From contig CP123444.1 in NCBI GenBank assembly GCA_029866965.1, positions 1,529,501 to 1,593,500 on the forward strand: a stretch of DNA of 64,000 nt. The letters are read 5' to 3'. This DNA is from Flavobacteriaceae bacterium YJPT1-3 (GTDB taxonomy: Bacteria > Bacteroidota > Bacteroidia > Flavobacteriales > Flavobacteriaceae). The notes below the pieces were generated by a model that saw only the letters and a program-made list of their open reading frames with translations, ran no database searches and had not been told where the DNA came from. This document shows positions 1 to 64,000 of the stretch, one piece after another (the first letter of the stretch is position 1; each line of letters starts with the position of its first letter). A program made the translations under genes and the position numbers.

Positions 1-2952
1 GTAATGGCTAGCCAATTCAAAGACCTTCTTCTGCTCCGCTTGCTGGAGTTGTTCTTCCGGGAAGAGTTCGTTTAATTTCGCTTTCGCGAAAGCGGAATAA
101 CTCAAAAATTCTTTGTTCAGCCCGGGGAGTTGCTTGACCAGTTCATCTTTGGAAACAAATAAAGTCTCCTCACCCTGATAAAAGTAGGTGACCAGGGGAT
201 CGATCTTTCCGTTGTTGTCAAAATCATGGCGATACAGCTTCAGGGGCTGGTCAGGACTGGCTGTTAGTCGGGTATTCAGTCCCCAATTACCCACCACCAG
301 ATCCATGTCTCCGTCCTGATCGAAATCAGCTACTTTTAAACAATTCCACCATCCGTGGGTTTGATCCAGTCCTGAATTAGAAGCGGGGCGCAGTTGTTGT
401 CCGTCATTGTAGAAAATCCGGATGGGCATCCAATGGCCTGCGAATAGGGCATCCGGATAACCATTATGGTCGAGGTCGATCCAGAGGGCGTCTTGTACAT
501 TGCCCAAACCAGTTATTTCAGGAGCATAGGTGGCTGTGACGTCTTTAAAACTAGCCTTACCGTCATTGGTCAGCAGTAGGTGCCGCGGACTTGCACCAAA
601 TTCGTGGGGAACCAGATTGGAAGTGATCAAGATATCCTGATCACCATCCTGATCGATATCGGCGGGTCGTAGCTGAGAGACGTTGATCGAGAGTTCCGGT
701 AGGGCAGAAGGTTGCACTTTAAACCCCTGATCGGGGGTATAGGTATAAAGACGAGGTTGCAGGCGTTCTCCTTGCTCAAATTCATTCCCGCCACTACCAA
801 GAAGCAAGTCGGGATAACCATCGCCATTGGCGTCAAATAGGGCCAGGGCCGTATCTTCATTCAACAAATGATTTTTTTCTTCCGGTAAAGCTACCCGACG
901 TAATTGGCCATTTTCCTGCAGATAGACTGAGGTAGCCTGACCCTTGGCGCCCAGGATGACTAAATCGTCCTCCCCGTTGCGATCAAAGTCGGTTACGCCC
1001 ACCCGCGGACCCAGATTGGTACTCGCATAAGGAATTAAAGGATCCCGGCTGAACTCGATGGAACTCCCATCCCGATGCACAAAATCAAGGAGCGAATCGA
1101 CCTGTTTCCACTGAGGTCCATAGGGTCTCCTAGAAGTTGGTTTGGGCGGTAGCGCTTGTTGTTGTTGGATGACCAGGGTCGTATCTGAAGGAACAGTACG
1201 AAGTACAGACTCGGCTCCACCGGGCCAGATAACCCGTAGACTATCAATTGGAGTGTCTGCATCCCAGCCAAAGAATACTTCAGGAGCTACCGCAGATAAG
1301 TAACCACGTGTGCTAAAGTTTTCCTGATATTGAAAATCGTCACCCTGATACAAATAGAATTTAGCCCCAATTCCTTGCGTATTTTTGCCTGTACCTTCCA
1401 GACGTAGTTTTAAATGATGTCTTTGAAAGGTTTGCGTAGCCGTGTTGATCAAGACCGTAGCCGGTTCATTCACATTGTTGATGACCAGGTCCAAATCGCC
1501 GTCATTATCCAGATCGCCATAGGCCGCGCCATTACTATAGCTTTTTTTTGCCGGGAGCCAATCTTGAGAAACATCTTCAAACTCCAGCCCGGTTTGATTT
1601 CGGTAGAGGTAGTTTTCGGTATGTATGGTCGGTAATCGATCAATGTATTGAAGCGCCTTGGCACTCATTTTGGCGCCTAATTCCTGTTGGATGCTGCTTT
1701 CTGAGATAAAATTGACAAAATCCATATCGTTGGTTGCGCCCAGAATACCATTGGTGATGAAGACATCTTTTAATCCGTCATTGTCGAAGTCGGCGATCAA
1801 GGGGCACCAGGACCATTCGGTCGCGGGAAGCCCGCTTAAGAAGGCAGTTTCTGTAAACTGGTTGTTACCTAAATTGAGGTGCAAGGCATTTTGCATGAAT
1901 TGGGGTTCATAGCCGTAGCGTAGTTGATTTTGATAAATGGGGTAAGCATATTCGACCCCGGATTTCTTCAAGGTTTCTAGATTTTCCGGAAGCATGTCCA
2001 GCGCCAGGAGATCAGGTAGCCCGTCATTATTGATGTCCGCCATTTCGGTACCCATGGTAAAATGGGAGCTATGTCCCAGTACTGCTCCTTCAGAGTTGAC
2101 TTCTTTAAAGGTGCCGTCTTGTTGATTGATGTACACGTAGTCGTTCTCAAAAAAATCATTACCGATGAACAGATCCGGATAACCGTCTTCATTCAGGTCG
2201 CCTGCCGATACTCCCAGTCCGTAACCGATCTTACTGCTGAAAATTCCCGATTCGGCAGTAACATCAACAAACATTTGATCATCGTTGCGCAACAGTTTAT
2301 CTCCATAGAGGGAATCTTGAATTTTTCGAACAGCGCCACGGGAGTAATTGGCGTTTGGAAAGAGTGAATGATTCAGTAGGAAAACATCAAGATCACCATC
2401 CAGATCATAGTCGAAAAACACGCTTTGCGTAGACAGACCCGAATAGTCCAGGCCGTAGTGTGCCGACTCTTCTTTAAATAGGGGAATCCCCTGCTGAATT
2501 CCTTGATTTACGTAAAGCAAATTGTGTCCCGTCAGGTTAAGATGACCACTTACTTTGGATACATAGATGTCCAACAGTCCATCTCCATTGATATCGACCG
2601 TAGTAACCCCCGTGGTCCAGCCAGAATCGTTGGCAATACCTGAAGGCATAGTGATGTCCTTGAAGCGCAAGTTGCCTTGATTGAGATAAAGTTGATCGGC
2701 ACCCTGATTGGAGCTGAAATAAATATCAAGTAATCCGTCCTGATTAAAATCACCCAGAGCAACACCAGCTCCATTGTAAAAATAGAGGTAGTTTAGGATG
2801 TTTAGGTCGGTGCTGCTCTCCAGGGTATTTTGAAAGCTAATGTCTTGAGGATCGAGTTCGTAAAACAACGATTCCTGGCCGCGATCCTGTTGACAGGAGC
2901 AGAATACCATGAAGACCAAAATGACGTAAATCGTATAGCGCAAGGGGTTCAA
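1..2952 (-). CDS. VCBS/FG-GAP repeat lipoprotein with ASPIC/UnbV domain (C-terminus cut by window edge)
   Basis: The reading frame stays open from 2952 down to base 1, about 984 codons, so the C-terminus lies outside the window. I chose a TTG start at 2952 because it gives a lipoprotein signal (basic N-terminus, hydrophobic stretch, Cys in FCSC followed by QQDRG). The first ATG, at 2910, would leave only five residues before that Cys. Many calcium-loop motifs such as DFNQDGLLDIY, DINGDGLLDIY and DYDLDGDLDVF show beta-propeller FG-GAP/VCBS repeats. An ASPIC/UnbV-like stretch (DSLRVIWPGGAES) sits in the middle. Proteins of this type often lie beside SusC/SusD pairs and are probably surface-exposed glycan-binding or accessory proteins; the ligand is unknown. 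The gene follows susD but is separated from it by an intrinsic terminator. Confidence 0.85.
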   Translation of the reverse strand, partial: MNPLRYTIYVILVFMVFCSCQQDRGQESLFYELDPQDISFQNTLESSTDLNILNYLYFYNGAGVALGDFNQDGLLDIYFSSNQGADQLYLNQGNLRFKDITMPSGIANDSGWTTGVTTVDINGDGLLDIYVSKVSGHLNLTGHNLLYVNQGIQQGIPLFKEESAHYGLDYSGLSTQSVFFDYDLDGDLDVFLLNHSLFPNANYSRGAVRKIQDSLYGDKLLRNDDQMFVDVTAESGIFSSKIGYGLGVSAGDLNEDGYPDLFIGNDFFENDYVYINQQDGTFKEVNSEGAVLGHSSHFTMGTEMADINNDGLPDLLALDMLPENLETLKKSGVEYAYPIYQNQLRYGYEPQFMQNALHLNLGNNQFTETAFLSGLPATEWSWCPLIADFDNDGLKDVFITNGILGATNDMDFVNFISESSIQQELGAKMSAKALQYIDRLPTIHTENYLYRNQTGLEFEDVSQDWLPAKKSYSNGAAYGDLDNDGDLDLVINNVNEPATVLINTATQTFQRHHLKLRLEGTGKNTQGIGAKFYLYQGDDFQYQENFSTRGYLSAVAPEVFFGWDADTPIDSLRVIWPGGAESVLRTVPSDTTLVIQQQQALPPKPTSRRPYGPQWKQVDSLLDFVHRDGSSIEFSRDPLIPYASTNLGPRVGVTDFDRNGEDDLVILGAKGQATSVYLQENGQLRRVALPEEKNHLLNEDTALALFDANGDGYPDLLLGSGGNEFEQGERLQPRLYTYTPDQGFKVQPSALPELSINVSQLRPADIDQDGDQDILITSNLVPHEFGASPRHLLLTNDGKASFKDVTATYAPEITGLGNVQDALWIDLDHNGYPDALFAGHWMPIRIFYNDGQQLRPASNSGLDQTHGWWNCLKVADFDQDGDMDLVVGNWGLNTRLTASPDQPLKLYRHDFDNNGKIDPLVTYFYQGEETLFVSKDELVKQLPGLNKEFLSYSAFAKAKLNELFPEEQLQQAEQKKVFELASHY
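80..93. repeat. Iterated palindrome GCTTTCGCGAAAGC in the VCBS gene
   Basis: Perfect copy; read on the minus strand as SAFAKAKL. Confidence 0.85.
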
Positions 2953-2966
2953 ACTAGGGAGCGTAA

Positions 2967-3003
2967 AAATAAAAAAAAGAGGACTACCGAAGTAGTCCTC
3001 TTT
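2967..3003 (-). terminator. Intrinsic terminator between susD and the VCBS gene
   Basis: The perfect stem GAGGACTAC/GTAGTCCTC (2979-2987 with 2992-3000, tetraloop between) is extended by A/T pairs. Read on the minus strand it is followed at once by a run of U (A-run 2969-2978 on the plus strand). It lies 24 bp after the susD stop and 15 bp before the VCBS start codon. Confidence 0.85.
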
Positions 3004-3026
3004 GGATTATAAGATATTAAAATCGC

Positions 3027-4649
3027 TTAGTAACCAGGATTTTGAACCAGGTTTGGATTTAATAATACTTGACTAGCTGGAATCGGGAACAAGTTTCTTG
3101 CTGGGTTACCCACTTCTGCTGGAGCCTTAAGTTCCCAATCTCTGGTGAATTGACCAAAACGAACCATGTCGTTACGTCTCCAGAATTCCGCATAAAGCTC
3201 ACGTCCACGCTCGTCCAATAAATCTTGCTCAGAAACACTTCCTAAAGGAGAGGCATCTCTTAATACGCGTAATTCATTAACTAGCGCTGTAGCGTCTCCA
3301 CCACCTCTTAAGATGGCTTCTGCTTTCATCAGATGTGCATCTGCATAACGGAAGAAAATCTCATGACTGGTGAATCCACCGTAACGTGGGTTGTATTTCA
3401 TCACACGGATACCCGTAGTCTCACTGTTGTTGATTAAGGAAGAATTCCCTTGTCCGTCAACGAATTGTCTTTTGAAGGTAAGTGGGTTACCACCACGATC
3501 GTTAAGCGGAGTTCCATCAGCCGCATACTGCTGTCCAATAAGGAATCCGAAACCTACACCAGAACCATCAGCAAACCCATCGTCATTGTTGTCTGTGCTT
3601 CCTTCAAAAGAACCGGCAGGAACTCCCACCGTAGGTACGAAACCTCTACGTTCTTCCTGACCGGAGCCTGGAGTATTGATGTTAGGATCTCCTTCGAAAA
3701 GGTCATAGTACTCAGCCAAAGTAGAGAAGCCATTCCAACCCCCACCGGCAATTACCGGAGCCTGGTTGTAGTGAAGTCCGTTCCAAATACGGTTACCAAC
3801 AGAAGTTGGTACGAACCAAATGGTTTCGTTATCTAAGTCTTCTCTAAAGATATCAAAGTATCCGTCTACTAAACCGTAACCGTCAGCTGCAATTTGATCA
3901 ACTAGAGAAACCACCTGATCCATATCAGCACTTGCTGGAGAGGTTCCAAGATAGATATGCTTGTTCAAAAGAACTTTGGCCAATAGATAACGTGCTGCCG
4001 CTTTGTTAGGGCGGTCATTTCCTTGACCAGGACCTTCAGTCGCTAAACCGGCGATCGCGTCATTAAGATCAGCAACAATCAGATTAACGGCTTCCTCTCC
4101 GGTGATCACTGCGGGATCCACAAAGGGAGTATCTTCTACGTCACGAATGGGTACTTGTCCGTAATTGTCTAGTATCACCCAAACGCCTAACGCTCTTAAG
4201 AAAGAGGCATTGGCTTTAATGGAAGCATCGGCCTGAGTCAAATCAGACAATACCTGTGCGGCCTGGAAGTGTACGTTATTCCACTGGTTCCAAACAGCAA
4301 GGATATAGTTGTGATCGGCTCTCCAGTCATGCTGGTGAAGCTGTCTCCAGATTCCGTTATCTCCCCAGTCAGCTCCACGGGTAGGAATAAGAGCTGCGTC
4401 GGTGGTCACTTCCTCCAGTGCAAAAAGATCTGCCTGGTTTCCAATCAGTCCGTTCAATTGATTGTAGATGTTGTCTACAAAAGACTCCGGATCAGTAACT
4501 CCCTGAAAAGCGGAGTCATTGGCGTCGATAAATTGTGAGTCGGTAGGCTCGATCTCCAGATCAGTACAGGAGATAAAGAGCGCTACTCCAGAAAGTGCCG
4601 CCAAGAACACTTTGGGTACTCGTTTTAACATGTTGTTTTTCATATTCAT
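3027..4649 (-). CDS. susD: RagB/SusD family nutrient-uptake outer membrane lipoprotein
   Basis: The 540-residue protein has a lipoprotein signal ending in LFISC followed by TDLEIEP, as expected for the surface lipoprotein that forms the lid of a SusC barrel. A helical TPR-like SusD fold is indicated by the motifs WNQWNNVHFQAAQVL and FLRALGVWVIL, by the late segment FFRYADAHLMKAEAILRGG, and by the C-terminal LFPIPASQVLLNPNLVQNPGY-type ending that is usual in RagB/SusD proteins. It starts 11 bp after the susC stop, so the two are co-transcribed. Two further in-frame ATGs (4643, 4631) could also serve as start. The substrate cannot be read from the sequence; a saccharide is the usual case. Confidence 0.93.
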   Translation of the reverse strand: MNMKNNMLKRVPKVFLAALSGVALFISCTDLEIEPTDSQFIDANDSAFQGVTDPESFVDNIYNQLNGLIGNQADLFALEEVTTDAALIPTRGADWGDNGIWRQLHQHDWRADHNYILAVWNQWNNVHFQAAQVLSDLTQADASIKANASFLRALGVWVILDNYGQVPIRDVEDTPFVDPAVITGEEAVNLIVADLNDAIAGLATEGPGQGNDRPNKAAARYLLAKVLLNKHIYLGTSPASADMDQVVSLVDQIAADGYGLVDGYFDIFREDLDNETIWFVPTSVGNRIWNGLHYNQAPVIAGGGWNGFSTLAEYYDLFEGDPNINTPGSGQEERRGFVPTVGVPAGSFEGSTDNNDDGFADGSGVGFGFLIGQQYAADGTPLNDRGGNPLTFKRQFVDGQGNSSLINNSETTGIRVMKYNPRYGGFTSHEIFFRYADAHLMKAEAILRGGGDATALVNELRVLRDASPLGSVSEQDLLDERGRELYAEFWRRNDMVRFGQFTRDWELKAPAEVGNPARNLFPIPASQVLLNPNLVQNPGY

Positions 4650-4660
4650 TTTTTTAAGAT

Positions 4661-7600
4661 TTAGAATCTGGCGTTGATGCCAAAAGTAAATGTTCTTGGT
4701 CGTGGAAAGGATGCATAATCAATACCAGCAGTAGGTATTGCAGAAGCATTAAGAGCTCCGGTATTTACTGATATTTCAGGATCTAGACCACTGTAATCGG
4801 TGATCAAGAATAAGTTCTGTCCGGTAATAGAAAAGCGTAAGGCATCCAGAAATCCTTCACCACTGATGGGGAAATTATATCCAATGGAAGCATTTTGCAT
4901 ACGGATAAAATCTCCTTTTTCTAAGAAACGGGTGGAAACGGCCACTGTAGAGGCCGGATTCTCATTATTGTCTACAACACTTTGTGTTACGTTTTTACCG
5001 ATCAACAAACCACTCTTGGTAAAGAAGGCATTAGCAGTCGCGTTATAGACAGAGAATCCAAACTGTCCGTTAAAGAAGGCACTCGCGTCAAATCGTTTGT
5101 AACGGAAATTTAAAGACAAACCAGCAAATACATCCGGCTGAGCATCTTCTCCAACAAATTTCTTATCCGCATCCGGATCACCAACTCCATTGCCGTCTAC
5201 GTCGAGGTAGGTTGGGTTTCCATTAGAATCGAATCCGGTAAATTCAGCCATGAAATAAGAAAAGAGTGGCTGACCGTCCTCCAGGCGCTGTGCGAAGGCA
5301 TTGGTCAAACCATTACCTCGAATCGCTCCGGTATTGATCGGAACAGGTACGTCCTGTACGTCATTTTCATTATAGGAGATATTGAAACTAGTAGAGAAAG
5401 TCACATCTTCCGTATCAACGAAGTCGTAGTTCAATTGTAATTCAACACCCTGGTTGATGATCACACCTTCGTCCAAGTTACTAAAAATAGTACCTCCTCC
5501 ACCGGCTGGTGCTGCAAGCTCTCTAGTCAATAATAGATTATCCGTCTCTTTGCGGTATACGTTGACAGTACCATTGAATCGATCGTTATTGATTCCAAAA
5601 TCAAGTCCGACGTTGTAGTCTGTAGTTGACTCCCATTGAAGTTCCGGATTCGGGAATCCTCCAACAATAAAGGTACCTGGGCGCGGAAGTACTTCCAGGT
5701 TATTGGTAATACCACCGCCGGCTGCAGCCTCACGTTGGATGAAGAGTCCGTATCCAAGACCTTCCTGGCTACCTACAACCCCAGCCCCTAAACGCAGTTT
5801 AAGCGTAGAGAATGCAGAGTCGCTCATAAAGTCTTCCTTATGGATTTGCCAGGCAAAAGCACCGGAAGGGAAATATCCATAACGATTGTCCTGTCCAAAA
5901 GTAGATGAACCATCTGCTCTTGCTGTAGCCGTAAATAGGTACTTTTCAGCAAGGGTGAAGTTGGCTCGAACGAAATAGGATTGTAATTCATCCGTATTAT
6001 CAAATACTCCAGCCGTATAGGCTGGTATAGGACTTGTGATAGCACCTTCAATCTCACCAGTCGTATCAATTTCCGGGAACAGGCGGTTGACATAAGTACC
6101 GTCAACACCATAACCAAATACATTATAATCTCCCTCAATCAAGGCATCGATCTCATAAAAGGTATCGCGCAACTGATCGGAAATCTGTCCTAGATTATTG
6201 GTTCTAAAACCAGCTCCTTGAGCTTGAATTCCATTTCTGCTAAATTCTTGGTAAGAATAACCGGCAACTACATCTAAAACTGAATTACCGAAATCCTTGG
6301 TATAATTTAGTGTAGCTTCTAAAAGTGAGTTTTCTTGATCGAAAGTATTGAAGTTACCTCGTCCAATTTCAGAAACACCGTTTAGACCAAGAACATCAGG
6401 TGAAAAAGCGCGAATCGTTTCCGTATCGGATTTGTCATAACCTACGGTTACTTTGGCGCTCAATTCTTCCGTAATATCTACTTCAGCACTGATATTCCCA
6501 AGGAAACGGGTTGAATTGCTAAACCCTCTAAAGTTAGCCAAAAGACTTACCGGATTCAAAACATTACCCCCGGGAGTAAAGTTAGGATTGATGGGAGCGG
6601 TTGGGTTCTGTGTAATCGAAGCACCGATAAGGTCACCTGTAGATCCTACCTCGCCTGAAATAGGCGCACTATCATCATTCACTCGAGAAAGAGAAAGCTG
6701 CCCGGTAATGGTCACCCGACTGTCAAAGAAACGTTTGGTACCATTCAATCGACCTACGATTCGTTCTTGAGCTGTGTTTTCGACTACACCTTGTGTATTA
6801 CTGTAACCAAAAGATGCTCTTAAGTTTCCAGTATCGAAACCTTTAGAGTAGCTTAAGTTGGTGTTGGCTGCACCAGCAGTTCTGGTGTAAAAATCCTGAA
6901 AGTCAGAATCAGCACCAAAATCAAGCGCGTTAGGGTCGTTACCTACATCAGCAATAGCCTCTAAGAATTGCTCGCGATTTAAAAGGTCGTATTCATTCAA
7001 CGGACTTGAAGTACTTACAGAAGAGTTAAACTCCCAGGTCCCTTTTCCGGAACCACGTCCACTTTTGGTTTGAACGATAATTACCCCGTTCGCACCACGA
7101 GATCCGTAGATCGCCGTTGCAGAAGCATCTTTCAAGATCGAAATACTCTCAATATCATTTGGGTTTAGGAAGCTCAGTGGATTTCGCGAACCACCGGATC
7201 CAAGTCCTGCTATGTTTCCTGCTGGAGCTGTACCCGAAGTCAAAGGCACACCATCCACAACGAACAATGGGTTGTTTCCGGAACGAATGGAATTGCTACC
7301 CCGGATACGAACAGAAATAGCGGCTCCAGGCTCACCGGAAGACTCAGAAATCTGAACACCCGCGGTCTTACCCTGAATTAATTGTTCTGGTGATTGAATA
7401 ACCCCCTGGTTAAACTCTTCAGAGGTTACCGCAGCCACCGAACCAGTTGCATCTTTAACCGTAGTGGCACCATAACCAATGAGTACAACCTCATCCAGTG
7501 CATTGTCCCCAACTAAGATGACATTAATATTACCACGTCCGTTAACCGGTATTAATTGCTCAGCGAATCCTACATAGCTGAATACCAAAGTAGCGTCTGT

Positions 7601-7801
7601 AGGTACATTCTCGAGCGTGTAATTCCCGTCGAAGTCTGTAGTCGTCCCGTTAGAGGTTCCCTGAACGATCACATTAGCTCCGGGTAATGGGCCATTTTCT
7701 TCAGATACCGCACCGGAAACAGTTATGGTCTGAGCATACGCCATGCTGGATAGCAAAAGCGCACTAAAAAGTAGCATACTTTTAAGTAAGACTTTCTTCA
7801 T
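4661..7801 (-). CDS. susC: SusC/RagA family TonB-linked outer membrane protein
   Basis: This 1046-residue outer-membrane transporter imports an oligomer with its SusD partner, powered by TonB. Residues 1-24 form a Sec signal peptide ending AYAQ. Residues about 26-105 form a carboxypeptidase-D regulatory-like domain (GPLPGANVIVQG, GNYTL). The SusC signature DALDEVVLIGYG follows. The plug domain carries VRIRGSNSIRSGNNPLFVVD and the segment DIESISILKDASATAIYG. The rest is a beta barrel ending in the aromatic-terminated TFTFGINARF. Length and ending are normal for the family. It is the first gene of the operon, and a LacI-type operator candidate lies about 100 bp upstream. Confidence 0.95.
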   Translation of the reverse strand: MKKVLLKSMLLFSALLLSSMAYAQTITVSGAVSEENGPLPGANVIVQGTSNGTTTDFDGNYTLENVPTDATLVFSYVGFAEQLIPVNGRGNINVILVGDNALDEVVLIGYGATTVKDATGSVAAVTSEEFNQGVIQSPEQLIQGKTAGVQISESSGEPGAAISVRIRGSNSIRSGNNPLFVVDGVPLTSGTAPAGNIAGLGSGGSRNPLSFLNPNDIESISILKDASATAIYGSRGANGVIIVQTKSGRGSGKGTWEFNSSVSTSSPLNEYDLLNREQFLEAIADVGNDPNALDFGADSDFQDFYTRTAGAANTNLSYSKGFDTGNLRASFGYSNTQGVVENTAQERIVGRLNGTKRFFDSRVTITGQLSLSRVNDDSAPISGEVGSTGDLIGASITQNPTAPINPNFTPGGNVLNPVSLLANFRGFSNSTRFLGNISAEVDITEELSAKVTVGYDKSDTETIRAFSPDVLGLNGVSEIGRGNFNTFDQENSLLEATLNYTKDFGNSVLDVVAGYSYQEFSRNGIQAQGAGFRTNNLGQISDQLRDTFYEIDALIEGDYNVFGYGVDGTYVNRLFPEIDTTGEIEGAITSPIPAYTAGVFDNTDELQSYFVRANFTLAEKYLFTATARADGSSTFGQDNRYGYFPSGAFAWQIHKEDFMSDSAFSTLKLRLGAGVVGSQEGLGYGLFIQREAAAGGGITNNLEVLPRPGTFIVGGFPNPELQWESTTDYNVGLDFGINNDRFNGTVNVYRKETDNLLLTRELAAPAGGGGTIFSNLDEGVIINQGVELQLNYDFVDTEDVTFSTSFNISYNENDVQDVPVPINTGAIRGNGLTNAFAQRLEDGQPLFSYFMAEFTGFDSNGNPTYLDVDGNGVGDPDADKKFVGEDAQPDVFAGLSLNFRYKRFDASAFFNGQFGFSVYNATANAFFTKSGLLIGKNVTQSVVDNNENPASTVAVSTRFLEKGDFIRMQNASIGYNFPISGEGFLDALRFSITGQNLFLITDYSGLDPEISVNTGALNASAIPTAGIDYASFPRPRTFTFGINARF

Positions 7802-7903
7802 GAGTGTGTTGTTTAGATTAATTTTCTTGATTTTAAAGTGTATTTAGCGGTTAAATTTATGTAAAAAGTAGGTTAACAAAAAAGTTTTACCCACGTAAAA
7901 TTA

Positions 7904-7917
7904 CGAAAACGTTTGCG
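7904..7917. promoter_or_regulatory. Candidate LacI-family operator upstream of susC
   Basis: CGAAAACGTTTGCG is an inverted repeat with a central CG and one mismatch between half-sites (CGAAAAC and CGCAAAC). This matches the general shape of LacI-family operators. It sits 103 bp before the susC start, in the 253-bp gap between the divergent susC and glycerophosphodiesterase genes. No regulator gene is visible in the window, so the assignment rests on the motif alone. Confidence 0.35.
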
Positions 7918-8054
7918 TTATAATAACTCGCTATGACTTGAATATCTGAAATAAAATTGATCTTTCACTGCGAATATGAAAATAATTTTGATTCTTATTT
8001 TGAATATGATAATCTAAGATTTAATAGATTTTACCTTATAACCTTTGATGTCCC

Positions 8055-8831
8055 ATGTACGAAAAAATTAGCGTAGTATTTATAAGTCTTACTTTTATGG
8101 CCATGTCCTTAGTTCACAGTCATGCACAACAAGTGATCGGTCACCGCGGCGCCAAAGGGTATGTGGCCGAGAACACCCTTCCTTCTATAAAACGGGCTTT
8201 CGAACTGGGCGCTGACGGTATCGAGATTGACGTCTTCCGCATTCGGACTGGAGAGCTGGTGGTATTTCATGATGAGGATCTCGATCGATTGACTGGTCAA
8301 AGCGGGCTTATCGAAAATTGCACCTTAGAAGAAGTTCGGGCGCTTCGTGTGGCCGATGAATATCCCATTCCGCTACTGGAAGAAGTATTGGAGCTGCTGC
8401 CTCAAAATAAAATGATCAATATTGAACTGAAAGGTGCCGATACGGCGGCGCCTACATTGCATATGCTATACGGCTTGTTTGACCGTAAAATGCTTCAGCC
8501 GGAGCAGGTAATCATCTCTAGTTTTAATTGGGACGAACTACAGCGTTTGCGTACAACTGAAGCTCAACAGGCCACCAATTATATTGCGCTACGACTAGGA
8601 GTTCTTACGGAGGACGATCCGCTGGAGGCTCTGGAGATAGCTCAATCGTTAAAAGCCTTTTCCATTCATCCCAATTTTCAGCAGTTGAATGCTGAAAATA
8701 CGAAAACGATTAAGTGGGCCGGATTTGAAATTTACGTGTGGACGGTCAACAGTCCCGAGGCGATCGAGCGTATGAAAGAACTACAAGTGGCAGGCATTAT
8801 TACTGATTATCCAGACCGCATCTTTCCTTAG
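8055..8831 (+). CDS. Periplasmic glycerophosphodiester phosphodiesterase
   Basis: The 258-residue protein has an N-terminal signal peptide (hydrophobic residues 6-20, cleavage near SHAQ). The GDPD TIM-barrel fold follows directly: GHRGAKGYVAENT (His30, Glu39), GIEIDV (Glu57, Asp59) and FHDEDLDRLT (His72) are the metal and catalytic positions. Late motifs WTVNSPEAI and GIITDYPDRI are also typical. It would hydrolyse glycerophosphodiesters to glycerol-3-phosphate and an alcohol outside the cytoplasm. It is divergent from susC and is followed 17 bp later by the flavoprotein gene, which has its own promoter box. Confidence 0.92.
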   Translation: MYEKISVVFISLTFMAMSLVHSHAQQVIGHRGAKGYVAENTLPSIKRAFELGADGIEIDVFRIRTGELVVFHDEDLDRLTGQSGLIENCTLEEVRALRVADEYPIPLLEEVLELLPQNKMINIELKGADTAAPTLHMLYGLFDRKMLQPEQVIISSFNWDELQRLRTTEAQQATNYIALRLGVLTEDDPLEALEIAQSLKAFSIHPNFQQLNAENTKTIKWAGFEIYVWTVNSPEAIERMKELQVAGIITDYPDRIFP

Positions 8832-8836
8832 CCACT

Positions 8837-8844
8837 TATCTTTG
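8837..8844 (+). promoter_or_regulatory. Candidate -7 box TATCTTTG for the flavoprotein gene
   Basis: TATCTTTG fits the Bacteroidota -7 consensus TAnnTTTG and ends only 4 nt before the ATG at 8849, which predicts a nearly leaderless transcript. No good -33 element was found. Confidence 0.4.
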
Positions 8845-8848
8845 CGCT

Positions 8849-10084
8849 ATGGAATATGACGTTTTGATCATCGGGGGCGGTGCAGCAGGATTTTTCACCG
8901 CACTGAACGTTGCCCAGCAACGACCGGAGTGGAAGATCGCCATTTTGGAGCGCGGCAATGAATGCCTGACTAAGGTCAAGGTTTCGGGAGGCGGTCGATG
9001 CAATGTGACTCACGCTGAGTTTATTCCCAAGACCTTATCTACTAATTATCCGCGCGGAGAAAAAGAACTTTTGGGGCCTTTCCATTCCTTTATGACCGGG
9101 GATACCATGGGCTGGTTTGAAGAACGAGGCGTGGAGCTCAAGATTGAAGACGATGGACGGATGTTTCCGGTAACCGATGATTCGCAGACCATCATCGACT
9201 GCTTTTTGCGAGAAGCGCAACAGCTAAACATTAAGGTGGCGCTCAAGCAAGCGGTTCAACAGTTGGAGCCTCCGGGTGGCGACCGACCGCTCTGGACGGT
9301 TAAGACCAAAGACCAAATTTGGAAAGGCTCGCAGCTGATGCTGGCCACCGGCAGTAATCCAAAGATCTGGAAACTACTGGAAGAATTAGGACACACCATT
9401 TCACCGGCCGTACCCTCGCTTTTCACCTTCAATATTCAGGACTCGCGCATAGCCGATCTGCCCGGTCTGGCCACTGAAGCCCGGGTACAGGTTCTGGATG
9501 AGTCAGGACAGCCCACAGTTTTGGAAGCTACCGGGCCTTTGCTGATCACCCACTGGGGCATGAGCGGTCCGGCCATTCTGCGCCTTTCTGCCTGGGGTGC
9601 ACAGACCCTGCATATGCATTCGTATCAGTTTGATATCGCGGTCAATTGGTTAGGATACATAGAGGAAGAAGAGGTGGCTCTACGCTTACGCGAAATCAAA
9701 CAGGCGCGAGGTAAAAAACAAGTCAGCACGGAAGCTGCTTTCGATTTGCCTAAACGACTCTGGCGTAATCTGGTCCGTGCCGCGCAAATACGTACCCAAG
9801 AACGCTGGGCTGATCTTACTCGTGATCAATTATCAGCGCTCACCCGGGAGCTGGTCAGGGGAACATTTCGCGTCAGCGGAAAAAGCACCTTCAAAGAAGA
9901 GTTTGTCACCGCCGGCGGTGTGGCTCTTGATGAAATCGATTTTCGAAGTTTTTCCAGTAAATTATTCCCCCAATTGTTTTTTGCGGGAGAAGTGATGAAT
10001 GTAGACGCCATCACTGGAGGTTTCAATTTTCAGAACGCCTGGACGGGAGGATTTATCGCCGCTCAGGCCATGGCAAAAAAATAG
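8849..10084 (+). CDS. NAD(P)/FAD-dependent oxidoreductase, YhiN/HI0933 family
   Basis: The 411-residue flavoprotein begins with a Rossmann FAD-binding motif, DVLIIGGGAAGFFTALN (about residues 4-20). It contains the family signatures KVKVSGGGRCNVTHAEF and GRMFPVTDDSQTIIDCF, and near the C-terminus GEVMNVDAITGGFNFQNAW, which is characteristic of the HI0933-like (BaiN-related) group. Length is normal. Its physiological substrate is not known. DUF1697 follows after 3 bp, so the two are likely co-transcribed. Confidence 0.9.
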   Translation: MEYDVLIIGGGAAGFFTALNVAQQRPEWKIAILERGNECLTKVKVSGGGRCNVTHAEFIPKTLSTNYPRGEKELLGPFHSFMTGDTMGWFEERGVELKIEDDGRMFPVTDDSQTIIDCFLREAQQLNIKVALKQAVQQLEPPGGDRPLWTVKTKDQIWKGSQLMLATGSNPKIWKLLEELGHTISPAVPSLFTFNIQDSRIADLPGLATEARVQVLDESGQPTVLEATGPLLITHWGMSGPAILRLSAWGAQTLHMHSYQFDIAVNWLGYIEEEEVALRLREIKQARGKKQVSTEAAFDLPKRLWRNLVRAAQIRTQERWADLTRDQLSALTRELVRGTFRVSGKSTFKEEFVTAGGVALDEIDFRSFSSKLFPQLFFAGEVMNVDAITGGFNFQNAWTGGFIAAQAMAKK

Positions 10085-10087
10085 CGG

Positions 10088-10618
10088 ATGACCACCTATA
10101 TCGCCTTACTTCGTGGGATCAATGTGGCAGGCAAACATCGGGTGCCCATGAAAGACTTACGCAGCTTGATGGAAGGGCAGGGCTACCGCAAGGTGACGAC
10201 CTACATACAAAGTGGAAATCTGGTATTCCAGGCTCCTCCAAGCTCTACCTTGAGAGCAGACCTGGAAACCCTAATTCAACAACATTTTGGTTTTGAGGTG
10301 CCGGTTTGGATCGCTGAACCTAGTGAGCTGCAACGTATTCATGACGCCTGTCCTTTTCAGGAGCCGGAAAAACAGCAAAGCTATTTCACCTTTCCTTCTC
10401 AACCATTGTCAACAGCTGCAGTAACCTTAGCCGCCACGTTTGAAAGACCCATGGAGCAGGTGATGATAACCGCCGCATGCATTTATTCTTATTTTGAACA
10501 GGGCTACGGCCGATCCAAAATGAACAATACCTTTTGGGAAACTAAATTGGGAGTAGACTGCACCACACGTAATTATAGAACGGTTTGTAAGTTACTAGCT
10601 CTGGCGTCACAGGATTAA
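10088..10618 (+). CDS. DUF1697 domain protein
   Basis: The 176-residue protein carries the recognisable DUF1697 start TYIALLRGINVAGKHRVPMK and the segment VTTYIQSGNLVFQ, with the usual family length. The function of DUF1697 is unknown. It lies 3 bp after the flavoprotein gene and ends back to back with tspO: its stop codon (10616-10618) abuts the tspO stop on the other strand with no intervening base, leaving no room for a conventional terminator. Confidence 0.88.
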   Translation: MTTYIALLRGINVAGKHRVPMKDLRSLMEGQGYRKVTTYIQSGNLVFQAPPSSTLRADLETLIQQHFGFEVPVWIAEPSELQRIHDACPFQEPEKQQSYFTFPSQPLSTAAVTLAATFERPMEQVMITAACIYSYFEQGYGRSKMNNTFWETKLGVDCTTRNYRTVCKLLALASQD

Positions 10619-11098
10619 TCAGCTGTTTAATCGCCAGATCTCAAAGTTGAGCGCAGTGGCAAACGCGATCCAAACCGCATAAGGGATCAACAAGTATGCG
10701 GCCTTGCTATGAACTACCTTAAACCATTTGATGGTAAAAAGCAGGACTATAAATAAGGTCAGGATGATCAAAAGGGCCCATAATGGACTTTCCAATCCAA
10801 AAAACAGCACCGACCAGGATGCGTTCAGGATGAGCTGAAAACCAAAATGATACAAAGCCGTTTTTACCCACTTATGATAAAAACCCCGGCTCCACACCAG
10901 GCCGGCTGAAATACCCATAAGAATATAAAGCACGATCCAAACCGGGGCAAATAGCCAATTGGGCGGAGTGAATGCGGGCTTAGTCAGGGTGGGGTACCAG
11001 GTATGGATACTGCTCTGAGTAGCATAGCTGGCCAATAAACCGACCAACAAGCAGAGGGTCACTGCAATTCCGATTTTAACGAGTTGGGACTGACGCAT
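10619..11098 (-). CDS. tspO: TspO/MBR family membrane protein
   Basis: The 159-residue protein has five predicted membrane helices and the tryptophan- and proline-rich TspO signature: WYPTLTKPAFTPPNWLF, then PVWIVLYILMGISAGLVW, then FQLILNASWSVLFFG, and the late ALNFEIWRLN. TspO proteins bind porphyrins and related tetrapyrroles or sterol-like ligands and act in stress responses; the ligand here is not known. It is a single gene, convergent with DUF1697 and divergent from the mevalonate operon. Confidence 0.92.
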   Translation of the reverse strand: MRQSQLVKIGIAVTLCLLVGLLASYATQSSIHTWYPTLTKPAFTPPNWLFAPVWIVLYILMGISAGLVWSRGFYHKWVKTALYHFGFQLILNASWSVLFFGLESPLWALLIILTLFIVLLFTIKWFKVVHSKAAYLLIPYAVWIAFATALNFEIWRLNS

Positions 11099-11217
11099 GG
11101 GCTATTCCTGATTGCCCTAAAATAGAACTAATTTATTTTTTACGAAAAGTGAAGTCCGTTTAAGAAGCTGTAAAGACTTTTATGCTTTTCTAAAGAAAGC
11201 AATTCATTAGCGCAGCC

Positions 11218-11225
11218 TATATTTG
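11218..11225 (+). promoter_or_regulatory. Candidate -7 box TATATTTG for the mevalonate operon
   Basis: TATATTTG matches TAnnTTTG exactly and ends 4 nt before the ATG at 11230, so the transcript would start at or next to the start codon. A proper -33 TTTG at 18-21 nt spacing was not seen. Confidence 0.45.
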
Positions 11226-11229
11226 CGGC

Positions 11230-12318
11230 ATGATCGATGAATCCTTTATAATCGGAAAGCCGCAAGCGCTTCCGGAGGTCTACCATACACGTTTTACGGC
11301 TCCCTCCAACATTGCCCTGGTTAAGTATTGGGGAAAGCACGGAACTCAATTGCCGCAAAATGCCAACATCAGCTTTACCCTGGATCACTGCCAAACGCAA
11401 ACCAGTGTCGCCTTTGAAAAAAAGAAATCTCCAGATGAGCACATTTCCTTTGAAATCTTTTTGGACGGTCAACCAGCTCCCGATTTTAAACCCAAGATCG
11501 AGCAGTTCATCAAGCGTATTGTACCGTATCAGCCTTTCCTGAACAACTACACCCTGGAAATTCAAACCCGAAATACCTTTCCGCACAGTTCGGGAATAGC
11601 CTCCTCCGCAAGCGGAATGGCTGCTTTGGCTTGTTGCTTTATGGATTTTGAGCGTAGCTTGAACTCCGATATTACGGACATCCAGTTCAGGCAGAAAGCG
11701 TCTTTTCTGGCCCGCCTGGGGTCCGGGTCTGCAGCGCGCAGTATCGAAGGAGGTTTAATGACCTGGGGGGTGCACCCGGACCTGCCCGGAAGCAGCGACC
11801 GTTATGCGATCGCCTATCCGCATCAGGTGCACGAGCTGTTTACCACCTACCAGGACACCATACTGTTGGTCGATAAGGGAGAAAAACAGGTCAGTAGTAC
11901 GGTGGGTCACCGCCTGATGCATGGGCACGCTTTCGCGAAAGCGCGTTTTGAGCAGGCCAACGAGCAAATGAGCAAACTCATACCGGTTCTGAAAGCCGGA
12001 GATCTCGATACGTTTATGAAGATCGTTGAAATGGAAGCATTGAGCTTACATGCCATGATGATGACCGCTGATCCCTATTTTATGCTCATGAAACCTAATA
12101 CCCTGGAGATCATACAGAAAGTCTGGGACTACCGGAAATCGGAAGGGGTGCCGCTCTGCTTTACCCTGGATGCCGGTGCCAACGTACATCTGTTGTATCC
12201 GGAAACAGCCAAAGAGCAGGCCTTGCAATTTATTGAAGACGAGCTCGTTGTACATTGTCAAAATGGGCAGTATATTTGCGACCGGGTGGGCAAAGGCGCA
12301 AAAAATACGTACCTTTAA
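11230..12318 (+). CDS. mvaD: Diphosphomevalonate decarboxylase
   Basis: The 362-residue GHMP-superfamily enzyme converts mevalonate 5-diphosphate to isopentenyl diphosphate with ATP. Diagnostic motifs: APSNIALVKYWGK (residues 24-36), the ATP loop PHSSGIASSASGMAAL (118-133), RLGSGSAARSIEGG (162-175) and the catalytic-Asp segment TLDAGANVHLLYP near the C-terminus. It heads an isoprenoid operon with a GHMP kinase 21 bp downstream and a prenyltransferase after that. A perfect GCTTTCGCGAAAGC palindrome lies inside the gene at 11929. Confidence 0.95.
   Translation: MIDESFIIGKPQALPEVYHTRFTAPSNIALVKYWGKHGTQLPQNANISFTLDHCQTQTSVAFEKKKSPDEHISFEIFLDGQPAPDFKPKIEQFIKRIVPYQPFLNNYTLEIQTRNTFPHSSGIASSASGMAALACCFMDFERSLNSDITDIQFRQKASFLARLGSGSAARSIEGGLMTWGVHPDLPGSSDRYAIAYPHQVHELFTTYQDTILLVDKGEKQVSSTVGHRLMHGHAFAKARFEQANEQMSKLIPVLKAGDLDTFMKIVEMEALSLHAMMMTADPYFMLMKPNTLEIIQKVWDYRKSEGVPLCFTLDAGANVHLLYPETAKEQALQFIEDELVVHCQNGQYICDRVGKGAKNTYL
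11929..11942. repeat. Iterated palindrome GCTTTCGCGAAAGC in mvaD
   Basis: Perfect 14-bp copy, read in frame as AFAKA. Confidence 0.85.
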
Positions 12319-12339
12319 CTAGCCTTAAAAATCGAAACC

Positions 12340-13266
12340 TTGAAAGGACCTCTTTTTTACTCTAAAATTCTGCTCTTTGGTGAGTATGGTATCATCAAAG
12401 ACTCCAAAGGACTCTCCATTCCTTATAATTTTTACAATGGAGCCCTCAAGAAAGATGGGGCTCAGACGGAAGCCGCTCTGCAATCCAATAAGAATTTAGA
12501 GCGTTTCGCCAAGTATCTGAAAACTTTAGAGGAGCAAGTCGAGTTCGATCTGGCTACCCTTGAAAAAGACGTGGCTGAGGGCATGTATTTTGACAGCAGC
12601 ATTCCGCAAGGTTATGGAGTGGGAAGTAGTGGTGCCTTGGTAGCCGCTATCTATGATAAATATGCCATTGATAAAATTACGGTTCTCGAAAACCTGACCC
12701 GGGATAAGCTTTTGGAGTTGAAGGCCATTTTTGGAAAAATGGAATCCTTCTTCCACGGTAAGTCGTCCGGCTTAGATCCGTTGAATTCTTATTTAAGCCT
12801 GCCCATTCTGATCAATAGTCAGGACCATATCGAGCCTGCCGGGATTCCTTCTCAGACTCCCGACGGAAAAGGAGCAGTCTTTCTGTTAGACAGTGGAATT
12901 GTTGGAGAGACAGCGCCTATGGTGTCTATCTTTATGGAAAATATGAAGCAGGAAGGTTTTCGCAATATGCTGAAGGAGAAGTTTGTGAAATATACCGATG
13001 CCTGTGTGGACGACTTTCTCAAGGGAGATGTCAAATCTTTGTTCGGGAATGTCAAACATCTTTCCAAGACCGTGCTCAATCATTTTAAACCCATGATCCC
13101 AGCTCAGTTCCATAAACTGTGGCAAAACGGACTGGAAACCAATGACTACTACCTGAAGTTATGTGGCTCCGGTGGAGGGGGTTATATCCTGGGTTTTACG
13201 GAAGATATCGATAAGGCGCGCGAAGCACTAAAAGACTATAAGCTGGAAGTGGTCTATAACTTCTAG
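12340..13266 (+). CDS. GHMP kinase, mevalonate kinase-like
   Basis: The 308-residue GHMP kinase starts at a TTG (12340), because the conserved beginning GPLFYSKILLFGEYGII must be included and no ATG precedes it in frame. The ATP loop QGYGVGSSGALVAAIYD, the segment HGKSSGLDPLNSYLSLP and the C-terminal KLCGSGGGGYILGF are all present. Position between mvaD and a UbiA prenyltransferase points to phosphorylation of mevalonate in the mevalonate pathway. Phosphomevalonate kinase is the main alternative, and no second GHMP kinase is in the window. Confidence 0.85.
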   Translation: MKGPLFYSKILLFGEYGIIKDSKGLSIPYNFYNGALKKDGAQTEAALQSNKNLERFAKYLKTLEEQVEFDLATLEKDVAEGMYFDSSIPQGYGVGSSGALVAAIYDKYAIDKITVLENLTRDKLLELKAIFGKMESFFHGKSSGLDPLNSYLSLPILINSQDHIEPAGIPSQTPDGKGAVFLLDSGIVGETAPMVSIFMENMKQEGFRNMLKEKFVKYTDACVDDFLKGDVKSLFGNVKHLSKTVLNHFKPMIPAQFHKLWQNGLETNDYYLKLCGSGGGGYILGFTEDIDKAREALKDYKLEVVYNF

Positions 13267-13301
13267 ACACCGCCTCCCATTCTCAATCTATTCTGCCTTT
13301 T

Positions 13302-14204
13302 ATGTCAACGGCTGCCAACAACCGACTCTTTCTGAAATTGTTCGGCCTGTTCAGTGTAGTGCGTGGATACAATATTCTTGTCATTACCCTGGCGCAATAC
13401 CTCTCGGCCATTTATATTTTGTCTCCTGAGTTACCGGTGCGTGAAGTGCTTTTCGATCCCAATCTGTTTTTGCTGGTGCTTTCCAGCGGATTGACCATTG
13501 CAGCAGGATACATCATCAATAATTTTTACGACAGTGAGAAAGATCTGATCAACCGCCCGCGTAAAACCATGTTGGATCGGGTGGTGAGTCAGCGCACTAA
13601 GATCGTGTTCTATTTTGTGCTCAATTTCCTTTCGATCATCGTCGCGAGTTACGTATCCTTTCGGGCCGTGCTCTTTTTTTCAATCTATATTTTTGGGATC
13701 TGGATCTACTCCCACCGACTCAAAAAAATACCGTTCATCGGCAACCTGACTTCTGCCATTCTGGCCGTCACTCCCTTCTTTGCCGTCTTTATCTACTACG
13801 CCAATTTTGAGCTAGTCATTTTCGTGCATGCGACCTTTCTTTTTCTGGTCTTAGCCATGCGCGAAATGGTCAAAGATCTGGAGAATATGCGTGGGGATCT
13901 TGCCCAAAACTACCGCACCATTCCCATTGTTTTTGGGGAACGTACCGCCAAGTCGCTGCTTACTGCCCTGGTGGGCCTCACCGTGATCCCGATCTATTTG
14001 CTGATCAATTATTTTGAGATCGGGCATATGTACCTCTACTTCTACGCCAGCGTTGTTTTATTATTGCTCTTTCTGGCGCTGCTATGGCGTTCCCGGTCAA
14101 GACCCCACTACCTCTTGCTGCACAACATTTTAAAACTCATTGTGGTGGCCGGAGTATTCTGTATTTTGCTGATCGATATTGACGTTGTACTAAACCGTAT
14201 TTAA
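13302..14204 (+). CDS. UbiA-family prenyltransferase (geranylgeranylglycerol-phosphate geranylgeranyltransferase-like)
   Basis: The 300-residue integral membrane protein has about eight or nine hydrophobic segments and both UbiA diphosphate/Mg motifs in altered form: NNFYDSEKD (residues 73-81) and KDLENMRGD (191-199). It would transfer a polyprenyl chain to an acceptor at the inner membrane. In Bacteroidota this family is usually annotated as geranylgeranylglycerol-phosphate geranylgeranyltransferase; menaquinone-type acceptors are an alternative. The neighbouring mevalonate genes would supply the isoprenoid donor. Its stop overlaps the next start by one base (TAATG). Confidence 0.85.
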   Translation: MSTAANNRLFLKLFGLFSVVRGYNILVITLAQYLSAIYILSPELPVREVLFDPNLFLLVLSSGLTIAAGYIINNFYDSEKDLINRPRKTMLDRVVSQRTKIVFYFVLNFLSIIVASYVSFRAVLFFSIYIFGIWIYSHRLKKIPFIGNLTSAILAVTPFFAVFIYYANFELVIFVHATFLFLVLAMREMVKDLENMRGDLAQNYRTIPIVFGERTAKSLLTALVGLTVIPIYLLINYFEIGHMYLYFYASVVLLLLFLALLWRSRSRPHYLLLHNILKLIVVAGVFCILLIDIDVVLNRI

Positions 14205-15163
14205 TGGGGAAGAATTCAAATACCTTAAAAGTAGCCCTGGCCCAGATCGCTCCGGTCTGGCTGGATCGAAAAGCCACCACAGCAAAAATAAAAGCAGCCA
14301 TGGAAGAGGCTGCCCGTGAGGAGGCCGAATTGATCGTGTTCGGAGAGGGTTTGCTGCCCGGTTATCCGTTCTGGTTAGCCTTGACCAATGGCGCTTCCTG
14401 GAATAACCGTGTCGTTAAAGAACTGCATGCGCATTACACGCGCAACGCCGTCCAGATTGAGCGTGGAGATCTGGAAGAGGTGTGTGCGCTTTCGCGAAAG
14501 CATCAACTGGCTACTTATCTGGGGATCATCGAGCGCCCGGTAGATCGTGGAGGGCATAGCCTTTACGCCTCTTTGGTCTATATTGATGCCACCGGAAGTA
14601 TCCGGTCTGTACATCGCAAACTACAGCCCACCTATGATGAGCGCCTGACCTGGGCTCCTGGAGACGGTCACGGACTTCAAGTACATCCCTTAAAACAATT
14701 TACCGTTGGTGGATTGAATTGCTGGGAGAATTGGATGCCCTTACCCAGAGCCTCCCTCTATGCCCAGGGTGAGAATCTGCACGTAGCGGTCTGGCCCGGA
14801 AGCGATCACAATACCAAAGACATTACTCGTTTTATCGCCAGAGAATCCCGCTCTTTCGTGATCTCTGTTTCCGCTCTAATGAAGCGAGAAGATTTTCCCA
14901 AAGACACCCCGCATTTAGATGAAATTCTCAAAGAAGCTCCGGATGTCCTGGCTAATGGAGGTTCTTGCCTGGCCGGGCCCGATGGGGAATGGGTGGTGGA
15001 GCCTGTGCTTCATGAGGAGGGATTGATCTACCAGACCATCGACTTTAATCGGGTGTATGAAGAGCGGCAGAATTTTGATCCGGTAGGGCATTACAGCCGT
15101 CCTGATGTGACCCAGTTGACTGTGAATCGCAGTCGGCAATCCACCCTGAAAATCAACGATTAA
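14204..15163 (+). CDS. Carbon-nitrogen hydrolase, nitrilase branch
   Basis: The 319-residue enzyme has the complete nitrilase triad: Glu48 in FGEGLLPGYPFW, Lys139 in HRKLQPTYDERL and Cys173 in LNCWENWMP. The CWENxMP form and the PGYPFW segment are typical of true nitrilases rather than amidases, so it should hydrolyse an organic nitrile to the acid and ammonia; the substrate is unknown. It is translationally coupled to the UbiA gene by a one-base overlap and closes the mevalonate operon. A copy of GCTTTCGCGAAAGC at 14488 is read as LSRK here, not AFAK. Confidence 0.9.
   Translation: MGKNSNTLKVALAQIAPVWLDRKATTAKIKAAMEEAAREEAELIVFGEGLLPGYPFWLALTNGASWNNRVVKELHAHYTRNAVQIERGDLEEVCALSRKHQLATYLGIIERPVDRGGHSLYASLVYIDATGSIRSVHRKLQPTYDERLTWAPGDGHGLQVHPLKQFTVGGLNCWENWMPLPRASLYAQGENLHVAVWPGSDHNTKDITRFIARESRSFVISVSALMKREDFPKDTPHLDEILKEAPDVLANGGSCLAGPDGEWVVEPVLHEEGLIYQTIDFNRVYEERQNFDPVGHYSRPDVTQLTVNRSRQSTLKIND
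14488..14501. repeat. Iterated palindrome GCTTTCGCGAAAGC in the nitrilase gene
   Basis: Perfect copy in a different codon phase from most others; the codons give ALSRKH. Confidence 0.85.
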
Positions 15164-15203
15164 GCAGACTTTAGCTTACTTTTCTTTTTTTGAGCATAGC
15201 TTC

Positions 15204-15232
15204 TTGCAGCGTGTTTCAATAATGTACCTTTG
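15204..15232 (+). promoter_or_regulatory. Candidate promoter of the RluB-like gene
   Basis: A TTG core at 15204-15206 and TACCTTTG at 15225-15232 are separated by 18 nt, in the range of the Bacteroidota -33/-7 promoter. The start codon follows 14 nt later. Confidence 0.45.
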
Positions 15233-15246
15233 CAAAAATTTTAAAC

Positions 15247-16134
15247 ATGAGCAGAGAACGCCAGGGAAGCGGAAAAGGAAGAACGAGTGGGCGACAGCAA
15301 TCAGGTACCTCCAAGCCATCGGGCCGAGGAGGTCAGCACAAAAGTGATCGCAGTCCGGCACGAGGCAATGCTCCAATTCGAAAGAAACCCGGAAAGAATA
15401 CGTCTACCTCTTCCTCTACGAAGACTTCAGACACTATCCGTTTGAATAAATACATCGCTAACTCCGGCATGTGTTCCCGCCGTGAGGCCGATATGTATAT
15501 CGCGACCGGAAACATTACCGTCAACGGTCAGGTCATCAATGAGATGGGTTATCAGGTGAAACGGGAGGATGATGTTCGTTTTGACGGACGCCGCATTCAA
15601 CCGGAGCCACAAGCTTATGTGTTATTGAATAAACCCAAAGGCTTCGCGGTTACCACCAGCAATGAAAAGGGGATGACGGTCATGGATCTGGTTTCCGGAG
15701 CGACCAAGGCCCGTATAAAGCCCATCGGCAGATTGGGAAGAAACGCCTCCGGATTATTACTCTTTACCAATGATGATACGATTCACCAAAAGTTCACCAA
15801 CTCAAAAAAAGGGGTGGAAAAGCTCTACCATCTCGAGCTCAATAAAAATTTGAAGCCGGAGCACTTTCAAAAGATTCAGGAAGGTCTGACCATCGAAGGA
15901 AAGAAGGTAACGGTAGAAGAGATCAGCTATGTACACGATGCTCCTCAAACCCAAGTAGGTCTTAAGATCAAGAATACGGGTAGCGGGGTCATTAGAAGCA
16001 TCTTCGATCATCTGGGCTATCAGTTGATCAAAGTGGACCGGGTGATGATCGGTTCGCTGACTAAGAAAGATCTTGCACGCGGTCGGTGGAGGCATCTTAC
16101 CCAACTGGAAGTCAATAGCTTGAGAATGCTTTAA
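15247..16134 (+). CDS. RluB/RsuA-family pseudouridine synthase-like protein lacking the catalytic Asp
   Basis: The 295-residue protein has a basic, Ser/Gly-rich disordered N-terminus (1-60), an S4 RNA-binding domain (about 63-110, RLNKYIANSGMCSRREAD) and an RsuA/RluB pseudouridine-synthase domain (LLNKPKGFAVTTS, then IKPIGRLGRNASGLLLFTND). In active members the fourth residue of GRLD is the catalytic aspartate; here codon 164 is GGA (Gly). The surrounding fold motifs are intact, so it is probably an RNA-binding paralogue or an enzyme with altered chemistry rather than a decayed gene. It is monocistronic with its own promoter. Confidence 0.85.
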   Translation: MSRERQGSGKGRTSGRQQSGTSKPSGRGGQHKSDRSPARGNAPIRKKPGKNTSTSSSTKTSDTIRLNKYIANSGMCSRREADMYIATGNITVNGQVINEMGYQVKREDDVRFDGRRIQPEPQAYVLLNKPKGFAVTTSNEKGMTVMDLVSGATKARIKPIGRLGRNASGLLLFTNDDTIHQKFTNSKKGVEKLYHLELNKNLKPEHFQKIQEGLTIEGKKVTVEEISYVHDAPQTQVGLKIKNTGSGVIRSIFDHLGYQLIKVDRVMIGSLTKKDLARGRWRHLTQLEVNSLRML

Positions 16135-16154
16135 GCCGTCTTTTTTTACTGCAT

Positions 16155-16162
16155 TAACTTTG
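16155..16162 (+). promoter_or_regulatory. Possible -7 box TAACTTTG upstream of speA
   Basis: TAACTTTG fits TAnnTTTG and lies 69 nt before the speA ATG, implying a leader of about 65 nt. No convincing -33 partner was found. Confidence 0.3.
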
Positions 16163-16231
16163 TGTAAACCCTGCAATAAATTTTTGTGAGAACTCGGTGA
16201 TGTCTTATTTTCACTGCTGTCAAAACACTAG

Positions 16232-17632
16232 ATGAATACAAAATACATAGACCTTATTGATCAATCGTTCTATTTTCCTCAGGAAGAATTCAAAACGGTT
16301 GACGATCAACTTCAATTTCACGGAATCGATCTGATGCAACTGGTAGAGCAGTATGGAGCTCCCCTAAAGTTCACTTACTTACCCAAGATCAGCGATAATA
16401 TCAATCGGGCCAAAGTGTGGTTTTCCAAGGCCATGCAAAAGCATGATTACAAGGGCTCCTACAACTATTGCTACTGCACCAAAAGCTCTCATTTCAAGCA
16501 CGTACTGCATGAAGCGCTTAAGAACGATATTCACATAGAAACCAGTTCAGCTTTTGATATTGAGATTGTAGAACGCCTGAAAAAGGAAGGAAAGATTTCC
16601 AAAGACACTTATGTGCTCTGTAATGGCTTCAAACGGGATCAATACGTCACCAATATTGGCCGTTTGATTAATGAGGGACATCGAAACTGCCTGCCTATAA
16701 TTGATAATTATGAAGAATTGGATCTGCTTTCAGAGGCGATCGATGGTGACTTCCAGGTGGGCGTACGTATTGCATCCGAAGAGGAGCCAAAATTTGAGTT
16801 CTATACCTCGCGCCTTGGAATCGGATACAAGAATATTGTTCCTTTTTACGAAGATCAGATCAAGAACAATGATAAGGTGGAGCTTAAAATGCTACACTTC
16901 TTTATCAATACCGGAATTCGCGACAATGCCTATTACTGGAACGAACTGGTCAAGTGTCTAAAAGTGTATACCCGTCTCAAGAAGGTATGTCCAACACTTG
17001 ACAGTTTGAACATTGGAGGAGGTTTTCCCATTAAGAACTCGCTCGGTTTTGAATACGACTACGAATACATGGTCGATGAGATCGTCAACCAGATCAACAT
17101 AACCTGTCAGGAAGCTGAAGTATCCGTGCCTCATATTTTTACTGAGTTTGGGAGCTTTACGGTGGGCGAAAGCGGAGGAGCGATCTATCAGGTGCTCTAT
17201 CAAAAGCAACAAAATGACCGGGAGAAATGGAACATGATCAACTCTTCCTTCATTACCACACTTCCCGATACCTGGGCGATCAGCAAACGCTTCATCATGT
17301 TGCCCATCAACCGCTGGCAGGATGAATACGAACGGGTACTTTTAGGCGGACTTACCTGTGATAGCGACGACTATTACAACAGTGAACAACATGCCAACGC
17401 CATTTACCTGCCTCGCTTTAAAAAAGACAAACCATTATATATAGGATTTTTCAATACCGGTGCCTATCAGGATACCATTGGCGGTTACGGTGGATTGCAG
17501 CATTGCCTGATACCGCAGCCCAAACAATTGTTGATCGATCGCGATAAAGATGGAAATTTAATAACTTCGGTTTTTAACGAGCAGCAAACCGCTGTGGATA
17601 TGCTTAAAATTCTTGGATATGACAACCACTAA
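16232..17632 (+). CDS. speA: Biosynthetic arginine decarboxylase, PLP fold III
   Basis: The 466-residue enzyme decarboxylates arginine to agmatine. The alanine-racemase-like PLP barrel is shown by the Schiff-base lysine in YCYCTKSSHFKH (Lys84), by ETSSAFDIEIVERL and by the glycine-rich phosphate loop LNIGGGFPIKN. The C-terminal GGLTCDSDDYYN carries the Cys-Asp pair usual in this decarboxylase group. It is shorter than the E. coli SpeA (about 650 residues). The speB start lies inside its last codons, which supports the arginine -> agmatine -> putrescine assignment. Confidence 0.9.
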   Translation: MNTKYIDLIDQSFYFPQEEFKTVDDQLQFHGIDLMQLVEQYGAPLKFTYLPKISDNINRAKVWFSKAMQKHDYKGSYNYCYCTKSSHFKHVLHEALKNDIHIETSSAFDIEIVERLKKEGKISKDTYVLCNGFKRDQYVTNIGRLINEGHRNCLPIIDNYEELDLLSEAIDGDFQVGVRIASEEEPKFEFYTSRLGIGYKNIVPFYEDQIKNNDKVELKMLHFFINTGIRDNAYYWNELVKCLKVYTRLKKVCPTLDSLNIGGGFPIKNSLGFEYDYEYMVDEIVNQINITCQEAEVSVPHIFTEFGSFTVGESGGAIYQVLYQKQQNDREKWNMINSSFITTLPDTWAISKRFIMLPINRWQDEYERVLLGGLTCDSDDYYNSEQHANAIYLPRFKKDKPLYIGFFNTGAYQDTIGGYGGLQHCLIPQPKQLLIDRDKDGNLITSVFNEQQTAVDMLKILGYDNH

Positions 17633-18560
17633 AAACTATGCGGGTATTCCGGATGCTTTCGCGAAAGCGGAAACCTCAAAAGTCATTTTGATCCCGGTAC
17701 CTTATGATGGAACGAGCACCTGGCAAAAGGGTGCAGATAAAGGGCCTGCAGCCTTCCTCGAAGCTTCGGAGAACATGGAGCTCTACGATATTGAAACCGC
17801 TACCGAGGTGTATCAGCAGGGTATCTATCTGGCCGATGCCATTACTGAAAACAGCTCTCCCGAGGCCATGGTTGACGCCGTGCATGAAGTGGTTAAAGAA
17901 TACATCAAGAAGAACAAATTCGTCACCTTATTTGGAGGGGAGCATTCGATCTCTATAGGGAGTATTCGTGCCTTTAATGAATGTTTCGATGACCTAACCG
18001 TCCTGCAAATTGATGCCCATGCTGATTTACGCAAGGAGTACGAAGGCAGTAGTTGCAATCATGCCTGTGCGGTTTATGAAGCCAGCCAGCAGGCCAATCT
18101 GGTGCAGGTGGGCATTCGCAGTATGGATAGCGTGGAAAAGGACGTCAATAATGAAGATAATATCTTCTTTGCTCACGAAATGGCTAAAGACGAATACTGG
18201 CCGGATACTGCGATCGAGCAGATGACCGAAAATGTATTTATTACCATAGATCTGGACGGATTAGACCCCTCCATCTGTCCGGCAACAGGAACTCCCGAAC
18301 CTGGAGGATTATTCTGGTACGAAACCCTGGACTTCTTAAAACGGGTATTCGAGGAGAAAAATGTGGTGGGCTTTGATATTGTAGAGCTATGTCCCTTGCC
18401 AGAGGACAAGTCGTCGAACTTTTTAGCCGCCAAACTCTACTACAAAATGCTGTCGTATAAATTCATGGGTACTGATATAGACGAAGAATACGACAATACC
18501 TTTGATTCGAGTGGATCGGGGAAAACCAATTCAAAATTTGAAGATGACGATGAGTACTAA
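17619..18560 (+). CDS. speB: Agmatinase, ureohydrolase family
   Basis: The 313-residue enzyme hydrolyses agmatine to putrescine and urea at a binuclear Mn site. Metal motifs are complete: GGEHSISIGS, DAHADLR and TIDLDGLDPS; the C-terminus is a hydrophilic acidic tail. I chose the ATG at 17619, overlapping the speA end by 14 bp; a TTG two codons upstream is possible. Formiminoglutamase or arginase are alternatives by family, but the speA overlap favours agmatinase. Confidence 0.92.
   Translation: MTTTKNYAGIPDAFAKAETSKVILIPVPYDGTSTWQKGADKGPAAFLEASENMELYDIETATEVYQQGIYLADAITENSSPEAMVDAVHEVVKEYIKKNKFVTLFGGEHSISIGSIRAFNECFDDLTVLQIDAHADLRKEYEGSSCNHACAVYEASQQANLVQVGIRSMDSVEKDVNNEDNIFFAHEMAKDEYWPDTAIEQMTENVFITIDLDGLDPSICPATGTPEPGGLFWYETLDFLKRVFEEKNVVGFDIVELCPLPEDKSSNFLAAKLYYKMLSYKFMGTDIDEEYDNTFDSSGSGKTNSKFEDDDEY
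17655..17668. repeat. Iterated palindrome GCTTTCGCGAAAGC in speB
   Basis: Perfect copy, read as AFAKA at residues 13-17, in the variable N-terminus before the conserved fold. Confidence 0.85.
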
Positions 18561-19524
18561 CAAGCCGATCACCCAATTCATAGAAAAATACTTTTTACAC
18601 TTTAATGCCGCAGCCCTGGTGGATGCAGCTAAGGGATACGAAGATCAACTCAATCAAGGGGCTAAAATGCTGGTTTCACTGGCCGGTGCCATGAGTACAG
18701 CCGAACTGGGTAAAATATTCGCGGAGATGATTCGTCAGGATAAAGTGCACATCATCAGTTGTACCGGAGCCAACCTGGAAGAGGACATCATGAATCTGGT
18801 AGCGCACTCCCATTACAAACGTGTGCCTAACTACCGGGATCTGACCCCTCAGGAGGAGTGGGATCTTTTGGAAAAAGGCTTGAACCGAGTGACCGATACC
18901 TGCATCCCGGAAGAGGAGGCCTTCAGAAGACTACAGCAGCACATCTATAAAATCTGGAAAGAGGCCGATGAAAAAGGCGAGCGCTATCTCCCCCACGAGT
19001 ACATGTACAAGATGCTCTTGAGCGGCGTTTTGGAGGAGCACTACGAAATCGATCTTAAAGACAGCTGGATGTATGCGGCGGCAGAAAAGAATTTACCCAT
19101 CATCTGCCCGGGCTGGGAAGATAGCACTATGGGGAACATTTTTGCGTCCTACGTGTTAAAAGGCGATTTAAAAGCCAGCACCATGAAATCGGGTATTGAA
19201 TACATGACGTTCCTCGCTGATTGGTACACAGATAACTCAGAACACGGAATCGGATTCTTTCAGATTGGTGGAGGAATTGCCGGCGATTTCCCCATCTGCG
19301 TAGTGCCTATGCTCTATCAGGATATGGAACGCACAGACACCCCATTCTGGAGCTATTTTTGTCAAATTTCAGATTCCACCACCAGCTACGGAAGTTACTC
19401 TGGTGCAGTGCCTAACGAAAAGATCACCTGGGGTAAATTGGATATCGATACCCCGAAATTTATAATTGAAAGCGACGCCACTATTGTGGCACCATTAATT
19501 TTTGCATATTTACTGCAGATGTAA
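18550..19524 (+). CDS. Deoxyhypusine synthase-like protein (possible homospermidine synthase)
   Basis: The 324-residue protein has the DHS fold: the N-terminal FNAAALVDAAKGYED, MLVSLAGAMSTAELG, ISCTGANLEEDI, GIGFFQIGGGIAGDFP and, near the end, KITWGKLDID, where Lys296 aligns with the catalytic lysine of eukaryotic DHS. Bacteria have no eIF5A, so the protein substrate is absent. Some bacterial DHS homologues act as homospermidine synthases. Location right after speA-speB suggests putrescine as substrate. An ATG at 18544 or a longer frame from 18502 are alternative starts, but 18550 gives the least overlap with speB (11 bp). Confidence 0.85.
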   Translation: MSTNKPITQFIEKYFLHFNAAALVDAAKGYEDQLNQGAKMLVSLAGAMSTAELGKIFAEMIRQDKVHIISCTGANLEEDIMNLVAHSHYKRVPNYRDLTPQEEWDLLEKGLNRVTDTCIPEEEAFRRLQQHIYKIWKEADEKGERYLPHEYMYKMLLSGVLEEHYEIDLKDSWMYAAAEKNLPIICPGWEDSTMGNIFASYVLKGDLKASTMKSGIEYMTFLADWYTDNSEHGIGFFQIGGGIAGDFPICVVPMLYQDMERTDTPFWSYFCQISDSTTSYGSYSGAVPNEKITWGKLDIDTPKFIIESDATIVAPLIFAYLLQM

Positions 19525-19557
19525 TCAACTATTCAACACCCAAAGACTACACAAGCT

Positions 19558-19878
19558 ATGAATACGAAAAAACGTGTCATCGTTGATTTTAAGAAACTGA
19601 CTCCGGAAGTGTTGAAACTTCTGGTAGAAAAATACCCGGACGGCTATGACGATCTTAATGTCATTCGATTTAAAAATGCCAAAGGCGAGAGTATAGAAGC
19701 CGTTGAAGTGGAAACGGAGGACACCAAATACCTGGTGAAGATCAGCGCCAAACTAGAGCGTACTATGGAAGCCTACGACGAGGAGGATTACGCCGAGTTT
19801 GAGGACGATGATCCGACTGCCGTACAAGCTCCGGAAATTCCGGAACCGGAAGAGGATATGGAAGAGGACGACGACTAA
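19558..19878 (+). CDS. Small acidic protein of unknown function
   Basis: I recognise no domain with a known function in this 106-residue protein. The first 70 residues look folded (VIVDFKKLTPEVLKLLVEKY, then a beta-rich KGESIEAVEVETEDTKYLVK). The last 35 are strongly acidic (EEDYAEFEDDD, EPEEDMEEDDD) and probably disordered. Similar short acidic proteins are common in Flavobacteriaceae. It lies 33 bp after the DHS-like gene and 29 bp before the GNAT-nitrilase gene, on the same strand, so it is likely part of the polyamine operon. A nucleic-acid-mimic or binding role is speculation. Confidence 0.75.
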   Translation: MNTKKRVIVDFKKLTPEVLKLLVEKYPDGYDDLNVIRFKNAKGESIEAVEVETEDTKYLVKISAKLERTMEAYDEEDYAEFEDDDPTAVQAPEIPEPEEDMEEDDD

Positions 19879-19907
19879 TCGTCATCCTAGACTGAGGAGA
19901 GATTTAT

Positions 19908-21437
19908 ATGCAGGAGAAAATTGAAAATATCGAGCTGAAGTACCTGACGCTCGAAGACTATCGCCAACTTAAAAATGCCATTGTTCAGACCTACGCCGGA
20001 ATGCCCAATTCCTACTGGGAGGAAAGTCAGATCGCTAAACTGATTGAAGTATTTCCCCAGGGGCAGGTCGTGCTCAAAGCCAATGATGAGATCGCCGGCT
20101 GCGCCCTATCGTTGATCGTAGATTACAATCGCTTCAGTAAGAACCACAACTATGACCAGATCACGGGCAATGACACCTTCAGTACCCACGATGAAAATGG
20201 AGACCTGTTGTATGGGATCGACGTATTTATCAAAGAAAATTTCAGGGGCATGCGGCTGGGTCGCCGACTGTATGACTACCGAAAAGAGCTCTGCGAACAG
20301 CGTAACCTTAAGGGAATTGCGTTTGGCGGCAGGATGCCCAACTACTATCAGTATTCCAAAGAATTAACGCCCAAACAGTACATTGAAAAGGTGAAGTCAC
20401 GGGAAATTAAAGATCCCGTACTCAATTTTCAGATCGCCAATGACTTCCATCCTTCTCGGGTGCTTAAGAATTATCTTAAGGGCGATAAGGCTTCCCGCGA
20501 TTATGCGGTGCTGATGGAGTGGGATAATATCTACTACGAAGAACCAGCAGCCGTTGAGGAGCCCAGTTCTACCAAAACGGTGGTGCGTCTGGGGCTCATC
20601 CAGTGGCAAATGCGCCTCTACGATGGTTTTGAAGATGTCATGCAGCAGGCCGAGTATTTTATCGATACCGTAGCCGGGTACCGAAGTGATTTCGCCCTAT
20701 TCCCGGAATTCTTTAACGCTCCCCTGATGGCGGAGTACAACCATTTGAGTGAGCCGGAAGCCATTCGAAAACTAGCCGAATATACCGAGCGGATCAAAGA
20801 CCGAATGTCTCAGTTTTCTGTCTCCTACAACATCAATATCATCACCGGGAGCATGCCTGAGGTAGTGGACGGCAAACTCTACAATGCCGGTTATTTATGC
20901 AAACGAGACGGTTCGGTAGAACGCTTTGAAAAAATACACGTGACTCCCGATGAGGCTAAAGTCTGGGGTATGCAACCGGGCAACGCCGTACAGGTGTACG
21001 ACACCGATTGTGGCAAGATTGGCATCCTAATTTGCTACGACAGTGAATTCCCGGAACTTTCCCGATTACTGGCCCTGGAAGGCATGGATATTCTTTTTGT
21101 TCCCTTTTTGACCGATACGCAAAATGGCTATTCCCGGGTGCGTCGCTGTTGTCAGGCCCGTGCTATTGAGAACGAATGCTATGTGGCCATTGCCGGTAGT
21201 GTAGGGAACTTACCCAAAGTACACAACATGGACATTCAATACGCCCAGAGTGCCGTGTTCACCCCCTGTGATTTTGCCTTTCCGAATAACGGGGTCAAGG
21301 CTGAAACCACACCCAATACCGAAATGATCTTAGTGGCCGATGTGGATATTGATCTGCTGCGTGAGCTTAACGCTTATGGAAGTGTCAGAAATCTCAAGGA
21401 CCGGCGGGAAGATATTTATACTTTAAAGCGTTCTTAG
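19908..21437 (+). CDS. Fusion protein: GNAT acetyltransferase domain plus carbon-nitrogen hydrolase
   Basis: The 509-residue two-domain protein has residues about 10-205 as a GNAT acetyltransferase (acetyl-CoA loop FRGMRLGRRL, 112-121; substrate-region FGGRMPNYYQYS). Residues about 225-505 form a nitrilase-superfamily domain with an intact triad: Glu267 in LFPEFFNAP, Lys342 in FEKIHVTPDE and Cys376 in GILICYDSEFPEL. The YDSEFPE signature is amidase-like rather than nitrilase-like. Lying downstream of speA-speB, it may acylate or deacylate polyamines or hydrolyse an amide such as N-carbamoylputrescine, though that would duplicate the speB route. The start at 19908 is preceded by a purine-rich GAGGAGAG. 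Confidence 0.88.
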   Translation: MQEKIENIELKYLTLEDYRQLKNAIVQTYAGMPNSYWEESQIAKLIEVFPQGQVVLKANDEIAGCALSLIVDYNRFSKNHNYDQITGNDTFSTHDENGDLLYGIDVFIKENFRGMRLGRRLYDYRKELCEQRNLKGIAFGGRMPNYYQYSKELTPKQYIEKVKSREIKDPVLNFQIANDFHPSRVLKNYLKGDKASRDYAVLMEWDNIYYEEPAAVEEPSSTKTVVRLGLIQWQMRLYDGFEDVMQQAEYFIDTVAGYRSDFALFPEFFNAPLMAEYNHLSEPEAIRKLAEYTERIKDRMSQFSVSYNINIITGSMPEVVDGKLYNAGYLCKRDGSVERFEKIHVTPDEAKVWGMQPGNAVQVYDTDCGKIGILICYDSEFPELSRLLALEGMDILFVPFLTDTQNGYSRVRRCCQARAIENECYVAIAGSVGNLPKVHNMDIQYAQSAVFTPCDFAFPNNGVKAETTPNTEMILVADVDIDLLRELNAYGSVRNLKDRREDIYTLKRS

Positions 21438-21479
21438 TCCAGCTTTAAATTCATGCCGGGATTGGTTACCTTGCGCCTT

Positions 21480-21487
21480 TAAATTTG
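21480..21487 (+). promoter_or_regulatory. Candidate -7 box TAAATTTG before the GT2 gene
   Basis: TAAATTTG fits TAnnTTTG and ends 3 nt before the ATG at 21491, so the mRNA would be leaderless. It also contains the TTG that would start the protein two codons earlier, which makes the ATG the better start. Confidence 0.4.
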
Positions 21488-21490
21488 ACT

Positions 21491-22213
21491 ATGTCTTATC
21501 GCCTGACCATTATCGTTCCTGTTTATAATGAAGAAGACAATCTGGAGCGGGTAGAAACGGAGTTTTTAAAATTTCTACCTACTGCTTCCGCGAAAGCGAA
21601 AGTGCTTTTCGTCAATGACGGATCTAAGGATGACAGTCAGCGGCTGATCGAAGCCATCTGTGCGCGAAATGCCGATTTTGAATACCTTTCTTTTAAGCAA
21701 AATGCGGGATTGAGCGCCGCCATCAAAGCGGGGTTTGACCACGCCACCACCGAGCTGGTGGGCTATATTGACAGCGATCTGCAAACAAGTCCGGAGGATT
21801 TTAATTTATTATTAGAGCAGATTGGGCCTTACGATCTGGTCACTGGCGTACGTGCTAACCGTAAGGATAGTTTTGTCAAAAACGCTTCCTCCAAGATTGC
21901 TAACGGGATTCGCAGGGCCTTTACCCACGACGGGATGGACGATACGGGCTGCCCACTCAAAATCATCAAGACCGATTACGCCAAGCGCATTCCCATGTTT
22001 AAGGGATTGCACCGCTTTCTACCGGCCATGATCTTACTACAAAATGGCAAGGTTCTTCAGGTGCCGGTACAACACTTTCCCAGAGTGGCCGGACAGGCCA
22101 AATTTGGTTTATGGAACCGATTACTCGGACCATTAGCCGACTGTTTTGCCTACCTCTGGATGAAAAAGAAATACATCAATTATCAAGTAGCCAAAACCAG
22201 CGATGGACAGTAG
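21491..22213 (+). CDS. DPM1-like family 2 glycosyltransferase (polyprenyl-phosphate sugar transfer)
   Basis: The 240-residue GT-A enzyme starts LTIIVPVYNEEDNLERV and has FVNDGSKDDS for nucleotide binding, the metal motif DSDLQ and the C-terminal acceptor region GLHRFLPAMILLQNG. This is the DPM1/ArnC type that moves a sugar from a nucleotide donor to polyprenyl phosphate. There is no long C-terminal membrane segment. Its end overlaps the LAB_N gene by 11 bp, and an ArnT-like transferase follows, giving an Arn-like order. The bases at 21584-21597 are a one-mismatch form of the GCTTTCGCGAAAGC palindrome. Confidence 0.88.
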   Translation: MSYRLTIIVPVYNEEDNLERVETEFLKFLPTASAKAKVLFVNDGSKDDSQRLIEAICARNADFEYLSFKQNAGLSAAIKAGFDHATTELVGYIDSDLQTSPEDFNLLLEQIGPYDLVTGVRANRKDSFVKNASSKIANGIRRAFTHDGMDDTGCPLKIIKTDYAKRIPMFKGLHRFLPAMILLQNGKVLQVPVQHFPRVAGQAKFGLWNRLLGPLADCFAYLWMKKKYINYQVAKTSDGQ

Positions 22214-22826
22214 TTGGTGGGTCTATGCCATAGGTTTTAGCGCTCAGATCCTGTTCTCGGGCCGACTCGCGGTGCAGTGGATCCTTTCTGAAAAAAGCAA
22301 AACGGTGGTCACGCCCATCACCTTTTGGTGGCTTAGTTTGGCTGCCTCTTTTTTGTTGTTTGTCTACGGTTATCTCAGGGAAGATTTTGCGATCATGTTG
22401 GGCCAGACCTTGACATACTTCATCTATATCCGCAACCTACAGATCCAAAAACAATGGTACCGATTGCCCAGGGCCGCCCGGGCTTTCTTGTGGGTTTTTC
22501 CGGTGCTTATTGTGATCTACGGCTATAACAACGGGGACTACGATCTGCAAAAGTTATTTCAAAATGAGGCGATCCCACTTTGGTTATTGATTTTAGGCAG
22601 TGTAGCTCAGGTCGTATTTACCTTCCGCTTTATTTATCAATGGATCTACTCAGAGAAGCATCGTATTTCAACCCTACCCCAGGGATTTTGGATCTTGAGT
22701 TTGGTGGGCGCCCTGATGATCCTGACTTACGCGGTCCTTCGTCGGGATCCGGTCTTGTTTTTTGGGCATGTGATGGGAAGTGTAGTCTATATCCGAAATT
22801 TGATCTTAGGTAAGCAAAAGAAATGA
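22203..22826 (+). CDS. Membrane protein with two LAB_N (lipid-A-disaccharide synthase N-terminal) repeats
   Basis: The 207-residue protein is almost entirely membrane helices. Two copies of the LAB_N motif are visible, 121 residues apart: residues 11-82 (RLAVQWILSEKSK, FWWLSL, FIYIRNLQ) and 132-203 (RFIYQWIYSEKHR, FWILSL, VVYIRNLI). LAB_N is related in layout to small PQ-loop-type transporters. The gene overlaps the GT2 gene by 11 bp and the GT39 gene by 4 bp, so all three are translationally coupled. Role is inferred only from context: a lipid-linked sugar flippase or a GT39 partner is plausible. Confidence 0.82.
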   Translation: MDSSWWVYAIGFSAQILFSGRLAVQWILSEKSKTVVTPITFWWLSLAASFLLFVYGYLREDFAIMLGQTLTYFIYIRNLQIQKQWYRLPRAARAFLWVFPVLIVIYGYNNGDYDLQKLFQNEAIPLWLLILGSVAQVVFTFRFIYQWIYSEKHRISTLPQGFWILSLVGALMILTYAVLRRDPVLFFGHVMGSVVYIRNLILGKQKK

Positions 22827-24472
22827 TAGCTCTGCTGGAGAAATATCCTAAGACTACCCTCTTCACGCTAGTGTTGCTCATGCTTTTGCCCCACCTCTCC
22901 ATACTGGAGGTGACCATCATGGAAGCGCGTAATTTCATCACCGCTCGAGAGATGTTAACCTTAGATCATTGGCTGCTCACCACCATGAACGATGCTCCAC
23001 GCTATGAGAAGCCACCACTACCTACCTGGCTATCGGCCCTATCTGCCTCCCTTTTTGGATTGCAGGTCTGGGCGCTGCGATTTCCGGCGGTCCTGATGGT
23101 GGCCTTTTTGGGCCTGGGTGTATTTGCGCTTTCGTGCTTAGTGTTCCGTAGTTCTCTTGAAAGGCATCAAACGGAGGGAGAAAAGCTAACCCTGGAACGA
23201 AGTCAAGCGCTACAGTACGGCTTAATCGCCGTGACTTCTTTTTATGTCATTGGGATCCTCTTTGAAGGCCCCTGGGATATCTACGCACATACCTTCACCT
23301 TGGGTGCGATTTATGGCCTGTATCGAGAATTTCAAGTAAAGCAATCTTTAGGAAATGTAGTCTTGGCCGGACTTTGTCTGGGAGCGGGGATATTAAGCAA
23401 AGGTCCTGTATCTCTATACGCCCTCTTTCTTCCGTTCTTGATCGCCTACGGAATGACCTACGGAGGCCGCACTCTATCCTCCCGCTGGAAAGCAATCGGT
23501 GGGGTACTGCTCATCGGATTACTGTCCGGTGGCTGGTGGTACGCCTATGTGCGTTGGGCAGATCCGGCGGCTTTTGAAGCCATCGCTGCACGAGAAACCG
23601 CTAATTGGGGAAGCTACAACATCAGACCCTTCTACTACTACTGGAGCTTTTTTACCCAGAGTGGAATCTGGACCCTTCCGGCGGTAATGGCTTTGATGTA
23701 TCCCTACCTAAAATCCAGAGTAAAACACCTCAAAGCCTATCAATTGACATTTTGGTGGACGATTTCCGCGGTCATCCTGTTATCGGTCATCCCTGAAAAA
23801 AAATCCCGCTATCTAATGCCCGTGCTCATCCCTCTGGCAATGAATACAGGATTCTACATCCACTTCGTAATTCAGAAATTTAATCGATTCAAACAGGGTT
23901 GGGAGCGAATACCCGTGTATGTCCATTTTGGTCTGCTCGCTCTGATCGCGTTAAGCGTACCCATAGCACTCTACCTCCTGCTTGGTGATCAACTAAGCGG
24001 CTACTGGATTTGGTACACGCTACTTAGTCTGGCAAGTTTGATTCTGGGAGTCTTCTTACTGGTTCAACTCCGAAGAGGAGCAATTAAGACTGCTTTTTAT
24101 GGAAGCATTGGTTTTGTTTTGGTTTTATTGATCTTCGGTTTTCCTTTGGCTAAAGTGGCGCAATCCAATCCAAACTATCGCTCTTTAGGTGAACTGCAGC
24201 AGATTGAACTACCGGTGTACGCCTGGGAAGAACCAGGACCGGAGGTGCTCTGGGATTACGGATCGGTCCTACCCCTACTAAGGAGCAGAGACACAAGCTT
24301 ACCGGATAAATTAGGTGTTCTGGTCGACCTGGAAGCAGTGAACAGGCTCCAGGAGCAGTATCCGGACCGCCGCTTAATTCATCAGGCGACTTATGATCTG
24401 AATACGGTGGCACCTGATGAAAAAGGCCGCAAGGGCCGACTCACCATTGAGTACTATTGGTTGGTTAAATGA
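22823..24472 (+). CDS. ArnT-like family 39 glycosyltransferase
   Basis: The 549-residue GT-C membrane enzyme has an acidic first-loop motif (TIMEARNFITAREM) and RYEKPPLPTWLSAL, the family hallmark of ArnT/PMT-type enzymes that use polyprenyl-phosphate sugars. About a dozen helices follow, and VIPEKKSRYLMPVLIPLAM is the conserved late loop. The C-terminal 100 residues are soluble and probably periplasmic. It should move a sugar from the lipid carrier, made by the GT2 two genes upstream, to lipid A, another glycan or protein. The 3' end overlaps the convergent gene by 19 bp. Confidence 0.87.
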   Translation: MIALLEKYPKTTLFTLVLLMLLPHLSILEVTIMEARNFITAREMLTLDHWLLTTMNDAPRYEKPPLPTWLSALSASLFGLQVWALRFPAVLMVAFLGLGVFALSCLVFRSSLERHQTEGEKLTLERSQALQYGLIAVTSFYVIGILFEGPWDIYAHTFTLGAIYGLYREFQVKQSLGNVVLAGLCLGAGILSKGPVSLYALFLPFLIAYGMTYGGRTLSSRWKAIGGVLLIGLLSGGWWYAYVRWADPAAFEAIAARETANWGSYNIRPFYYYWSFFTQSGIWTLPAVMALMYPYLKSRVKHLKAYQLTFWWTISAVILLSVIPEKKSRYLMPVLIPLAMNTGFYIHFVIQKFNRFKQGWERIPVYVHFGLLALIALSVPIALYLLLGDQLSGYWIWYTLLSLASLILGVFLLVQLRRGAIKTAFYGSIGFVLVLLIFGFPLAKVAQSNPNYRSLGELQQIELPVYAWEEPGPEVLWDYGSVLPLLRSRDTSLPDKLGVLVDLEAVNRLQEQYPDRRLIHQATYDLNTVAPDEKGRKGRLTIEYYWLVK

Positions 24473-25842
24473 GGTTTCCTGGCAGAACCCCATCGGTAGG
24501 CCTGCCTTAGTTCGTAGATCGCAAGTCCAATAACCGTGAGATATTCTAGTGCGATCAGGAGGGGTCGTTCGGAAAATTCGGTCGCTCCATAGGCTGAATA
24601 GCTTAGAAATACAGTGAAGCTCCACAGAACTGGAAAGCGATAGCGCGTGAATATGCAGAGCAAAAGGGGAGTGGCCACATACCAGGGATGCACGGTAGTC
24701 GACAGTAGAAAGTAGAAACACACTCCAAACAGCGCAGCAGTAAGCCATTGTCGGGTGCCCCGATTATTACGTAGTAGGCTTAACCCAATTAGGAAAATCA
24801 CGGTAACTACAGGCAGAATGGGTCCTACTTCTCCAATGATATTCCAGCCTTTGACCTGATAACCCACCCAACGGATCAGATAATAGACACTAGCATTGAA
24901 CTCAAACTTTTGAAACCAAAGCGCTATCGTATCTCCGAAATGAGTAATAAACTCCCCTGACAAGACGGGCAGGAAGAAAACTAAGCTAGTCAAAAGCACC
25001 AGTCCGTAATAGGGGATGCTCTTCCAGGATGTGCTAAACAGCTTCCGGTACGATTCCTTTTGGTTCCATCGGCTAAGGTGTTGAATGAGTACAGGCAATA
25101 GCAATAAAGGAAGCAATTTGACAGCGATGGATGACGTCCAGGCAAAAGCACTTAAGATCCAACGCTTGCGGTGTAGCCAATAAATCCCTAAGAGTAGGAA
25201 GAAGAGCATCACCGACTCAAAATGTAAATTTCCGCTCATTTCGATGATGACGAAGGGATTCAGGATATACCAATAAATCCGCTGTACGGGTAAATTCAAC
25301 TGCTCTAAAAGGCGCTTCCCAAACCAAAGAATTCCAAGCTCTGCACCTATGATTTGAAGGCGCAATACGATAACGCTTCCCAAAATGGATTGACCGGAGA
25401 GCAGCGCTGCTATTGCAAAACACAATTGATTTAAGGGTGGATAGTTGCTGTAGTGACTCGCATTGAGAGTTCCCATACCCGTAACCAATTCCCGGGCCTG
25501 AGGAACGATATTCCACAGGCCTTGATCCAGGTATTGTTCCGGAGTCGTTAGATAAGGATTGATCCCTTGTACGAGCAAGCGACCGTCCCATAAAAAGCGA
25601 TAAAAATCCTGAGAGAGATTTGGGATGCTGGGAAGTAGCGCTAGGCGGAAAAGCAACGCCAATCCGGCTAGCGCCCAAAAATGCGGACTGAAACGCTGGA
25701 TCAACTGGTAAGCGATCAAGAACAAGAGGAGGTAGGAAATAAGTAACTCTGTAAATTGGTCCCGCTCGAGTGCATAAGTCATCAGGCTGTACAGCAGTAA
25801 TGATCCTATGGCGAATAAATAAAAAGACAGGGCTTTAGGCAT
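24454..25842 (-). CDS. GT-C fold membrane glycosyltransferase (GT87/mannosyltransferase-like)
   Basis: The 462-residue protein has roughly eleven membrane helices. The first large loop holds LSQDFYRFLWDGRLLVQGINPY, with the acidic residue and FxWDGR pattern of GT-C mannosyltransferase-like proteins, followed by SHYSNYPPLNQLCFAI. These features fit a lipid-sugar-dependent transferase at the inner membrane. The assignment to GT87 is approximate and the substrate is unknown. I chose the ATG at 25842 because MPKALSFYLF begins the first helix; an ATG six codons upstream (25860) is possible. It is convergent with the GT39 gene and divergent from bglX. Confidence 0.75.
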   Translation of the reverse strand: MPKALSFYLFAIGSLLLYSLMTYALERDQFTELLISYLLLFLIAYQLIQRFSPHFWALAGLALLFRLALLPSIPNLSQDFYRFLWDGRLLVQGINPYLTTPEQYLDQGLWNIVPQARELVTGMGTLNASHYSNYPPLNQLCFAIAALLSGQSILGSVIVLRLQIIGAELGILWFGKRLLEQLNLPVQRIYWYILNPFVIIEMSGNLHFESVMLFFLLLGIYWLHRKRWILSAFAWTSSIAVKLLPLLLLPVLIQHLSRWNQKESYRKLFSTSWKSIPYYGLVLLTSLVFFLPVLSGEFITHFGDTIALWFQKFEFNASVYYLIRWVGYQVKGWNIIGEVGPILPVVTVIFLIGLSLLRNNRGTRQWLTAALFGVCFYFLLSTTVHPWYVATPLLLCIFTRYRFPVLWSFTVFLSYSAYGATEFSERPLLIALEYLTVIGLAIYELRQAYRWGSARKPHLTNQ

Positions 25843-25985
25843 AGTTCCATACTCAATCATTAGGCAAGGTACTACATCGATTCAAAAACTAAGGATTTTA
25901 GCAATTGGGCTCATCGCTTTAGTTTTCACAGAGCGTCAATTTTTACTGCCGATTTATTAACTTATGGCGTCAAAAAAATCACTTC

Positions 25986-28277
25986 ATGAGAACAACTACG
26001 CTTAATCGGGCACTAATCGCTCTGGTGACCTTAATGACCTGCTTGGGTCATGCACAGTATGCCAATATCAATGACCTGGACCCGGTCGTTGAAGCCAAGA
26101 TCGATTCCATAATCCAATTGATGACCATCGAAGAAAAGGTGGGTCAAATGAACCAGTACAACGGGAGCTGGGACCTTACCGGATCTCCGTCAAACATGGG
26201 CGATCAGGAAAAACTGGAACAATTGAAAAAGGGGCAGGTAGGCTCTATGCTGAATGTATTGACCGCAGAGGCCACCCGGGAGGCGCAACGTCTGGTGATG
26301 GAGAATACGCGTCTCAAAATCCCTTTGATTTTTGGATATGATGTTATTCATGGATATAAAACTATGTTTCCCATACCCTTGGGAGAAACAGCCAGTTGGG
26401 ATATGGAAGCCCTGGAAAAAGGAGCCAGTATTGCGGCTAAAGAAACCGCAGCGGCCGGTGTACATTGGACCTTTGCACCCATGATCGACGTTTCTCGAGA
26501 CGCTCGATGGGGACGCATCATGGAAGGGGCCGGGGAAGATCCTTACCTCAATGCAGTGGCCGGAGTGGCGCGTATACGGGGGTTTCAGGGGCAGGATTTA
26601 GCCAGTACAGCTACCATCGCTGCTTGTGCCAAACATTTCGCGGCTTATGGTTTCGCGGAAGCGGGAAGAGATTACAATACCGTCAATATGGGAGAGTCAG
26701 AACTTCAGAATGCCGTATTACTCCCCTTTAAAGCGGCATCCGAAGCCGGAGCAGCCACGTTTATGAATGCCTTTAATGAGATCGATGGGGTGCCTTCCAC
26801 GGCCAGCACCTATCTGCAACGCGAAGTATTGAAAGGAAATTGGGATTATAAAGGCTTCGTCGTCTCCGATTGGGGTTCCATCAGTGAAATGATCACCCAC
26901 GGTTTTGCTCGGGATAAAATGGAAGCAGCACGCTACGCCGTGACAGCGGGCAGTGATATGGATATGGAAGGCCATGTGTATGAAGTGGAACTAAAAGAGC
27001 TTACTGAAAAGGGTACTGTAGAAGAAGCCTTGCTTGACGATGCAGTGCGTAGAATACTTCGGGTGAAGTTTCAACTGGGGCTCTTTGATGATCCCTACAA
27101 ATACAGCAATGCACAACGCGAAAAGGAAGTGCTCTTGGCGCCGGAACATTTGGAAGCGGCTCGCGATATTGCGAAAAAGTCCATTGTCCTTCTTAAAAAT
27201 GAAAAGAACATGCTTCCCTTAAAAAATACGCTTAAAAGCATTGCGGTGATCGGTCCTTTGGCCGATGACAAAGATGCTCCATTAGGGAATTGGCGCGCAC
27301 AAGCCGTGCCTAATTCAGCAGTATCCGTCTTGGAAGGAATCCGAGCGGCCAAGCCTTCGGGAACCCAAATATATTATGCAAAAGGGGCTGAGCTTTCTAT
27401 CGGAGAACGCAGTTTCTTGATGCCGGTCACGATTAATGAAACGGATACTTCCGGTTTTGAGGAGGCGGTCGCTGCCGCGAAAAAGTCCGAAGTCGTGATC
27501 ATGGTCCTGGGAGAGGACGCTTTCCAATCGGGCGAAGGTCGAAGCCAGGTGGACATTCAACTGGCGGGAGTGCAACAGGAATTATTGGATGCTGTACGTG
27601 CTGTCAATGAGAACATCATTCTGGTCTTGATGAACGGACGCCCCTTGGATATCAGTACGCCTAGTGAGCAATCCAAAGCGGTACTAGAAACCTGGTTGTT
27701 GGGTTCAGAATCCGGACATGCCATTGCTGATGTCTTATTTGGCAAATACAATCCTTCCGGAAAATTACCGGTATCCTTTCCACGCAGTGTCGGACAGGAG
27801 CCTTTGTACTACAATCAAAAAAATACAGGGAGACCCTCCAACCCCATCCACGTGACCTATTCGGGCTATATCGACTCTCCTAAAGATGCGTTATACCCTT
27901 TTGGATACGGATTGAGTTACACCACCTTTTCCTACGGGGCGCCAAGTTTGAGTGCCGGTAGTCTCAAAGGATCTGGAGAAGTCACCTTATCAGTGCCGGT
28001 AACGAATACAGGTAACTACGAGGGGAAAGAAGTGGTGCAACTGTACATCCGGGATCGGGTGGCCAGTCGGACACGTCCTGTTAAAGAACTGCGCGATTTT
28101 GAAGGGGTCACCTTAAAGCCCGGAGAAACGAAAACGGTACAATTTACTATCAGTTCAAAAACCCTGGAGTTTTATTCCATCAACAACCTCTGGGAAGCCG
28201 AAACCGGAAATTTTGATCTGATGGTGGGAGGAAACTCACGAGATGTGCTGTCGGTGCCATTGTCCTATGAAAAGTAA
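25986..28277 (+). CDS. bglX: Beta-glucosidase BglX, glycoside hydrolase family 3
   Basis: The 763-residue periplasmic enzyme has a signal peptide (1 to about 23, GHAQ). It contains the GH3 N-terminal TIM barrel (MTIEEKVGQMNQY, FGYDVIHGYKTMFPIPLGE, KHFAAYGFAEAGRDY), the catalytic nucleophile Asp295 in GFVVSDWGS, the alpha/beta sandwich (IVLLKNEKNMLPL, VMVLGEDAFQSGEGRSQ, LETWLLGSESGHAIADVLFG) and a C-terminal fibronectin-III-like domain (VTNTGNYEGKEVVQLYIRD). It would remove terminal beta-linked glucose from oligosaccharides. It is monocistronic, and no SusCD genes adjoin it; the nearest pair is 18 kb away. Confidence 0.95.
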   Translation: MRTTTLNRALIALVTLMTCLGHAQYANINDLDPVVEAKIDSIIQLMTIEEKVGQMNQYNGSWDLTGSPSNMGDQEKLEQLKKGQVGSMLNVLTAEATREAQRLVMENTRLKIPLIFGYDVIHGYKTMFPIPLGETASWDMEALEKGASIAAKETAAAGVHWTFAPMIDVSRDARWGRIMEGAGEDPYLNAVAGVARIRGFQGQDLASTATIAACAKHFAAYGFAEAGRDYNTVNMGESELQNAVLLPFKAASEAGAATFMNAFNEIDGVPSTASTYLQREVLKGNWDYKGFVVSDWGSISEMITHGFARDKMEAARYAVTAGSDMDMEGHVYEVELKELTEKGTVEEALLDDAVRRILRVKFQLGLFDDPYKYSNAQREKEVLLAPEHLEAARDIAKKSIVLLKNEKNMLPLKNTLKSIAVIGPLADDKDAPLGNWRAQAVPNSAVSVLEGIRAAKPSGTQIYYAKGAELSIGERSFLMPVTINETDTSGFEEAVAAAKKSEVVIMVLGEDAFQSGEGRSQVDIQLAGVQQELLDAVRAVNENIILVLMNGRPLDISTPSEQSKAVLETWLLGSESGHAIADVLFGKYNPSGKLPVSFPRSVGQEPLYYNQKNTGRPSNPIHVTYSGYIDSPKDALYPFGYGLSYTTFSYGAPSLSAGSLKGSGEVTLSVPVTNTGNYEGKEVVQLYIRDRVASRTRPVKELRDFEGVTLKPGETKTVQFTISSKTLEFYSINNLWEAETGNFDLMVGGNSRDVLSVPLSYEK

Positions 28278-28279
28278 TC

Positions 28280-29119
28280 TTACTGGCGCTGAGATCGCGC
28301 TTTTACCCAAACATTGAGCAATAAGCCAAAGACCACCAGTAGCATACCCAGAATGGGCCAGAGCGAATAGGTTTCGTCAAAGAAGAGAAATCCAAAGAAC
28401 AGGGCATAGACCAATTCCATGTATTTGATGGGAGCCACGGTATTGGTGTCGGCTAATTGAAAGGCCCGGGTGAGAAATACCTGGCCAATCAATCCCAACA
28501 CGCCTATGCTACAGACCCAAAACCACTCCAGACCTTGGGGCCAGCGCCAGTGCGCCACAAAGAACAAGCTGCCCACGATCGAGAAAACCATAAAGTAATT
28601 GATGATGGTGAGGTAATGTTCGCGGGACCCCAGGTAACGCACGATCACAAACACGGCGCCCACCATGAGTGAGGAAAGCAAAATCAGCGCAAAGCTGAGC
28701 GCATCAATCCGGATGTCTACGCCCTTCATCACGGCCGCACCTACCAGGGAGATGATCAGGGCTATCCATTGCCAGAAATGAACCCGTTCTCGGAGCAAAA
28801 AGAAGGCCAGAATAACGCTGAATATCGGAGCGGTATAGCGCAAGGCGACTGCAGAGCCCAAAGGGATGCGTTGAATAACCAAAAAGAAGAGAGCTAAAGA
28901 AATGAAGCTTAGTAGTCCGCGAAGGCTTAACCAAAAGCGGTGCTTTCCGAGGATTGGTATTTTTTTGTAGAGCATCCAGGGGAAAATAAAGACAAAAGTG
29001 CCTATCGCCCTAAAAAAGACCACTTGCAAGGGATGGAAGTCTTCGAGGTATTTCGCCAGCAGATTCATCCAGGCAAAGGCAAAAGCTGCGATCAGCATGT
29101 AAAGGATTCCTCGGGTCAC
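28280..29119 (-). CDS. EamA/DMT superfamily transporter
   Basis: The 279-residue protein has ten predicted helices in two five-helix EamA halves. The first half shows MLIAAFAFAWMNLLAKYLED and the second VAPIKYMELVYALFFGFLFF, with SAVALRYTAPIFSVILAFFLL between. DMT proteins of this size export or exchange small metabolites; the substrate cannot be read from the sequence. It ends 3 bp from the bglX stop on the opposite strand, so the two genes converge with almost no spacer. The 278 bp before its start contain no recognisable gene. Confidence 0.88.
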   Translation of the reverse strand: MTRGILYMLIAAFAFAWMNLLAKYLEDFHPLQVVFFRAIGTFVFIFPWMLYKKIPILGKHRFWLSLRGLLSFISLALFFLVIQRIPLGSAVALRYTAPIFSVILAFFLLRERVHFWQWIALIISLVGAAVMKGVDIRIDALSFALILLSSLMVGAVFVIVRYLGSREHYLTIINYFMVFSIVGSLFFVAHWRWPQGLEWFWVCSIGVLGLIGQVFLTRAFQLADTNTVAPIKYMELVYALFFGFLFFDETYSLWPILGMLLVVFGLLLNVWVKARSQRQ

Positions 29120-29397
29120 GAATTGCGAAGTTAAAAAGTAAAGGAACGAAAATTAAGAGGAGCGGTCTTAAAAATCCTGAACAAGATAACTTCAATACTT
29201 GATCATTGATTACCGCTGTTAAAAATTAAAACCTACTGTCCCTTAGTGCAAAGGGGGAAGATTCCAAATAAAATCTCAAACGGAAAAGGATCTCTCGCGT
29301 CAGCTTCTCTCTGTCGGAATGACTCATTTTTTTGCAAAGCTTTATACTTTGGGTTTACCGGACGAAAAATTCGCGAAAGCTTAAAGCAAAAATTCTC

Positions 29398-31170
29398 TCA
29401 ATTGATCTTTTCGATCAGTAAGTACGACTGATCATTGCGCACCGTTAAATTGCCTGTGGAGGTGGAAAAGTTTATTCTAAAATCAATGATTCCCGTAGCG
29501 GCTGTAATCACTACAACTCCGGCCATAGGAGCGTCACTAAAAGTGGAATTATTGCTTCCTGTGGTCACTGTACCTTGAGCTACCGTCGAAGCATTAAGGT
29601 CGGTACCGTCCAAACGCATGGTATAGTCATAGGAACCATCTTGACTCAAGCGCATACTGGAATGCACCTTATACACCCCCTGTGGAAGGGTGAGTGAAGT
29701 ACCCGTGAAACTGGTGCCCGTGATGCTGTTGTACTCCTCGGTGTCAAAATTGAAAATAGTTGCCGTACTGCCCACAGAACCCCCTGAGTATCTGCGCATC
29801 ATAACCCCGGTGCTAGCAGGAGCCTGCCAGATGGCGGTTCCGTTAGCGTCACTAGTCAATACGCTACCAGCGGCCTGATTCCCGTCTACATAGCGTAAAC
29901 TGCCCTCTACCTGTAACGTTTCCTGAGGATTATTCGTGCCTATTCCCACATTGTCTCCGTTTCCGAGAATGATGGTATTGTCATTAGGTGCGATAGTCGC
30001 TGCTCCAATGGCCACAGCCTCATTTCCGGTCGCACTGGCCTCGTCTCCAATGGCTATGCTTTCAGTATTAGACGCTACCGCATTTTTACCGATGGCAATG
30101 CTTTGTGTTCCAGAAGCCGTGGCATTATCTCCTAACGCGAGGGCATCGTTAGCAGAAGCAACAGCTTCATCTCCAATGGCTAGAGCTCTAAAATTGGTTG
30201 CCTGCGCACCGTCTCCAATTGCGATAGTTCCATTGATACTGGCCAAGGCATCATCGCCAATGGCAATAGATCGGTCTCCGTAGGCCTCGGCATTATCTCC
30301 AATGGCGATGGCATCAATGCCTATATCTGAGGTGTTGTCTCTATCACGCGTAGAAGCATCATCTCCAATGGCGATAGAGTTAGCTCCATTAGCATCGGCG
30401 TTGTCTCCAATTGCAATTGTACCATTGTCGCGGGCATCTGAGCTATTTCCTATAGCTATAGATTCTGTGCCAAAGGCGTCAGCACCATCACCCAGAGCTA
30501 CGGCACTTAAATTTTGAGCTTGAGCGTCAAATCCTAAAGCGATGGCTTGTATCCCGTTTGAGATCGCACTTTCACCAATAGCGACCGCATCATCAGCACT
30601 ACTTACACTATTGGCTCCTAGAGAAATTCCTCTTATATTCTGAGCAGTTGCATTGGTTCCAATAGCTATGGCATTGATTGCAGTAGTGGTCGCTGAGAAT
30701 CCTATGGCTAAGGCATCATCTGCAGTATTGGATGAGTTTCGACCTAGGTTGATCGCATCGTTGATAGCGAATAAACCAATGGGAATATTATTTACTCTAA
30801 ATTCTAGGGCCTCATTGTTGGTGCTTCCAAGAAATTCAGTGCCGGAGAGCGCATTTCCATTTAGGTCCCAGGCGTTCTGTGTACCCGTGGTTAACAGGCT
30901 CCAATTGCTACCGTTCCAATAATAAAAACCGGGGGCCACATCACCTGTGGTAGCTGTATTGTAAACCAATAAACTTTCTACCGGACTTGTTATCGTAGTA
31001 GTATCTGAAGTGCCGTTTAGGGCGACTCGTGGAATCAAAATTCCCTGATTGGTCGATACGACATCTAGAACACTAGAGGGATCTGGGCTCGTCGTGTTGA
31101 TTCCGACTTGCGCAGATGAAGTAAGAGAAACAACAGTTGCAAAAAAAAGGCATTTAAGAAGACGTGTCAT
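29398..31170 (-). CDS. Surface protein with 18 YadA-head-type 14-residue repeats
   Basis: The 590-residue protein has a signal peptide (MTRLLKCLFFATVVSLTSSA). The ATG at 31170 is preferred to one 16 codons upstream because it begins the signal. Residues 20-150 resemble the N-terminal region of Bacteroidetes tail-fibre-like proteins (VGINTTSPDPSSVLDVVS). Residues 153-404 contain 18 repeats of the SIAIGDxAxAxG type, at exact 14-residue spacing except one of 22 (265 to 287). Then comes VGIGTNNPQETLQVEG and a beta-rich C-terminal domain that may be C1q/TNF-like. No YadA membrane anchor and no clear T9SS sorting tail are present. Probably a trimeric exported fibre or adhesin; function unknown. Confidence 0.82.
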   Translation of the reverse strand: MTRLLKCLFFATVVSLTSSAQVGINTTSPDPSSVLDVVSTNQGILIPRVALNGTSDTTTITSPVESLLVYNTATTGDVAPGFYYWNGSNWSLLTTGTQNAWDLNGNALSGTEFLGSTNNEALEFRVNNIPIGLFAINDAINLGRNSSNTADDALAIGFSATTTAINAIAIGTNATAQNIRGISLGANSVSSADDAVAIGESAISNGIQAIALGFDAQAQNLSAVALGDGADAFGTESIAIGNSSDARDNGTIAIGDNADANGANSIAIGDDASTRDRDNTSDIGIDAIAIGDNAEAYGDRSIAIGDDALASINGTIAIGDGAQATNFRALAIGDEAVASANDALALGDNATASGTQSIAIGKNAVASNTESIAIGDEASATGNEAVAIGAATIAPNDNTIILGNGDNVGIGTNNPQETLQVEGSLRYVDGNQAAGSVLTSDANGTAIWQAPASTGVMMRRYSGGSVGSTATIFNFDTEEYNSITGTSFTGTSLTLPQGVYKVHSSMRLSQDGSYDYTMRLDGTDLNASTVAQGTVTTGSNNSTFSDAPMAGVVVITAATGIIDFRINFSTSTGNLTVRNDQSYLLIEKIN

Positions 31171-31295
31171 AAACTCTAAGATTTGGGAGCTAAAGGTACT
31201 TAAAAATGGATAAATCATTGACCAACTGTGTTTTCAAGTTGGGTAACGTACCGTCCTTTGCGCTAAGAGAAGGTGTAGGAATCATTTTCAGGCAA

Positions 31296-31327
31296 CAAAA
31301 AAGCAAGCCCAGAGGCTTGCTTTTTTT
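31296..31327. terminator. Bidirectional intrinsic terminator next to the acyl-CoA dehydrogenase gene
   Basis: Stem GCAAGCC/GGCTTGC (31303-31309 with 31314-31320) is flanked by A-run and T-run, so it can end transcription on either strand. It lies 20 bp after the minus-strand acyl-CoA dehydrogenase stop. Confidence 0.85.
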
Positions 31328-31347
31328 ATCTGTTGAGTACTGTTCGT

Positions 31348-32490
31348 TTACCCTTTTAGGATACTTCTGGAGATCACGATCTTCTGTATTTCAGAAGTCC
31401 CTTCGTAGATCTGTGTAATCTTAGCGTCACGCATGAGGCGTTCGACATGGTATTCTTTCACAAAACCATTGCCTCCATGAATCTGAACCGCTTCTACACT
31501 CTGTTCCATGGCTACTTTGGAGGCGTATAGTTTGGCCATAGCGCTGGAAAGATCGTAGTTTCTTCCGGCGTCTTTGTCGCAGGCCGCTTTCATCACCAGA
31601 TGACGAGCCGCTTCAATTTCCGTATACATGTCCGCCAACTTAAATGCGATGGCTTGATGATTCGCGATCTCCGTTCCAAAAGCTTTGCGCTCCTGGCTGT
31701 ATTTGAGGGCCATTTCATAAGCTCCTGAAGCAATGCCCAGGGCCTGTGCGGCAATCCCAATACGTCCGCCGGAAAGGGTTTTCATGGCGAATTTGAATCC
31801 GAAACCATCTTCCCCTATGCGATTTTCTTTAGGTACCTTGACATCGTTAAATTGTAAGGTATGGGTGTCGCTTCCGCGGATGCCCAGCTTGTCTTCTTTA
31901 GGCCCCACTTCAAATCCTTCCATGCCTTTCTCAACGATAAAGGCATTGATCCCGCGGTGTCCTTTGTCGCGGTCCGTTTGTGCGATTACCAAATACACAT
32001 CCGAACGCCCGCCGTTAGTGATCCAGTTTTTGGTTCCGTTCAGTAAGTAATGATCTCCCTTATCGATGGCCGTGGTAGCCTGTGAAGTAGCGTCAGAACC
32101 GGCTTCGGGTTCGCTGAGACAGAAAGCACCCACATACTCACCGGTGGTTAATTTGGTCAGGTATTTTTCTTTTTGTGCTTCGGTTCCATATTCCTGAATT
32201 CCATAGCAGACCAACGAATTATTGACCGAAACAATGACCGAGGCCGAAGCATCAATTTTCGATAATTCTTCCATGACAAGCACATAGGCGACCGTATCCA
32301 TTCCACTTCCACCGTATTCCGGTTTGGTCATGATGCCCATAAAGCCGAGATCCGCCATTTTCTGTACCAATTCAGCCGGGAATTCTTGCTTCTCATCCCG
32401 CTCGATCACGCCGGAAAGCAGTTCTGTTTGTGCAAATTCGCGAGCAGCATCCCGCACCATCATATGTTCTTCGGTAAGCGTAAAATCCAT
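31348..32490 (-). CDS. Acyl-CoA dehydrogenase
   Basis: The 380-residue FAD enzyme has the full acyl-CoA dehydrogenase pattern: FCLSEPEAGSDATSQATTA, NGTKNWITNGG, KLGIRGSDTHTLQFNDV, the arginine-rich YSQERKAFGTEIANHQAI, and the C-terminal QIHGGNGFVKEYHVERLMRD followed by IYEGTSEIQKIVISR. The Glu in the final YEGTSE segment is the usual catalytic base of short/medium-chain members. It desaturates acyl-CoA at C2-C3 in beta-oxidation or branched-chain catabolism; chain length is not decided. It is monocistronic, with a -7 box at 32532-32539 and a strong terminator. Confidence 0.93.
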   Translation of the reverse strand: MDFTLTEEHMMVRDAAREFAQTELLSGVIERDEKQEFPAELVQKMADLGFMGIMTKPEYGGSGMDTVAYVLVMEELSKIDASASVIVSVNNSLVCYGIQEYGTEAQKEKYLTKLTTGEYVGAFCLSEPEAGSDATSQATTAIDKGDHYLLNGTKNWITNGGRSDVYLVIAQTDRDKGHRGINAFIVEKGMEGFEVGPKEDKLGIRGSDTHTLQFNDVKVPKENRIGEDGFGFKFAMKTLSGGRIGIAAQALGIASGAYEMALKYSQERKAFGTEIANHQAIAFKLADMYTEIEAARHLVMKAACDKDAGRNYDLSSAMAKLYASKVAMEQSVEAVQIHGGNGFVKEYHVERLMRDAKITQIYEGTSEIQKIVISRSILKG

Positions 32491-32531
32491 AGAAAAAGTG
32501 AATAGATTAGAAGAAATTCAAAATTTGAGTG

Positions 32532-32539
32532 CAAAGATA
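32532..32539 (-). promoter_or_regulatory. Candidate -7 box of the acyl-CoA dehydrogenase gene
   Basis: TATCTTTG on the minus strand, 41 nt before the start codon at 32490, in the divergent gap with anmK. Confidence 0.45.
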
Positions 32540-32586
32540 CTTGATTATTCCATTTTTGTGAATCATTCTTTCTTAATTTTAAGGAT

Positions 32587-33693
32587 ATGAAAAGCAATAT
32601 ATATAGGGTCATCGGGGTAATGAGCGGAACCTCCCTCGATGGTATTGATTGCGCTTACGTGCGCATCAAAAAAACGCCGCAGTATAATTTTGAGTGGCTG
32701 GCTACGGAAACCATTCCTTATGACACGAATTGGCAGCAGCAACTGTCCGGAGCACTGCAGTTAAGCAAAGAAGAACGCGATCAACTGGATCAGGAATACA
32801 CTCGGTACCTGACTCAGGTGGTGGGCGATTTTATGAAGCGCCATTCCATTGATGCCGTAGATGCGATCTGCTCGCACGGTCACACGGTTTTGCATATGCC
32901 TGAGGAAGGAGTTACGCTTCAGATCGGGAATCAGTCTGCTTTCGCGAAAGCGTTAAAAACCCGGGTCGTCTGTGACTTTAGGGTCAAAGATGTTGCCCTG
33001 GGAGGCCAGGGTGCCCCTCTTGTACCTATTGGTGATCAAATTTTCTTTGACGATTATGCCTACTGCCTGAATCTGGGCGGAATCGCCAATTGCTCGTACG
33101 AAAGAGACGGCACTCGTTTGGCTTATGACATTTGTCCGGTCAATACGGTGTTGAATGCATTGGCGCAGCGTTTGGGGAAGAGCTTTGATAATGGGGGCGA
33201 AGTAGCGCGAAGCGGACAGGTGAATAACCGCTTGTTGGATCAACTGAACGCCCTCGATTTTTATCACAAAGGACCCCCTAAGTCTTTAGGTATGGAATGG
33301 ATCAATGCCCAATTCTTTCCGCTTCTGGAACAGAGTGAGCTTGCTGTAAAAGATCTTTTAGCCACCTGTACGGAGCACATTGCCATTCAAATTTCCCGGG
33401 CCATAGCGGCAACTCCTGAACAGGATATTTTAGTGACCGGTGGTGGGGCCTATAACGCATACCTTATCGAACGGATGCGATTTCACAGCGCGGGCTATTA
33501 CAAGGTGCCCAAGCCTCAATTGATTGATTTTAAAGAAGCGTTGATATTTGCCCTGTTGGGAGTGCTGCGTTTGGAAGGCAAAACCAATATTTTGGCCAGT
33601 GTCACCGGTGCCAGTCACGATCATTCTTCCGGTAAAATTTTCGATTCAGCTGGTATTGAGCTGCTTGAGAATTCGGAAAAGAGTGATTCATAA
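32587..33693 (+). CDS. anmK: Anhydro-N-acetylmuramic acid kinase
   Basis: The 368-residue sugar kinase opens with the diagnostic VIGVMSGTSLDGIDCAYV and has SHGHTVLHMPEEGVTLQIGN, VCDFRVKDVALGGQGAPLVP, NLGGIANCSY and DILVTGGGAYNAYL, all AnmK signatures. It phosphorylates and opens 1,6-anhydroMurNAc to MurNAc-6-phosphate during cell-wall recycling. Length is normal. The gene is divergent from the acyl-CoA dehydrogenase and 42 bp ahead of the dehydrogenase gene, which has its own promoter box. A GCTTTCGCGAAAGC copy at 32938 is read as AFAKA. Confidence 0.95.
   Translation: MKSNIYRVIGVMSGTSLDGIDCAYVRIKKTPQYNFEWLATETIPYDTNWQQQLSGALQLSKEERDQLDQEYTRYLTQVVGDFMKRHSIDAVDAICSHGHTVLHMPEEGVTLQIGNQSAFAKALKTRVVCDFRVKDVALGGQGAPLVPIGDQIFFDDYAYCLNLGGIANCSYERDGTRLAYDICPVNTVLNALAQRLGKSFDNGGEVARSGQVNNRLLDQLNALDFYHKGPPKSLGMEWINAQFFPLLEQSELAVKDLLATCTEHIAIQISRAIAATPEQDILVTGGGAYNAYLIERMRFHSAGYYKVPKPQLIDFKEALIFALLGVLRLEGKTNILASVTGASHDHSSGKIFDSAGIELLENSEKSDS
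32938..32951. repeat. Iterated palindrome GCTTTCGCGAAAGC in anmK
   Basis: Perfect copy; codons give AFAKAL after QS. Confidence 0.85.
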
Positions 33694-33709
33694 ACGCTGG
33701 CGAAGTTGC

Positions 33710-33717
33710 TATATTTG
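33710..33717 (+). promoter_or_regulatory. Candidate -7 box TATATTTG of the Glu/Leu/Phe/Val dehydrogenase gene
   Basis: Exact TAnnTTTG match 18 nt before the ATG at 33736; the -33 region is weak. Confidence 0.5.
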
Positions 33718-33735
33718 CATCCCTAAAATGAGGAA

Positions 33736-34968
33736 ATGGATATAAACGAATTACTTCAACGCTACGAAACCAAGGAACCGGAAATTGTCTTTCACTGGAA
33801 CGATCCGGAAACGGATGCGGAAGGCTGGACTGTCATCAATTCCCTTCGCGGAGGCGCAGCCGGGGGAGGGACTCGTATGCGTATGGGATTGGATCAGAAC
33901 GAGGTGCTCTCGCTGGCCAAAACCATGGAGGTTAAATTCACCGTGTCCGGACCGGCCATTGGAGGCGCTAAAAGCGGTATTAACTTCGATCCCGGAGATC
34001 CTAGAAAAAAAGGGGTTTTAGAGCGCTGGTATAAGGCGGTTTCACCCTTGCTCAAAAGTTATTACGGTACGGGGGGAGATCTTAATGTGGACGAGATTCA
34101 CGAAGTCATCCCAATCACCGAGGAAAGCGGGGTCTGGCATCCACAGGAAGGCGTGTTTAACGGTCATTTTAAGCCTACGGAAGCCGATAAGATCAATCGG
34201 ATTGGTCAGTTGCGACAGGGAGTGATCAAAGTGATCGAAAATCCCGAATTCTCTCCAGACGTAACCCGGAAGTATACTGTGGCCGACATGATCACGGGCT
34301 TCGGCGTAGCGGAAGCCGCTAAACATTATTACGAAATTTACGGAGGAGGCATCGAAGGCAAGCGAGCCGTGGTGCAGGGTTTCGGGAACGTGGGTTCAGC
34401 AGCGGCCTATTATCTATCCCAAATGGGAGCTAAGGTGGTTGGGATCATCGACCGTGCCGGGGGTCTCATTAAGGAGGAAGGCTTCTCTTTCGAGGAAATC
34501 AAACAACTCTTCTTAGATAAAAAAGGAAATACCCTGGCGGCACATGATCTGATTCCTTTTGACGAAATGAACGAACGGGTCTGGAAGCTGGAGACGGAAA
34601 TCTTTGCGCCCTGTGCCGCATCCCGTCTCATCACCAAAGAACAAATCGCTCAAATGATTGATACCGGCTTAGAGGTCATATCTTGCGGAGCTAATGTGCC
34701 TTTCGCTGACAAGGAGATATTCTTTGGACCCATTATGGAGTACACCGATGGTCAGGTCAGTTTAATCCCTGATTTTATATCCAATTGCGGGATGGCTCGT
34801 GTATTTGCCTACTTTATGGAGCGTAAGGTTCAGATGACCGATGATGCCATCTTTAATGATACCTCCATGACTATCCGCAATGCCATTCAAAATACCTTTG
34901 ATCAAAACAGCAGCCGAAAAAATATCAGTAGGACTGCTTTTGAAATTGCCCTAAAACAGTTAATTTAA
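33736..34968 (+). CDS. Glu/Leu/Phe/Val family amino-acid dehydrogenase
   Basis: The 410-residue NAD(P)-dependent enzyme has the dimerisation/catalytic half (SLRGGAAGGGTRMRMGL, VKFTVSGPAIGGAKSGIN with the catalytic lysine, GTGGDLNVDE) and the Rossmann half (RAVVQGFGNVGSAAAYYLSQ, then FAPCAASRLI, SCGANVPFAD). It interconverts an amino acid and its 2-oxo acid with ammonia. The sequence alone does not separate glutamate from branched-chain substrates. Its own -7 box is present; nhaB follows 30 bp later and may be co-transcribed. Confidence 0.9.
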   Translation: MDINELLQRYETKEPEIVFHWNDPETDAEGWTVINSLRGGAAGGGTRMRMGLDQNEVLSLAKTMEVKFTVSGPAIGGAKSGINFDPGDPRKKGVLERWYKAVSPLLKSYYGTGGDLNVDEIHEVIPITEESGVWHPQEGVFNGHFKPTEADKINRIGQLRQGVIKVIENPEFSPDVTRKYTVADMITGFGVAEAAKHYYEIYGGGIEGKRAVVQGFGNVGSAAAYYLSQMGAKVVGIIDRAGGLIKEEGFSFEEIKQLFLDKKGNTLAAHDLIPFDEMNERVWKLETEIFAPCAASRLITKEQIAQMIDTGLEVISCGANVPFADKEIFFGPIMEYTDGQVSLIPDFISNCGMARVFAYFMERKVQMTDDAIFNDTSMTIRNAIQNTFDQNSSRKNISRTAFEIALKQLI

Positions 34969-34998
34969 GCTTTTTTAAGGCCAACTAAATAGAGATCT

Positions 34999-36471
34999 AT
35001 GCTTAAGAATTTTCTGGGGAGTAGCCCGCGCTGGTTCAAATATACCATGATTGGATTTTTGATATTCAATGTCATATCCTTATATGTGTTGGGTAAAACG
35101 ATCACCGCCTGGCTCTTTATCGGAGAATTCATTTTTACCTTGGCGATGGCCTTAAAGTGCTATCCACTGCAGTCTGGGGGTCTATTGGCCATTGAAGCCT
35201 TGGTATTACATCTCACCACACCCGAGCAGGCGTATGAAGAGGTGAATCAGAACCTGGAAGTGGTGCTGCTCTTGGTCTTCATGGTAGCGGGGATCTATTT
35301 TATGAAGCCCTTGTTGATGTATATCTTCAGCAAAGTTTTTACAAAAATCAGAAGTAAAGCCTTACTCTCCTTACTGTTCGTTTTTATTGCGGCCGTACTT
35401 TCTGCCTTTTTGGATGCCCTTACCGTCACCGCTGTACTAATTAGCGTAGCGGTTGGATTTTATGGCGTCTATCACAAAATTCACTCCAGTGCAACCGCCG
35501 ATTATGATGCAGATGATGTCTTGGACCGTAAAGCCTTAAGCGGGGAAACCCTGGACCGATTCAGAAGTTTTCTGCGTAGCTTGATCATGCATGGTGTGGT
35601 CGGTACCGCTCTGGGAGGAGTGTGTACCTTAGTGGGAGAACCTCAAAATCTGTTGATCGGTCAAAAGATGGGTTGGGAGTTTATTGAGTTTTTTACCCGC
35701 ATGGCGCCCATAACCCTACCGGTACTGGTCGCAGGATTGATCACCACGGTCGTCCTGGAGAAAACGAAAATTGCCGGCTTTGGTGAAAAACTTCCGGAAG
35801 TGGCGCGTCGGATTATTGAGCGCTATACGGAAGAGCAGGATGAAAAACGTACGCCCAGTGAGAACTACGGCTTATGGGTGCAAGGGATTTCGGCCGTCCT
35901 TTTGATTGTTGGATTGGCGCTGCACCTGGCCCCGGTTGGATTTATTGGTCTTGCCCTGATCGTCGTCCAGACCGCCTTTATGGGGATTACCGACGAACAT
36001 TCGTTGGGACATGCCTTTGAAGAAGCGCTGCCCTTTACCGGACTTTTGGTCGTTTTCTTTGTGATCGTAGCCATGATACACGATCAGCATTTGTTTACGC
36101 CCATCATTGATTATGTACTGACCATGGATCCGTCCAAACAGCCCTCCATGTTCTATTTGGCCAATGGTATTCTCTCTATGATCAGTGATAATGTCTTTGT
36201 GGCTACCGTATACATCAACGAGGTCCAGGCAGCGTTTACCAATGGAACCATCACTAGAGAGCAGTACAATCACTTGGCTATTGCGATCAACACCGGAACC
36301 AACCTACCCAGTGTGGCCACACCAAACGGACAGGCGGCTTTCTTATTCTTACTGACCTCCTCTCTGGCTCCACTGATCAATCTCTCCTATTTGAAAATGG
36401 TAAAAATGGCTTTGCCTTATACCATCGTTCTGGGTACAGTAGGTCTGTTGGGAGTCATCTATTTCTTGTAA
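34999..36471 (+). CDS. nhaB: Na+/H+ antiporter NhaB
   Basis: The 490-residue, roughly twelve-helix protein matches the NhaB type: VVLLLVFMVAGIYFMKPLL, KALLSLLFVFIAAVLSAFLDALTVTAVLISVAVGFYG (read in pieces at about residues 112-155), CTLVGEPQNLLIGQKMGWEF and the late NLPSVATPNGQAAFLFLL. It exchanges internal Na+ for external protons, which fits a marine or saline habitat. Length is close to proteobacterial NhaB (about 510). It follows the dehydrogenase gene on the same strand. Confidence 0.93.
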   Translation: MLKNFLGSSPRWFKYTMIGFLIFNVISLYVLGKTITAWLFIGEFIFTLAMALKCYPLQSGGLLAIEALVLHLTTPEQAYEEVNQNLEVVLLLVFMVAGIYFMKPLLMYIFSKVFTKIRSKALLSLLFVFIAAVLSAFLDALTVTAVLISVAVGFYGVYHKIHSSATADYDADDVLDRKALSGETLDRFRSFLRSLIMHGVVGTALGGVCTLVGEPQNLLIGQKMGWEFIEFFTRMAPITLPVLVAGLITTVVLEKTKIAGFGEKLPEVARRIIERYTEEQDEKRTPSENYGLWVQGISAVLLIVGLALHLAPVGFIGLALIVVQTAFMGITDEHSLGHAFEEALPFTGLLVVFFVIVAMIHDQHLFTPIIDYVLTMDPSKQPSMFYLANGILSMISDNVFVATVYINEVQAAFTNGTITREQYNHLAIAINTGTNLPSVATPNGQAAFLFLLTSSLAPLINLSYLKMVKMALPYTIVLGTVGLLGVIYFL

Positions 36472-36574
36472 ACTATTTACTTTCAGTAGAGAAAAACGCT
36501 TTTCCGCAGAATACCGGAAACGACCATAATTTAACGGTGTTTTTTGCGTTAACCACAATATAAATCCTCAACCT

Positions 36575-37276
36575 ATGCTAAATACTTTGCTGCAGGACAG
36601 TGCTCAAGACCTAGAGTCTCTCAATCCTGAAGAACCTGTAGAAAAGACCTTATCGGTCATCGATTTACTGCTTACCGGAGGTGTTGCCGGACAAGTCATC
36701 ATCATCATCCTATTTGTACTCTTGTTTGTTGCGGTCTACATTTATTTTGAACGCATCTTTGCCATCAAGGCGGCCTCTCAAATTGATAAGAATTTCATGC
36801 TGCAGATTCGGGACAATGTGGCCAATAACAATATTGAAGGCGCAAAAATATTGTGCGCCCAGGCCAATACCCCGGTGTCACGCTTGACGGCAACCGGAAT
36901 TTCCCGTATCGGAAGCCCATTGGAAGATATCAATACCGCTATTGAAAATTCCGGTCGGCTGGAAGTTTACCGTCTCGAAAAAAACGTAAGTATTTTAGCG
37001 ACTATCGCTGGAGCCGCCCCCATGATTGGATTTTTGGGAACGGTGATCGGGATGGTACTGGCGTTTCATACCCTGGCAACCAGTAGTGGTCAGGCAGAAA
37101 TGGGCACTTTAGCCGAAGGTATATACACGGCTATGACCACCACCGTCGCTGGATTGATCGTGGGTATCATCGCCTACATTGGGTACAATCATCTGGTGGT
37201 GCGCACCGATAAGGTGGTACACCAAATGGAGTATAGTGCCGTGGAGTTCCTTGACCTTTTAAATGAGCCCGCCTAA
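36575..37276 (+). CDS. exbB: MotA/TolQ/ExbB proton channel family protein
   Basis: The 233-residue inner-membrane protein has three helices. The signature is in the last two: SILATIAGAAPMIGFLGTV followed by GMVLAFHTLA, then GIYTAMTTTVAGLIVGIIAYIGY. With ExbD it forms the proton-driven motor for TonB, which would drive SusC-type transporters such as the one at 4661-7801. Its stop overlaps the exbD start by one base (TAATG), and tonB follows, so the three form an operon. Confidence 0.93.
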   Translation: MLNTLLQDSAQDLESLNPEEPVEKTLSVIDLLLTGGVAGQVIIIILFVLLFVAVYIYFERIFAIKAASQIDKNFMLQIRDNVANNNIEGAKILCAQANTPVSRLTATGISRIGSPLEDINTAIENSGRLEVYRLEKNVSILATIAGAAPMIGFLGTVIGMVLAFHTLATSSGQAEMGTLAEGIYTAMTTTVAGLIVGIIAYIGYNHLVVRTDKVVHQMEYSAVEFLDLLNEPA

Positions 37277-37668
37277 TGCGACTACGAGGACGAAATAAAG
37301 TAAGCCCCGAGTTTAGCATGAGTTCGATGACGGACATCGTCTTTCTGCTTTTGGTTTTTTTCTTGTTGACCTCTCCGGCCATCACTCCGGATGCTCTGGA
37401 CCTCATTTTGCCTAAGGCTAAGGGCAAGACCACTAAGAATCAGAACCTTTCGGTTAGTATTACTAAAGATCTGGATTACTACGTTGATAAGGAACGGGTG
37501 GCTGAGAATGCGATTGAATCCTATATCGTTGATGCGCTTAGCGAAATTGAGGAGCCCACCATCATACTCAGAGCTGAGGAAGGAGTGCCTATAGAACATG
37601 CGGTTAAGGTGATGGATATTGCCAATCGCAATCGCTTTAAAATAGTGCTTGCCGTACGCCCCAACTAA
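37276..37668 (+). CDS. exbD: ExbD/TolR family biopolymer transport protein
   Basis: The 130-residue protein has a short cytoplasmic N-terminus, then one helix starting FSMSSMTDIVFLLLVFFLLTS with the proton-carrying aspartate in MTDIVF, and a small periplasmic domain (IILRAEEGVPIEHAVKVMDIA). Length is normal for ExbD. It is coupled to exbB by a one-base overlap; tonB begins 75 bp downstream. Confidence 0.94.
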   Translation: MRLRGRNKVSPEFSMSSMTDIVFLLLVFFLLTSPAITPDALDLILPKAKGKTTKNQNLSVSITKDLDYYVDKERVAENAIESYIVDALSEIEEPTIILRAEEGVPIEHAVKVMDIANRNRFKIVLAVRPN

Positions 37669-37743
37669 GTTGTGGCCTGGCTTTTGATTGATCCCCAGCA
37701 TCATTGAAATTTCAAGTAATAACCGCTAAAGCAATGCGCTACT

Positions 37744-38577
37744 ATGGCCATGTTAGATACCGTACATAAACGAAAGTCATTGACGATCACCACCATTCTT
37801 CATGTGTTGATCTTGATCTTGTTGTTTTTGGTAGGGATGACTTACCTCGACCCACCACCGGAAAACGGTATCGCTATCAATTTTGGAACGTCTGATGTCG
37901 GTTCCGGAAACATACAGCCCACCAAACCGATTGCTTCCGCACCAAAAAACACCACGCCCGAACCACAACCTCAAGTGACGGCACCCATCAAGGAAGAGGT
38001 AGTAACCCAGGAAACAGAAGAGGCTCCGGTCATTAAAAATGAACCCAAAAAAGAAACACCCAAACCGGTGGTCGAAAAACCCAAAGAGGTGACTAAGAAG
38101 CCGGTGGAGCAGCCAAAAAAACCAGACCCTAAACCATCTCAAAGTACGTTGGACGCGCTATCGAGTATTACCAATGGACCCACCAGTGAAGGAGAAGCCG
38201 CCGGTGGAGAAGGAAACGATAACACTGCCGGAGACAAGGGAAGTCGGGACGGCGACCCCAATGCGTCCAGTTATTACGGACAAGGGAAAGGCCTGGATGG
38301 AGATGGCAATTATTTGCTGGGCGGACGAAAAGCCCTAAATAAGGCAAAACGAATCCAGGATTGTAATGAAGCGGGGATCGTGGTCGTGAGCATTGAAGTG
38401 GACCGGAACGGTAATGTGATCAAAGCCGTACCTGGTGTACGCGGTACCACCAACAACTCCCGCTGCTTATTGCAGCCAGCAAAAGAAGCGGCTTTGGCCA
38501 CTAAATTCAATGCCGATGGAGCCGCTCCGCCCAAGCAAATCGGTAAGATCATCTACCGCTTCAGTTTGTCCGACTAA
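37744..38577 (+). CDS. tonB: TonB family energy-transducing protein
   Basis: The 277-residue protein has one N-terminal helix (residues about 12-36, TITTILHVLILILLFLVG), a long Pro/Lys/Glu-rich periplasmic spacer (about 60-135), a Gly/Asp/Asn-rich linker and a compact C-terminal domain (IVVVSIEVDRNGNVIKAVPG to IIYRFSLSD) of TonB/TolA type. It would transmit proton-motive force from ExbBD to outer-membrane receptors. The C-terminal domain holds two cysteines (QDCNEAG and SRCLLQ). A second ATG two codons in (37750) is an equally good start. Confidence 0.88.
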   Translation: MAMLDTVHKRKSLTITTILHVLILILLFLVGMTYLDPPPENGIAINFGTSDVGSGNIQPTKPIASAPKNTTPEPQPQVTAPIKEEVVTQETEEAPVIKNEPKKETPKPVVEKPKEVTKKPVEQPKKPDPKPSQSTLDALSSITNGPTSEGEAAGGEGNDNTAGDKGSRDGDPNASSYYGQGKGLDGDGNYLLGGRKALNKAKRIQDCNEAGIVVVSIEVDRNGNVIKAVPGVRGTTNNSRCLLQPAKEAALATKFNADGAAPPKQIGKIIYRFSLSD

Positions 38578-38646
38578 ACGATTATTGACACCTACAGATC
38601 ATCACGAAGCGTCGTATCTTTTCTTCCTGAATCCTTAACCGATCGT

Positions 38647-39867
38647 ATGGTCACCTACGCACAAACTCTAGATTGGATGTTCGCTCGTCTGCCCATGTAC
38701 CAAAGGGTTGGAGCGGCAGCCTATAAAGAGAATCTCGACAACATCGAGCTATTGATGGAGCATTTGGGGCAACCCCAACAAGACTTCAAGAGCATACATG
38801 TGGCAGGCACCAACGGTAAAGGATCAACCTCGCACATGCTGGCTTCTATACTGCAGGAGGCGGGTTACCGCGTAGGCTTGTACACGTCCCCGCACCTGAA
38901 GGACTTCCGCGAACGCATCAAAATCAATGGTCAACCCATTCCGGAAGAGAAGGTCATGGCTTTTGTGCAGGAGCAGCGTTCTTTTATTGAAGCACATGGA
39001 TTCTCATTTTTTGAGCTTACAGTGGCTATGGCGTTCGATTTTTTTGCAAAGGAAAACGTCGACTTTGCCGTTATTGAAGTCGGTTTAGGTGGGCGTTTAG
39101 ATGCGACCAACATCATTCGGCCGGAGCTGGCGGTGATCACTAATATCGGACTGGATCATTTGCAGTTTTTGGGCAACACACTCCAGGCCATCGCTCAGGA
39201 GAAAGCTGGAATCATAAAGGAATATATCCCGGTTGTGATTGGGGAGCGTCAGGCAGAGACCACGGAGGTCTTTATCGCTTTCGCGAAAGCAAAACAGGCG
39301 CCTATCCATTTCGCAGAGGATAGGGAGAGGGAAGAACTAGACACCGATCTTAGAGGCCTGTACCAGAAAAAGAACCAGCGTACGGCTCGATCGTCCATTG
39401 CCGTGTTGCGTAGCCTGGGACATGCGGTGGACGAGGAGGCGGTAGTACGCGGACTGAAAAGTGTAGTTGCAAATACCGGCTTACTGGGGAGATGGCAGCA
39501 ATTAAACGAACAGCCGCTGACCATTACCGATACTGCGCATAATGTTGCCGGGCTGAGCTTGGTGCTCGAGCAACTGGAGCATCAAGAATTTGATCAGCTG
39601 CATATCGTTTTAGGTATGGTGAATGACAAAGATCTATCCAGCATTCTGCCGTTGTTTCCCAAGACCGCTCACTACTACTTCTGCAAGCCCAACGTACCTC
39701 GAGGTCTGGAAGCCGATCTGTTGCAAAAGAAGGCGAAGCTTTACCAGCTAGCCGGGAACGCCTACGTTTCCGTAGCTGAGGCTTATCGTGCTGCCCAGGA
39801 GCAGGCTGGATTGGGAGACCTCATTTTTATTGGAGGGAGCACCTTTACGGTTGCTGAGGTCGTGTAG
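38647..39867 (+). CDS. folC: Bifunctional folylpolyglutamate synthase/dihydrofolate synthase
   Basis: The 406-residue Mur-ligase-family enzyme adds glutamate to dihydropteroate and folates. Seen are the family start MFARLPMYQRVGAAAYK, the P-loop VAGTNGKGSTSHMLASIL, the folate-site loop YTSPHLKDFRERI, FFELTVAMAFDFFA, VIEVGLGGRLDATN and NIGLDHLQFLG. The C-terminal domain has GRWQQLNEQPLTITDTAHN. It is 69 bp after tonB on the same strand and ends 2 bp from the convergent PBP gene. A GCTTTCGCGAAAGC copy at 39277 is read as AFAKA. Confidence 0.95.
   Translation: MVTYAQTLDWMFARLPMYQRVGAAAYKENLDNIELLMEHLGQPQQDFKSIHVAGTNGKGSTSHMLASILQEAGYRVGLYTSPHLKDFRERIKINGQPIPEEKVMAFVQEQRSFIEAHGFSFFELTVAMAFDFFAKENVDFAVIEVGLGGRLDATNIIRPELAVITNIGLDHLQFLGNTLQAIAQEKAGIIKEYIPVVIGERQAETTEVFIAFAKAKQAPIHFAEDREREELDTDLRGLYQKKNQRTARSSIAVLRSLGHAVDEEAVVRGLKSVVANTGLLGRWQQLNEQPLTITDTAHNVAGLSLVLEQLEHQEFDQLHIVLGMVNDKDLSSILPLFPKTAHYYFCKPNVPRGLEADLLQKKAKLYQLAGNAYVSVAEAYRAAQEQAGLGDLIFIGGSTFTVAEVV
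39277..39290. repeat. Iterated palindrome GCTTTCGCGAAAGC in folC
   Basis: Perfect copy; codons give IAFAKAKQ. Confidence 0.85.
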
Positions 39868-39869
39868 CT

Positions 39870-42101
39870 TTAATTGGAATTCCGTTTTCTAAATTTTTTA
39901 GTCTTGGTCTTATCCGGATTGGTAAACAGGCGTTTTAAAAAGCCGTCGCGTTTGGTGGGTTCGCAATCCAACATGGCAGTGACCTCGGGATCCACCTGAG
40001 GAAAGGATGCTTTGGTAATGGAGTCAAAGCGCGAATTTCTGTTCAGCGCCTGGAGCCATCGTGCTGTAACGGGAAGTGCTGCATTCGCTCCCTGACCCAG
40101 GGCCGTACTTTTAAAGCCTATTTGATAGTTGTCATTGCCTACCCAGGTCACGGTGACCATTTCCGGCATTAGGGCGACAAACCACGCATCTTTATTAGCT
40201 TGGGTGGTTCCGGTCTTAGCCGCCATGGCGTTACGCAAGCCATAGCTACTGCGTATTCGTTCAGCAGTACCTGTACGTACTGTTTCCTTCATCATTTCAA
40301 GAATGAGCTCCTGAGTTCGTTTGGAAAAAGCAGGAGGATCTGCTTTAGCCTTATATTGATATAAGGTATCTCCCTTTTTGGTGGTCACGGTATTCCAGAT
40401 GTGGGGCTTAGCGACGTTCCCCTGATTCACTACAGCGCTGTATGCCTTTGCCATCTCCAGCACACTTAAGGAGGCTGTGCCTAAGGCTATAGAGGGTACC
40501 TCAGGTAAATCGGACTGAATTCCCATTTTTCGTGCCTGCTGGATGGTGTTTTGAATACCGGCTTCCTCCAACACCTTGACGGCTACCGTATTAATCGACT
40601 TACTTAATGCGGCGGACATGCTGTAATTGAGATAGGCTTCGTCTCGATTTCCTGAATTGCTCGGGGTCCAATTCTCTAAGTTCTCATAGCTTACTTGCCG
40701 GGCAGAAAAGTACGAACAAGGGTCAATGCCCTGCTCCAGGGCAGTGATGTAGACAATGGGCTTAAAGGTAGACCCCACCTGACGTTTACTGGATCGTACA
40801 TGATCGTATTTGGACTGTTTAAAATCAGCCCCTCCAATCCACGCTCTTACCGCACCGCTCTGGGGATCCATCGCGACAAATCCCAAACTGAGTTGCTTGA
40901 GGGCGATTTCCAAACTGTCCAAGGGACTGCCTAATGGTCGTGTGGTACGTAGGTTTTTAGGGAGCTTGGCGGTCCTGATTTTGGCCAAGGCTTTTATTTT
41001 TTCGTCATGGGTCAAACTATCGCCGAGTTTTCGATAAGCAGACAGCTTTTTGACCTCATTTTGGAAGAGGGCGCCCTTTTTAGACCAGGGGGGATTGGCG
41101 CCGTATTCATTTTCGTAATTGTTCTGAAGCCGGTTCATGTGAGTTTCCGCTGCTTTTTCAGCCAGGCGCTGCATCTCGGCATCCAGGGTGGTATGAATTT
41201 TCAAGCCGCTGGTGTACAGATTATAGATGTCGTTTTTCGCTAAGAGTTCGTTCATTTGAACACGCAAGGCTTCTCTAAAGTAGGGAGCTAAACCGGATAG
41301 GGGATCGTACTTGTTAAAACTCAATTCCAGGGGGGCTTCTTGCAGAGAGTCCACTCGGTCTGAGCTAAGAAAGCCGTATTTCTCCATTTGGTCCAATACC
41401 GTATTTCTGCGTTTAAGACTGCGCTCCGGAAATTGTTGAGGATTATAAGAATAAGTGGCTTTGAGCGTCCCGATCAGGGTAGCTGCTTCCACCACGGAGA
41501 GCTCAGCGGCTTTTTTATTGAAAAACTTAAATGAGGCGCTTTCTATCCCATAAGTATTCCCGCTAAAGGGCACGGCATTGAGATAGAGCAAAAGAAGCTC
41601 CTCTTTGGTATACAAATGTTCGAGTCGCTTGGCGATCAACATCTCTTTGGTCTTATTTACGGGCAGCGTTAGTGGACCGAAGGATTTTCGGGGAAATAAG
41701 TTCTTGGCCAATTGTTGCGTTAGCGTACTGCCTCCGCCTCCGGAACGGTCTTGAAGTAGGATACTTTTGAAGAATACTCTGGCCAGGCTTTTATAATCGA
41801 TGCCATGGTGTTCATAAAAGCGGATGTCCTCAGTAGCTAAGAGTGCCTGGCGAAGATGCTCTGGTATCTCGTCTTGCTTGATGGGTTGGCGATCGGTCAG
41901 AAAAAAGCTTCCTATGAGTTCGTTGTTGACGTCGTAAATGGTGGAGGCTTCCTGTTGCGAAAGTTCCAAAAGATCATCGTTATCGGGTAAGTCGCCCCAG
42001 GCGCCCCAATACACGGAAAGTACGAATAGGAATACTAGAGAAGAGCTGATGAGGATCGCTTTATACAGTATGGGCTTTATCTTCGCAAGAGGTAATTTCA
42101 T
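39870..42101 (-). CDS. Class A penicillin-binding protein (PBP1-type transglycosylase/transpeptidase)
   Basis: The 743-residue bifunctional peptidoglycan synthase has one N-terminal membrane helix (about 13-30). The GT51 glycosyltransferase domain has ALLATEDIRFYEHHGID with the catalytic Glu, and GGSTLTQQLAKNLF. The penicillin-binding transpeptidase domain has its active-site serine in VGSTFKPIVY, SxN in LSKSINTVAV and KTG in MAAKTGTTQANKDAWF. The C-terminus is short and basic. It is convergent with folC. The gene lies upstream (minus direction) of the tRNA-Val(TAC) promoter region. Confidence 0.93.
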   Translation of the reverse strand: MKLPLAKIKPILYKAILISSSLVFLFVLSVYWGAWGDLPDNDDLLELSQQEASTIYDVNNELIGSFFLTDRQPIKQDEIPEHLRQALLATEDIRFYEHHGIDYKSLARVFFKSILLQDRSGGGGSTLTQQLAKNLFPRKSFGPLTLPVNKTKEMLIAKRLEHLYTKEELLLLYLNAVPFSGNTYGIESASFKFFNKKAAELSVVEAATLIGTLKATYSYNPQQFPERSLKRRNTVLDQMEKYGFLSSDRVDSLQEAPLELSFNKYDPLSGLAPYFREALRVQMNELLAKNDIYNLYTSGLKIHTTLDAEMQRLAEKAAETHMNRLQNNYENEYGANPPWSKKGALFQNEVKKLSAYRKLGDSLTHDEKIKALAKIRTAKLPKNLRTTRPLGSPLDSLEIALKQLSLGFVAMDPQSGAVRAWIGGADFKQSKYDHVRSSKRQVGSTFKPIVYITALEQGIDPCSYFSARQVSYENLENWTPSNSGNRDEAYLNYSMSAALSKSINTVAVKVLEEAGIQNTIQQARKMGIQSDLPEVPSIALGTASLSVLEMAKAYSAVVNQGNVAKPHIWNTVTTKKGDTLYQYKAKADPPAFSKRTQELILEMMKETVRTGTAERIRSSYGLRNAMAAKTGTTQANKDAWFVALMPEMVTVTWVGNDNYQIGFKSTALGQGANAALPVTARWLQALNRNSRFDSITKASFPQVDPEVTAMLDCEPTKRDGFLKRLFTNPDKTKTKKFRKRNSN

Positions 42102-42216
42102 AGACCTTTTAAAACAGTAAAATAACGGAGCTCAATGAGCTTTATGCTGTATTTAACTCGAATTTAAGCTTCTATAATCACACTGTAAATTTCTATTCCT
42201 TTTTTGTCAAAATGGT

Positions 42217-42246
42217 TTTGCAGGACTCAAAATTAACTTATATTTG
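42217..42246 (+). promoter_or_regulatory. Promoter of tRNA-Val(TAC)
   Basis: A -33 TTTG (42217-42220) and -7 TATATTTG (42239-42246) are spaced by 18 nt, the best full match to the Bacteroidota promoter in the window. The tRNA begins 16 nt after the -7 box. Confidence 0.75.
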
Positions 42247-42262
42247 CATCCGCAATTACGCA

Positions 42263-42337
42263 GGGCGCGTAGCTCAGTTGGTTCAGAGCACTTGGTTTAC
42301 ACCCAAGGGGTCAGGGGTTCGAATCCCTTCGCGCCCA
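42263..42337 (+). tRNA. tRNA-Val, anticodon TAC
   Basis: The 75-nt cloverleaf has acceptor stem GGGCGCG pairing with CGCGCCC, a D-arm with AGCTCAGTTGGTT, anticodon stem CTTGG/CCAAG around loop TTTACAC (anticodon TAC at 42298-42300), and T-arm GGGGTTCGAATCCC. The discriminator is A and no CCA is encoded. It has a clear promoter upstream and an intrinsic terminator downstream. Confidence 0.95.
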
Positions 42338-42348
42338 CATCAAGCAGC

Positions 42349-42383
42349 ATCCCAATGAAACAAAGTTTCATTGGGATTTTTGT
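42349..42383 (+). terminator. Intrinsic terminator of tRNA-Val(TAC)
   Basis: Perfect 13-bp stem (42349-42361 with 42365-42377, triloop AAA) followed by TTTTGTTTT, 11 nt after the tRNA. Confidence 0.88.
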
Positions 42384-42581
42384 TTTCGAAAAACTGAAGT
42401 CGAAGACTTAAGGGTTGGGGAAAACAAAAATCCTGGTTGCGCCACTAGCGCATCGGGATGCTATTGGCAACCGTGGTCTCGCCAGGGATCTTTTTCGAAG
42501 AGAAAGAATCCTTGCATATGGGTTTTTTGCAGTACTGCCTGTCTACCTGCCAAATAGTGATTCTAACGGTGTTTCGCCTGA

Positions 42582-43004
42582 TTATTCATTGGAGAACTCA
42601 ATCTCACTATGGCTTCCATCGCAATAGGGTTTTCTGCTTGAGGCTCCACATCGGCAAAAAGCTGTAGCTCTTTTCTGGGTGGTGACCGTTCCGTTATGAT
42701 CTTTAACTTCCAGGGTGCCCATGACCATCAAAGGGCCCCGATCCATCACTTCAATTTGAACGGTATGCGGAGAAGGATCAGGATTGATCGCTTCTTGATT
42801 TTTTAAAGACAAAGCGCCGGAAGGACATTTACCTACCTGTATTTTCAAGGCGGCTGTTGTCGCATTTTCAATTTGGATCCACGGCTTTTCATTGGGGCGA
42901 TAGACCTCCGGAAGCATTTTCACGCATTCTGCGGCGTGGATGCATTTATCCGGTTTCCATAAAATAGTGATCTCCCCGTTACTGTATTCTTTGACTGTTG
43001 CCAT
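42582..43004 (-). CDS. Iron-sulfur protein: divergent 4Fe-4S domain plus CDGSH domain
   Basis: The 140-residue protein has two cofactor regions. Residues about 14-70 form a (4Fe-4S) mono-cluster domain of the Fer4_19 type (KCIHAAECVKMLPEVY, VGKCPSGAL). Residues about 112-134 form a CDGSH motif (FCRCGASSRKPYCDGSH) with three Cys and one His binding a 2Fe-2S cluster. Proteins with this pairing are thought to act in redox sensing or electron transfer; no partner is adjacent. It is monocistronic on the minus strand, between the tRNA-Val terminator and the lipoprotein gene. Confidence 0.88.
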   Translation of the reverse strand: MATVKEYSNGEITILWKPDKCIHAAECVKMLPEVYRPNEKPWIQIENATTAALKIQVGKCPSGALSLKNQEAINPDPSPHTVQIEVMDRGPLMVMGTLEVKDHNGTVTTQKRATAFCRCGASSRKPYCDGSHSEIEFSNE

Positions 43005-43243
43005 GGCCTTGTCGATTTATTGCCCTGAAAAGATAAGGAATATTGAATTAGGTACGGATAGGTAGCGATGAATCGTTTTAGCCTATTATGCTGAAGGACA
43101 GCATTCAACCAGGCGCCTGATGGTATTAAGCGCAAGAATCTTGCATCCGCCCATCACTTTAACCCAAGGTTTTTTTGGCAATAGGGTAGGAATTAAGGCG
43201 TTCTAATGGTTATATATTATGAACAATAACCTAAATGTGTCTT

Positions 43244-43696
43244 ATGAATACTCTAAAAAAAATAGCCCTATTTTGTTTTGTGAGCGCATCAGTTTTACTG
43301 GTGGCCTGCAGCAGCGATGACGATGGAGCAGAAATTACCGCAGAGGTCCGCATCAACGGCACCGTGCTTTTTGATGATGGAGATGATTTTGATGGTGATA
43401 TCGATGGCGACTTTACCGGAAATGGCGGGAGTGAGACCCGTACTTTCCTTTGGAATAATGCCCTGACCACCGCAGACTATAATGCTGATATTACGGCGAC
43501 CTCAGAAGGCTCGTTCAATATGACCGTAAGAGATGCCGGTGGCGAGATCGTGCTGGATCGAAGTCTTTCAGGAGACTCAGAGCCGGATTCGTTCTCCGGA
43601 GTGACTTCTGCCGGAGTGTTCGGAATCTGGTCGGTGACCATTACTTTGGTATCCTTCAATGGAGACGGAAGCTTTTCGCTGAGCGAAGGGAATTAA
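43244..43696 (+). CDS. Small acidic surface lipoprotein of unknown function
   Basis: The 150-residue protein has a lipoprotein signal (MNTLKKIALFCFVSASVLL, lipobox VAC). The Cys is followed by SSDDDGAE, an acidic stretch that resembles the surface-export signal of Flavobacteriia lipoproteins. The mature part is beta-rich and very acidic, with a DDGDDFDGDIDGDFTG loop that may bind calcium. I recognise no family. The ATG at 43244 begins the signal peptide; one three codons earlier is possible. Its terminator follows at 43722. Confidence 0.78.
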   Translation: MNTLKKIALFCFVSASVLLVACSSDDDGAEITAEVRINGTVLFDDGDDFDGDIDGDFTGNGGSETRTFLWNNALTTADYNADITATSEGSFNMTVRDAGGEIVLDRSLSGDSEPDSFSGVTSAGVFGIWSVTITLVSFNGDGSFSLSEGN

Positions 43697-43721
43697 GCGT
43701 TTCTGTCTTTAAAAGACAATG

Positions 43722-43759
43722 AACCTCTGTTCTGAAAGGAATGGAGGTTTTTTATTTTT
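43722..43759 (+). terminator. Terminator-like hairpin after the lipoprotein gene
   Basis: Stem AACCTC/GAGGTT with an inner TTC/GAA pairing, followed by a T-rich run (TTTTTTATTTTT). The heptanucleotide repeat begins right after it. Confidence 0.65.
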
Positions 43760-43834
43760 ACCGACTACCGACTACCGACTACCGACTACCGACTACCGAC
43801 TACCGACTACCGACTACCGACTACCGACTACCGA
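43760..43834. repeat. Perfect heptanucleotide tandem repeat (ACCGACT)10.7
   Basis: Ten complete copies and five further bases of ACCGACT with no mismatch. It is noncoding, between a terminator and the hairpin array. Absence of any substitution suggests recent slippage expansion. Confidence 0.95.
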
Positions 43835-43843
43835 TTTATTAAA

Positions 43844-44758
43844 GCGTGATTAACTTCGTTGATCCATTCCACTCCGTTCTGAAAATAGTAATCCCCGATA
43901 CGCTAGCGCGTATCTGATTTTTTTTTCTGACAAGTCCTCGTCTTTTAAGCCTTGAGAGTTAGCAAGCTGGATTAACTTCGTTGATCCATTCCATCCCGTT
44001 TTGAAAATAGCAACCCCAATACGCTAAAACTTATCGAGATTTTTGATTCATGCTAAGGAATTTCGTCTATGAACAAGTAGTTGGATTACCTTACGGTGAT
44101 CCATTCCACCCCGTTCTGAAAATAGCAATCCCAGATCCGCTAGCGCGTATCGGCATTTTTTTTCTCACAAGTCCTCGTCTTTTAGGCCTTGAGAGTTAGC
44201 AAGCTGGATTAACTTCGTTGATCCATTCCACCCCGTTCTGAAAATAGCAATCCCAGATCCGCTAGCGCGTATTGGGATTTTTGATTCATACTAAGTAAAT
44301 TCGTTTAAGAACAAGTAGCTGGATTACCTGAGGTGATCCAGAGAACACCCCGTTTTGAAAATAGCAATCCCAGTTCCGCTAGCGCGTATCGGCATTTTTT
44401 TTCTCACAAGTCCTCGTCTTTTAGGCCTTGAGAGTTAGCAAGCTGGATTAACTACGTTGATCCATTCCACCCCGTTCTGAAAATAGCAATCCCAGATCCG
44501 CTAGCGCGTATCTGATTTTTGATTCATACTAAGTAAATTCGTTTAAGAACAAGTAGCTGGATTACCTGAGGTGATCCAGAGAACACCCCGTTTTGAAAAT
44601 AGCAATCCCAGTTCCGCTAGCGCGTATCGGCATTTTTTTTCTCACAAGTCCTCGTCTTTTAGGCCTTGAGAGTTAGCAAGCTGGATTAACTACGTTGATC
44701 CATTCCACCCCGTTCTGAAAATAGCAATCCCAGATCCGCTAGCGCGTATCTGATTTTT
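43844..44758 (+). repeat. Array of eight hairpin units with a 238-bp higher-order period
   Basis: Eight units begin at 43844, 43966, 44080, 44203, 44318, 44442, 44556 and 44680. Each has a core of about 79 bp: hairpin 1 (TGGATTAAC/GTTGATCCA type), a spacer around GAAAATAGCAATCCCAG, hairpin 2 centred on CGCTAGCG, and a run of 5-9 T. Odd-numbered units are followed by a 45-bp linker (TCACAAGTCCTCGTC type), even-numbered ones by a 35-bp linker (GATTCATACTAAGTAAATTC type), so a two-unit block of 236-238 bp repeats 3.3 times. Units 5 and 7 are identical, and so are the cores of 6 and 8; units 1 and 2 are the most diverged. No open frame spans it. Its function is unknown; a BIME-like palindromic element array or a set of tandem terminators are the best guesses. 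Confidence 0.93.
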
Positions 44759-44799
44759 ATTTTCCTTGCTCTTCGCTCAAATTTCATTTGGCTCAGGCT

Positions 44800-44850
44800 C
44801 GGATAAGCAGCAATCCCTGATCTGATCGATCAGGGATTGCTGCTTATCCG
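44800..44850. repeat. Perfect 23-bp inverted repeat abutting tRNA-Val(GAC)
   Basis: Arms 44800-44822 and 44828-44850 pair perfectly around a 5-nt loop; the right arm ends at the base next to the tRNA 3' end. The arm contains AGCAATCCCTGATC, matching 13 of 14 bases of a segment in the hairpin-array units. It could act in 3' processing or termination of the tRNA transcript, although no U-run follows on the minus strand. Confidence 0.9.
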
Positions 44851-44925
44851 TGGGTGGTACTGGATTCGAACCAGCGACCCCCGCCATGTCAAGGCGATAC
44901 TCTAAACCAACTGAGCTAACCACCC
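44851..44925 (-). tRNA. tRNA-Val, anticodon GAC
   Basis: The 75-nt minus-strand cloverleaf has acceptor GGGTGGT/ACCACCC, D-arm TAGCTCAGTTGGTTTAGAG, anticodon stem TCGCC/GGCGG around loop TTGACAT (anticodon GAC, plus-strand bases 44888-44890), and T-arm CTGGTTCGAATCCAG. The discriminator is A with no encoded CCA. GAC reads GUC, hence valine; Asp would need GTC. Confidence 0.92.
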
Positions 44926-44935
44926 GAATAGAGGG

Positions 44936-44943
44936 CAAAGATA
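44936..44943 (-). promoter_or_regulatory. Candidate -7 box of tRNA-Val(GAC)
   Basis: TATCTTTG on the minus strand, 10 nt before the tRNA 5' end; the -33 element is not clear. Confidence 0.5.
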
Positions 44944-44992
44944 TTTATTCAAGCCAAATCCAGACTTAAAAATTGATTCTTTTTTCGGCGGA

Positions 44993-46264
44993 TCATAACA
45001 TTTCTAACAAGCGTTCCAGGGCCATTCCCCGAGAGCCTTTAATCAGGATAGTTTTGCCCTCAATGGGGGGTAGTCCCTCTTGTTTTAAGGATTCAAAATC
45101 CTTAAACACCAGGGTACTGTCGCTCGTTTGAGTTCGTGCAAAGTGTGCACCTACCAGGATGACCTCTGAAAAAAGTGCTTCGGCACGCTCAGCAATCTGT
45201 TGATGCTCCGCATCGGCACTAGAGCCCAATTCGAACATATCGCCCAGAATGACCATTTTTGATACGGCCGGCCGCTGGTCGAAGCTAAGCAGGGCGGCTT
45301 CCATACTCGTAGGATTGGCATTGTAGGCATCCAACAGCACCGTATTAGACCCTTTTAGAAGGAGTTGGGAACGATTGTTTTCCGGCAGGTAATTGGCGAT
45401 GGCCTGCTTCATTTCCCGGACCGGAACCTGAAAATAAATCCCAATAGCGATCGCCGCACAAATATTAGAGGCGTTGTAGGCTCCGGTCAATTGAGTCTCG
45501 ATCAGGGTGTCATCTGTTTGAATGCTTACGAACGGTTGGGCACTGGCTAGAGTGCAGCAGGTGTGTGCTTCTGCTGTACTTCCAAACGTATAGGTTCGCA
45601 ATCCTTTCGACTGCTTAAGCTGAAGCGCATCATCGGCATTGACAAAGGCCATTTTATCGTGCTTACGCAAATAGTCGTAAAGTTCGCTTTTTCCTTTAAT
45701 CACCCCTTCTACGCCGCCAAAGCCCTCCAGGTGAGCCTTGCCGAAATTGGTAATATACCCGTAGTCCGGTTGGGCGATTTCAGAAAGAAAGGCGATTTCT
45801 TTTTGGTGATTAGCTCCCATTTCCACGATGCCGATCTCCGTGTCGGGACGCATGCGGAGTAGGGTGAGGGGCACCCCAATATGATTATTCAGGTTTCCCA
45901 GCGTAGCGATGGTCTTGAACTTCTGGTCCAACACGGCATGGATCAATTCTTTGGTGGTGGTTTTTCCGTTACTCCCTGTCAATGCCAGAATGGGGATATT
46001 GAGATACGTACGATGGTATTTAGCCAGTTCCTGCAAGGTGTTCAAGGCGTCCTCAACCAGAATTGTCCGTTCGCCCTGTTCATACTCTGCTTCATCAATA
46101 ATGGCATAGGAGGCGCCTTTGTCGAGGGCCGCTTTCGCGAAAGCGTTCCCATTAAAACGCTCACCCTTTAAGGCGAAGAATAAGGTGTTTGGTGCTATTT
46201 TACGGGTGTCGGTCGAGATTCCCGGACTATTCAAAAAGAGCTTATGCAGATCCTGTAATTTCAT
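44993..46264 (-). CDS. murF: UDP-N-acetylmuramoyl-tripeptide--D-alanyl-D-alanine ligase
   Basis: The 423-residue Mur ligase has an N-terminal UDP-binding region (GISTDTRKIAPNTLFFALKG, GNAFAKAALDKGA), the ATP loop ALTGSNGKTTTKEL, the metal motif GIVEMGANHQKEIAFLSEIA, ITNFGKAHLEGFG, and the C-terminal LLDAYNANPTSMEAAL and LGDMFELG. It adds D-Ala-D-Ala to the UDP-MurNAc-tripeptide. Length is slightly under E. coli MurF (452). The -7-like TACCTTTA ends 4 nt before the start. GCTTTCGCGAAAGC at 46131 encodes AFAKA. Confidence 0.95.
   Translation of the reverse strand: MKLQDLHKLFLNSPGISTDTRKIAPNTLFFALKGERFNGNAFAKAALDKGASYAIIDEAEYEQGERTILVEDALNTLQELAKYHRTYLNIPILALTGSNGKTTTKELIHAVLDQKFKTIATLGNLNNHIGVPLTLLRMRPDTEIGIVEMGANHQKEIAFLSEIAQPDYGYITNFGKAHLEGFGGVEGVIKGKSELYDYLRKHDKMAFVNADDALQLKQSKGLRTYTFGSTAEAHTCCTLASAQPFVSIQTDDTLIETQLTGAYNASNICAAIAIGIYFQVPVREMKQAIANYLPENNRSQLLLKGSNTVLLDAYNANPTSMEAALLSFDQRPAVSKMVILGDMFELGSSADAEHQQIAERAEALFSEVILVGAHFARTQTSDSTLVFKDFESLKQEGLPPIEGKTILIKGSRGMALERLLEML
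46131..46144. repeat. Iterated palindrome GCTTTCGCGAAAGC in murF
   Basis: Perfect copy in a minus-strand gene, read as NAFAKAAL. Confidence 0.85.
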
Positions 46265-46268
46265 AAAG

Positions 46269-46276
46269 TAAAGGTA
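46269..46276 (-). promoter_or_regulatory. Possible -7 box TACCTTTA of murF
   Basis: One mismatch to TAnnTTTG, ending 4 nt before the murF ATG and directly downstream of the terminator at 46281-46311. Readthrough from gldJ is the alternative. Confidence 0.3.
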
Positions 46277-46280
46277 TTAA

Positions 46281-46311
46281 AAAAGCCCTCTGCGTAAACA
46301 GAAGGCTTTTT
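46281..46311. terminator. Bidirectional terminator between gldJ and murF
   Basis: Stem AAAAGCC-TCTG/CAGA-GGCTTTT with one internal mismatch, 6-nt loop, A-run on one side and T-run on the other. It lies 25 bp after the gldJ stop. Confidence 0.8.
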
Positions 46312-46336
46312 TGATTTATCTAAAATTAGAGGTTAG

Positions 46337-48028
46337 TTATCCTCTGGGTCTCTTACTCTTTCCTTTCGATTTGGAACCGACACGTGACATAGCACATCGG
46401 AATCCAATATCGTCAGAAGCCATATCCTGAGCCATAAAGCGACGCTGAGCAGGGTCTAACCAGTACTCACGGTCTCTCCATGATCCTCCTTTGTACACGC
46501 GAACCTCATTGTCGATCAAGGTAGTGCGATCATCAGAGGTGTCGTACTCACGAATCAATTCGCCGTCTTCGGCTTCTACGCGATGTTCGGGAGAGTCATA
46601 CATCTTCTTTTCTCCTTCCTGGAAGGACTCATAATAACGGGAAGAACTCTTGTCTCCATCACGGAAGTTACGGTTATCACTTCTTGAGAATTGCGTTCTC
46701 AAATAAGTTTCCTCACCGTCTACAGGAACCTGAGCGATCTGTCCCGGTAGGGCACGAGCGACAATCTTTCCATTAGAAAGGGTGTCGTAAACCACTTCGT
46801 CTTCCGTTATGATCTTTACTTTTCCGTCATCGCCAATGGCGTTTTTGGTGTATACGTTACCTCGGTAGTAATTGAAGTCGTTGAACTCATCATCTACAAT
46901 AGGACGGTATACGTCAGCCACCCACTCAGAAACGTTTCCGGCCATGTCATAAAGACCGTAGTCGTTGGGAGCATAGGTTTTTACCTCAGCGGTAATGTCG
47001 GCGTTATCGTCAGACCATCCGGCAATTCCTCCATAGTCACCATCACCTTGTTTAAAGTTGGCGAGTTGATCTCCGCGGTTTCTGCGCTTTCCAGATCGGG
47101 TATAGGCACCAGACCAGGGGTATTTTTTACGACCACGGTACACATTATACGTACGCAATCCAATAAGTCCCAAAGCGGCATATTCCCATTCAGCTTCCGT
47201 AGGGAGACGGTACTTGGGAAGCAATAATCCATCCTTACGTTGTACGTAAAGATCTTTGGCTTCCGTCGATCCACCTTCACCTACATTCTCACGACTGGAA
47301 CGCGGGGTGTTTTCTTTTTCTCTTCGCTCAGAAGCTTTACCTCCTCGGTTCAATTCTTCATCGCCACCATAGACGGTAGCCGGAGCGTTCAGATACGTTT
47401 CGGTATCAAAGGTACTTCCTGCACCTGCTTCATAACGTGCTCCACGAGCGGTGTAGCCTTCTTCTTCAAGAAGGGCTTCATTCACCCGATTGGAACGCCA
47501 GTTAGCGTATTCTACCGCCTGAATCCAATTAACACCCACTACCGGATAATTTGCATAAGCCGGGTGGCGTAAATAGTTTTCAGTCATGGTTTCATTGAAT
47601 CCTAGACGATTTCTCCAAACTAACGTATCTGGCAATGCACCAGTGTAAATGTTTTTGTAGTTGGCTTGATCTGGGGGAAATACTTTTTTGAGATAGTCTA
47701 GATATTCCAGATACATGAGGTTGGTTACCTCGGTTTCGTCCATATAGAACGATTGTACGTGCTGCTGATTTGGAGTGTTGTTCCAGTCATGCATTACGTC
47801 GTCTTGCACTTTACCCATGGTAAAGGTTCCTCCTTCGATAAAGACAAGACCAGGGCCTGTGGCCTGCTCTTCATATCCTACTTTTGCCTGGAAACCACCA
47901 TCTTTGGAGTTGATGGCCCAGCCGGTACCTCGGGAGGTGTTCTTGTAGTCATTTTTCTTACCACAACTTGTCAAAGACATCGTTAAAGTGGTCAAAAAAA
48001 GCGCTAAGGGCACTAATTTGATTCTCAT
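46337..48028 (-). CDS. gldJ: Gliding motility lipoprotein GldJ
   Basis: The 563-residue lipoprotein (signal MRIKLVPLALFLTTLTMSL, Cys in TSCGKK) has a formylglycine-generating-enzyme/SUMF-like fold: FIEGGTFTMG, FYMDETEVTNLMYLEYLDYL, YPVVGVNWIQAVEYANWRS, YRLPTEAEWEYAALG, DMAGNVSEWVADVY and the C-terminal GGSWRDREYWLDPAQRRFM with DDIGFRCA. GldJ forms part of the outer-membrane ring of the type IX secretion and gliding machine. I chose the ATG at 48028; a longer frame to 48082 would bury the signal peptide. It is divergent from porU, in the gldJ-porU-porV gene set typical of Flavobacteriaceae. Confidence 0.95.
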   Translation of the reverse strand: MRIKLVPLALFLTTLTMSLTSCGKKNDYKNTSRGTGWAINSKDGGFQAKVGYEEQATGPGLVFIEGGTFTMGKVQDDVMHDWNNTPNQQHVQSFYMDETEVTNLMYLEYLDYLKKVFPPDQANYKNIYTGALPDTLVWRNRLGFNETMTENYLRHPAYANYPVVGVNWIQAVEYANWRSNRVNEALLEEEGYTARGARYEAGAGSTFDTETYLNAPATVYGGDEELNRGGKASERREKENTPRSSRENVGEGGSTEAKDLYVQRKDGLLLPKYRLPTEAEWEYAALGLIGLRTYNVYRGRKKYPWSGAYTRSGKRRNRGDQLANFKQGDGDYGGIAGWSDDNADITAEVKTYAPNDYGLYDMAGNVSEWVADVYRPIVDDEFNDFNYYRGNVYTKNAIGDDGKVKIITEDEVVYDTLSNGKIVARALPGQIAQVPVDGEETYLRTQFSRSDNRNFRDGDKSSSRYYESFQEGEKKMYDSPEHRVEAEDGELIREYDTSDDRTTLIDNEVRVYKGGSWRDREYWLDPAQRRFMAQDMASDDIGFRCAMSRVGSKSKGKSKRPRG

Positions 48029-48251
48029 GGTTAAATTCTTATTTAGATAAATTTGGGACTGCAATATACTAATTAACGCCAATAATGCAACTATATTTTA
48101 CAAATCTGGCCAGCAGTCCTTCGCTCATTAAGAGGCACTAACGGAAAGAAAACGCAAATATTATTCAATTAGTATGCTCTTTCTTCCCCTTATTTTTTAC
48201 ATCTTCGTTCACTATATACTAAGTATTTTTAGCCAACGTTTCCATTGTAGC

Positions 48252-51200
48252 GTGAAAACCATATTTACTTTCTTACTGCTTTTTCTTACTCTGTTCAGCT
48301 GGGGGCAAACTAAGCGCCTGCAGATCAATTGGGAGGCTGAAGTGACCGTGGCTACCGGTAAGGGGGTACAGAAAATTCCCGGGTTCGAGCAGCGCTTCAT
48401 GAGCTACGTGCCCGACTACGGTTTACGCTACGTCAACCAATGGAAGGCTTCTTCTGATTTTGACCCCGCTTTCGCGAAAGCAGAAAATATCCAATACCAG
48501 TCCATATCAGTTCAGGAGTTAGGCGCTTTAGATCCGAGCTCCATTCCAACCGGTCCGGAATTTAAATGTTATCGTGTTAGGGCTCGCGATGAACAACGGG
48601 TAGCTGTGGAGATCAGTCCCATCATCAAACGCAATGGCCGGTATCAGAAGATCGTTTCTTTTGAGGTCAACCTGCCACGTTCCAATGGCAAGTCGGCTGC
48701 CTTTCCCAAAGTGATCGTCAATTCGGTGCTGGCTCAAGGCGATTTCTATCGATTCTATGTCGATCGTACCGGGGTATTTCGTCTGGATCGCAATTTCCTG
48801 AGATCGTTGGGGATGAATGTGGAGGCCATTGATGTAAGCCGACTTAAAATTTATGGGAATGGCGGACAAATGCTTCCTTTACGCAACAGTGATAATACGG
48901 TATTCGATCTGCGTGAGAATGCCATTCAGATCGTAGGAGGGGAAGATGGGTCTTTTGATAATGGGGATTATATTTTATTCTACGGCGAGGGCACGCGCGG
49001 CTTCAATGCAGAGAGCCTAACCCACATTAACGCCTATGCTGATCGCTCCTATTATTACATCACCGCAGACGGAGCACTCGGCCAGCGAATTACTGATCTG
49101 GTACAACCCACAACGTCACCTTCCGTAACCTATACCACCTTTGATGATTATCAATTTCATGAGGAGGATTTAGAAAGTCTGGTTAAGATCGGTCGACGCT
49201 GGTTTGGCGAACGTTTCGATTTTGAGAATGAACAGTCGTTCAGTTTCAATTTCCCCAATCGCACTTCAGCACCCATAGACCTAAGGGTTTTTGTCGCGGC
49301 GATCTCTGAGTCGAATACCAACTTCACCTTAAGTGTTAACGGCCAAGTAGTGGACGATCTCCCCTTGGTGCCCATTACCGATGTGACCCTGGCTCGCGGT
49401 AATGCCTACAGTACCTATGAAAATCCAAACAGTGATACTCCCGTTGCCGTGACCGGAGATGAGATCACAGTGACGCTTAGCTATGATAATGGCGGCAATC
49501 CGGGAAGTATTGGGTACCTTGATTTTATAGGCTTGGGTGCGGAAAGGAACCTGCAGGGTACCGATGCTCAATTTATGTTTCAAAAACTGGAGGCTGCTAC
49601 CGCCAGTGGGGTCGCTCAATACCAATTGAGCACTATGCAAGCCTATTCGGCAATTTGGGAAGTAACCAATCCGGAGAGCATTACGGCCTTGTCTAATGCT
49701 GAGGGCTCAGGGAACATTAATTTTAACTCCACTTTGGGGGTGGCACGCAAATTCATTGCCCTGCGTCCGGATGATTTTTACACGCCCCTTACCGACAATA
49801 CGGCGGTCGTCGCCAATCAAAATTTAAAAGGAACGCTCTTGACAGACGGGCAAGGAGGTTTTCAGGATGTGGATTATCTGATGGTTACTTCAGAACTGCT
49901 TCGGCCGGAAGCAGAGCGTCTGGCCCAACACAACAGAGACTTCAGGGGCTTGAGCGTGCGCGTGGTGACTGATCAGCAGATCTACAACGAATTCAGTTCG
50001 GGTAAGCAGGATATTGGTGCCATCCGGAATTTGGTGCGTTACCTCTATGAAAACGCCTCCGCACCGGAGAACCGAATACAATACCTCTGTCTTTTTGGAG
50101 ATACCTCCGTAGACTATAAAGATCGCCTGGCCGGGAATAATAATGTGTTGCCCAGTTTTCAAGCGTACAACAGTTTTTCGCTCGTCGGCGGATTTATGTC
50201 TGATGACTTCTTTGGTTATATGGATCCGGAGGAAGGCTATACGGAAAATTTTTCCGGACAGGGGATCTACGCGCCGGATCTTCCTAACGGGGGAGCAGAT
50301 CTGCTCGACATTGCGGTAGGTCGTATTGTGGTAGATAGTCCGCAACTGGCCCGAGCCGTGGTAGACAAGATAATTAACTACGATCAGCAAGCCTCTTACG
50401 GTCGCTGGCGCACCAATTTTGTACTGGTCTCCGACGATGTGGATCCACGATCCAACGGCGGTAATGACAGTGACCTGCAGCAAAGTCTGGATGATCTGGG
50501 CGATGAGATTGGTTTGCAGCGACCGGAGATCAATGTGGTCAAGATTCACGCTGATTCCTACCAACAGGAAACGGCTGCGGGCGGGGATCGCTATCCCACG
50601 GTCAATGAGGCCATTGCCGATGCCATCGAAGTGGGCTCTCTGGTCATGACCTATCTGGGGCACGGAGGAGAAGACACGCTGGCTGCCGAATTCATTTTTA
50701 CACAGGACAATGCAGAAGACCTGGCCAATGGAGAACGATTGCCTTTGATCGTAACGGTTACCTGCGAGTTCACCAAATTTGACAATCCCTTGCGTCCTAC
50801 CGGGGGAGAAAAAGCCTTTTGGAATGCACAGGGTGGAGCCATCGGTCTGGTGACGACCACCCGGGAGATCTTTGTTGGACTGGGTAAACAGTTCAATGAA
50901 GAACTGGCGCCAAACCTTTTTGCTTTTGGCACCAATAACATACGCAGTGTGGCAGAGAATGTTCGGGAAACGAAGAATATGATCTCCAACCCCATTCGAA
51001 AAGTCATTTTTATGGTGGGTGATCCGGCCATGAAACTGGCCTTTCCTAAACCCAGCGTGCAATTGACGGCCATCAACGATCAGCCCATCACTCAAGCAGA
51101 TACCTTACAAGCCTTAGGCCGGGTAAAGATTTCAGGCCAGGTGGTCAATGCTTCCGGGCAGTTGATCCCGGATTACAATGGAAACCTGGCCGTAACCCTT

Positions 51201-52148
51201 TATGACAAACGCGTAGATCGACAGACCCTGGGCAACGACGGAGTGACCAACAGCAGTGGAGAGTTGATCATCATGGACTTTACCACCTTGGGTAATATTT
51301 TATTCCGGGGTCAGGCCACTGTGACCAACGGAACCTTTGAGGTGTCTTTTGTGATGCCCCGGGATACTGCTATTCCACTGGGAAATGGCCGACTCAGTTT
51401 CTACGCCTCCCGATCGGGAGCACTCGAAGATCAGTCGGGTGCCAACCAGTCCATTATTGTAGGAGGATTGAATGAGAATGCTCCTGAAGATAATGAGGGT
51501 CCTTTGATACGACTGTTCATGAACGACGAGAGTTTTGTTAATGGAGGCATCACCAACAGTTCTCCCTTTCTCTTAGCGAAGTTGGAAGATGAAAATGGGA
51601 TCAATACCGCCAGCGGGATCGGTCATGATATTTTGGCCATTCTGGATGGAGATGAGACCGAACCCATAATCCTCAATGATTTTTATGAAGCCGACCCCGA
51701 CGATTTTACCCGCGGAACCGTGCTCCGTAAATTGAGGGATTTAGCGCCCGGCTTGCATACGCTCACCCTTAAAGCCTGGGATACCTATAACAATTCATCC
51801 ATGGCTGACATCACTTTTGTGGTGGCCGGAGACGAAGAGATCGAGTTGGAGAATGTGCTCAATTATCCGAATCCCTTTGTGAATTATACCGAATTTTGGT
51901 TCAATCATAACCGTCCCTTTGAGCCGCTTGAAGTACAGGTTCAGATATTTACCATTACCGGTAAAGTGGTGAAAACCATCAACCAAACCGTCATGACCAA
52001 CGGATTCCTCGCTCGCGATATCATCTGGGATGGACGCGATGATTTTGGAGACCGTATTGGGAAAGGCGTCTACATTTATACCATTACGGTGAAAAGCACG
52101 TTAACCAATAAGCGGGTTGAAAAAACCGAGAAGCTGGTCATCCTGTAA
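48252..52148 (+). CDS. porU: Type IX secretion system sortase PorU
   Basis: The 1298-residue C25-family (gingipain-like) protease cleaves the sorting domain of T9SS cargo and attaches the protein to surface lipid. A GTG start at 48252 gives a clean signal peptide (KTIFTFLLLFLTLFSWGQ); an ATG at 48174 is the alternative. The peptidase region has YLCLFGDTSVDYKDR, LPNGGADLLDIAVGRI, the catalytic His804 in TYLGHGGED and Cys838 in VTCEFTKFDNP. The C-terminus (NPFVNYTEFWFNHN, GKGVYIYTI) is a T9SS sorting-like domain. porV starts 38 bp downstream. Confidence 0.94.
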   Translation: MKTIFTFLLLFLTLFSWGQTKRLQINWEAEVTVATGKGVQKIPGFEQRFMSYVPDYGLRYVNQWKASSDFDPAFAKAENIQYQSISVQELGALDPSSIPTGPEFKCYRVRARDEQRVAVEISPIIKRNGRYQKIVSFEVNLPRSNGKSAAFPKVIVNSVLAQGDFYRFYVDRTGVFRLDRNFLRSLGMNVEAIDVSRLKIYGNGGQMLPLRNSDNTVFDLRENAIQIVGGEDGSFDNGDYILFYGEGTRGFNAESLTHINAYADRSYYYITADGALGQRITDLVQPTTSPSVTYTTFDDYQFHEEDLESLVKIGRRWFGERFDFENEQSFSFNFPNRTSAPIDLRVFVAAISESNTNFTLSVNGQVVDDLPLVPITDVTLARGNAYSTYENPNSDTPVAVTGDEITVTLSYDNGGNPGSIGYLDFIGLGAERNLQGTDAQFMFQKLEAATASGVAQYQLSTMQAYSAIWEVTNPESITALSNAEGSGNINFNSTLGVARKFIALRPDDFYTPLTDNTAVVANQNLKGTLLTDGQGGFQDVDYLMVTSELLRPEAERLAQHNRDFRGLSVRVVTDQQIYNEFSSGKQDIGAIRNLVRYLYENASAPENRIQYLCLFGDTSVDYKDRLAGNNNVLPSFQAYNSFSLVGGFMSDDFFGYMDPEEGYTENFSGQGIYAPDLPNGGADLLDIAVGRIVVDSPQLARAVVDKIINYDQQASYGRWRTNFVLVSDDVDPRSNGGNDSDLQQSLDDLGDEIGLQRPEINVVKIHADSYQQETAAGGDRYPTVNEAIADAIEVGSLVMTYLGHGGEDTLAAEFIFTQDNAEDLANGERLPLIVTVTCEFTKFDNPLRPTGGEKAFWNAQGGAIGLVTTTREIFVGLGKQFNEELAPNLFAFGTNNIRSVAENVRETKNMISNPIRKVIFMVGDPAMKLAFPKPSVQLTAINDQPITQADTLQALGRVKISGQVVNASGQLIPDYNGNLAVTLYDKRVDRQTLGNDGVTNSSGELIIMDFTTLGNILFRGQATVTNGTFEVSFVMPRDTAIPLGNGRLSFYASRSGALEDQSGANQSIIVGGLNENAPEDNEGPLIRLFMNDESFVNGGITNSSPFLLAKLEDENGINTASGIGHDILAILDGDETEPIILNDFYEADPDDFTRGTVLRKLRDLAPGLHTLTLKAWDTYNNSSMADITFVVAGDEEIELENVLNYPNPFVNYTEFWFNHNRPFEPLEVQVQIFTITGKVVKTINQTVMTNGFLARDIIWDGRDDFGDRIGKGVYIYTITVKSTLTNKRVEKTEKLVIL
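48468..48481. repeat. Iterated palindrome GCTTTCGCGAAAGC in porU
   Basis: Perfect copy; codons give PAFAKAEN. Confidence 0.85.
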
Positions 52149-52159
52149 GCTGAATAAAG

Positions 52160-52167
52160 TATATTTG
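52160..52167 (+). promoter_or_regulatory. Possible -7 box TATATTTG before porV
   Basis: Exact TAnnTTTG match 18 nt before the porV ATG, in the 37-bp porU-porV gap. It may give porV extra transcription relative to porU. Confidence 0.4.
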
Positions 52168-52185
52168 AAGATTAACATAGTTCGC

Positions 52186-53343
52186 ATGAAGAAATCCGTA
52201 TTCTTTCTCACGGCATTTTATATTCTCAGTATTTCTTGGACATACGCTCAAGGAGCCCCGCAAGATTCACGAGTGATCACCACTGGAGTTCCTTTTCTGA
52301 CTATCGCGGCCGATGCACGAGCAGCGGGTATGGGGGATCAAGGTGTTGCTACCGCTCCGGATGGTTTTTCACAACAATGGAATCCTGCAAAATTTGCGTT
52401 TATTGAACAAAGTCAGGCGGTGGGGATCACCTACACGCCCTACTTAAGCGAACTGGTGAACGATATTTTTTTAGGAAGCTTAAACTATTACAACCGTATC
52501 AACGAACAGAGCGCTTTTGCTGCCAGTTTCCGATACTTTAGCCTGGGTGATATTGAATTTAGAGATACGGCCGATCAGGTGCCCCTGATACAAAGTCCTA
52601 ACGAGTTCACCTTTGATGTTTCTTATGCCTTGCGGCTGGATCCGCGGTTTTCCATGGCGGTAGCCGGGCGCTATTTGCGCTCTGATCTCCGATTGACCGG
52701 GGTGGATGGAGATACGCAGGCAGCCGGTTCTTTTGGAGTAGACATCGCCGGTTATTACCAATCGGAAGAGATACCTTACAATACGTTTGACGGCCGGTGG
52801 AGAGCAGGTTTTAATTTCTCCAATCTGGGTCCCAAGATCAAATACGATGAAGCCGGACAAGAAAATTTCATTCCCTCCAACATGCGTTTGGGAGGAGGCT
52901 TCGATTTTATTCTCGATGGATTCAATACGATCGCTGTAGGCTTAGAATTCAACAAATTGTTAGTGCCTACTCCACCCGTTCGCGATGAGAATGGCGATGT
53001 GATCGCCGGAGAAGATGATGACGTGAGCTTCATAACCGGGATCTTCCAGTCCTTTGGAGACGCCCCTGATGGGTTTAGCGAAGAGCTTAAAGAATTTACC
53101 TGGTCTTTGGGAACGGAGTATTCCTATGACGACAAATTTCTGTTACGCGCCGGTTACTTCAATGAAAGTGATGAGAAAGGAGGGCGTAAATTCGCTACGC
53201 TGGGCGCCGGTTTTAAATTGAACGTGGTCGACATCGATGTTTCTTATTTATTCTCTACTTCCAACGTCACCCGCAGTCCGCTGGAACGGACCCTGCGATT
53301 CTCTTTAACGTTCAATTTTGGGGACGAATACGTAGAATACTAG
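52186..53343 (+). CDS. porV: Type IX secretion outer-membrane protein PorV (LptO)
   Basis: The 385-residue outer-membrane beta-barrel (FadL/OmpP1-like) has a signal peptide MKKSVFFLTAFYILSISW and the PorV start ITTGVPFLTIAADARAAGMGD, followed by SQQWNPAKFAFIE. It ends with the aromatic-rich LRFSLTFNFGDEYVEY. PorV shuttles T9SS substrates from the translocon to PorU. The ATG at 52186 is preferred over a longer frame that overlaps porU. The cdd gene begins 13 bp after the stop. Confidence 0.95.
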   Translation: MKKSVFFLTAFYILSISWTYAQGAPQDSRVITTGVPFLTIAADARAAGMGDQGVATAPDGFSQQWNPAKFAFIEQSQAVGITYTPYLSELVNDIFLGSLNYYNRINEQSAFAASFRYFSLGDIEFRDTADQVPLIQSPNEFTFDVSYALRLDPRFSMAVAGRYLRSDLRLTGVDGDTQAAGSFGVDIAGYYQSEEIPYNTFDGRWRAGFNFSNLGPKIKYDEAGQENFIPSNMRLGGGFDFILDGFNTIAVGLEFNKLLVPTPPVRDENGDVIAGEDDDVSFITGIFQSFGDAPDGFSEELKEFTWSLGTEYSYDDKFLLRAGYFNESDEKGGRKFATLGAGFKLNVVDIDVSYLFSTSNVTRSPLERTLRFSLTFNFGDEYVEY

Positions 53344-53356
53344 TATCTTCACTTTC

Positions 53357-53839
53357 GTGAAAACGATACACATATCCACTCAGTTTACCATTTACGATCA
53401 TCTGGAAGACTGCCCGCCTGAGATTCAGGATTTGATGCAGCAAGCAATCCAAGCCAGAAAGAAATCGTACTCCCCCTATTCTAAATTCAGCGTAGGAGCG
53501 GCCTTGCTCCTGGAAAACGGAAGCACCGTCACCGGCAGTAATCAGGAGAATGCCTGCTATCCCGCCGGACTCTGTGCAGAGCGGACCGCACTATTCTATG
53601 CCGGGGCTCAGTACCCTCAGGAGACGATGACCGCCATGGCCATCACTGCCAGCGCGGCCGATCTGGAAACGCTGGAGCCGGTGCCACCCTGTGGCTCCTG
53701 CCGACAAGCGCTATCGGAATACGAAGTTAAGCAAAAGATGCCTTTGGCTCTCTATTTTATGGGTGCCTCCGGCAAGGTCATGTACAGCCCTTCTGTAGAG
53801 AATATTTTACCCCTGCTTTTTACCAAAAAGTACCTATAA
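53357..53839 (+). CDS. cdd: Cytidine deaminase
   Basis: The 160-residue enzyme converts cytidine or deoxycytidine to uridine forms. The start is a GTG at 53357, since no ATG lies in frame before the conserved region. Seen are the substrate loop SYSPYSKFSVGAAL, the zinc-binding CAE motif in AGLCAERTALFYAG with the catalytic Glu, and PPCGSCRQALSEY with the other two zinc cysteines. This is the short homotetrameric type with three Cys ligands. It is 13 bp downstream of porV and likely co-transcribed. Confidence 0.94.
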   Translation: MKTIHISTQFTIYDHLEDCPPEIQDLMQQAIQARKKSYSPYSKFSVGAALLLENGSTVTGSNQENACYPAGLCAERTALFYAGAQYPQETMTAMAITASAADLETLEPVPPCGSCRQALSEYEVKQKMPLALYFMGASGKVMYSPSVENILPLLFTKKYL

Positions 53840-53866
53840 CGCTTTCGCAGTTTTTTTATGCTAGTA

Positions 53867-53898
53867 TTTTCGGGTTGCCCGTAGATATGTTATTTTTG
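53867..53898 (+). promoter_or_regulatory. Candidate promoter of the pdhA-pdhC operon
   Basis: A TTTT at 53867-53870 (imperfect -33) and TATTTTTG at 53891-53898 (-7) are separated by 20 nt; the pdhA ATG follows 40 nt later. Confidence 0.5.
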
Positions 53899-53938
53899 TT
53901 TTCCGCTCTAATTAAGGCGTAACGCTTAATTTTTCTAA

Positions 53939-54937
53939 ATGAAAAAAATTACCAAAGAAACGTATCTCAACTGGTACGAAGAAATGCTTTTCTGGCGAAA
54001 ATTTGAAGACAAATTGGCCCAGGTTTATATCCAACAGAAAGTTCGCGGTTTCCTCCACCTCTACAACGGACAGGAAGCTATTTTGGCCGGAGCGCTGCAT
54101 GCGATGGATCTGTCTAAAGACAAAATGATCACGGCATACCGCAATCACGTACAGCCTATCGGTATGGGTGTGGATCCTAAGCGCGTCATGGCGGAACTTT
54201 ACGGAAAGGGTACTGGTACTTCGCACGGACTTGGTGGATCGATGCATATTTTCTCCAAAGAACATCGCTTCTATGGAGGGCATGGAATTGTAGGCGGTCA
54301 AATCCCCCTGGGAGCCGGTCTGGCATTTGCCGACAAGTATTTCAAGCGCGATGCGGTCACCTTGTGTTTCTTTGGCGATGGTGCTGCTCGTCAGGGATCC
54401 TTACATGAGACGTTCAACATGGCCATGAATTGGAAATTGCCAGTGGTGTTTTGTGTGGAAAATAATGGTTATGCCATGGGTACCAGCGTGAAGCGTACCG
54501 CTAACCACGAAGAAATATATAAATTAGGTTTGGGGTACGATATGCCTTGCGGTCCGGTGGATGCCATGAACCCGACCAAGGTGGCTGAAGCCTTTGATGA
54601 GGCGATCGATCGCGCTCGTCGTGGTGACGGACCTACCTTTTTAGAATTAAAAACCTACCGTTACCGCGGTCACTCCATGAGTGATGCTCAGAAGTACCGT
54701 ACCAAAGAAGAGGTGGCTGAATATCAGAAGATCGACCCGATCATCCAGGTAAAAGACATCATCCTCGAGAAGAAATACGCCACGGAAGCGGAACTTAAAA
54801 AGATCGATAAACGCGTGAAAGAGCGTGTTGCGGAATGTGAAAAATTTGCAGAAGAGAGTCCGTGGCCAGAAAAGAACGTCATGTACGATGTTGTCTATGA
54901 ACAAGAAGACTATCCTTTTATTCCTCATAAATTATAA
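53939..54937 (+). CDS. pdhA: Pyruvate dehydrogenase E1 component, alpha subunit
   Basis: The 332-residue thiamine-diphosphate enzyme subunit has the E1-alpha pattern: MLFWRKFEDKLAQVY, GFLHLYNGQEAILAGAL, TAYRNHVQPIGMG, GGSMHIFSKEHRFYGGHGIV, the ThDP motif GDGAARQGSLHETFNMA...CVENN, and the phosphorylation-loop equivalent YRYRGHSMSDAQKYRTKEE. It decarboxylates pyruvate with the beta subunit, which is not encoded next to it. The E2 gene begins 3 bp downstream, so the pair is one operon with a terminator at 56654. Confidence 0.95.
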   Translation: MKKITKETYLNWYEEMLFWRKFEDKLAQVYIQQKVRGFLHLYNGQEAILAGALHAMDLSKDKMITAYRNHVQPIGMGVDPKRVMAELYGKGTGTSHGLGGSMHIFSKEHRFYGGHGIVGGQIPLGAGLAFADKYFKRDAVTLCFFGDGAARQGSLHETFNMAMNWKLPVVFCVENNGYAMGTSVKRTANHEEIYKLGLGYDMPCGPVDAMNPTKVAEAFDEAIDRARRGDGPTFLELKTYRYRGHSMSDAQKYRTKEEVAEYQKIDPIIQVKDIILEKKYATEAELKKIDKRVKERVAECEKFAEESPWPEKNVMYDVVYEQEDYPFIPHKL

Positions 54938-54940
54938 GCA

Positions 54941-56629
54941 ATGGCAGAAGTAATCAAAATGCCCCGCTTGAGCGATACCATGGAAGAAGGAACCGTGGCT
55001 CAATGGCTTAAGAAGAAGGGAGACAAAGTTGAAGAAGGAGATATTCTGGCCGAGATCGAAACCGATAAAGCCACGATGGAGTTTGAGTCTTTTTACGAAG
55101 GGACTTTATTGCACATAGGAATTCAGGAAGGAGAAACCGCCGATGTAGATGCCCTTTTGGCAATCATCGGTGAAGAAGGAGAAGACATTAGCGCTTTGAT
55201 TGACGGCGGCGGCGATCCGAAGACTGAGGAAAAGAGCGAGAGTGAATCGGAAGATTCGGCAGCTCAAGAAGATTCAGAAAAAGAGACCGAAATCCAAGAT
55301 GACACTTCAGAAGAAGATGCATCAGAATCTACTGATGAGGTTCCCGAAGGTGTAGAGGTGGTGAATATGCCTCGCCTTAGTGATACCATGGAAGAGGGTA
55401 CGGTAGCGACCTGGCTGAAAAAAGAAGGGGACACTGTAGAAGAAGGAGATATCCTGGCTGAGATCGAGACCGACAAGGCGACCATGGAATTTGAGTCCTT
55501 TTATGCGGGTACTTTACTCCACATTGGCATTGATGAAGGCGAAACGGCCAAGGTCGATAGCCTTTTAGCGATCATTGGTCCGGAAGGCACCGATGTGTCC
55601 GGAATTATTGCCAACGCAAAAAGCGGTTCCGGAAGTAAAAAATCAGCGCCCAAAAAAGAAGAACCTAAAAAAGAAGAATCTAAGGCAGAGGCTGCCCCTA
55701 AAAAAGAAGAATCTAAAAAAGAAGAGGCTCCTAAGGCAGAAGCACCTAAAAAGAAAAGCGCCAAGTCGTCCAGTGATGGTCGCATTATCGCTTCTCCCTT
55801 AGCCAAACGTTTGGCGGAAGAGAAAGGGATTGACCTGAACCAGGTAGAGGGAACCGGAGATCACGGTCGAATCGTTCGTCGCGATATTGAGAATTATACG
55901 CCCAGCGCTGCATCAAGCGGACTGGCACAATTCGAGCCCACCGGAGAGGAAAGCTTTGAAGAAGTGAACAACTCTCAAATGCGCAAAGCGATCGCAAAAA
56001 GTCTTTCGAAATCGAAATTTACCGCGCCGCATTACTACCTGAATGTTGAGTTCAATATGGAGAATGCCATGGCCTTCCGATCGCAATTCAATCAATTGCC
56101 GGATACCAAGATCTCCTACAACGATATGATCGTTTTGGCCACAGCTATGGCCTTAAAACAACATCCGCAGGTAAACTCACAGTGGTTTGATGACAAGATG
56201 CGCCTCAATCACCACGTACACATAGGGGTGGCGGTGGCCGTACCTGATGGATTGGTGGTGCCTGTGGTACGCTTTGCCAACGAAAAGAAATTGCAGCAGA
56301 TCAATGCTGAAGTTAAAGAGCTGGCCGGAAAAGCACGCGACAAAAAGCTAAAGCTTGAAGAAATGGAGGGCAGTACCTTCACGATTTCCAATTTGGGGAT
56401 GTTCGGGATCACCGACTTTACCTCCATCATCAATCAGCCCAACTCGGCGATACTATCCGTAGGGGCCATTGTGGAGAAACCGGTGGTTAAAGAAGGTAAG
56501 ATAGTCGTTGGACATACCATGAAATTAACCATGGCCTGTGATCACCGAACGGTGGACGGAGCTACCGGGGCGCAGTTTTTACAGACCTTGAAAACCTATA
56601 TCGAGAATCCGGTATTGATGCTGGCTTAA
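54941..56629 (+). CDS. pdhC: Pyruvate dehydrogenase E2, dihydrolipoyl acetyltransferase with two lipoyl domains
   Basis: The 562-residue E2 has two near-identical lipoyl domains (residues about 3-78 and 141-216), each with the lipoylated lysine in EIETDKATMEFES and MPRLSDTMEEGTVA. Between them is an acidic Glu/Ser linker, and after them a Lys/Glu/Ala/Pro linker. Next comes the E3-binding domain (IIASPLAKRLAEEKGIDLNQ, GRIVRRDIENY) and the catalytic acetyltransferase domain ending in MACDHRTVDGATGAQFL with the catalytic His. It transfers the acetyl group to CoA. Confidence 0.95.
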   Translation: MAEVIKMPRLSDTMEEGTVAQWLKKKGDKVEEGDILAEIETDKATMEFESFYEGTLLHIGIQEGETADVDALLAIIGEEGEDISALIDGGGDPKTEEKSESESEDSAAQEDSEKETEIQDDTSEEDASESTDEVPEGVEVVNMPRLSDTMEEGTVATWLKKEGDTVEEGDILAEIETDKATMEFESFYAGTLLHIGIDEGETAKVDSLLAIIGPEGTDVSGIIANAKSGSGSKKSAPKKEEPKKEESKAEAAPKKEESKKEEAPKAEAPKKKSAKSSSDGRIIASPLAKRLAEEKGIDLNQVEGTGDHGRIVRRDIENYTPSAASSGLAQFEPTGEESFEEVNNSQMRKAIAKSLSKSKFTAPHYYLNVEFNMENAMAFRSQFNQLPDTKISYNDMIVLATAMALKQHPQVNSQWFDDKMRLNHHVHIGVAVAVPDGLVVPVVRFANEKKLQQINAEVKELAGKARDKKLKLEEMEGSTFTISNLGMFGITDFTSIINQPNSAILSVGAIVEKPVVKEGKIVVGHTMKLTMACDHRTVDGATGAQFLQTLKTYIENPVLMLA

Positions 56630-56653
56630 TATCAGGTGAAAATCAAAGAATCT

Positions 56654-56687
56654 TCCCGCTCTGACCTATGCCAGAGCGGGATTTTTT
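56654..56687 (+). terminator. Intrinsic terminator of the pdhA-pdhC operon
   Basis: Perfect 10-bp stem TCCCGCTCTG/CAGAGCGGGA (56654-56663 with 56672-56681) followed by six T. It lies 24 bp after the pdhC stop and rules out the M28 peptidase starting at the earlier ATG 56636. Confidence 0.9.
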
Positions 56688-56694
56688 ATCTTTA
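56687..56694 (+). promoter_or_regulatory. Possible -7 box TATCTTTA of the M28 peptidase gene
   Basis: One mismatch to TAnnTTTG, ending 4 nt before the ATG at 56699; its first base is the last T of the preceding terminator. Confidence 0.3.
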
Positions 56695-56698
56695 CGCT

Positions 56699-57691
56699 AT
56701 GCGAAAACTACTACTACTCAGCGCGCTATTGGCCCTAATGGCCTGCAAACCGGCGCAACCCAACGCACCCATAATCACTTCGGCAAACGCAGCGCTCAAT
56801 ACTACTGTATCTCCAGCGTATCAGGCGACAAACTCCAGCGTACAAGCCATCATGTCTGTCCTGGCCAGTGACGCTTTGGAGGGACGAGATACAGGAAGTG
56901 AGGGGATCAATCGTGCAGCCGTTTTCATCGAAAACTACTTTAAGGAACACAACGTTCAGCCCTATTTTGAGGAATATCGGGACTTCTTTGACGTGAATGG
57001 AACCAAGGCTTACAATGTGGTGGGTGTAGTGCCCGGAAATGATCCGCAGTTAAAGGATCAATTCATCGTCATTGGAGCGCATTATGATCATATTGGACGT
57101 ATCACACCCAAGGATGGCGATGCTATTGCCAACGGAGCCAATGACAATGCGAGTGGAACGACTACCGTACTGGAACTGGCGCAAGCTTTCGCGAAAGCGA
57201 ACAACAACAAACGATCGATAATTTTCGCTTTATTCTCTGCGGAAGAACGCGGACTCAAGGGCTCGGCACATCTGGCACAACGCCTTAAGGAGCAAGGCTT
57301 GGATCTTTACACCATGTTTAATGTGGAAATGACCGGAGTGCCCATGACCACTGAAGACTATTTAGTCTATCTCACCGGCTACGACCGATCCAACTTGGCG
57401 GAACAATTCAACACCTACACCGGAACAACAACCATTGGATTTCTACCACAGGCCAAAGAATTCAATTTATTCATGCGCAGCGATAACTATCCCTTCTATG
57501 AGGTTTTCAAGGTGCCTTCTCATACGGTATCGACCTTCGATTTTACTAACTATGCGTACTATCACCAGGTGGATGATGAGTTGGAGTTGATGAACTTCGA
57601 TCATATGGCCAAAGTGGTCAATGCCTTGTTCCCCGGATTGCAGCAAATGGCGAATTCAGCTGAACGGCCTATCGAAATGACGCAAGAATGA
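56699..57691 (+). CDS. M28 family zinc aminopeptidase, lipoprotein
   Basis: The 330-residue protein has a lipoprotein signal (MRKLLLLSALLALMACKP). M28 zinc ligands are in order: VIGAHYDHIG (His, then Asp), GANDNASGTTTVLELA (bridging Asp), FSAEERGLKGSAHLA (catalytic Glu-Glu), MFNVEMTG (Glu where Asp is more usual) and YYHQVDDELE (His). The LASDALEGRDTGSEG start is typical of this family in Bacteroidota. It would release N-terminal residues from peptides at the cell envelope. It overlaps the SDR gene by 4 bp (ATGA). GCTTTCGCGAAAGC occurs at 57185 (AFAKA). Confidence 0.92.
   Translation: MRKLLLLSALLALMACKPAQPNAPIITSANAALNTTVSPAYQATNSSVQAIMSVLASDALEGRDTGSEGINRAAVFIENYFKEHNVQPYFEEYRDFFDVNGTKAYNVVGVVPGNDPQLKDQFIVIGAHYDHIGRITPKDGDAIANGANDNASGTTTVLELAQAFAKANNNKRSIIFALFSAEERGLKGSAHLAQRLKEQGLDLYTMFNVEMTGVPMTTEDYLVYLTGYDRSNLAEQFNTYTGTTTIGFLPQAKEFNLFMRSDNYPFYEVFKVPSHTVSTFDFTNYAYYHQVDDELELMNFDHMAKVVNALFPGLQQMANSAERPIEMTQE
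57185..57198. repeat. Iterated palindrome GCTTTCGCGAAAGC in the M28 peptidase gene
   Basis: Perfect copy; codons give QAFAKANN, between two zinc-ligand motifs. Confidence 0.85.
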
Positions 57692-58368
57692 AGAAAGTAG
57701 TGCTAACAGGAACGAGTCGGGGAATTGGTTTTGAACTGGCCAAAGTATTTGTGGAACACGGACATGAAGTGCTCGCGCTTTCGCGAAATGAACAACCCAT
57801 CAACGATCTTGGTTTGGATCGCCTTCATGCAATTCCCTGTGATCTTACACAAGAAGAAGATCTACAGAAAGCAGAAGCCTGGATTAAGGAACATTGGAAT
57901 CAGGTGGATATCCTTATCCATAATGCTGGTGCGCTGGTCAATAAGCCCTTTGAGGAAACCGGCTGGGCTGATTTTGAACGGGTGTATGCGGTCAATGTAT
58001 TCGCAGTAGCCGGATTGACCCGGGTTTTGATCCCTTATATGCAATCGGGTAGCCATGTGCTGACCATCAGCAGTATGGGCGGCGTACAGGGAAGTGCGAA
58101 ATTTCCCGGTCTGGCCGCCTATAGCTCCAGTAAAGGGGCTGTGATCACCCTTTCTGAATTGTTGGCAGAAGAGTATAAAGAACAAGGCATAGCCTTTAAT
58201 GTGGTCGCCCTTGGAGCGGTTCAGACCGAAATGCTCGAAGAGGCATTCCCGGGCTATCAAGCTCCGGTCAGCCCTCAGCAAATGGCTGCTTACTTATACT
58301 GCCTTGCTGTAGAAGGCAATCAATTTTACAACGGTAAGATCTTACCGGTATCCGCCTCGACCCCTTAA
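57688..58368 (+). CDS. Short-chain dehydrogenase/reductase (SDR) family protein
   Basis: The 226-residue classical SDR has the nucleotide loop VLTGTSRGIGFELAKVF, LIHNAGALVNKPF, the catalytic Ser in LTISSMGGVQG and the YxxxK in AAYSSSKGAVITL. Cofactor preference is not clear; the substrate is unknown. It starts within the last codon of the M28 peptidase (ATGA overlap) and is followed 4 bp later by the SprT-like gene. A 12-of-14 match to the GCTTTCGCGAAAGC palindrome lies at 57777-57790. Confidence 0.92.
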   Translation: MKKVVLTGTSRGIGFELAKVFVEHGHEVLALSRNEQPINDLGLDRLHAIPCDLTQEEDLQKAEAWIKEHWNQVDILIHNAGALVNKPFEETGWADFERVYAVNVFAVAGLTRVLIPYMQSGSHVLTISSMGGVQGSAKFPGLAAYSSSKGAVITLSELLAEEYKEQGIAFNVVALGAVQTEMLEEAFPGYQAPVSPQQMAAYLYCLAVEGNQFYNGKILPVSASTP

Positions 58369-58372
58369 GCCT

Positions 58373-58978
58373 ATGGATCAGGTGCTTCAGAAATACATCC
58401 CGGAACGTGCAGTAACTCCGGCTTTTGAACTCATTAAAGAATTTGGAGTATACCTCAAGATCGTCAATGAGCGGGTCACACGCCATGGGGATTATCGAAA
58501 AATGCCTGACGGTCGCCACCAAATCACTGTAAACGCCAACCTGAATCCTTATCGATTTTTGATCACCCTCATTCATGAAATTGCCCATCTGGTCGCTTTT
58601 GAGAAGTACGGGCGTCGCATCAAACCGCACGGTCCGGAATGGAAGGTAACTTTTCAGCACCTGATGCTTCCATTTCTGCGACCAGAGGTCTTTCCCATGC
58701 AACTCCTGCCGCTCCTGGCCAACCATTTTAAAAACCTTAAAGCCAGCAGTGAAACTGATGCAAGGCTTTCTCTGGCCTTAAAACAATTTGATCCGCAGAA
58801 TGACAAAAACTATATCTTTGAGCTCCCCGAAGGCAGTACGTTCAGGATTTATAACGGAAAGGTATTTAAGAAAGGGAAGCGCAAAGTGAAGCGTTATGAA
58901 TGTATGGAAGTGGCCACCAAGAGGATCTATCTTTTTCAGCCCAACGCCGAGGTGGAGTGGCTGGGATCTCAACAATAG
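58373..58978 (+). CDS. SprT-like zinc metalloprotease domain protein
   Basis: The 201-residue protein has the HExxH zinc motif in TLIHEIAHLVAFEKYG, and the third ligand His in IKPHGPEWKVTFQHLM, the SprT/SPRTN pattern. The C-terminal half (FRIYNGKVFKKGKRKVKRYECME) is basic and may bind nucleic acid. Eukaryotic SPRTN cleaves DNA-protein crosslinks; whether small bacterial homologues do is unproven. It is in a tight cluster with the SDR gene (4-bp gap) and 18 bp before the DUF389 gene. Confidence 0.85.
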   Translation: MDQVLQKYIPERAVTPAFELIKEFGVYLKIVNERVTRHGDYRKMPDGRHQITVNANLNPYRFLITLIHEIAHLVAFEKYGRRIKPHGPEWKVTFQHLMLPFLRPEVFPMQLLPLLANHFKNLKASSETDARLSLALKQFDPQNDKNYIFELPEGSTFRIYNGKVFKKGKRKVKRYECMEVATKRIYLFQPNAEVEWLGSQQ

Positions 58979-58996
58979 CAAAGTAAAATAATAATT

Positions 58997-60430
58997 ATGC
59001 AAGACGTAAGTTCGACAGACCCCTCCTACGATGATGAAGGTGGATTACTGAGTAAGGATGCTAAAGGATTGTGGGAACAATTAAGACATTTCTTATCGGA
59101 GCTGTTCAGTATTAAAAAAGATTCCGACCGTGACTCTACCATTGAGTCTGTCCGTAAGGATATCCCCTTTAGGGGTCATAATGCCTGGATTCTGATTTTC
59201 TCGATCCTTGTCGCTTCCCTGGGTTTGAACATCAGCAGTACCGCCGTAGTGATTGGAGCCATGTTAATCTCTCCCCTTATGGGACCTATTGTCGGGGTAG
59301 GACTCTCAGTAGCAATTAATGATATCGATACGCTCAAACGATCATTGGTCAATCTCTCTGTTATGATTGGTTTGAGTGTATTGACCGCATTTTTGTATTT
59401 CAGTATTTCTCCTTTGACGGCATTGACCCCTGAGCTGGAAGCACGTACTTATCCTACAATTTTGGATGTGCTGGTGGCTATTTTTGGTGGGTTGGCTTTG
59501 ATTGTCGCTAAAACCAAAAAAGGTACTATTGCCAGTGTTATTTTTGGGGTGGCTATTGCTACCGCGCTGATGCCACCCTTGTGTACGGTGGGTTACGGTC
59601 TGGCCGTAGGCGAGTGGGCCTATGCTTTGGGAGCGATGTATCTATTCAGTATCAACGCGGTTTTTATCGCCCTTTCCACCTTTGTGGTGTCTAAACTGCT
59701 GGGATTCCCCTTGGTCAAATATGCCAACTCTAAAAAACGCAGACGTATAGCACGCCTGGCGACCTTGATCGCGGTTATTGTGATGATCCCCAGCTGCATT
59801 CTGTTTTATGACCTGTTACAGGAGTCTTACTTTTTACGCGATGCCAATCAGTTTGTAGAAAATGAACTGGACGATTTTGAAGGCGCCTATTTGCAGCGTA
59901 ATGCCACGGTGCTCGATTTTGGAGGAGGAAAAGACAGTCGGATTGAAGTTTCTTTCCTGGGAAAAACCATTCCGCCGGAAATCGAACAAAGTTGGCGAAC
60001 GCGCATGAAAGACTACAATAAGTTGGAAAACACTTCACTAATTGTGCTGCAAAATGAGAATACGGAGAGCTATGATGAGTTGCAATACATGCGCGAATTG
60101 AAACGCAGGGATTCCCTCGACCTGATGAGCAAGGAAGACAAAATCGCCTTTTTAGAGCAGCGCATGAAGAGCCTTGAACGCCTTGAGCAAGGGACTATTC
60201 CCTTTGCGCAGTTGAGCGAAGAGGTGAAGATCATCTACAAGGGAATTACGCGCTTTAGCTTCGCTCCGGTCATCAGTACAGATTTCAAAAAATCGGATAC
60301 TATTCCTACGTTTACCACCCGATGGGCGGATTCGTTGAGTACGCGAGAAGCGAATCAAAAGCAAAAGGAACTCTATGACTGGCTGAAGTTTAAGCTGAAG
60401 CTAGATACCCTCGAGCTGCGCAAGGGATAG
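58997..60430 (+). CDS. DUF389 (TIGR00341-type) integral membrane protein
   Basis: The 477-residue protein has an N-terminal cytoplasmic segment (1-55), six or so helices (about 60-265) with the DUF389 signature STAVVIGAMLISPLMGPIVG and TALMPPLCTVGYGLAVG, and a soluble C-terminal half rich in charged residues with coiled-coil tendency (LEQRMKSLERLEQG). DUF389 proteins have no proven function. It follows the SprT-like gene and is convergent with the MlaF-type gene 21 bp away. Confidence 0.88.
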   Translation: MQDVSSTDPSYDDEGGLLSKDAKGLWEQLRHFLSELFSIKKDSDRDSTIESVRKDIPFRGHNAWILIFSILVASLGLNISSTAVVIGAMLISPLMGPIVGVGLSVAINDIDTLKRSLVNLSVMIGLSVLTAFLYFSISPLTALTPELEARTYPTILDVLVAIFGGLALIVAKTKKGTIASVIFGVAIATALMPPLCTVGYGLAVGEWAYALGAMYLFSINAVFIALSTFVVSKLLGFPLVKYANSKKRRRIARLATLIAVIVMIPSCILFYDLLQESYFLRDANQFVENELDDFEGAYLQRNATVLDFGGGKDSRIEVSFLGKTIPPEIEQSWRTRMKDYNKLENTSLIVLQNENTESYDELQYMRELKRRDSLDLMSKEDKIAFLEQRMKSLERLEQGTIPFAQLSEEVKIIYKGITRFSFAPVISTDFKKSDTIPTFTTRWADSLSTREANQKQKELYDWLKFKLKLDTLELRKG

Positions 60431-60451
60431 GGATACGGTTTTAAGCAAGGC

Positions 60452-61228
60452 TTACTTTTTACTTTGATACTCCGCGTTTAAGGCTTCTCTTACCTTTTTA
60501 AAGAGGTTGGAGGAGTATACAAACTTGGTGACATCTTCATTCTCAGTCTGAAAAATTTGTGTTTTGTCGCCTTCCCAGGCTAAATGACCTTTTTGAAGGA
60601 AGATGATCTTTTCACCAATTTCCATCACAGAATTCATGTCGTGGGTATTGATCACGGTGGTGATGTTGTATTCGTGGGTGATCTCCTGGATCAGATTGTC
60701 GATTACCGTAGCCGTACGCGGATCCAGGCCCGAATTAGGTTCGTCACAGAACAAGTATTTGGGTCGGTTAACGATAGCCCTGGCAATAGCGACCCTTTTC
60801 TGCATACCTCCAGAAATTTCAGAAGGCAATTTGTCCTGGGCGCCGTCCAGATTGACCCGTTGAATCACTTCTTCCGCTCTGGCGCGTCGGTCTTCTTTAG
60901 ACAGCTTGGTAAACATTTTCAAGGGGAACATGATGTTGCCCGCCACGGTCATGGAGTCAAACAACGCACTGCCCTGAAAGACCATACCCATCTGTTTGCG
61001 CAGTTCACTTTGTTCTTCAAATTCCAATTGAGAATAGGGTTCTCCATCATAACTGATCGTTCCTTTATTGGGTTTGAACAGGCCCAGTAGGCATTTGAGA
61101 AATACGGTCTTACCCGAGCCACTCTGCCCGATGATGAGGTTAGTTTTGCCCGCATCAAAAGAAGTGGTGATTCCTTTCAGGATCATTTCTTCGCCAAAGC
61201 CCTTGTATAAGTTATCTACCTGTATCAT
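60452..61228 (-). CDS. ABC transporter ATP-binding protein, MlaF-type
   Basis: The 258-residue ATPase has Walker A (LIIGQSGSGKTVFLKCLLG), Q-loop, the signature EISGGMQKRVAIARAI, Walker B with Glu (YLFCDEPNSGLDP) and the H-loop (VINTHDMNSVMEIG). The signature SGGMQKR and the LDPRTA form are typical of Mla/Mce-associated ATPases that move phospholipids between outer and inner membrane. Its start overlaps the permease stop by 4 bp, so the two are coupled. No MlaD-type (MCE) gene is in the window. Confidence 0.92.
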   Translation of the reverse strand: MIQVDNLYKGFGEEMILKGITTSFDAGKTNLIIGQSGSGKTVFLKCLLGLFKPNKGTISYDGEPYSQLEFEEQSELRKQMGMVFQGSALFDSMTVAGNIMFPLKMFTKLSKEDRRARAEEVIQRVNLDGAQDKLPSEISGGMQKRVAIARAIVNRPKYLFCDEPNSGLDPRTATVIDNLIQEITHEYNITTVINTHDMNSVMEIGEKIIFLQKGHLAWEGDKTQIFQTENEDVTKFVYSSNLFKKVREALNAEYQSKK

Positions 61229-61965
61229 GAGCTTAAAAGAAGTTGAGTGACAATATAATTCGTGATGATGATCACCACACTAGTCCAGACGAAAGAGGTT
61301 GTGCTGGCTTCACCAACTTCTAAAGCCCCACCCTTCATATAGTATCCCTGAAAAGAAGGAATGGTCGCCAGGATCATGGCGAACAGAAACGTTTTTATAA
61401 AAGCGTAGGTCAGGTGAAAGGGAATGAAATCTTCTTGCAATCCTGAAATAAAGCTGTCACCGCTAGAAAAACCGCCATAGACCGCGGCCACGTACCCTCC
61501 CAGTATCCCCAAGAACATAGAGATCGCAATAACAAAAGGATAAAAAAGCATGGCGATGATCTTTGGAAAAACCAGGTAGTTCAGGGAGTTGATCCCCATC
61601 ACTTCTAGGGCATCGATCTGTTCCGTAACCCGCATAGTTCCAATACTGGAAGTAATGAAGGAGCCTACTTTTCCCGCCATGATCACCGAGATGAAGGTGG
61701 GGGCGAATTCCAGAATGACCGATTGCCGGCTCGCAAAACCGATCAGTGATTTTGGGATCAGGGGGTTGGACAGGTTCAATGCGGTTTGAATGGCCACAAC
61801 ACCACCTACGAAAAAGGAAATAAAAGCCACGATGCCCAAAGAACCGATGATCAGATCATCAATTTCCTTTAGGATCAGTCCTTTTAAAACCGAAGTTTTG
61901 GTGGGTTTAGAAAAGGTTTCCTTCAACATGATGAAGTACAACCCTATATCGTGCAAATAGCTCAT
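61225..61965 (-). CDS. MlaE-family ABC transporter permease
   Basis: The 246-residue permease has five or six helices with MlaE motifs: FISFFVGGVVAIQTALNL, FASRQSVILEFAPTFISVIMAGKVG, GTMRVTEQIDALEVMGINSL and YLVFPKIIAMLFYPFVI. It works with the overlapping ATPase in phospholipid transport for outer-membrane asymmetry. It is the first gene of a two-gene operon; the alkaline phosphatase ends 64 bp upstream on the same strand. Confidence 0.93.
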   Translation of the reverse strand: MSYLHDIGLYFIMLKETFSKPTKTSVLKGLILKEIDDLIIGSLGIVAFISFFVGGVVAIQTALNLSNPLIPKSLIGFASRQSVILEFAPTFISVIMAGKVGSFITSSIGTMRVTEQIDALEVMGINSLNYLVFPKIIAMLFYPFVIAISMFLGILGGYVAAVYGGFSSGDSFISGLQEDFIPFHLTYAFIKTFLFAMILATIPSFQGYYMKGGALEVGEASTTSFVWTSVVIIITNYIVTQLLLSS

Positions 61966-62028
61966 GCTAGCAGGTTAGATGACAAAGAAACGAAATTAAT
62001 AGGCTTCGCTGGTCAATTATTACCGGGC

Positions 62029-63126
62029 TTATTCCCAAAGCAATGCTTTCATTTTATCATAAATCGCGGTATTCTCATACACCCCTGCAAACTCCTCAGC
62101 CCCGGGGCCGTAGGCAAAAACGGGCACCATGGTGGCTGAGTGGCCTCCGGTTGAGAAACTGGGTGCGATCTTATTGTAATTGCCTTTGTCAGCAGCCAAT
62201 GTAAATCCGCCGGTTTCATGATCAGCCGTCACAATGACGAGGGTGTTGCCATCCGCTTTCGCGAAAGCGAGCGCCTCACCGATGGCCTGATCGAAGTCCA
62301 GCAGCTCTCCAATGAGATAGTCTGCATTATTATTATGTCCGCCCCAGTCGATTTGTGAGCCTTCGACCATGAGAAAGAAGGGAGAATCGTTTCTGCTCAG
62401 AAATTGAGCGGCCAGTCGAGTTGCTTCCGATAAGAAAGAACCCCGACCTTCATTCATACGAGGCATGTCGTAAGGGGCCAACAAAAAGCCTGCTTTTTCG
62501 GTAGCGCTTAATGCGGCTAGCGAAGGGAGAGCCAGGGTATCCATAATGAAATTTGCTTGCTCGAATTCACTGATCAAATTGCGATTATCTTCCCGTTGGG
62601 TAAAGAATTTCCAGCCGGCTCCGGCAAAAAAGTCGACGGGGGCATCGACCAGATCTGCTGCGATCGCTTCGGTCATCCGTCGCGATTTCTGATGGGCGTA
62701 GAAACTTGCCGGTGTGGCGTGCGTGATGCTTGAGGTAGAAACCAATCCGATTTTGGTTCCGCGATCTGCCAGTTGTTCAGTGATGGTCTGCACGGCAATG
62801 GTGTCCTGATTGACTCCTATGGCGCCATTGTAGGTTTTAATTCCTGCGCTAAAAGCAGTAGCGCCGGCCGCAGAATCGGTGATCAGGTCACTCGACGAAG
62901 AGGTTTTGCTTAAGCCGATAAACGGAAAAGATTCGAAGTGGGGACGTTCGTCCATGTAATACTGAGCGGCGGATACCTGACTCAGGCCCATGCCGTCACC
63001 AATCAACAGGATGATGTTCTTTGGTTTTTTGGAAAGCATCGGAGTAGGCGTTTCGGCCGTCTGGGCAGGACCGCATCCGGAAATCAAAATGGACAGTACA
63101 AGGAGTAGAGGGAATAGTTGCTTCAT
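62029..63126 (-). CDS. Alkaline phosphatase, lipoprotein
   Basis: The 365-residue enzyme has a lipoprotein signal (LLVLSILISGC). The alkaline-phosphatase metal and catalytic sites are in order: ILLIGDGMGLSQVSAAQYYM (first Asp), DLITDSAAGATAFSAG with the nucleophile Ser, ITHATPASFYAH, GSQIDWGGHNNNADY (Asp, His) and TADHETGGFTL (Asp-His). It is shorter than E. coli PhoA (471) but of normal length for this group. It releases phosphate from monoesters at the cell surface or periplasm. A GCTTTCGCGAAAGC copy at 62255 encodes AFAKA. Confidence 0.93.
   Translation of the reverse strand: MKQLFPLLLVLSILISGCGPAQTAETPTPMLSKKPKNIILLIGDGMGLSQVSAAQYYMDERPHFESFPFIGLSKTSSSSDLITDSAAGATAFSAGIKTYNGAIGVNQDTIAVQTITEQLADRGTKIGLVSTSSITHATPASFYAHQKSRRMTEAIAADLVDAPVDFFAGAGWKFFTQREDNRNLISEFEQANFIMDTLALPSLAALSATEKAGFLLAPYDMPRMNEGRGSFLSEATRLAAQFLSRNDSPFFLMVEGSQIDWGGHNNNADYLIGELLDFDQAIGEALAFAKADGNTLVIVTADHETGGFTLAADKGNYNKIAPSFSTGGHSATMVPVFAYGPGAEEFAGVYENTAIYDKMKALLWE
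62255..62268. repeat. Iterated palindrome GCTTTCGCGAAAGC in the alkaline phosphatase gene
   Basis: Perfect copy; codons give LAFAKADG on the minus strand. Confidence 0.85.
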
Positions 63127-63185
63127 GGTGTTTTTTAAGGATGGTAAAGATAAGGGATGGTAGTCAAAAGCGCTTTAAGGCAATA

Positions 63186-64000
63186 TTAATTTGCAGCAGG
63201 ACCCCACAGTTTTTTGCGAATTCCTTTCCAGCGCAGTTTCCGGATAAATTGGGCTTGATCCCGATTCACTAAAAGCGGTTCTTTGTTTTTTAGGGCGCGA
63301 AAGTAGCCTTGCAGATAGTCTGCGAAATAACGGACCTTTCTTTTTTTCCAGGCGAGTTTAGCAGCAGCGATGGTGGTGAGCCAGAAACCGTAGCCCAGAC
63401 GGTAGAACGCTTCCCCTTGCTTTAATTTTGCTGCCTTATTGTAGTGTTTTCCAGTGGGTTTTAAATGTTTAACCTTTAAGGCAGCTAGGGTCTTTACCTT
63501 CCAGCCGTAAAACTGGGCGAGTAGTTCGTCAACTGTATCCCAGCCCATAACGGGCTGCAGTCCGCTAAGGGCTTCGAAACAGGCTTTGCGGTACGTCTTG
63601 AGCGCTCCCCGCACGTGATCTGGGTTGGTCAGGTCCTCCAGGACCCAATCATTCTCCTTTAAAATGTAACAAAAACCTCCGGCGATGCCCAAGAGAGGAT
63701 CGGCCTTAAACTGAGCGACCAATACTTGAAGGTAGTCTTTCGGAAAAATAAGATCAGCGTCAAACTTGCACAGCAGATCAAAACGAGGATCCAGTTGGTC
63801 GTAACCGGCCTGAAAGGCTCTAATTACCTTACTGCCGGGCAAATGCTGCTGATCTCCGTGTAGACGGACCAACTGCATAAAGGGATGGTCTTTGAGATAG
63901 TTTTCGACCACCGCTGCCGATCGATCACTGGAATGGTCATCAACCACGATCAACTGATCGATGGGGTAGGATTGATTGAGCAAAGAGTCAAGCGTTTGTC
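63186..64000 (-). CDS. Family 2 glycosyltransferase (N-terminus beyond the window)
   Basis: The frame is open to the last base (QTLDSLLNQSYPIDQL read from 63999), so the first residues lie outside the window. GT-A features: IVVDDHSSDRSAAVVENYL for the nucleotide site and CKFDADLIFPKDYL with the DxD metal motif. PVMGWDTVDELLAQFYGW provides a probable acceptor/base region. The C-terminal 70 residues are very basic (LAWKKRKVRYFADY, IRKLRWKGIRKKLWG) and probably associate with the membrane. Likely cell-surface polysaccharide synthesis; donor and acceptor unknown. Confidence 0.85.
   Translation of the reverse strand, partial: QTLDSLLNQSYPIDQLIVVDDHSSDRSAAVVENYLKDHPFMQLVRLHGDQQHLPGSKVIRAFQAGYDQLDPRFDLLCKFDADLIFPKDYLQVLVAQFKADPLLGIAGGFCYILKENDWVLEDLTNPDHVRGALKTYRKACFEALSGLQPVMGWDTVDELLAQFYGWKVKTLAALKVKHLKPTGKHYNKAAKLKQGEAFYRLGYGFWLTTIAAAKLAWKKRKVRYFADYLQGYFRALKNKEPLLVNRDQAQFIRKLRWKGIRKKLWGPAAN

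Follow-up and report, generated by a model that had tools for sequence, protein, structure and literature searches.

An array of hairpin units behind tRNA-Val(GAC) in a Flavobacteriaceae bacterium: the probable remains of a protein-free integrative element

The tRNA-Val(GAC) locus

The window (the whole 64 000 nt stretch of DNA that was analysed, from Flavobacteriaceae bacterium YJPT1-3) contains an array of eight units directly 3′ of a tRNA-Val(GAC) gene; as this gene is on the minus strand, the natural reading direction of the array is minus. Read in this direction from the tRNA, there is a hairpin with 23 bp arms (44850 down to 44800), then the remnant of a long arm and then the eight units, each ending in a small hairpin that we call M. 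This position, directly behind the tRNA and on the same strand, was missed in the preliminary description of the array. The features are as follows.

44850..44925, minus strand: tRNA-Val(GAC), the host tRNA, with its 3′ end facing the array (ARAGORN; Rfam tRNA, 64.1 bits)
44800..44850, minus strand: tRNA-proximal hairpin with 23 bp perfect arms, carrying AGCAATCCC, which recurs in the array units
44758..44799, minus strand: probable remnant of arm B (in complete elements a long stem), with an A-rich strand; assigned by comparison with complete elements
44683..44799, minus strand: unit 8, nearest the tRNA; M hairpin 44683–44701, spacer, outer-stem strand, hairpin C and A-run on the tRNA strand
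44559..44682, minus strand: unit 7; M hairpin 44559–44577, ACC/GGT type
44445..44558, minus strand: unit 6; M hairpin 44445–44463, AAC/GTT type
44321..44444, minus strand: unit 5; M hairpin 44321–44339, ACC/GGT type
44206..44320, minus strand: unit 4; M hairpin 44206–44224, AAC/GTT type
44083..44205, minus strand: unit 3; M hairpin 44083–44102, ACC/GGT type with loop TTAC
43969..44082, minus strand: unit 2; M hairpin 43969–43987, AAC/GTT type; degenerate hairpin C
43846..43968, minus strand: unit 1, the most distant from the tRNA; M hairpin 43846–43865, degenerate
44276..44513, strand not applicable: 238 bp higher-order dimer, identical to the next dimer
44514..44751, strand not applicable: 238 bp higher-order dimer, identical to the preceding one (recent tandem duplication)

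In relatives, the position of the tRNA-proximal hairpin is taken by an outer stem and a hairpin A. At the far end of the array the distal copy of the tRNA tail is now unrecognisable, and only a trace of tail is left. On the other side of tRNA-Val(GAC) lies a gene that we take, from its sequence, to be murF. A second tRNA-Val is found at 42263–42338 on the plus strand, with two ORFs (42582–43004 and 43235–43696) between it and the array. The array thus belongs to one tRNA, and its relatives sit in many different neighbourhoods, which disposes of the earlier suggestion of a barrier between two convergent tRNA genes.

TRF gave a repeat at 43848–44758 with periods of 122 and 238, and the eight units were confirmed in tandem. 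The M hairpins start at 43846, 43969, 44083, 44206, 44321, 44445, 44559 and 44683 (plus strand), with M-to-M steps of 123/114/123/115/124/114/124 bp; as these alternate between ∼123 and ∼114 bp, two linkers alternate. The last two dimers are identical base for base, and identity over 238 bp of noncoding DNA indicates a recent tandem duplication. The layout first described, eight units with alternating linkers and 238 bp dimers, is upheld by the TRF result, the hairpin starts and the identical dimers, and is far beyond chance. The absence of a gene is likewise confirmed: the longest ORF wholly within the array encodes 49 amino acids. Between neighbouring units the hairpin arms show double changes that keep the pairing (GGATTAAC..GTTGATCC versus GGATTACC..GGTGATCC), and the units share AGYAAYCCC on the plus strand with the tRNA-proximal hairpin. 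Folded as DNA, single units have z-scores of −0.6 to −2.5 against shuffles, only slightly better than chance, which marks them as decayed or partial; strong structure belongs to the complete element in relatives. A G+C-rich hairpin followed by a T-run at 43897–43914 (plus strand) has the form of an intrinsic terminator. TRF also found a perfect 7 bp tandem repeat, TACCGAC, in 10.9 copies (43759–43834) between the terminator of a lipoprotein-like gene and the array, and an imperfect, coding-like K/E-rich tandem repeat with periods of 15, 33 and 48 at 55645–55752.

The M hairpin and two further arrays

On the tRNA strand M is GGATCAACGNAGTTAATCC, which serves as the marker of the family; in the window it is GGATCAACG(N)AGTTAATCC or the variant GGATCACCTCAGGTAATCC. 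Its variants (AAC/GTT, AGC/GCT, ACC/GGT, ATC/GAT and AAT/ATT) keep the pairing around the constant GGATCA...TAATCC, in which there is one conserved mismatch, C/A on the tRNA strand and a T–G wobble on the other; as RNA, M is stabler on the strand opposite the tRNA. Variation of this kind around a constant core could equally be that of a dyad-symmetric protein site. M is nearly absent from viral contigs (two matches in 2.9 million), and we therefore rejected the idea that it is a phage attachment site.

Searching the same genome with M gave two further arrays, at tRNA-Ser(TGA) and tRNA-Arg(TCT), whereas a DNA query with the array sequence found the array at the window locus only. The array behind tRNA-Ser(TGA) carries GGATCAGCGCAGCTAATCC in at least two copies; that behind tRNA-Arg(TCT) carries GGATCAGCCGAAGGATAATCC and consists of two elements in succession, separated by a copy of the tRNA tail that matches at 11 of 12 positions. 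The repeat thus recurs behind two other tRNAs here, as well as in relatives, and the view that it is a structured noncoding repeat and more than a local slippage product holds. The genome has three PF00589 genes, none of them near the arrays. On the 5′ side of tRNA-Ser(TGA) there are separate imperfect direct repeats, CGCTTTGCGAACA..TTCTCTGTTAGC..GGCGGGCCTGCCGGCCGAAGCAAAG (L166, 1861–2100).

The preliminary description had named a BIME-like mosaic of palindromic units as the nearest concept and a REP-type element as one possible reading; repeats of this kind are spread by a RAYT (IS200-like) transposase. The repeats do resemble REP/BIME sequences in being short, extragenic and palindromic and sometimes arranged in alternating dimers. 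No Y1 transposase gene (PF01797, with positive controls run) was found in the genome, however, and the copies found sit behind tRNAs and are not dispersed; direct repeats of the length of a tRNA tail are not known as a REP feature. We consider a REP/BIME origin to be highly improbable.

The family in Bacteroidota

We scanned 84 980 genomes for the M hairpin and obtained at least 119 loci; 79 of the 80 titles among the matches listed are Bacteroidota. In 91 of the 119 loci among the matches listed, the 700 nt upstream contain a tRNA or tmRNA gene in the same orientation as M; the linkage expected by chance, estimated from tRNA density, is well under 1%. Most of the other 28 listed loci are cut by a contig end or a run of N, or have a T-arm or tRNA tail just upstream (judged by eye). 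The hosts include at least ten kinds of tRNA (Ser, Val, Arg, Pro, Tyr, Ala, Lys, His, Gln and Thr) as well as tmRNA. The distance from the tRNA end to the first M is mostly 120–165 nt in the 91 linked loci among the matches listed, and the elements are often in tandem. In a separate phylum sample exact M occurred in only six of 396 genomes, and in all six a tRNA was upstream where the contig allowed. The looser pattern GGATCA-N5-10-TAATCC is common, although much of this is background.

The window's own 238 bp dimer is too divergent to serve as a query for such a survey. A DNA search with it gave matches in four of 301 genomes, one of which (L006) looks like a chance match to coding sequence. 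Against Rfam only the tRNA reaches the gathering score, and no known RNA family matches the element. We found no earlier description of it in open-licence PMC papers, and it may have been described elsewhere.

Two loci from the survey are unusual. An exact M 129 nt behind tRNA-Val(CAC) is found in a MAG labelled Bathyarchaeota (L021, position 4745), with the usual fold absent, which may be due to chance or misbinning. Behind a tRNA-Ser (L078, 1365–1433), M is repeated three times with a 25 bp period and the rest of the element is absent.

Fold of the complete elements

A complete element is ∼140–190 bp in length and gene-free, with no room for an integrase gene. We folded 74 elements, taking the sequence between the tRNA end and M. 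The mean z-score is −7.5, with 73 of the 74 below −3, and in 44 of them the minimum-energy fold is a four-way junction. This is closed by an outer stem, and its three arms are hairpin A, with a T-run behind it, the long arm B, which typically has AAGCTTGCTT or AAGTTTACTT at its tip, and hairpin C, with an A-run in front of it. The sequences of the arms vary among loci and tRNA types with the pairing kept, and the palindrome does not end in any constant sequence. From a MAFFT alignment, RNAalifold recovered only the arm B tip and M, as the stem sequences are too variable to be aligned; for this reason single-sequence folds and an exchange of stem partners among loci were used instead. With its own partner the outer stem has an energy of −15.5 kcal/mol, compared with −8.7 kcal/mol for permuted partners (z = −22), and arm B has −23.1 compared with −11.1 kcal/mol (z = −29); these z-scores are inflated by sequence relatedness. 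The own partner was better than every foreign partner in 38 of the 74 elements.

Such a fold invites the explanation that the element is a conserved structured RNA, or a compound terminator acting in both directions, which is retained behind tRNA and tmRNA genes because it has a function of its own in termination, read-through control or trailer processing. By sequence, hairpin A with its T-run resembles an intrinsic terminator on the tRNA strand and hairpin C resembles one on the other strand; the RNA fold is stabler on the tRNA strand in 64 of the 74 elements (Wilcoxon P = 2 × 10⁻¹⁰), and in many elements the base directly following the tRNA is already the first of the outer stem. The distribution, however, is patchy: within one family only about eight of the 28 displayed tRNA-Val(GAC) loci, from different genera, carry the element (by eye), and many tRNA-Ser loci of one genus are without it. 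The explanation also accounts neither for M, which is stabler on the opposite strand, nor for the tail copies and the match between M and the host tail described below, and we regard it as rather improbable. The tRNA-proximal hairpins may plausibly have the terminator function suggested in the preliminary description, but such a function leaves the tail copies, the T-arm-like hairpin and the occupied and unoccupied sites unexplained.

Evidence for insertion at tRNA 3′ ends

The 3′ half of M, AATCC, continues into a copy of the tail of the host tRNA. Among the 119 listed M sites, 20 agree with the host tail at no fewer than eight of 12 positions, including 11 exact copies; in 1000 shuffles the number reaching this threshold averaged 4.4 and never exceeded 11. 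At most loci, the one in the window among them, this copy has degenerated. In 81 of 88 loci the base preceding M can pair with the base that opens the host tail (shuffled mean 39.8, maximum 53): M mimics the T-stem of its own host tRNA. At four loci (L098, L032, L088 and L077) the terminator behind the second tail differs from the first one, as would be expected had the native tail and terminator been pushed away.

One species pair, from a single genus, was examined closely for occupied and unoccupied sites. In L192 tRNA-Ser precedes a complete element with its M, behind which a tail copy leads into the downstream sequence; the tail and downstream sequence align over 256 nt with 85% identity to the tail and downstream sequence of the unoccupied tRNA-Ser in L199. 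Two other loci (L201 and L202) agree with the unoccupied site in L199, and the upstream flank is shared. In two relatives, tyrosine integrase genes (PF00589, PF13102 and PF17293) are found 240–260 bp behind the same tRNA-Ser, so this site is used by larger elements. No integrase or recombinase was found in or beside the elements in the 119 listed loci by a crude motif search. Two possible sources were tried and rejected: a plasmid origin, for which a search with one element gave no plasmid match, and a full-length mobile element with the same right end, the candidates for which (L066 and L025) show no integrase. Downstream of tRNA-Ser in both L192 and L199 (beside the integrase gene in the latter) a T-arm-like GGTTCGATTCC lies between inverted and direct copies of TAGTTACCCTA.

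These observations also bear on local amplification without mobility, in which a tRNA 3′ end and its terminator are tandemly duplicated by slippage or unequal recombination, as behind tyrT of Escherichia coli, and M is a decayed T-arm. Tandem arrays with periods of 85–170 bp are common among the family loci, the last two dimers in the window are identical and elements of different genera that lie behind one type of tRNA have sequence in common, all of which would fit. The decay of different T-arms, however, would not yield the same GGATCAACGNAGTTAATCC behind ten kinds of tRNA and tmRNA; the displaced terminators differ from the proximal ones in the single-copy loci L098, L032 and L088, and a whole element separates L192 from L199. 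Local amplification as the sole origin thus appears unlikely to us. The sequence shared by the tRNA-Val(GAC) elements of several genera suggests old vertical inheritance rather than frequent jumping.

Proposed origin of the array

We think it likely that a protein-free miniature integrative element inserted at the 3′ end of tRNA-Val(GAC) and that its distal part, amplified in tandem, makes up the array. In this model a complete element would start exactly at the tRNA 3′ end and supply a replacement terminator within a long imperfect palindrome made up of the outer stem, hairpin A (the terminator), the long arm B and hairpin C (a terminator on the other strand). It ends in M, the T-arm-like hairpin whose 3′ half runs into the tail copy. 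Such a geometry is that of site-specific insertion at the T-arm and tail, by which the tRNA is left with a good tail and a terminator, and the original ones are displaced behind M; the duplicated tail would be an att-like direct repeat. The element would be moved by a recombinase acting in trans, most probably a tyrosine integrase of the kind carried by larger elements that use the same tRNA site. The array would have arisen later: the portion that runs from arm B through M would first have been duplicated in tandem, giving a dimer of two units, and this 238 bp dimer would have been duplicated in turn; two steps of this kind would give the alternating linkers, which we read as two diverged remnants of arm B. 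The array has probably lost its own mobility. It is likely to be a relic, with bidirectional transcription termination as its remaining effect.

More tentatively, the family may be a new class of mobile DNA, in which protein-free elements of ∼150 nt move between tRNA and tmRNA genes by means of a T-arm-mimicking recombination hairpin that is recognised by its structure, possibly as folded single strands, and restore the host tail and terminator at each insertion. If the insertion model is right, a large family of minimal mobile elements, apparently unannotated so far, is carried throughout the phylum behind tRNA and tmRNA genes, at the sites that phages and islands use. The elements would shape the ends of tRNA transcripts and provide larger elements with duplicated attachment sites, and they would offer a small test system for how integrases recognise the T-arms of many different tRNAs.

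Comparison with known systems

The closest parallel is with the integrative elements that use tRNA sites (genomic islands, prophages and the NBU1-type elements of Bacteroidota), which also insert at the T-arm and 3′ tail, leave a direct repeat of the tail and restore the tRNA. Like these, the present family has direct repeats of the tail at both ends and, in one case, occupied and unoccupied sites; it differs in being ∼140–190 bp in length, without genes (and thus without an integrase gene of its own) and almost wholly palindromic, with the one end motif M across many tRNA species. Since the element lacks, or may lack, at least one defining feature of each known system, we assign it to no known class; it works like a miniature integrase-less tRNA-targeted integrative element.

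MITEs such as BrickBuilt of Porphyromonas gingivalis (Klein et al., 2015, cited in PMC5771137) are similarly short, noncoding, palindromic and multicopy, presumably moved in trans, and may contain tandem repeats. The element, in contrast, targets tRNA and tmRNA 3′ ends, has the tRNA tail as its direct repeat and has no fixed terminal inverted repeats: the outer-stem sequences differ between tRNA types, and no autonomous parent with shared terminal inverted repeats was found.

The tyrT/rtT repeats of E. coli are tandem, lie directly behind a tRNA and contain a copy of the tRNA 3′ end, but are known from one operon in one group. Tandem repeats with the tRNA 3′ end behind a tRNA are also seen in L046, L176 and L069, whereas the window retains only its trace of the tail. 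We know of no report of a four-way junction or an M hairpin in the tyrT/rtT repeats, and the present element matches no known RNA family in Rfam.

The attC sites of integrons are short imperfect hairpin recombination sites that are strand-asymmetric and occur in arrays with a spacing of about 120 bp. M, as an imperfect hairpin with a conserved C/A mismatch in arrays of ∼120 bp, is similar in these respects; judged by eye, however, it appears to lack the attC boxes, no cassettes are apparent, and the motif search of the 119 listed loci found no integron integrase beside the elements. At one further locus (L259, 200–580, in genome G079) an element array opens with a tRNA-Ser tail to which no tRNA is attached, as though the tRNA and the array had been separated by the insertion of a larger element.
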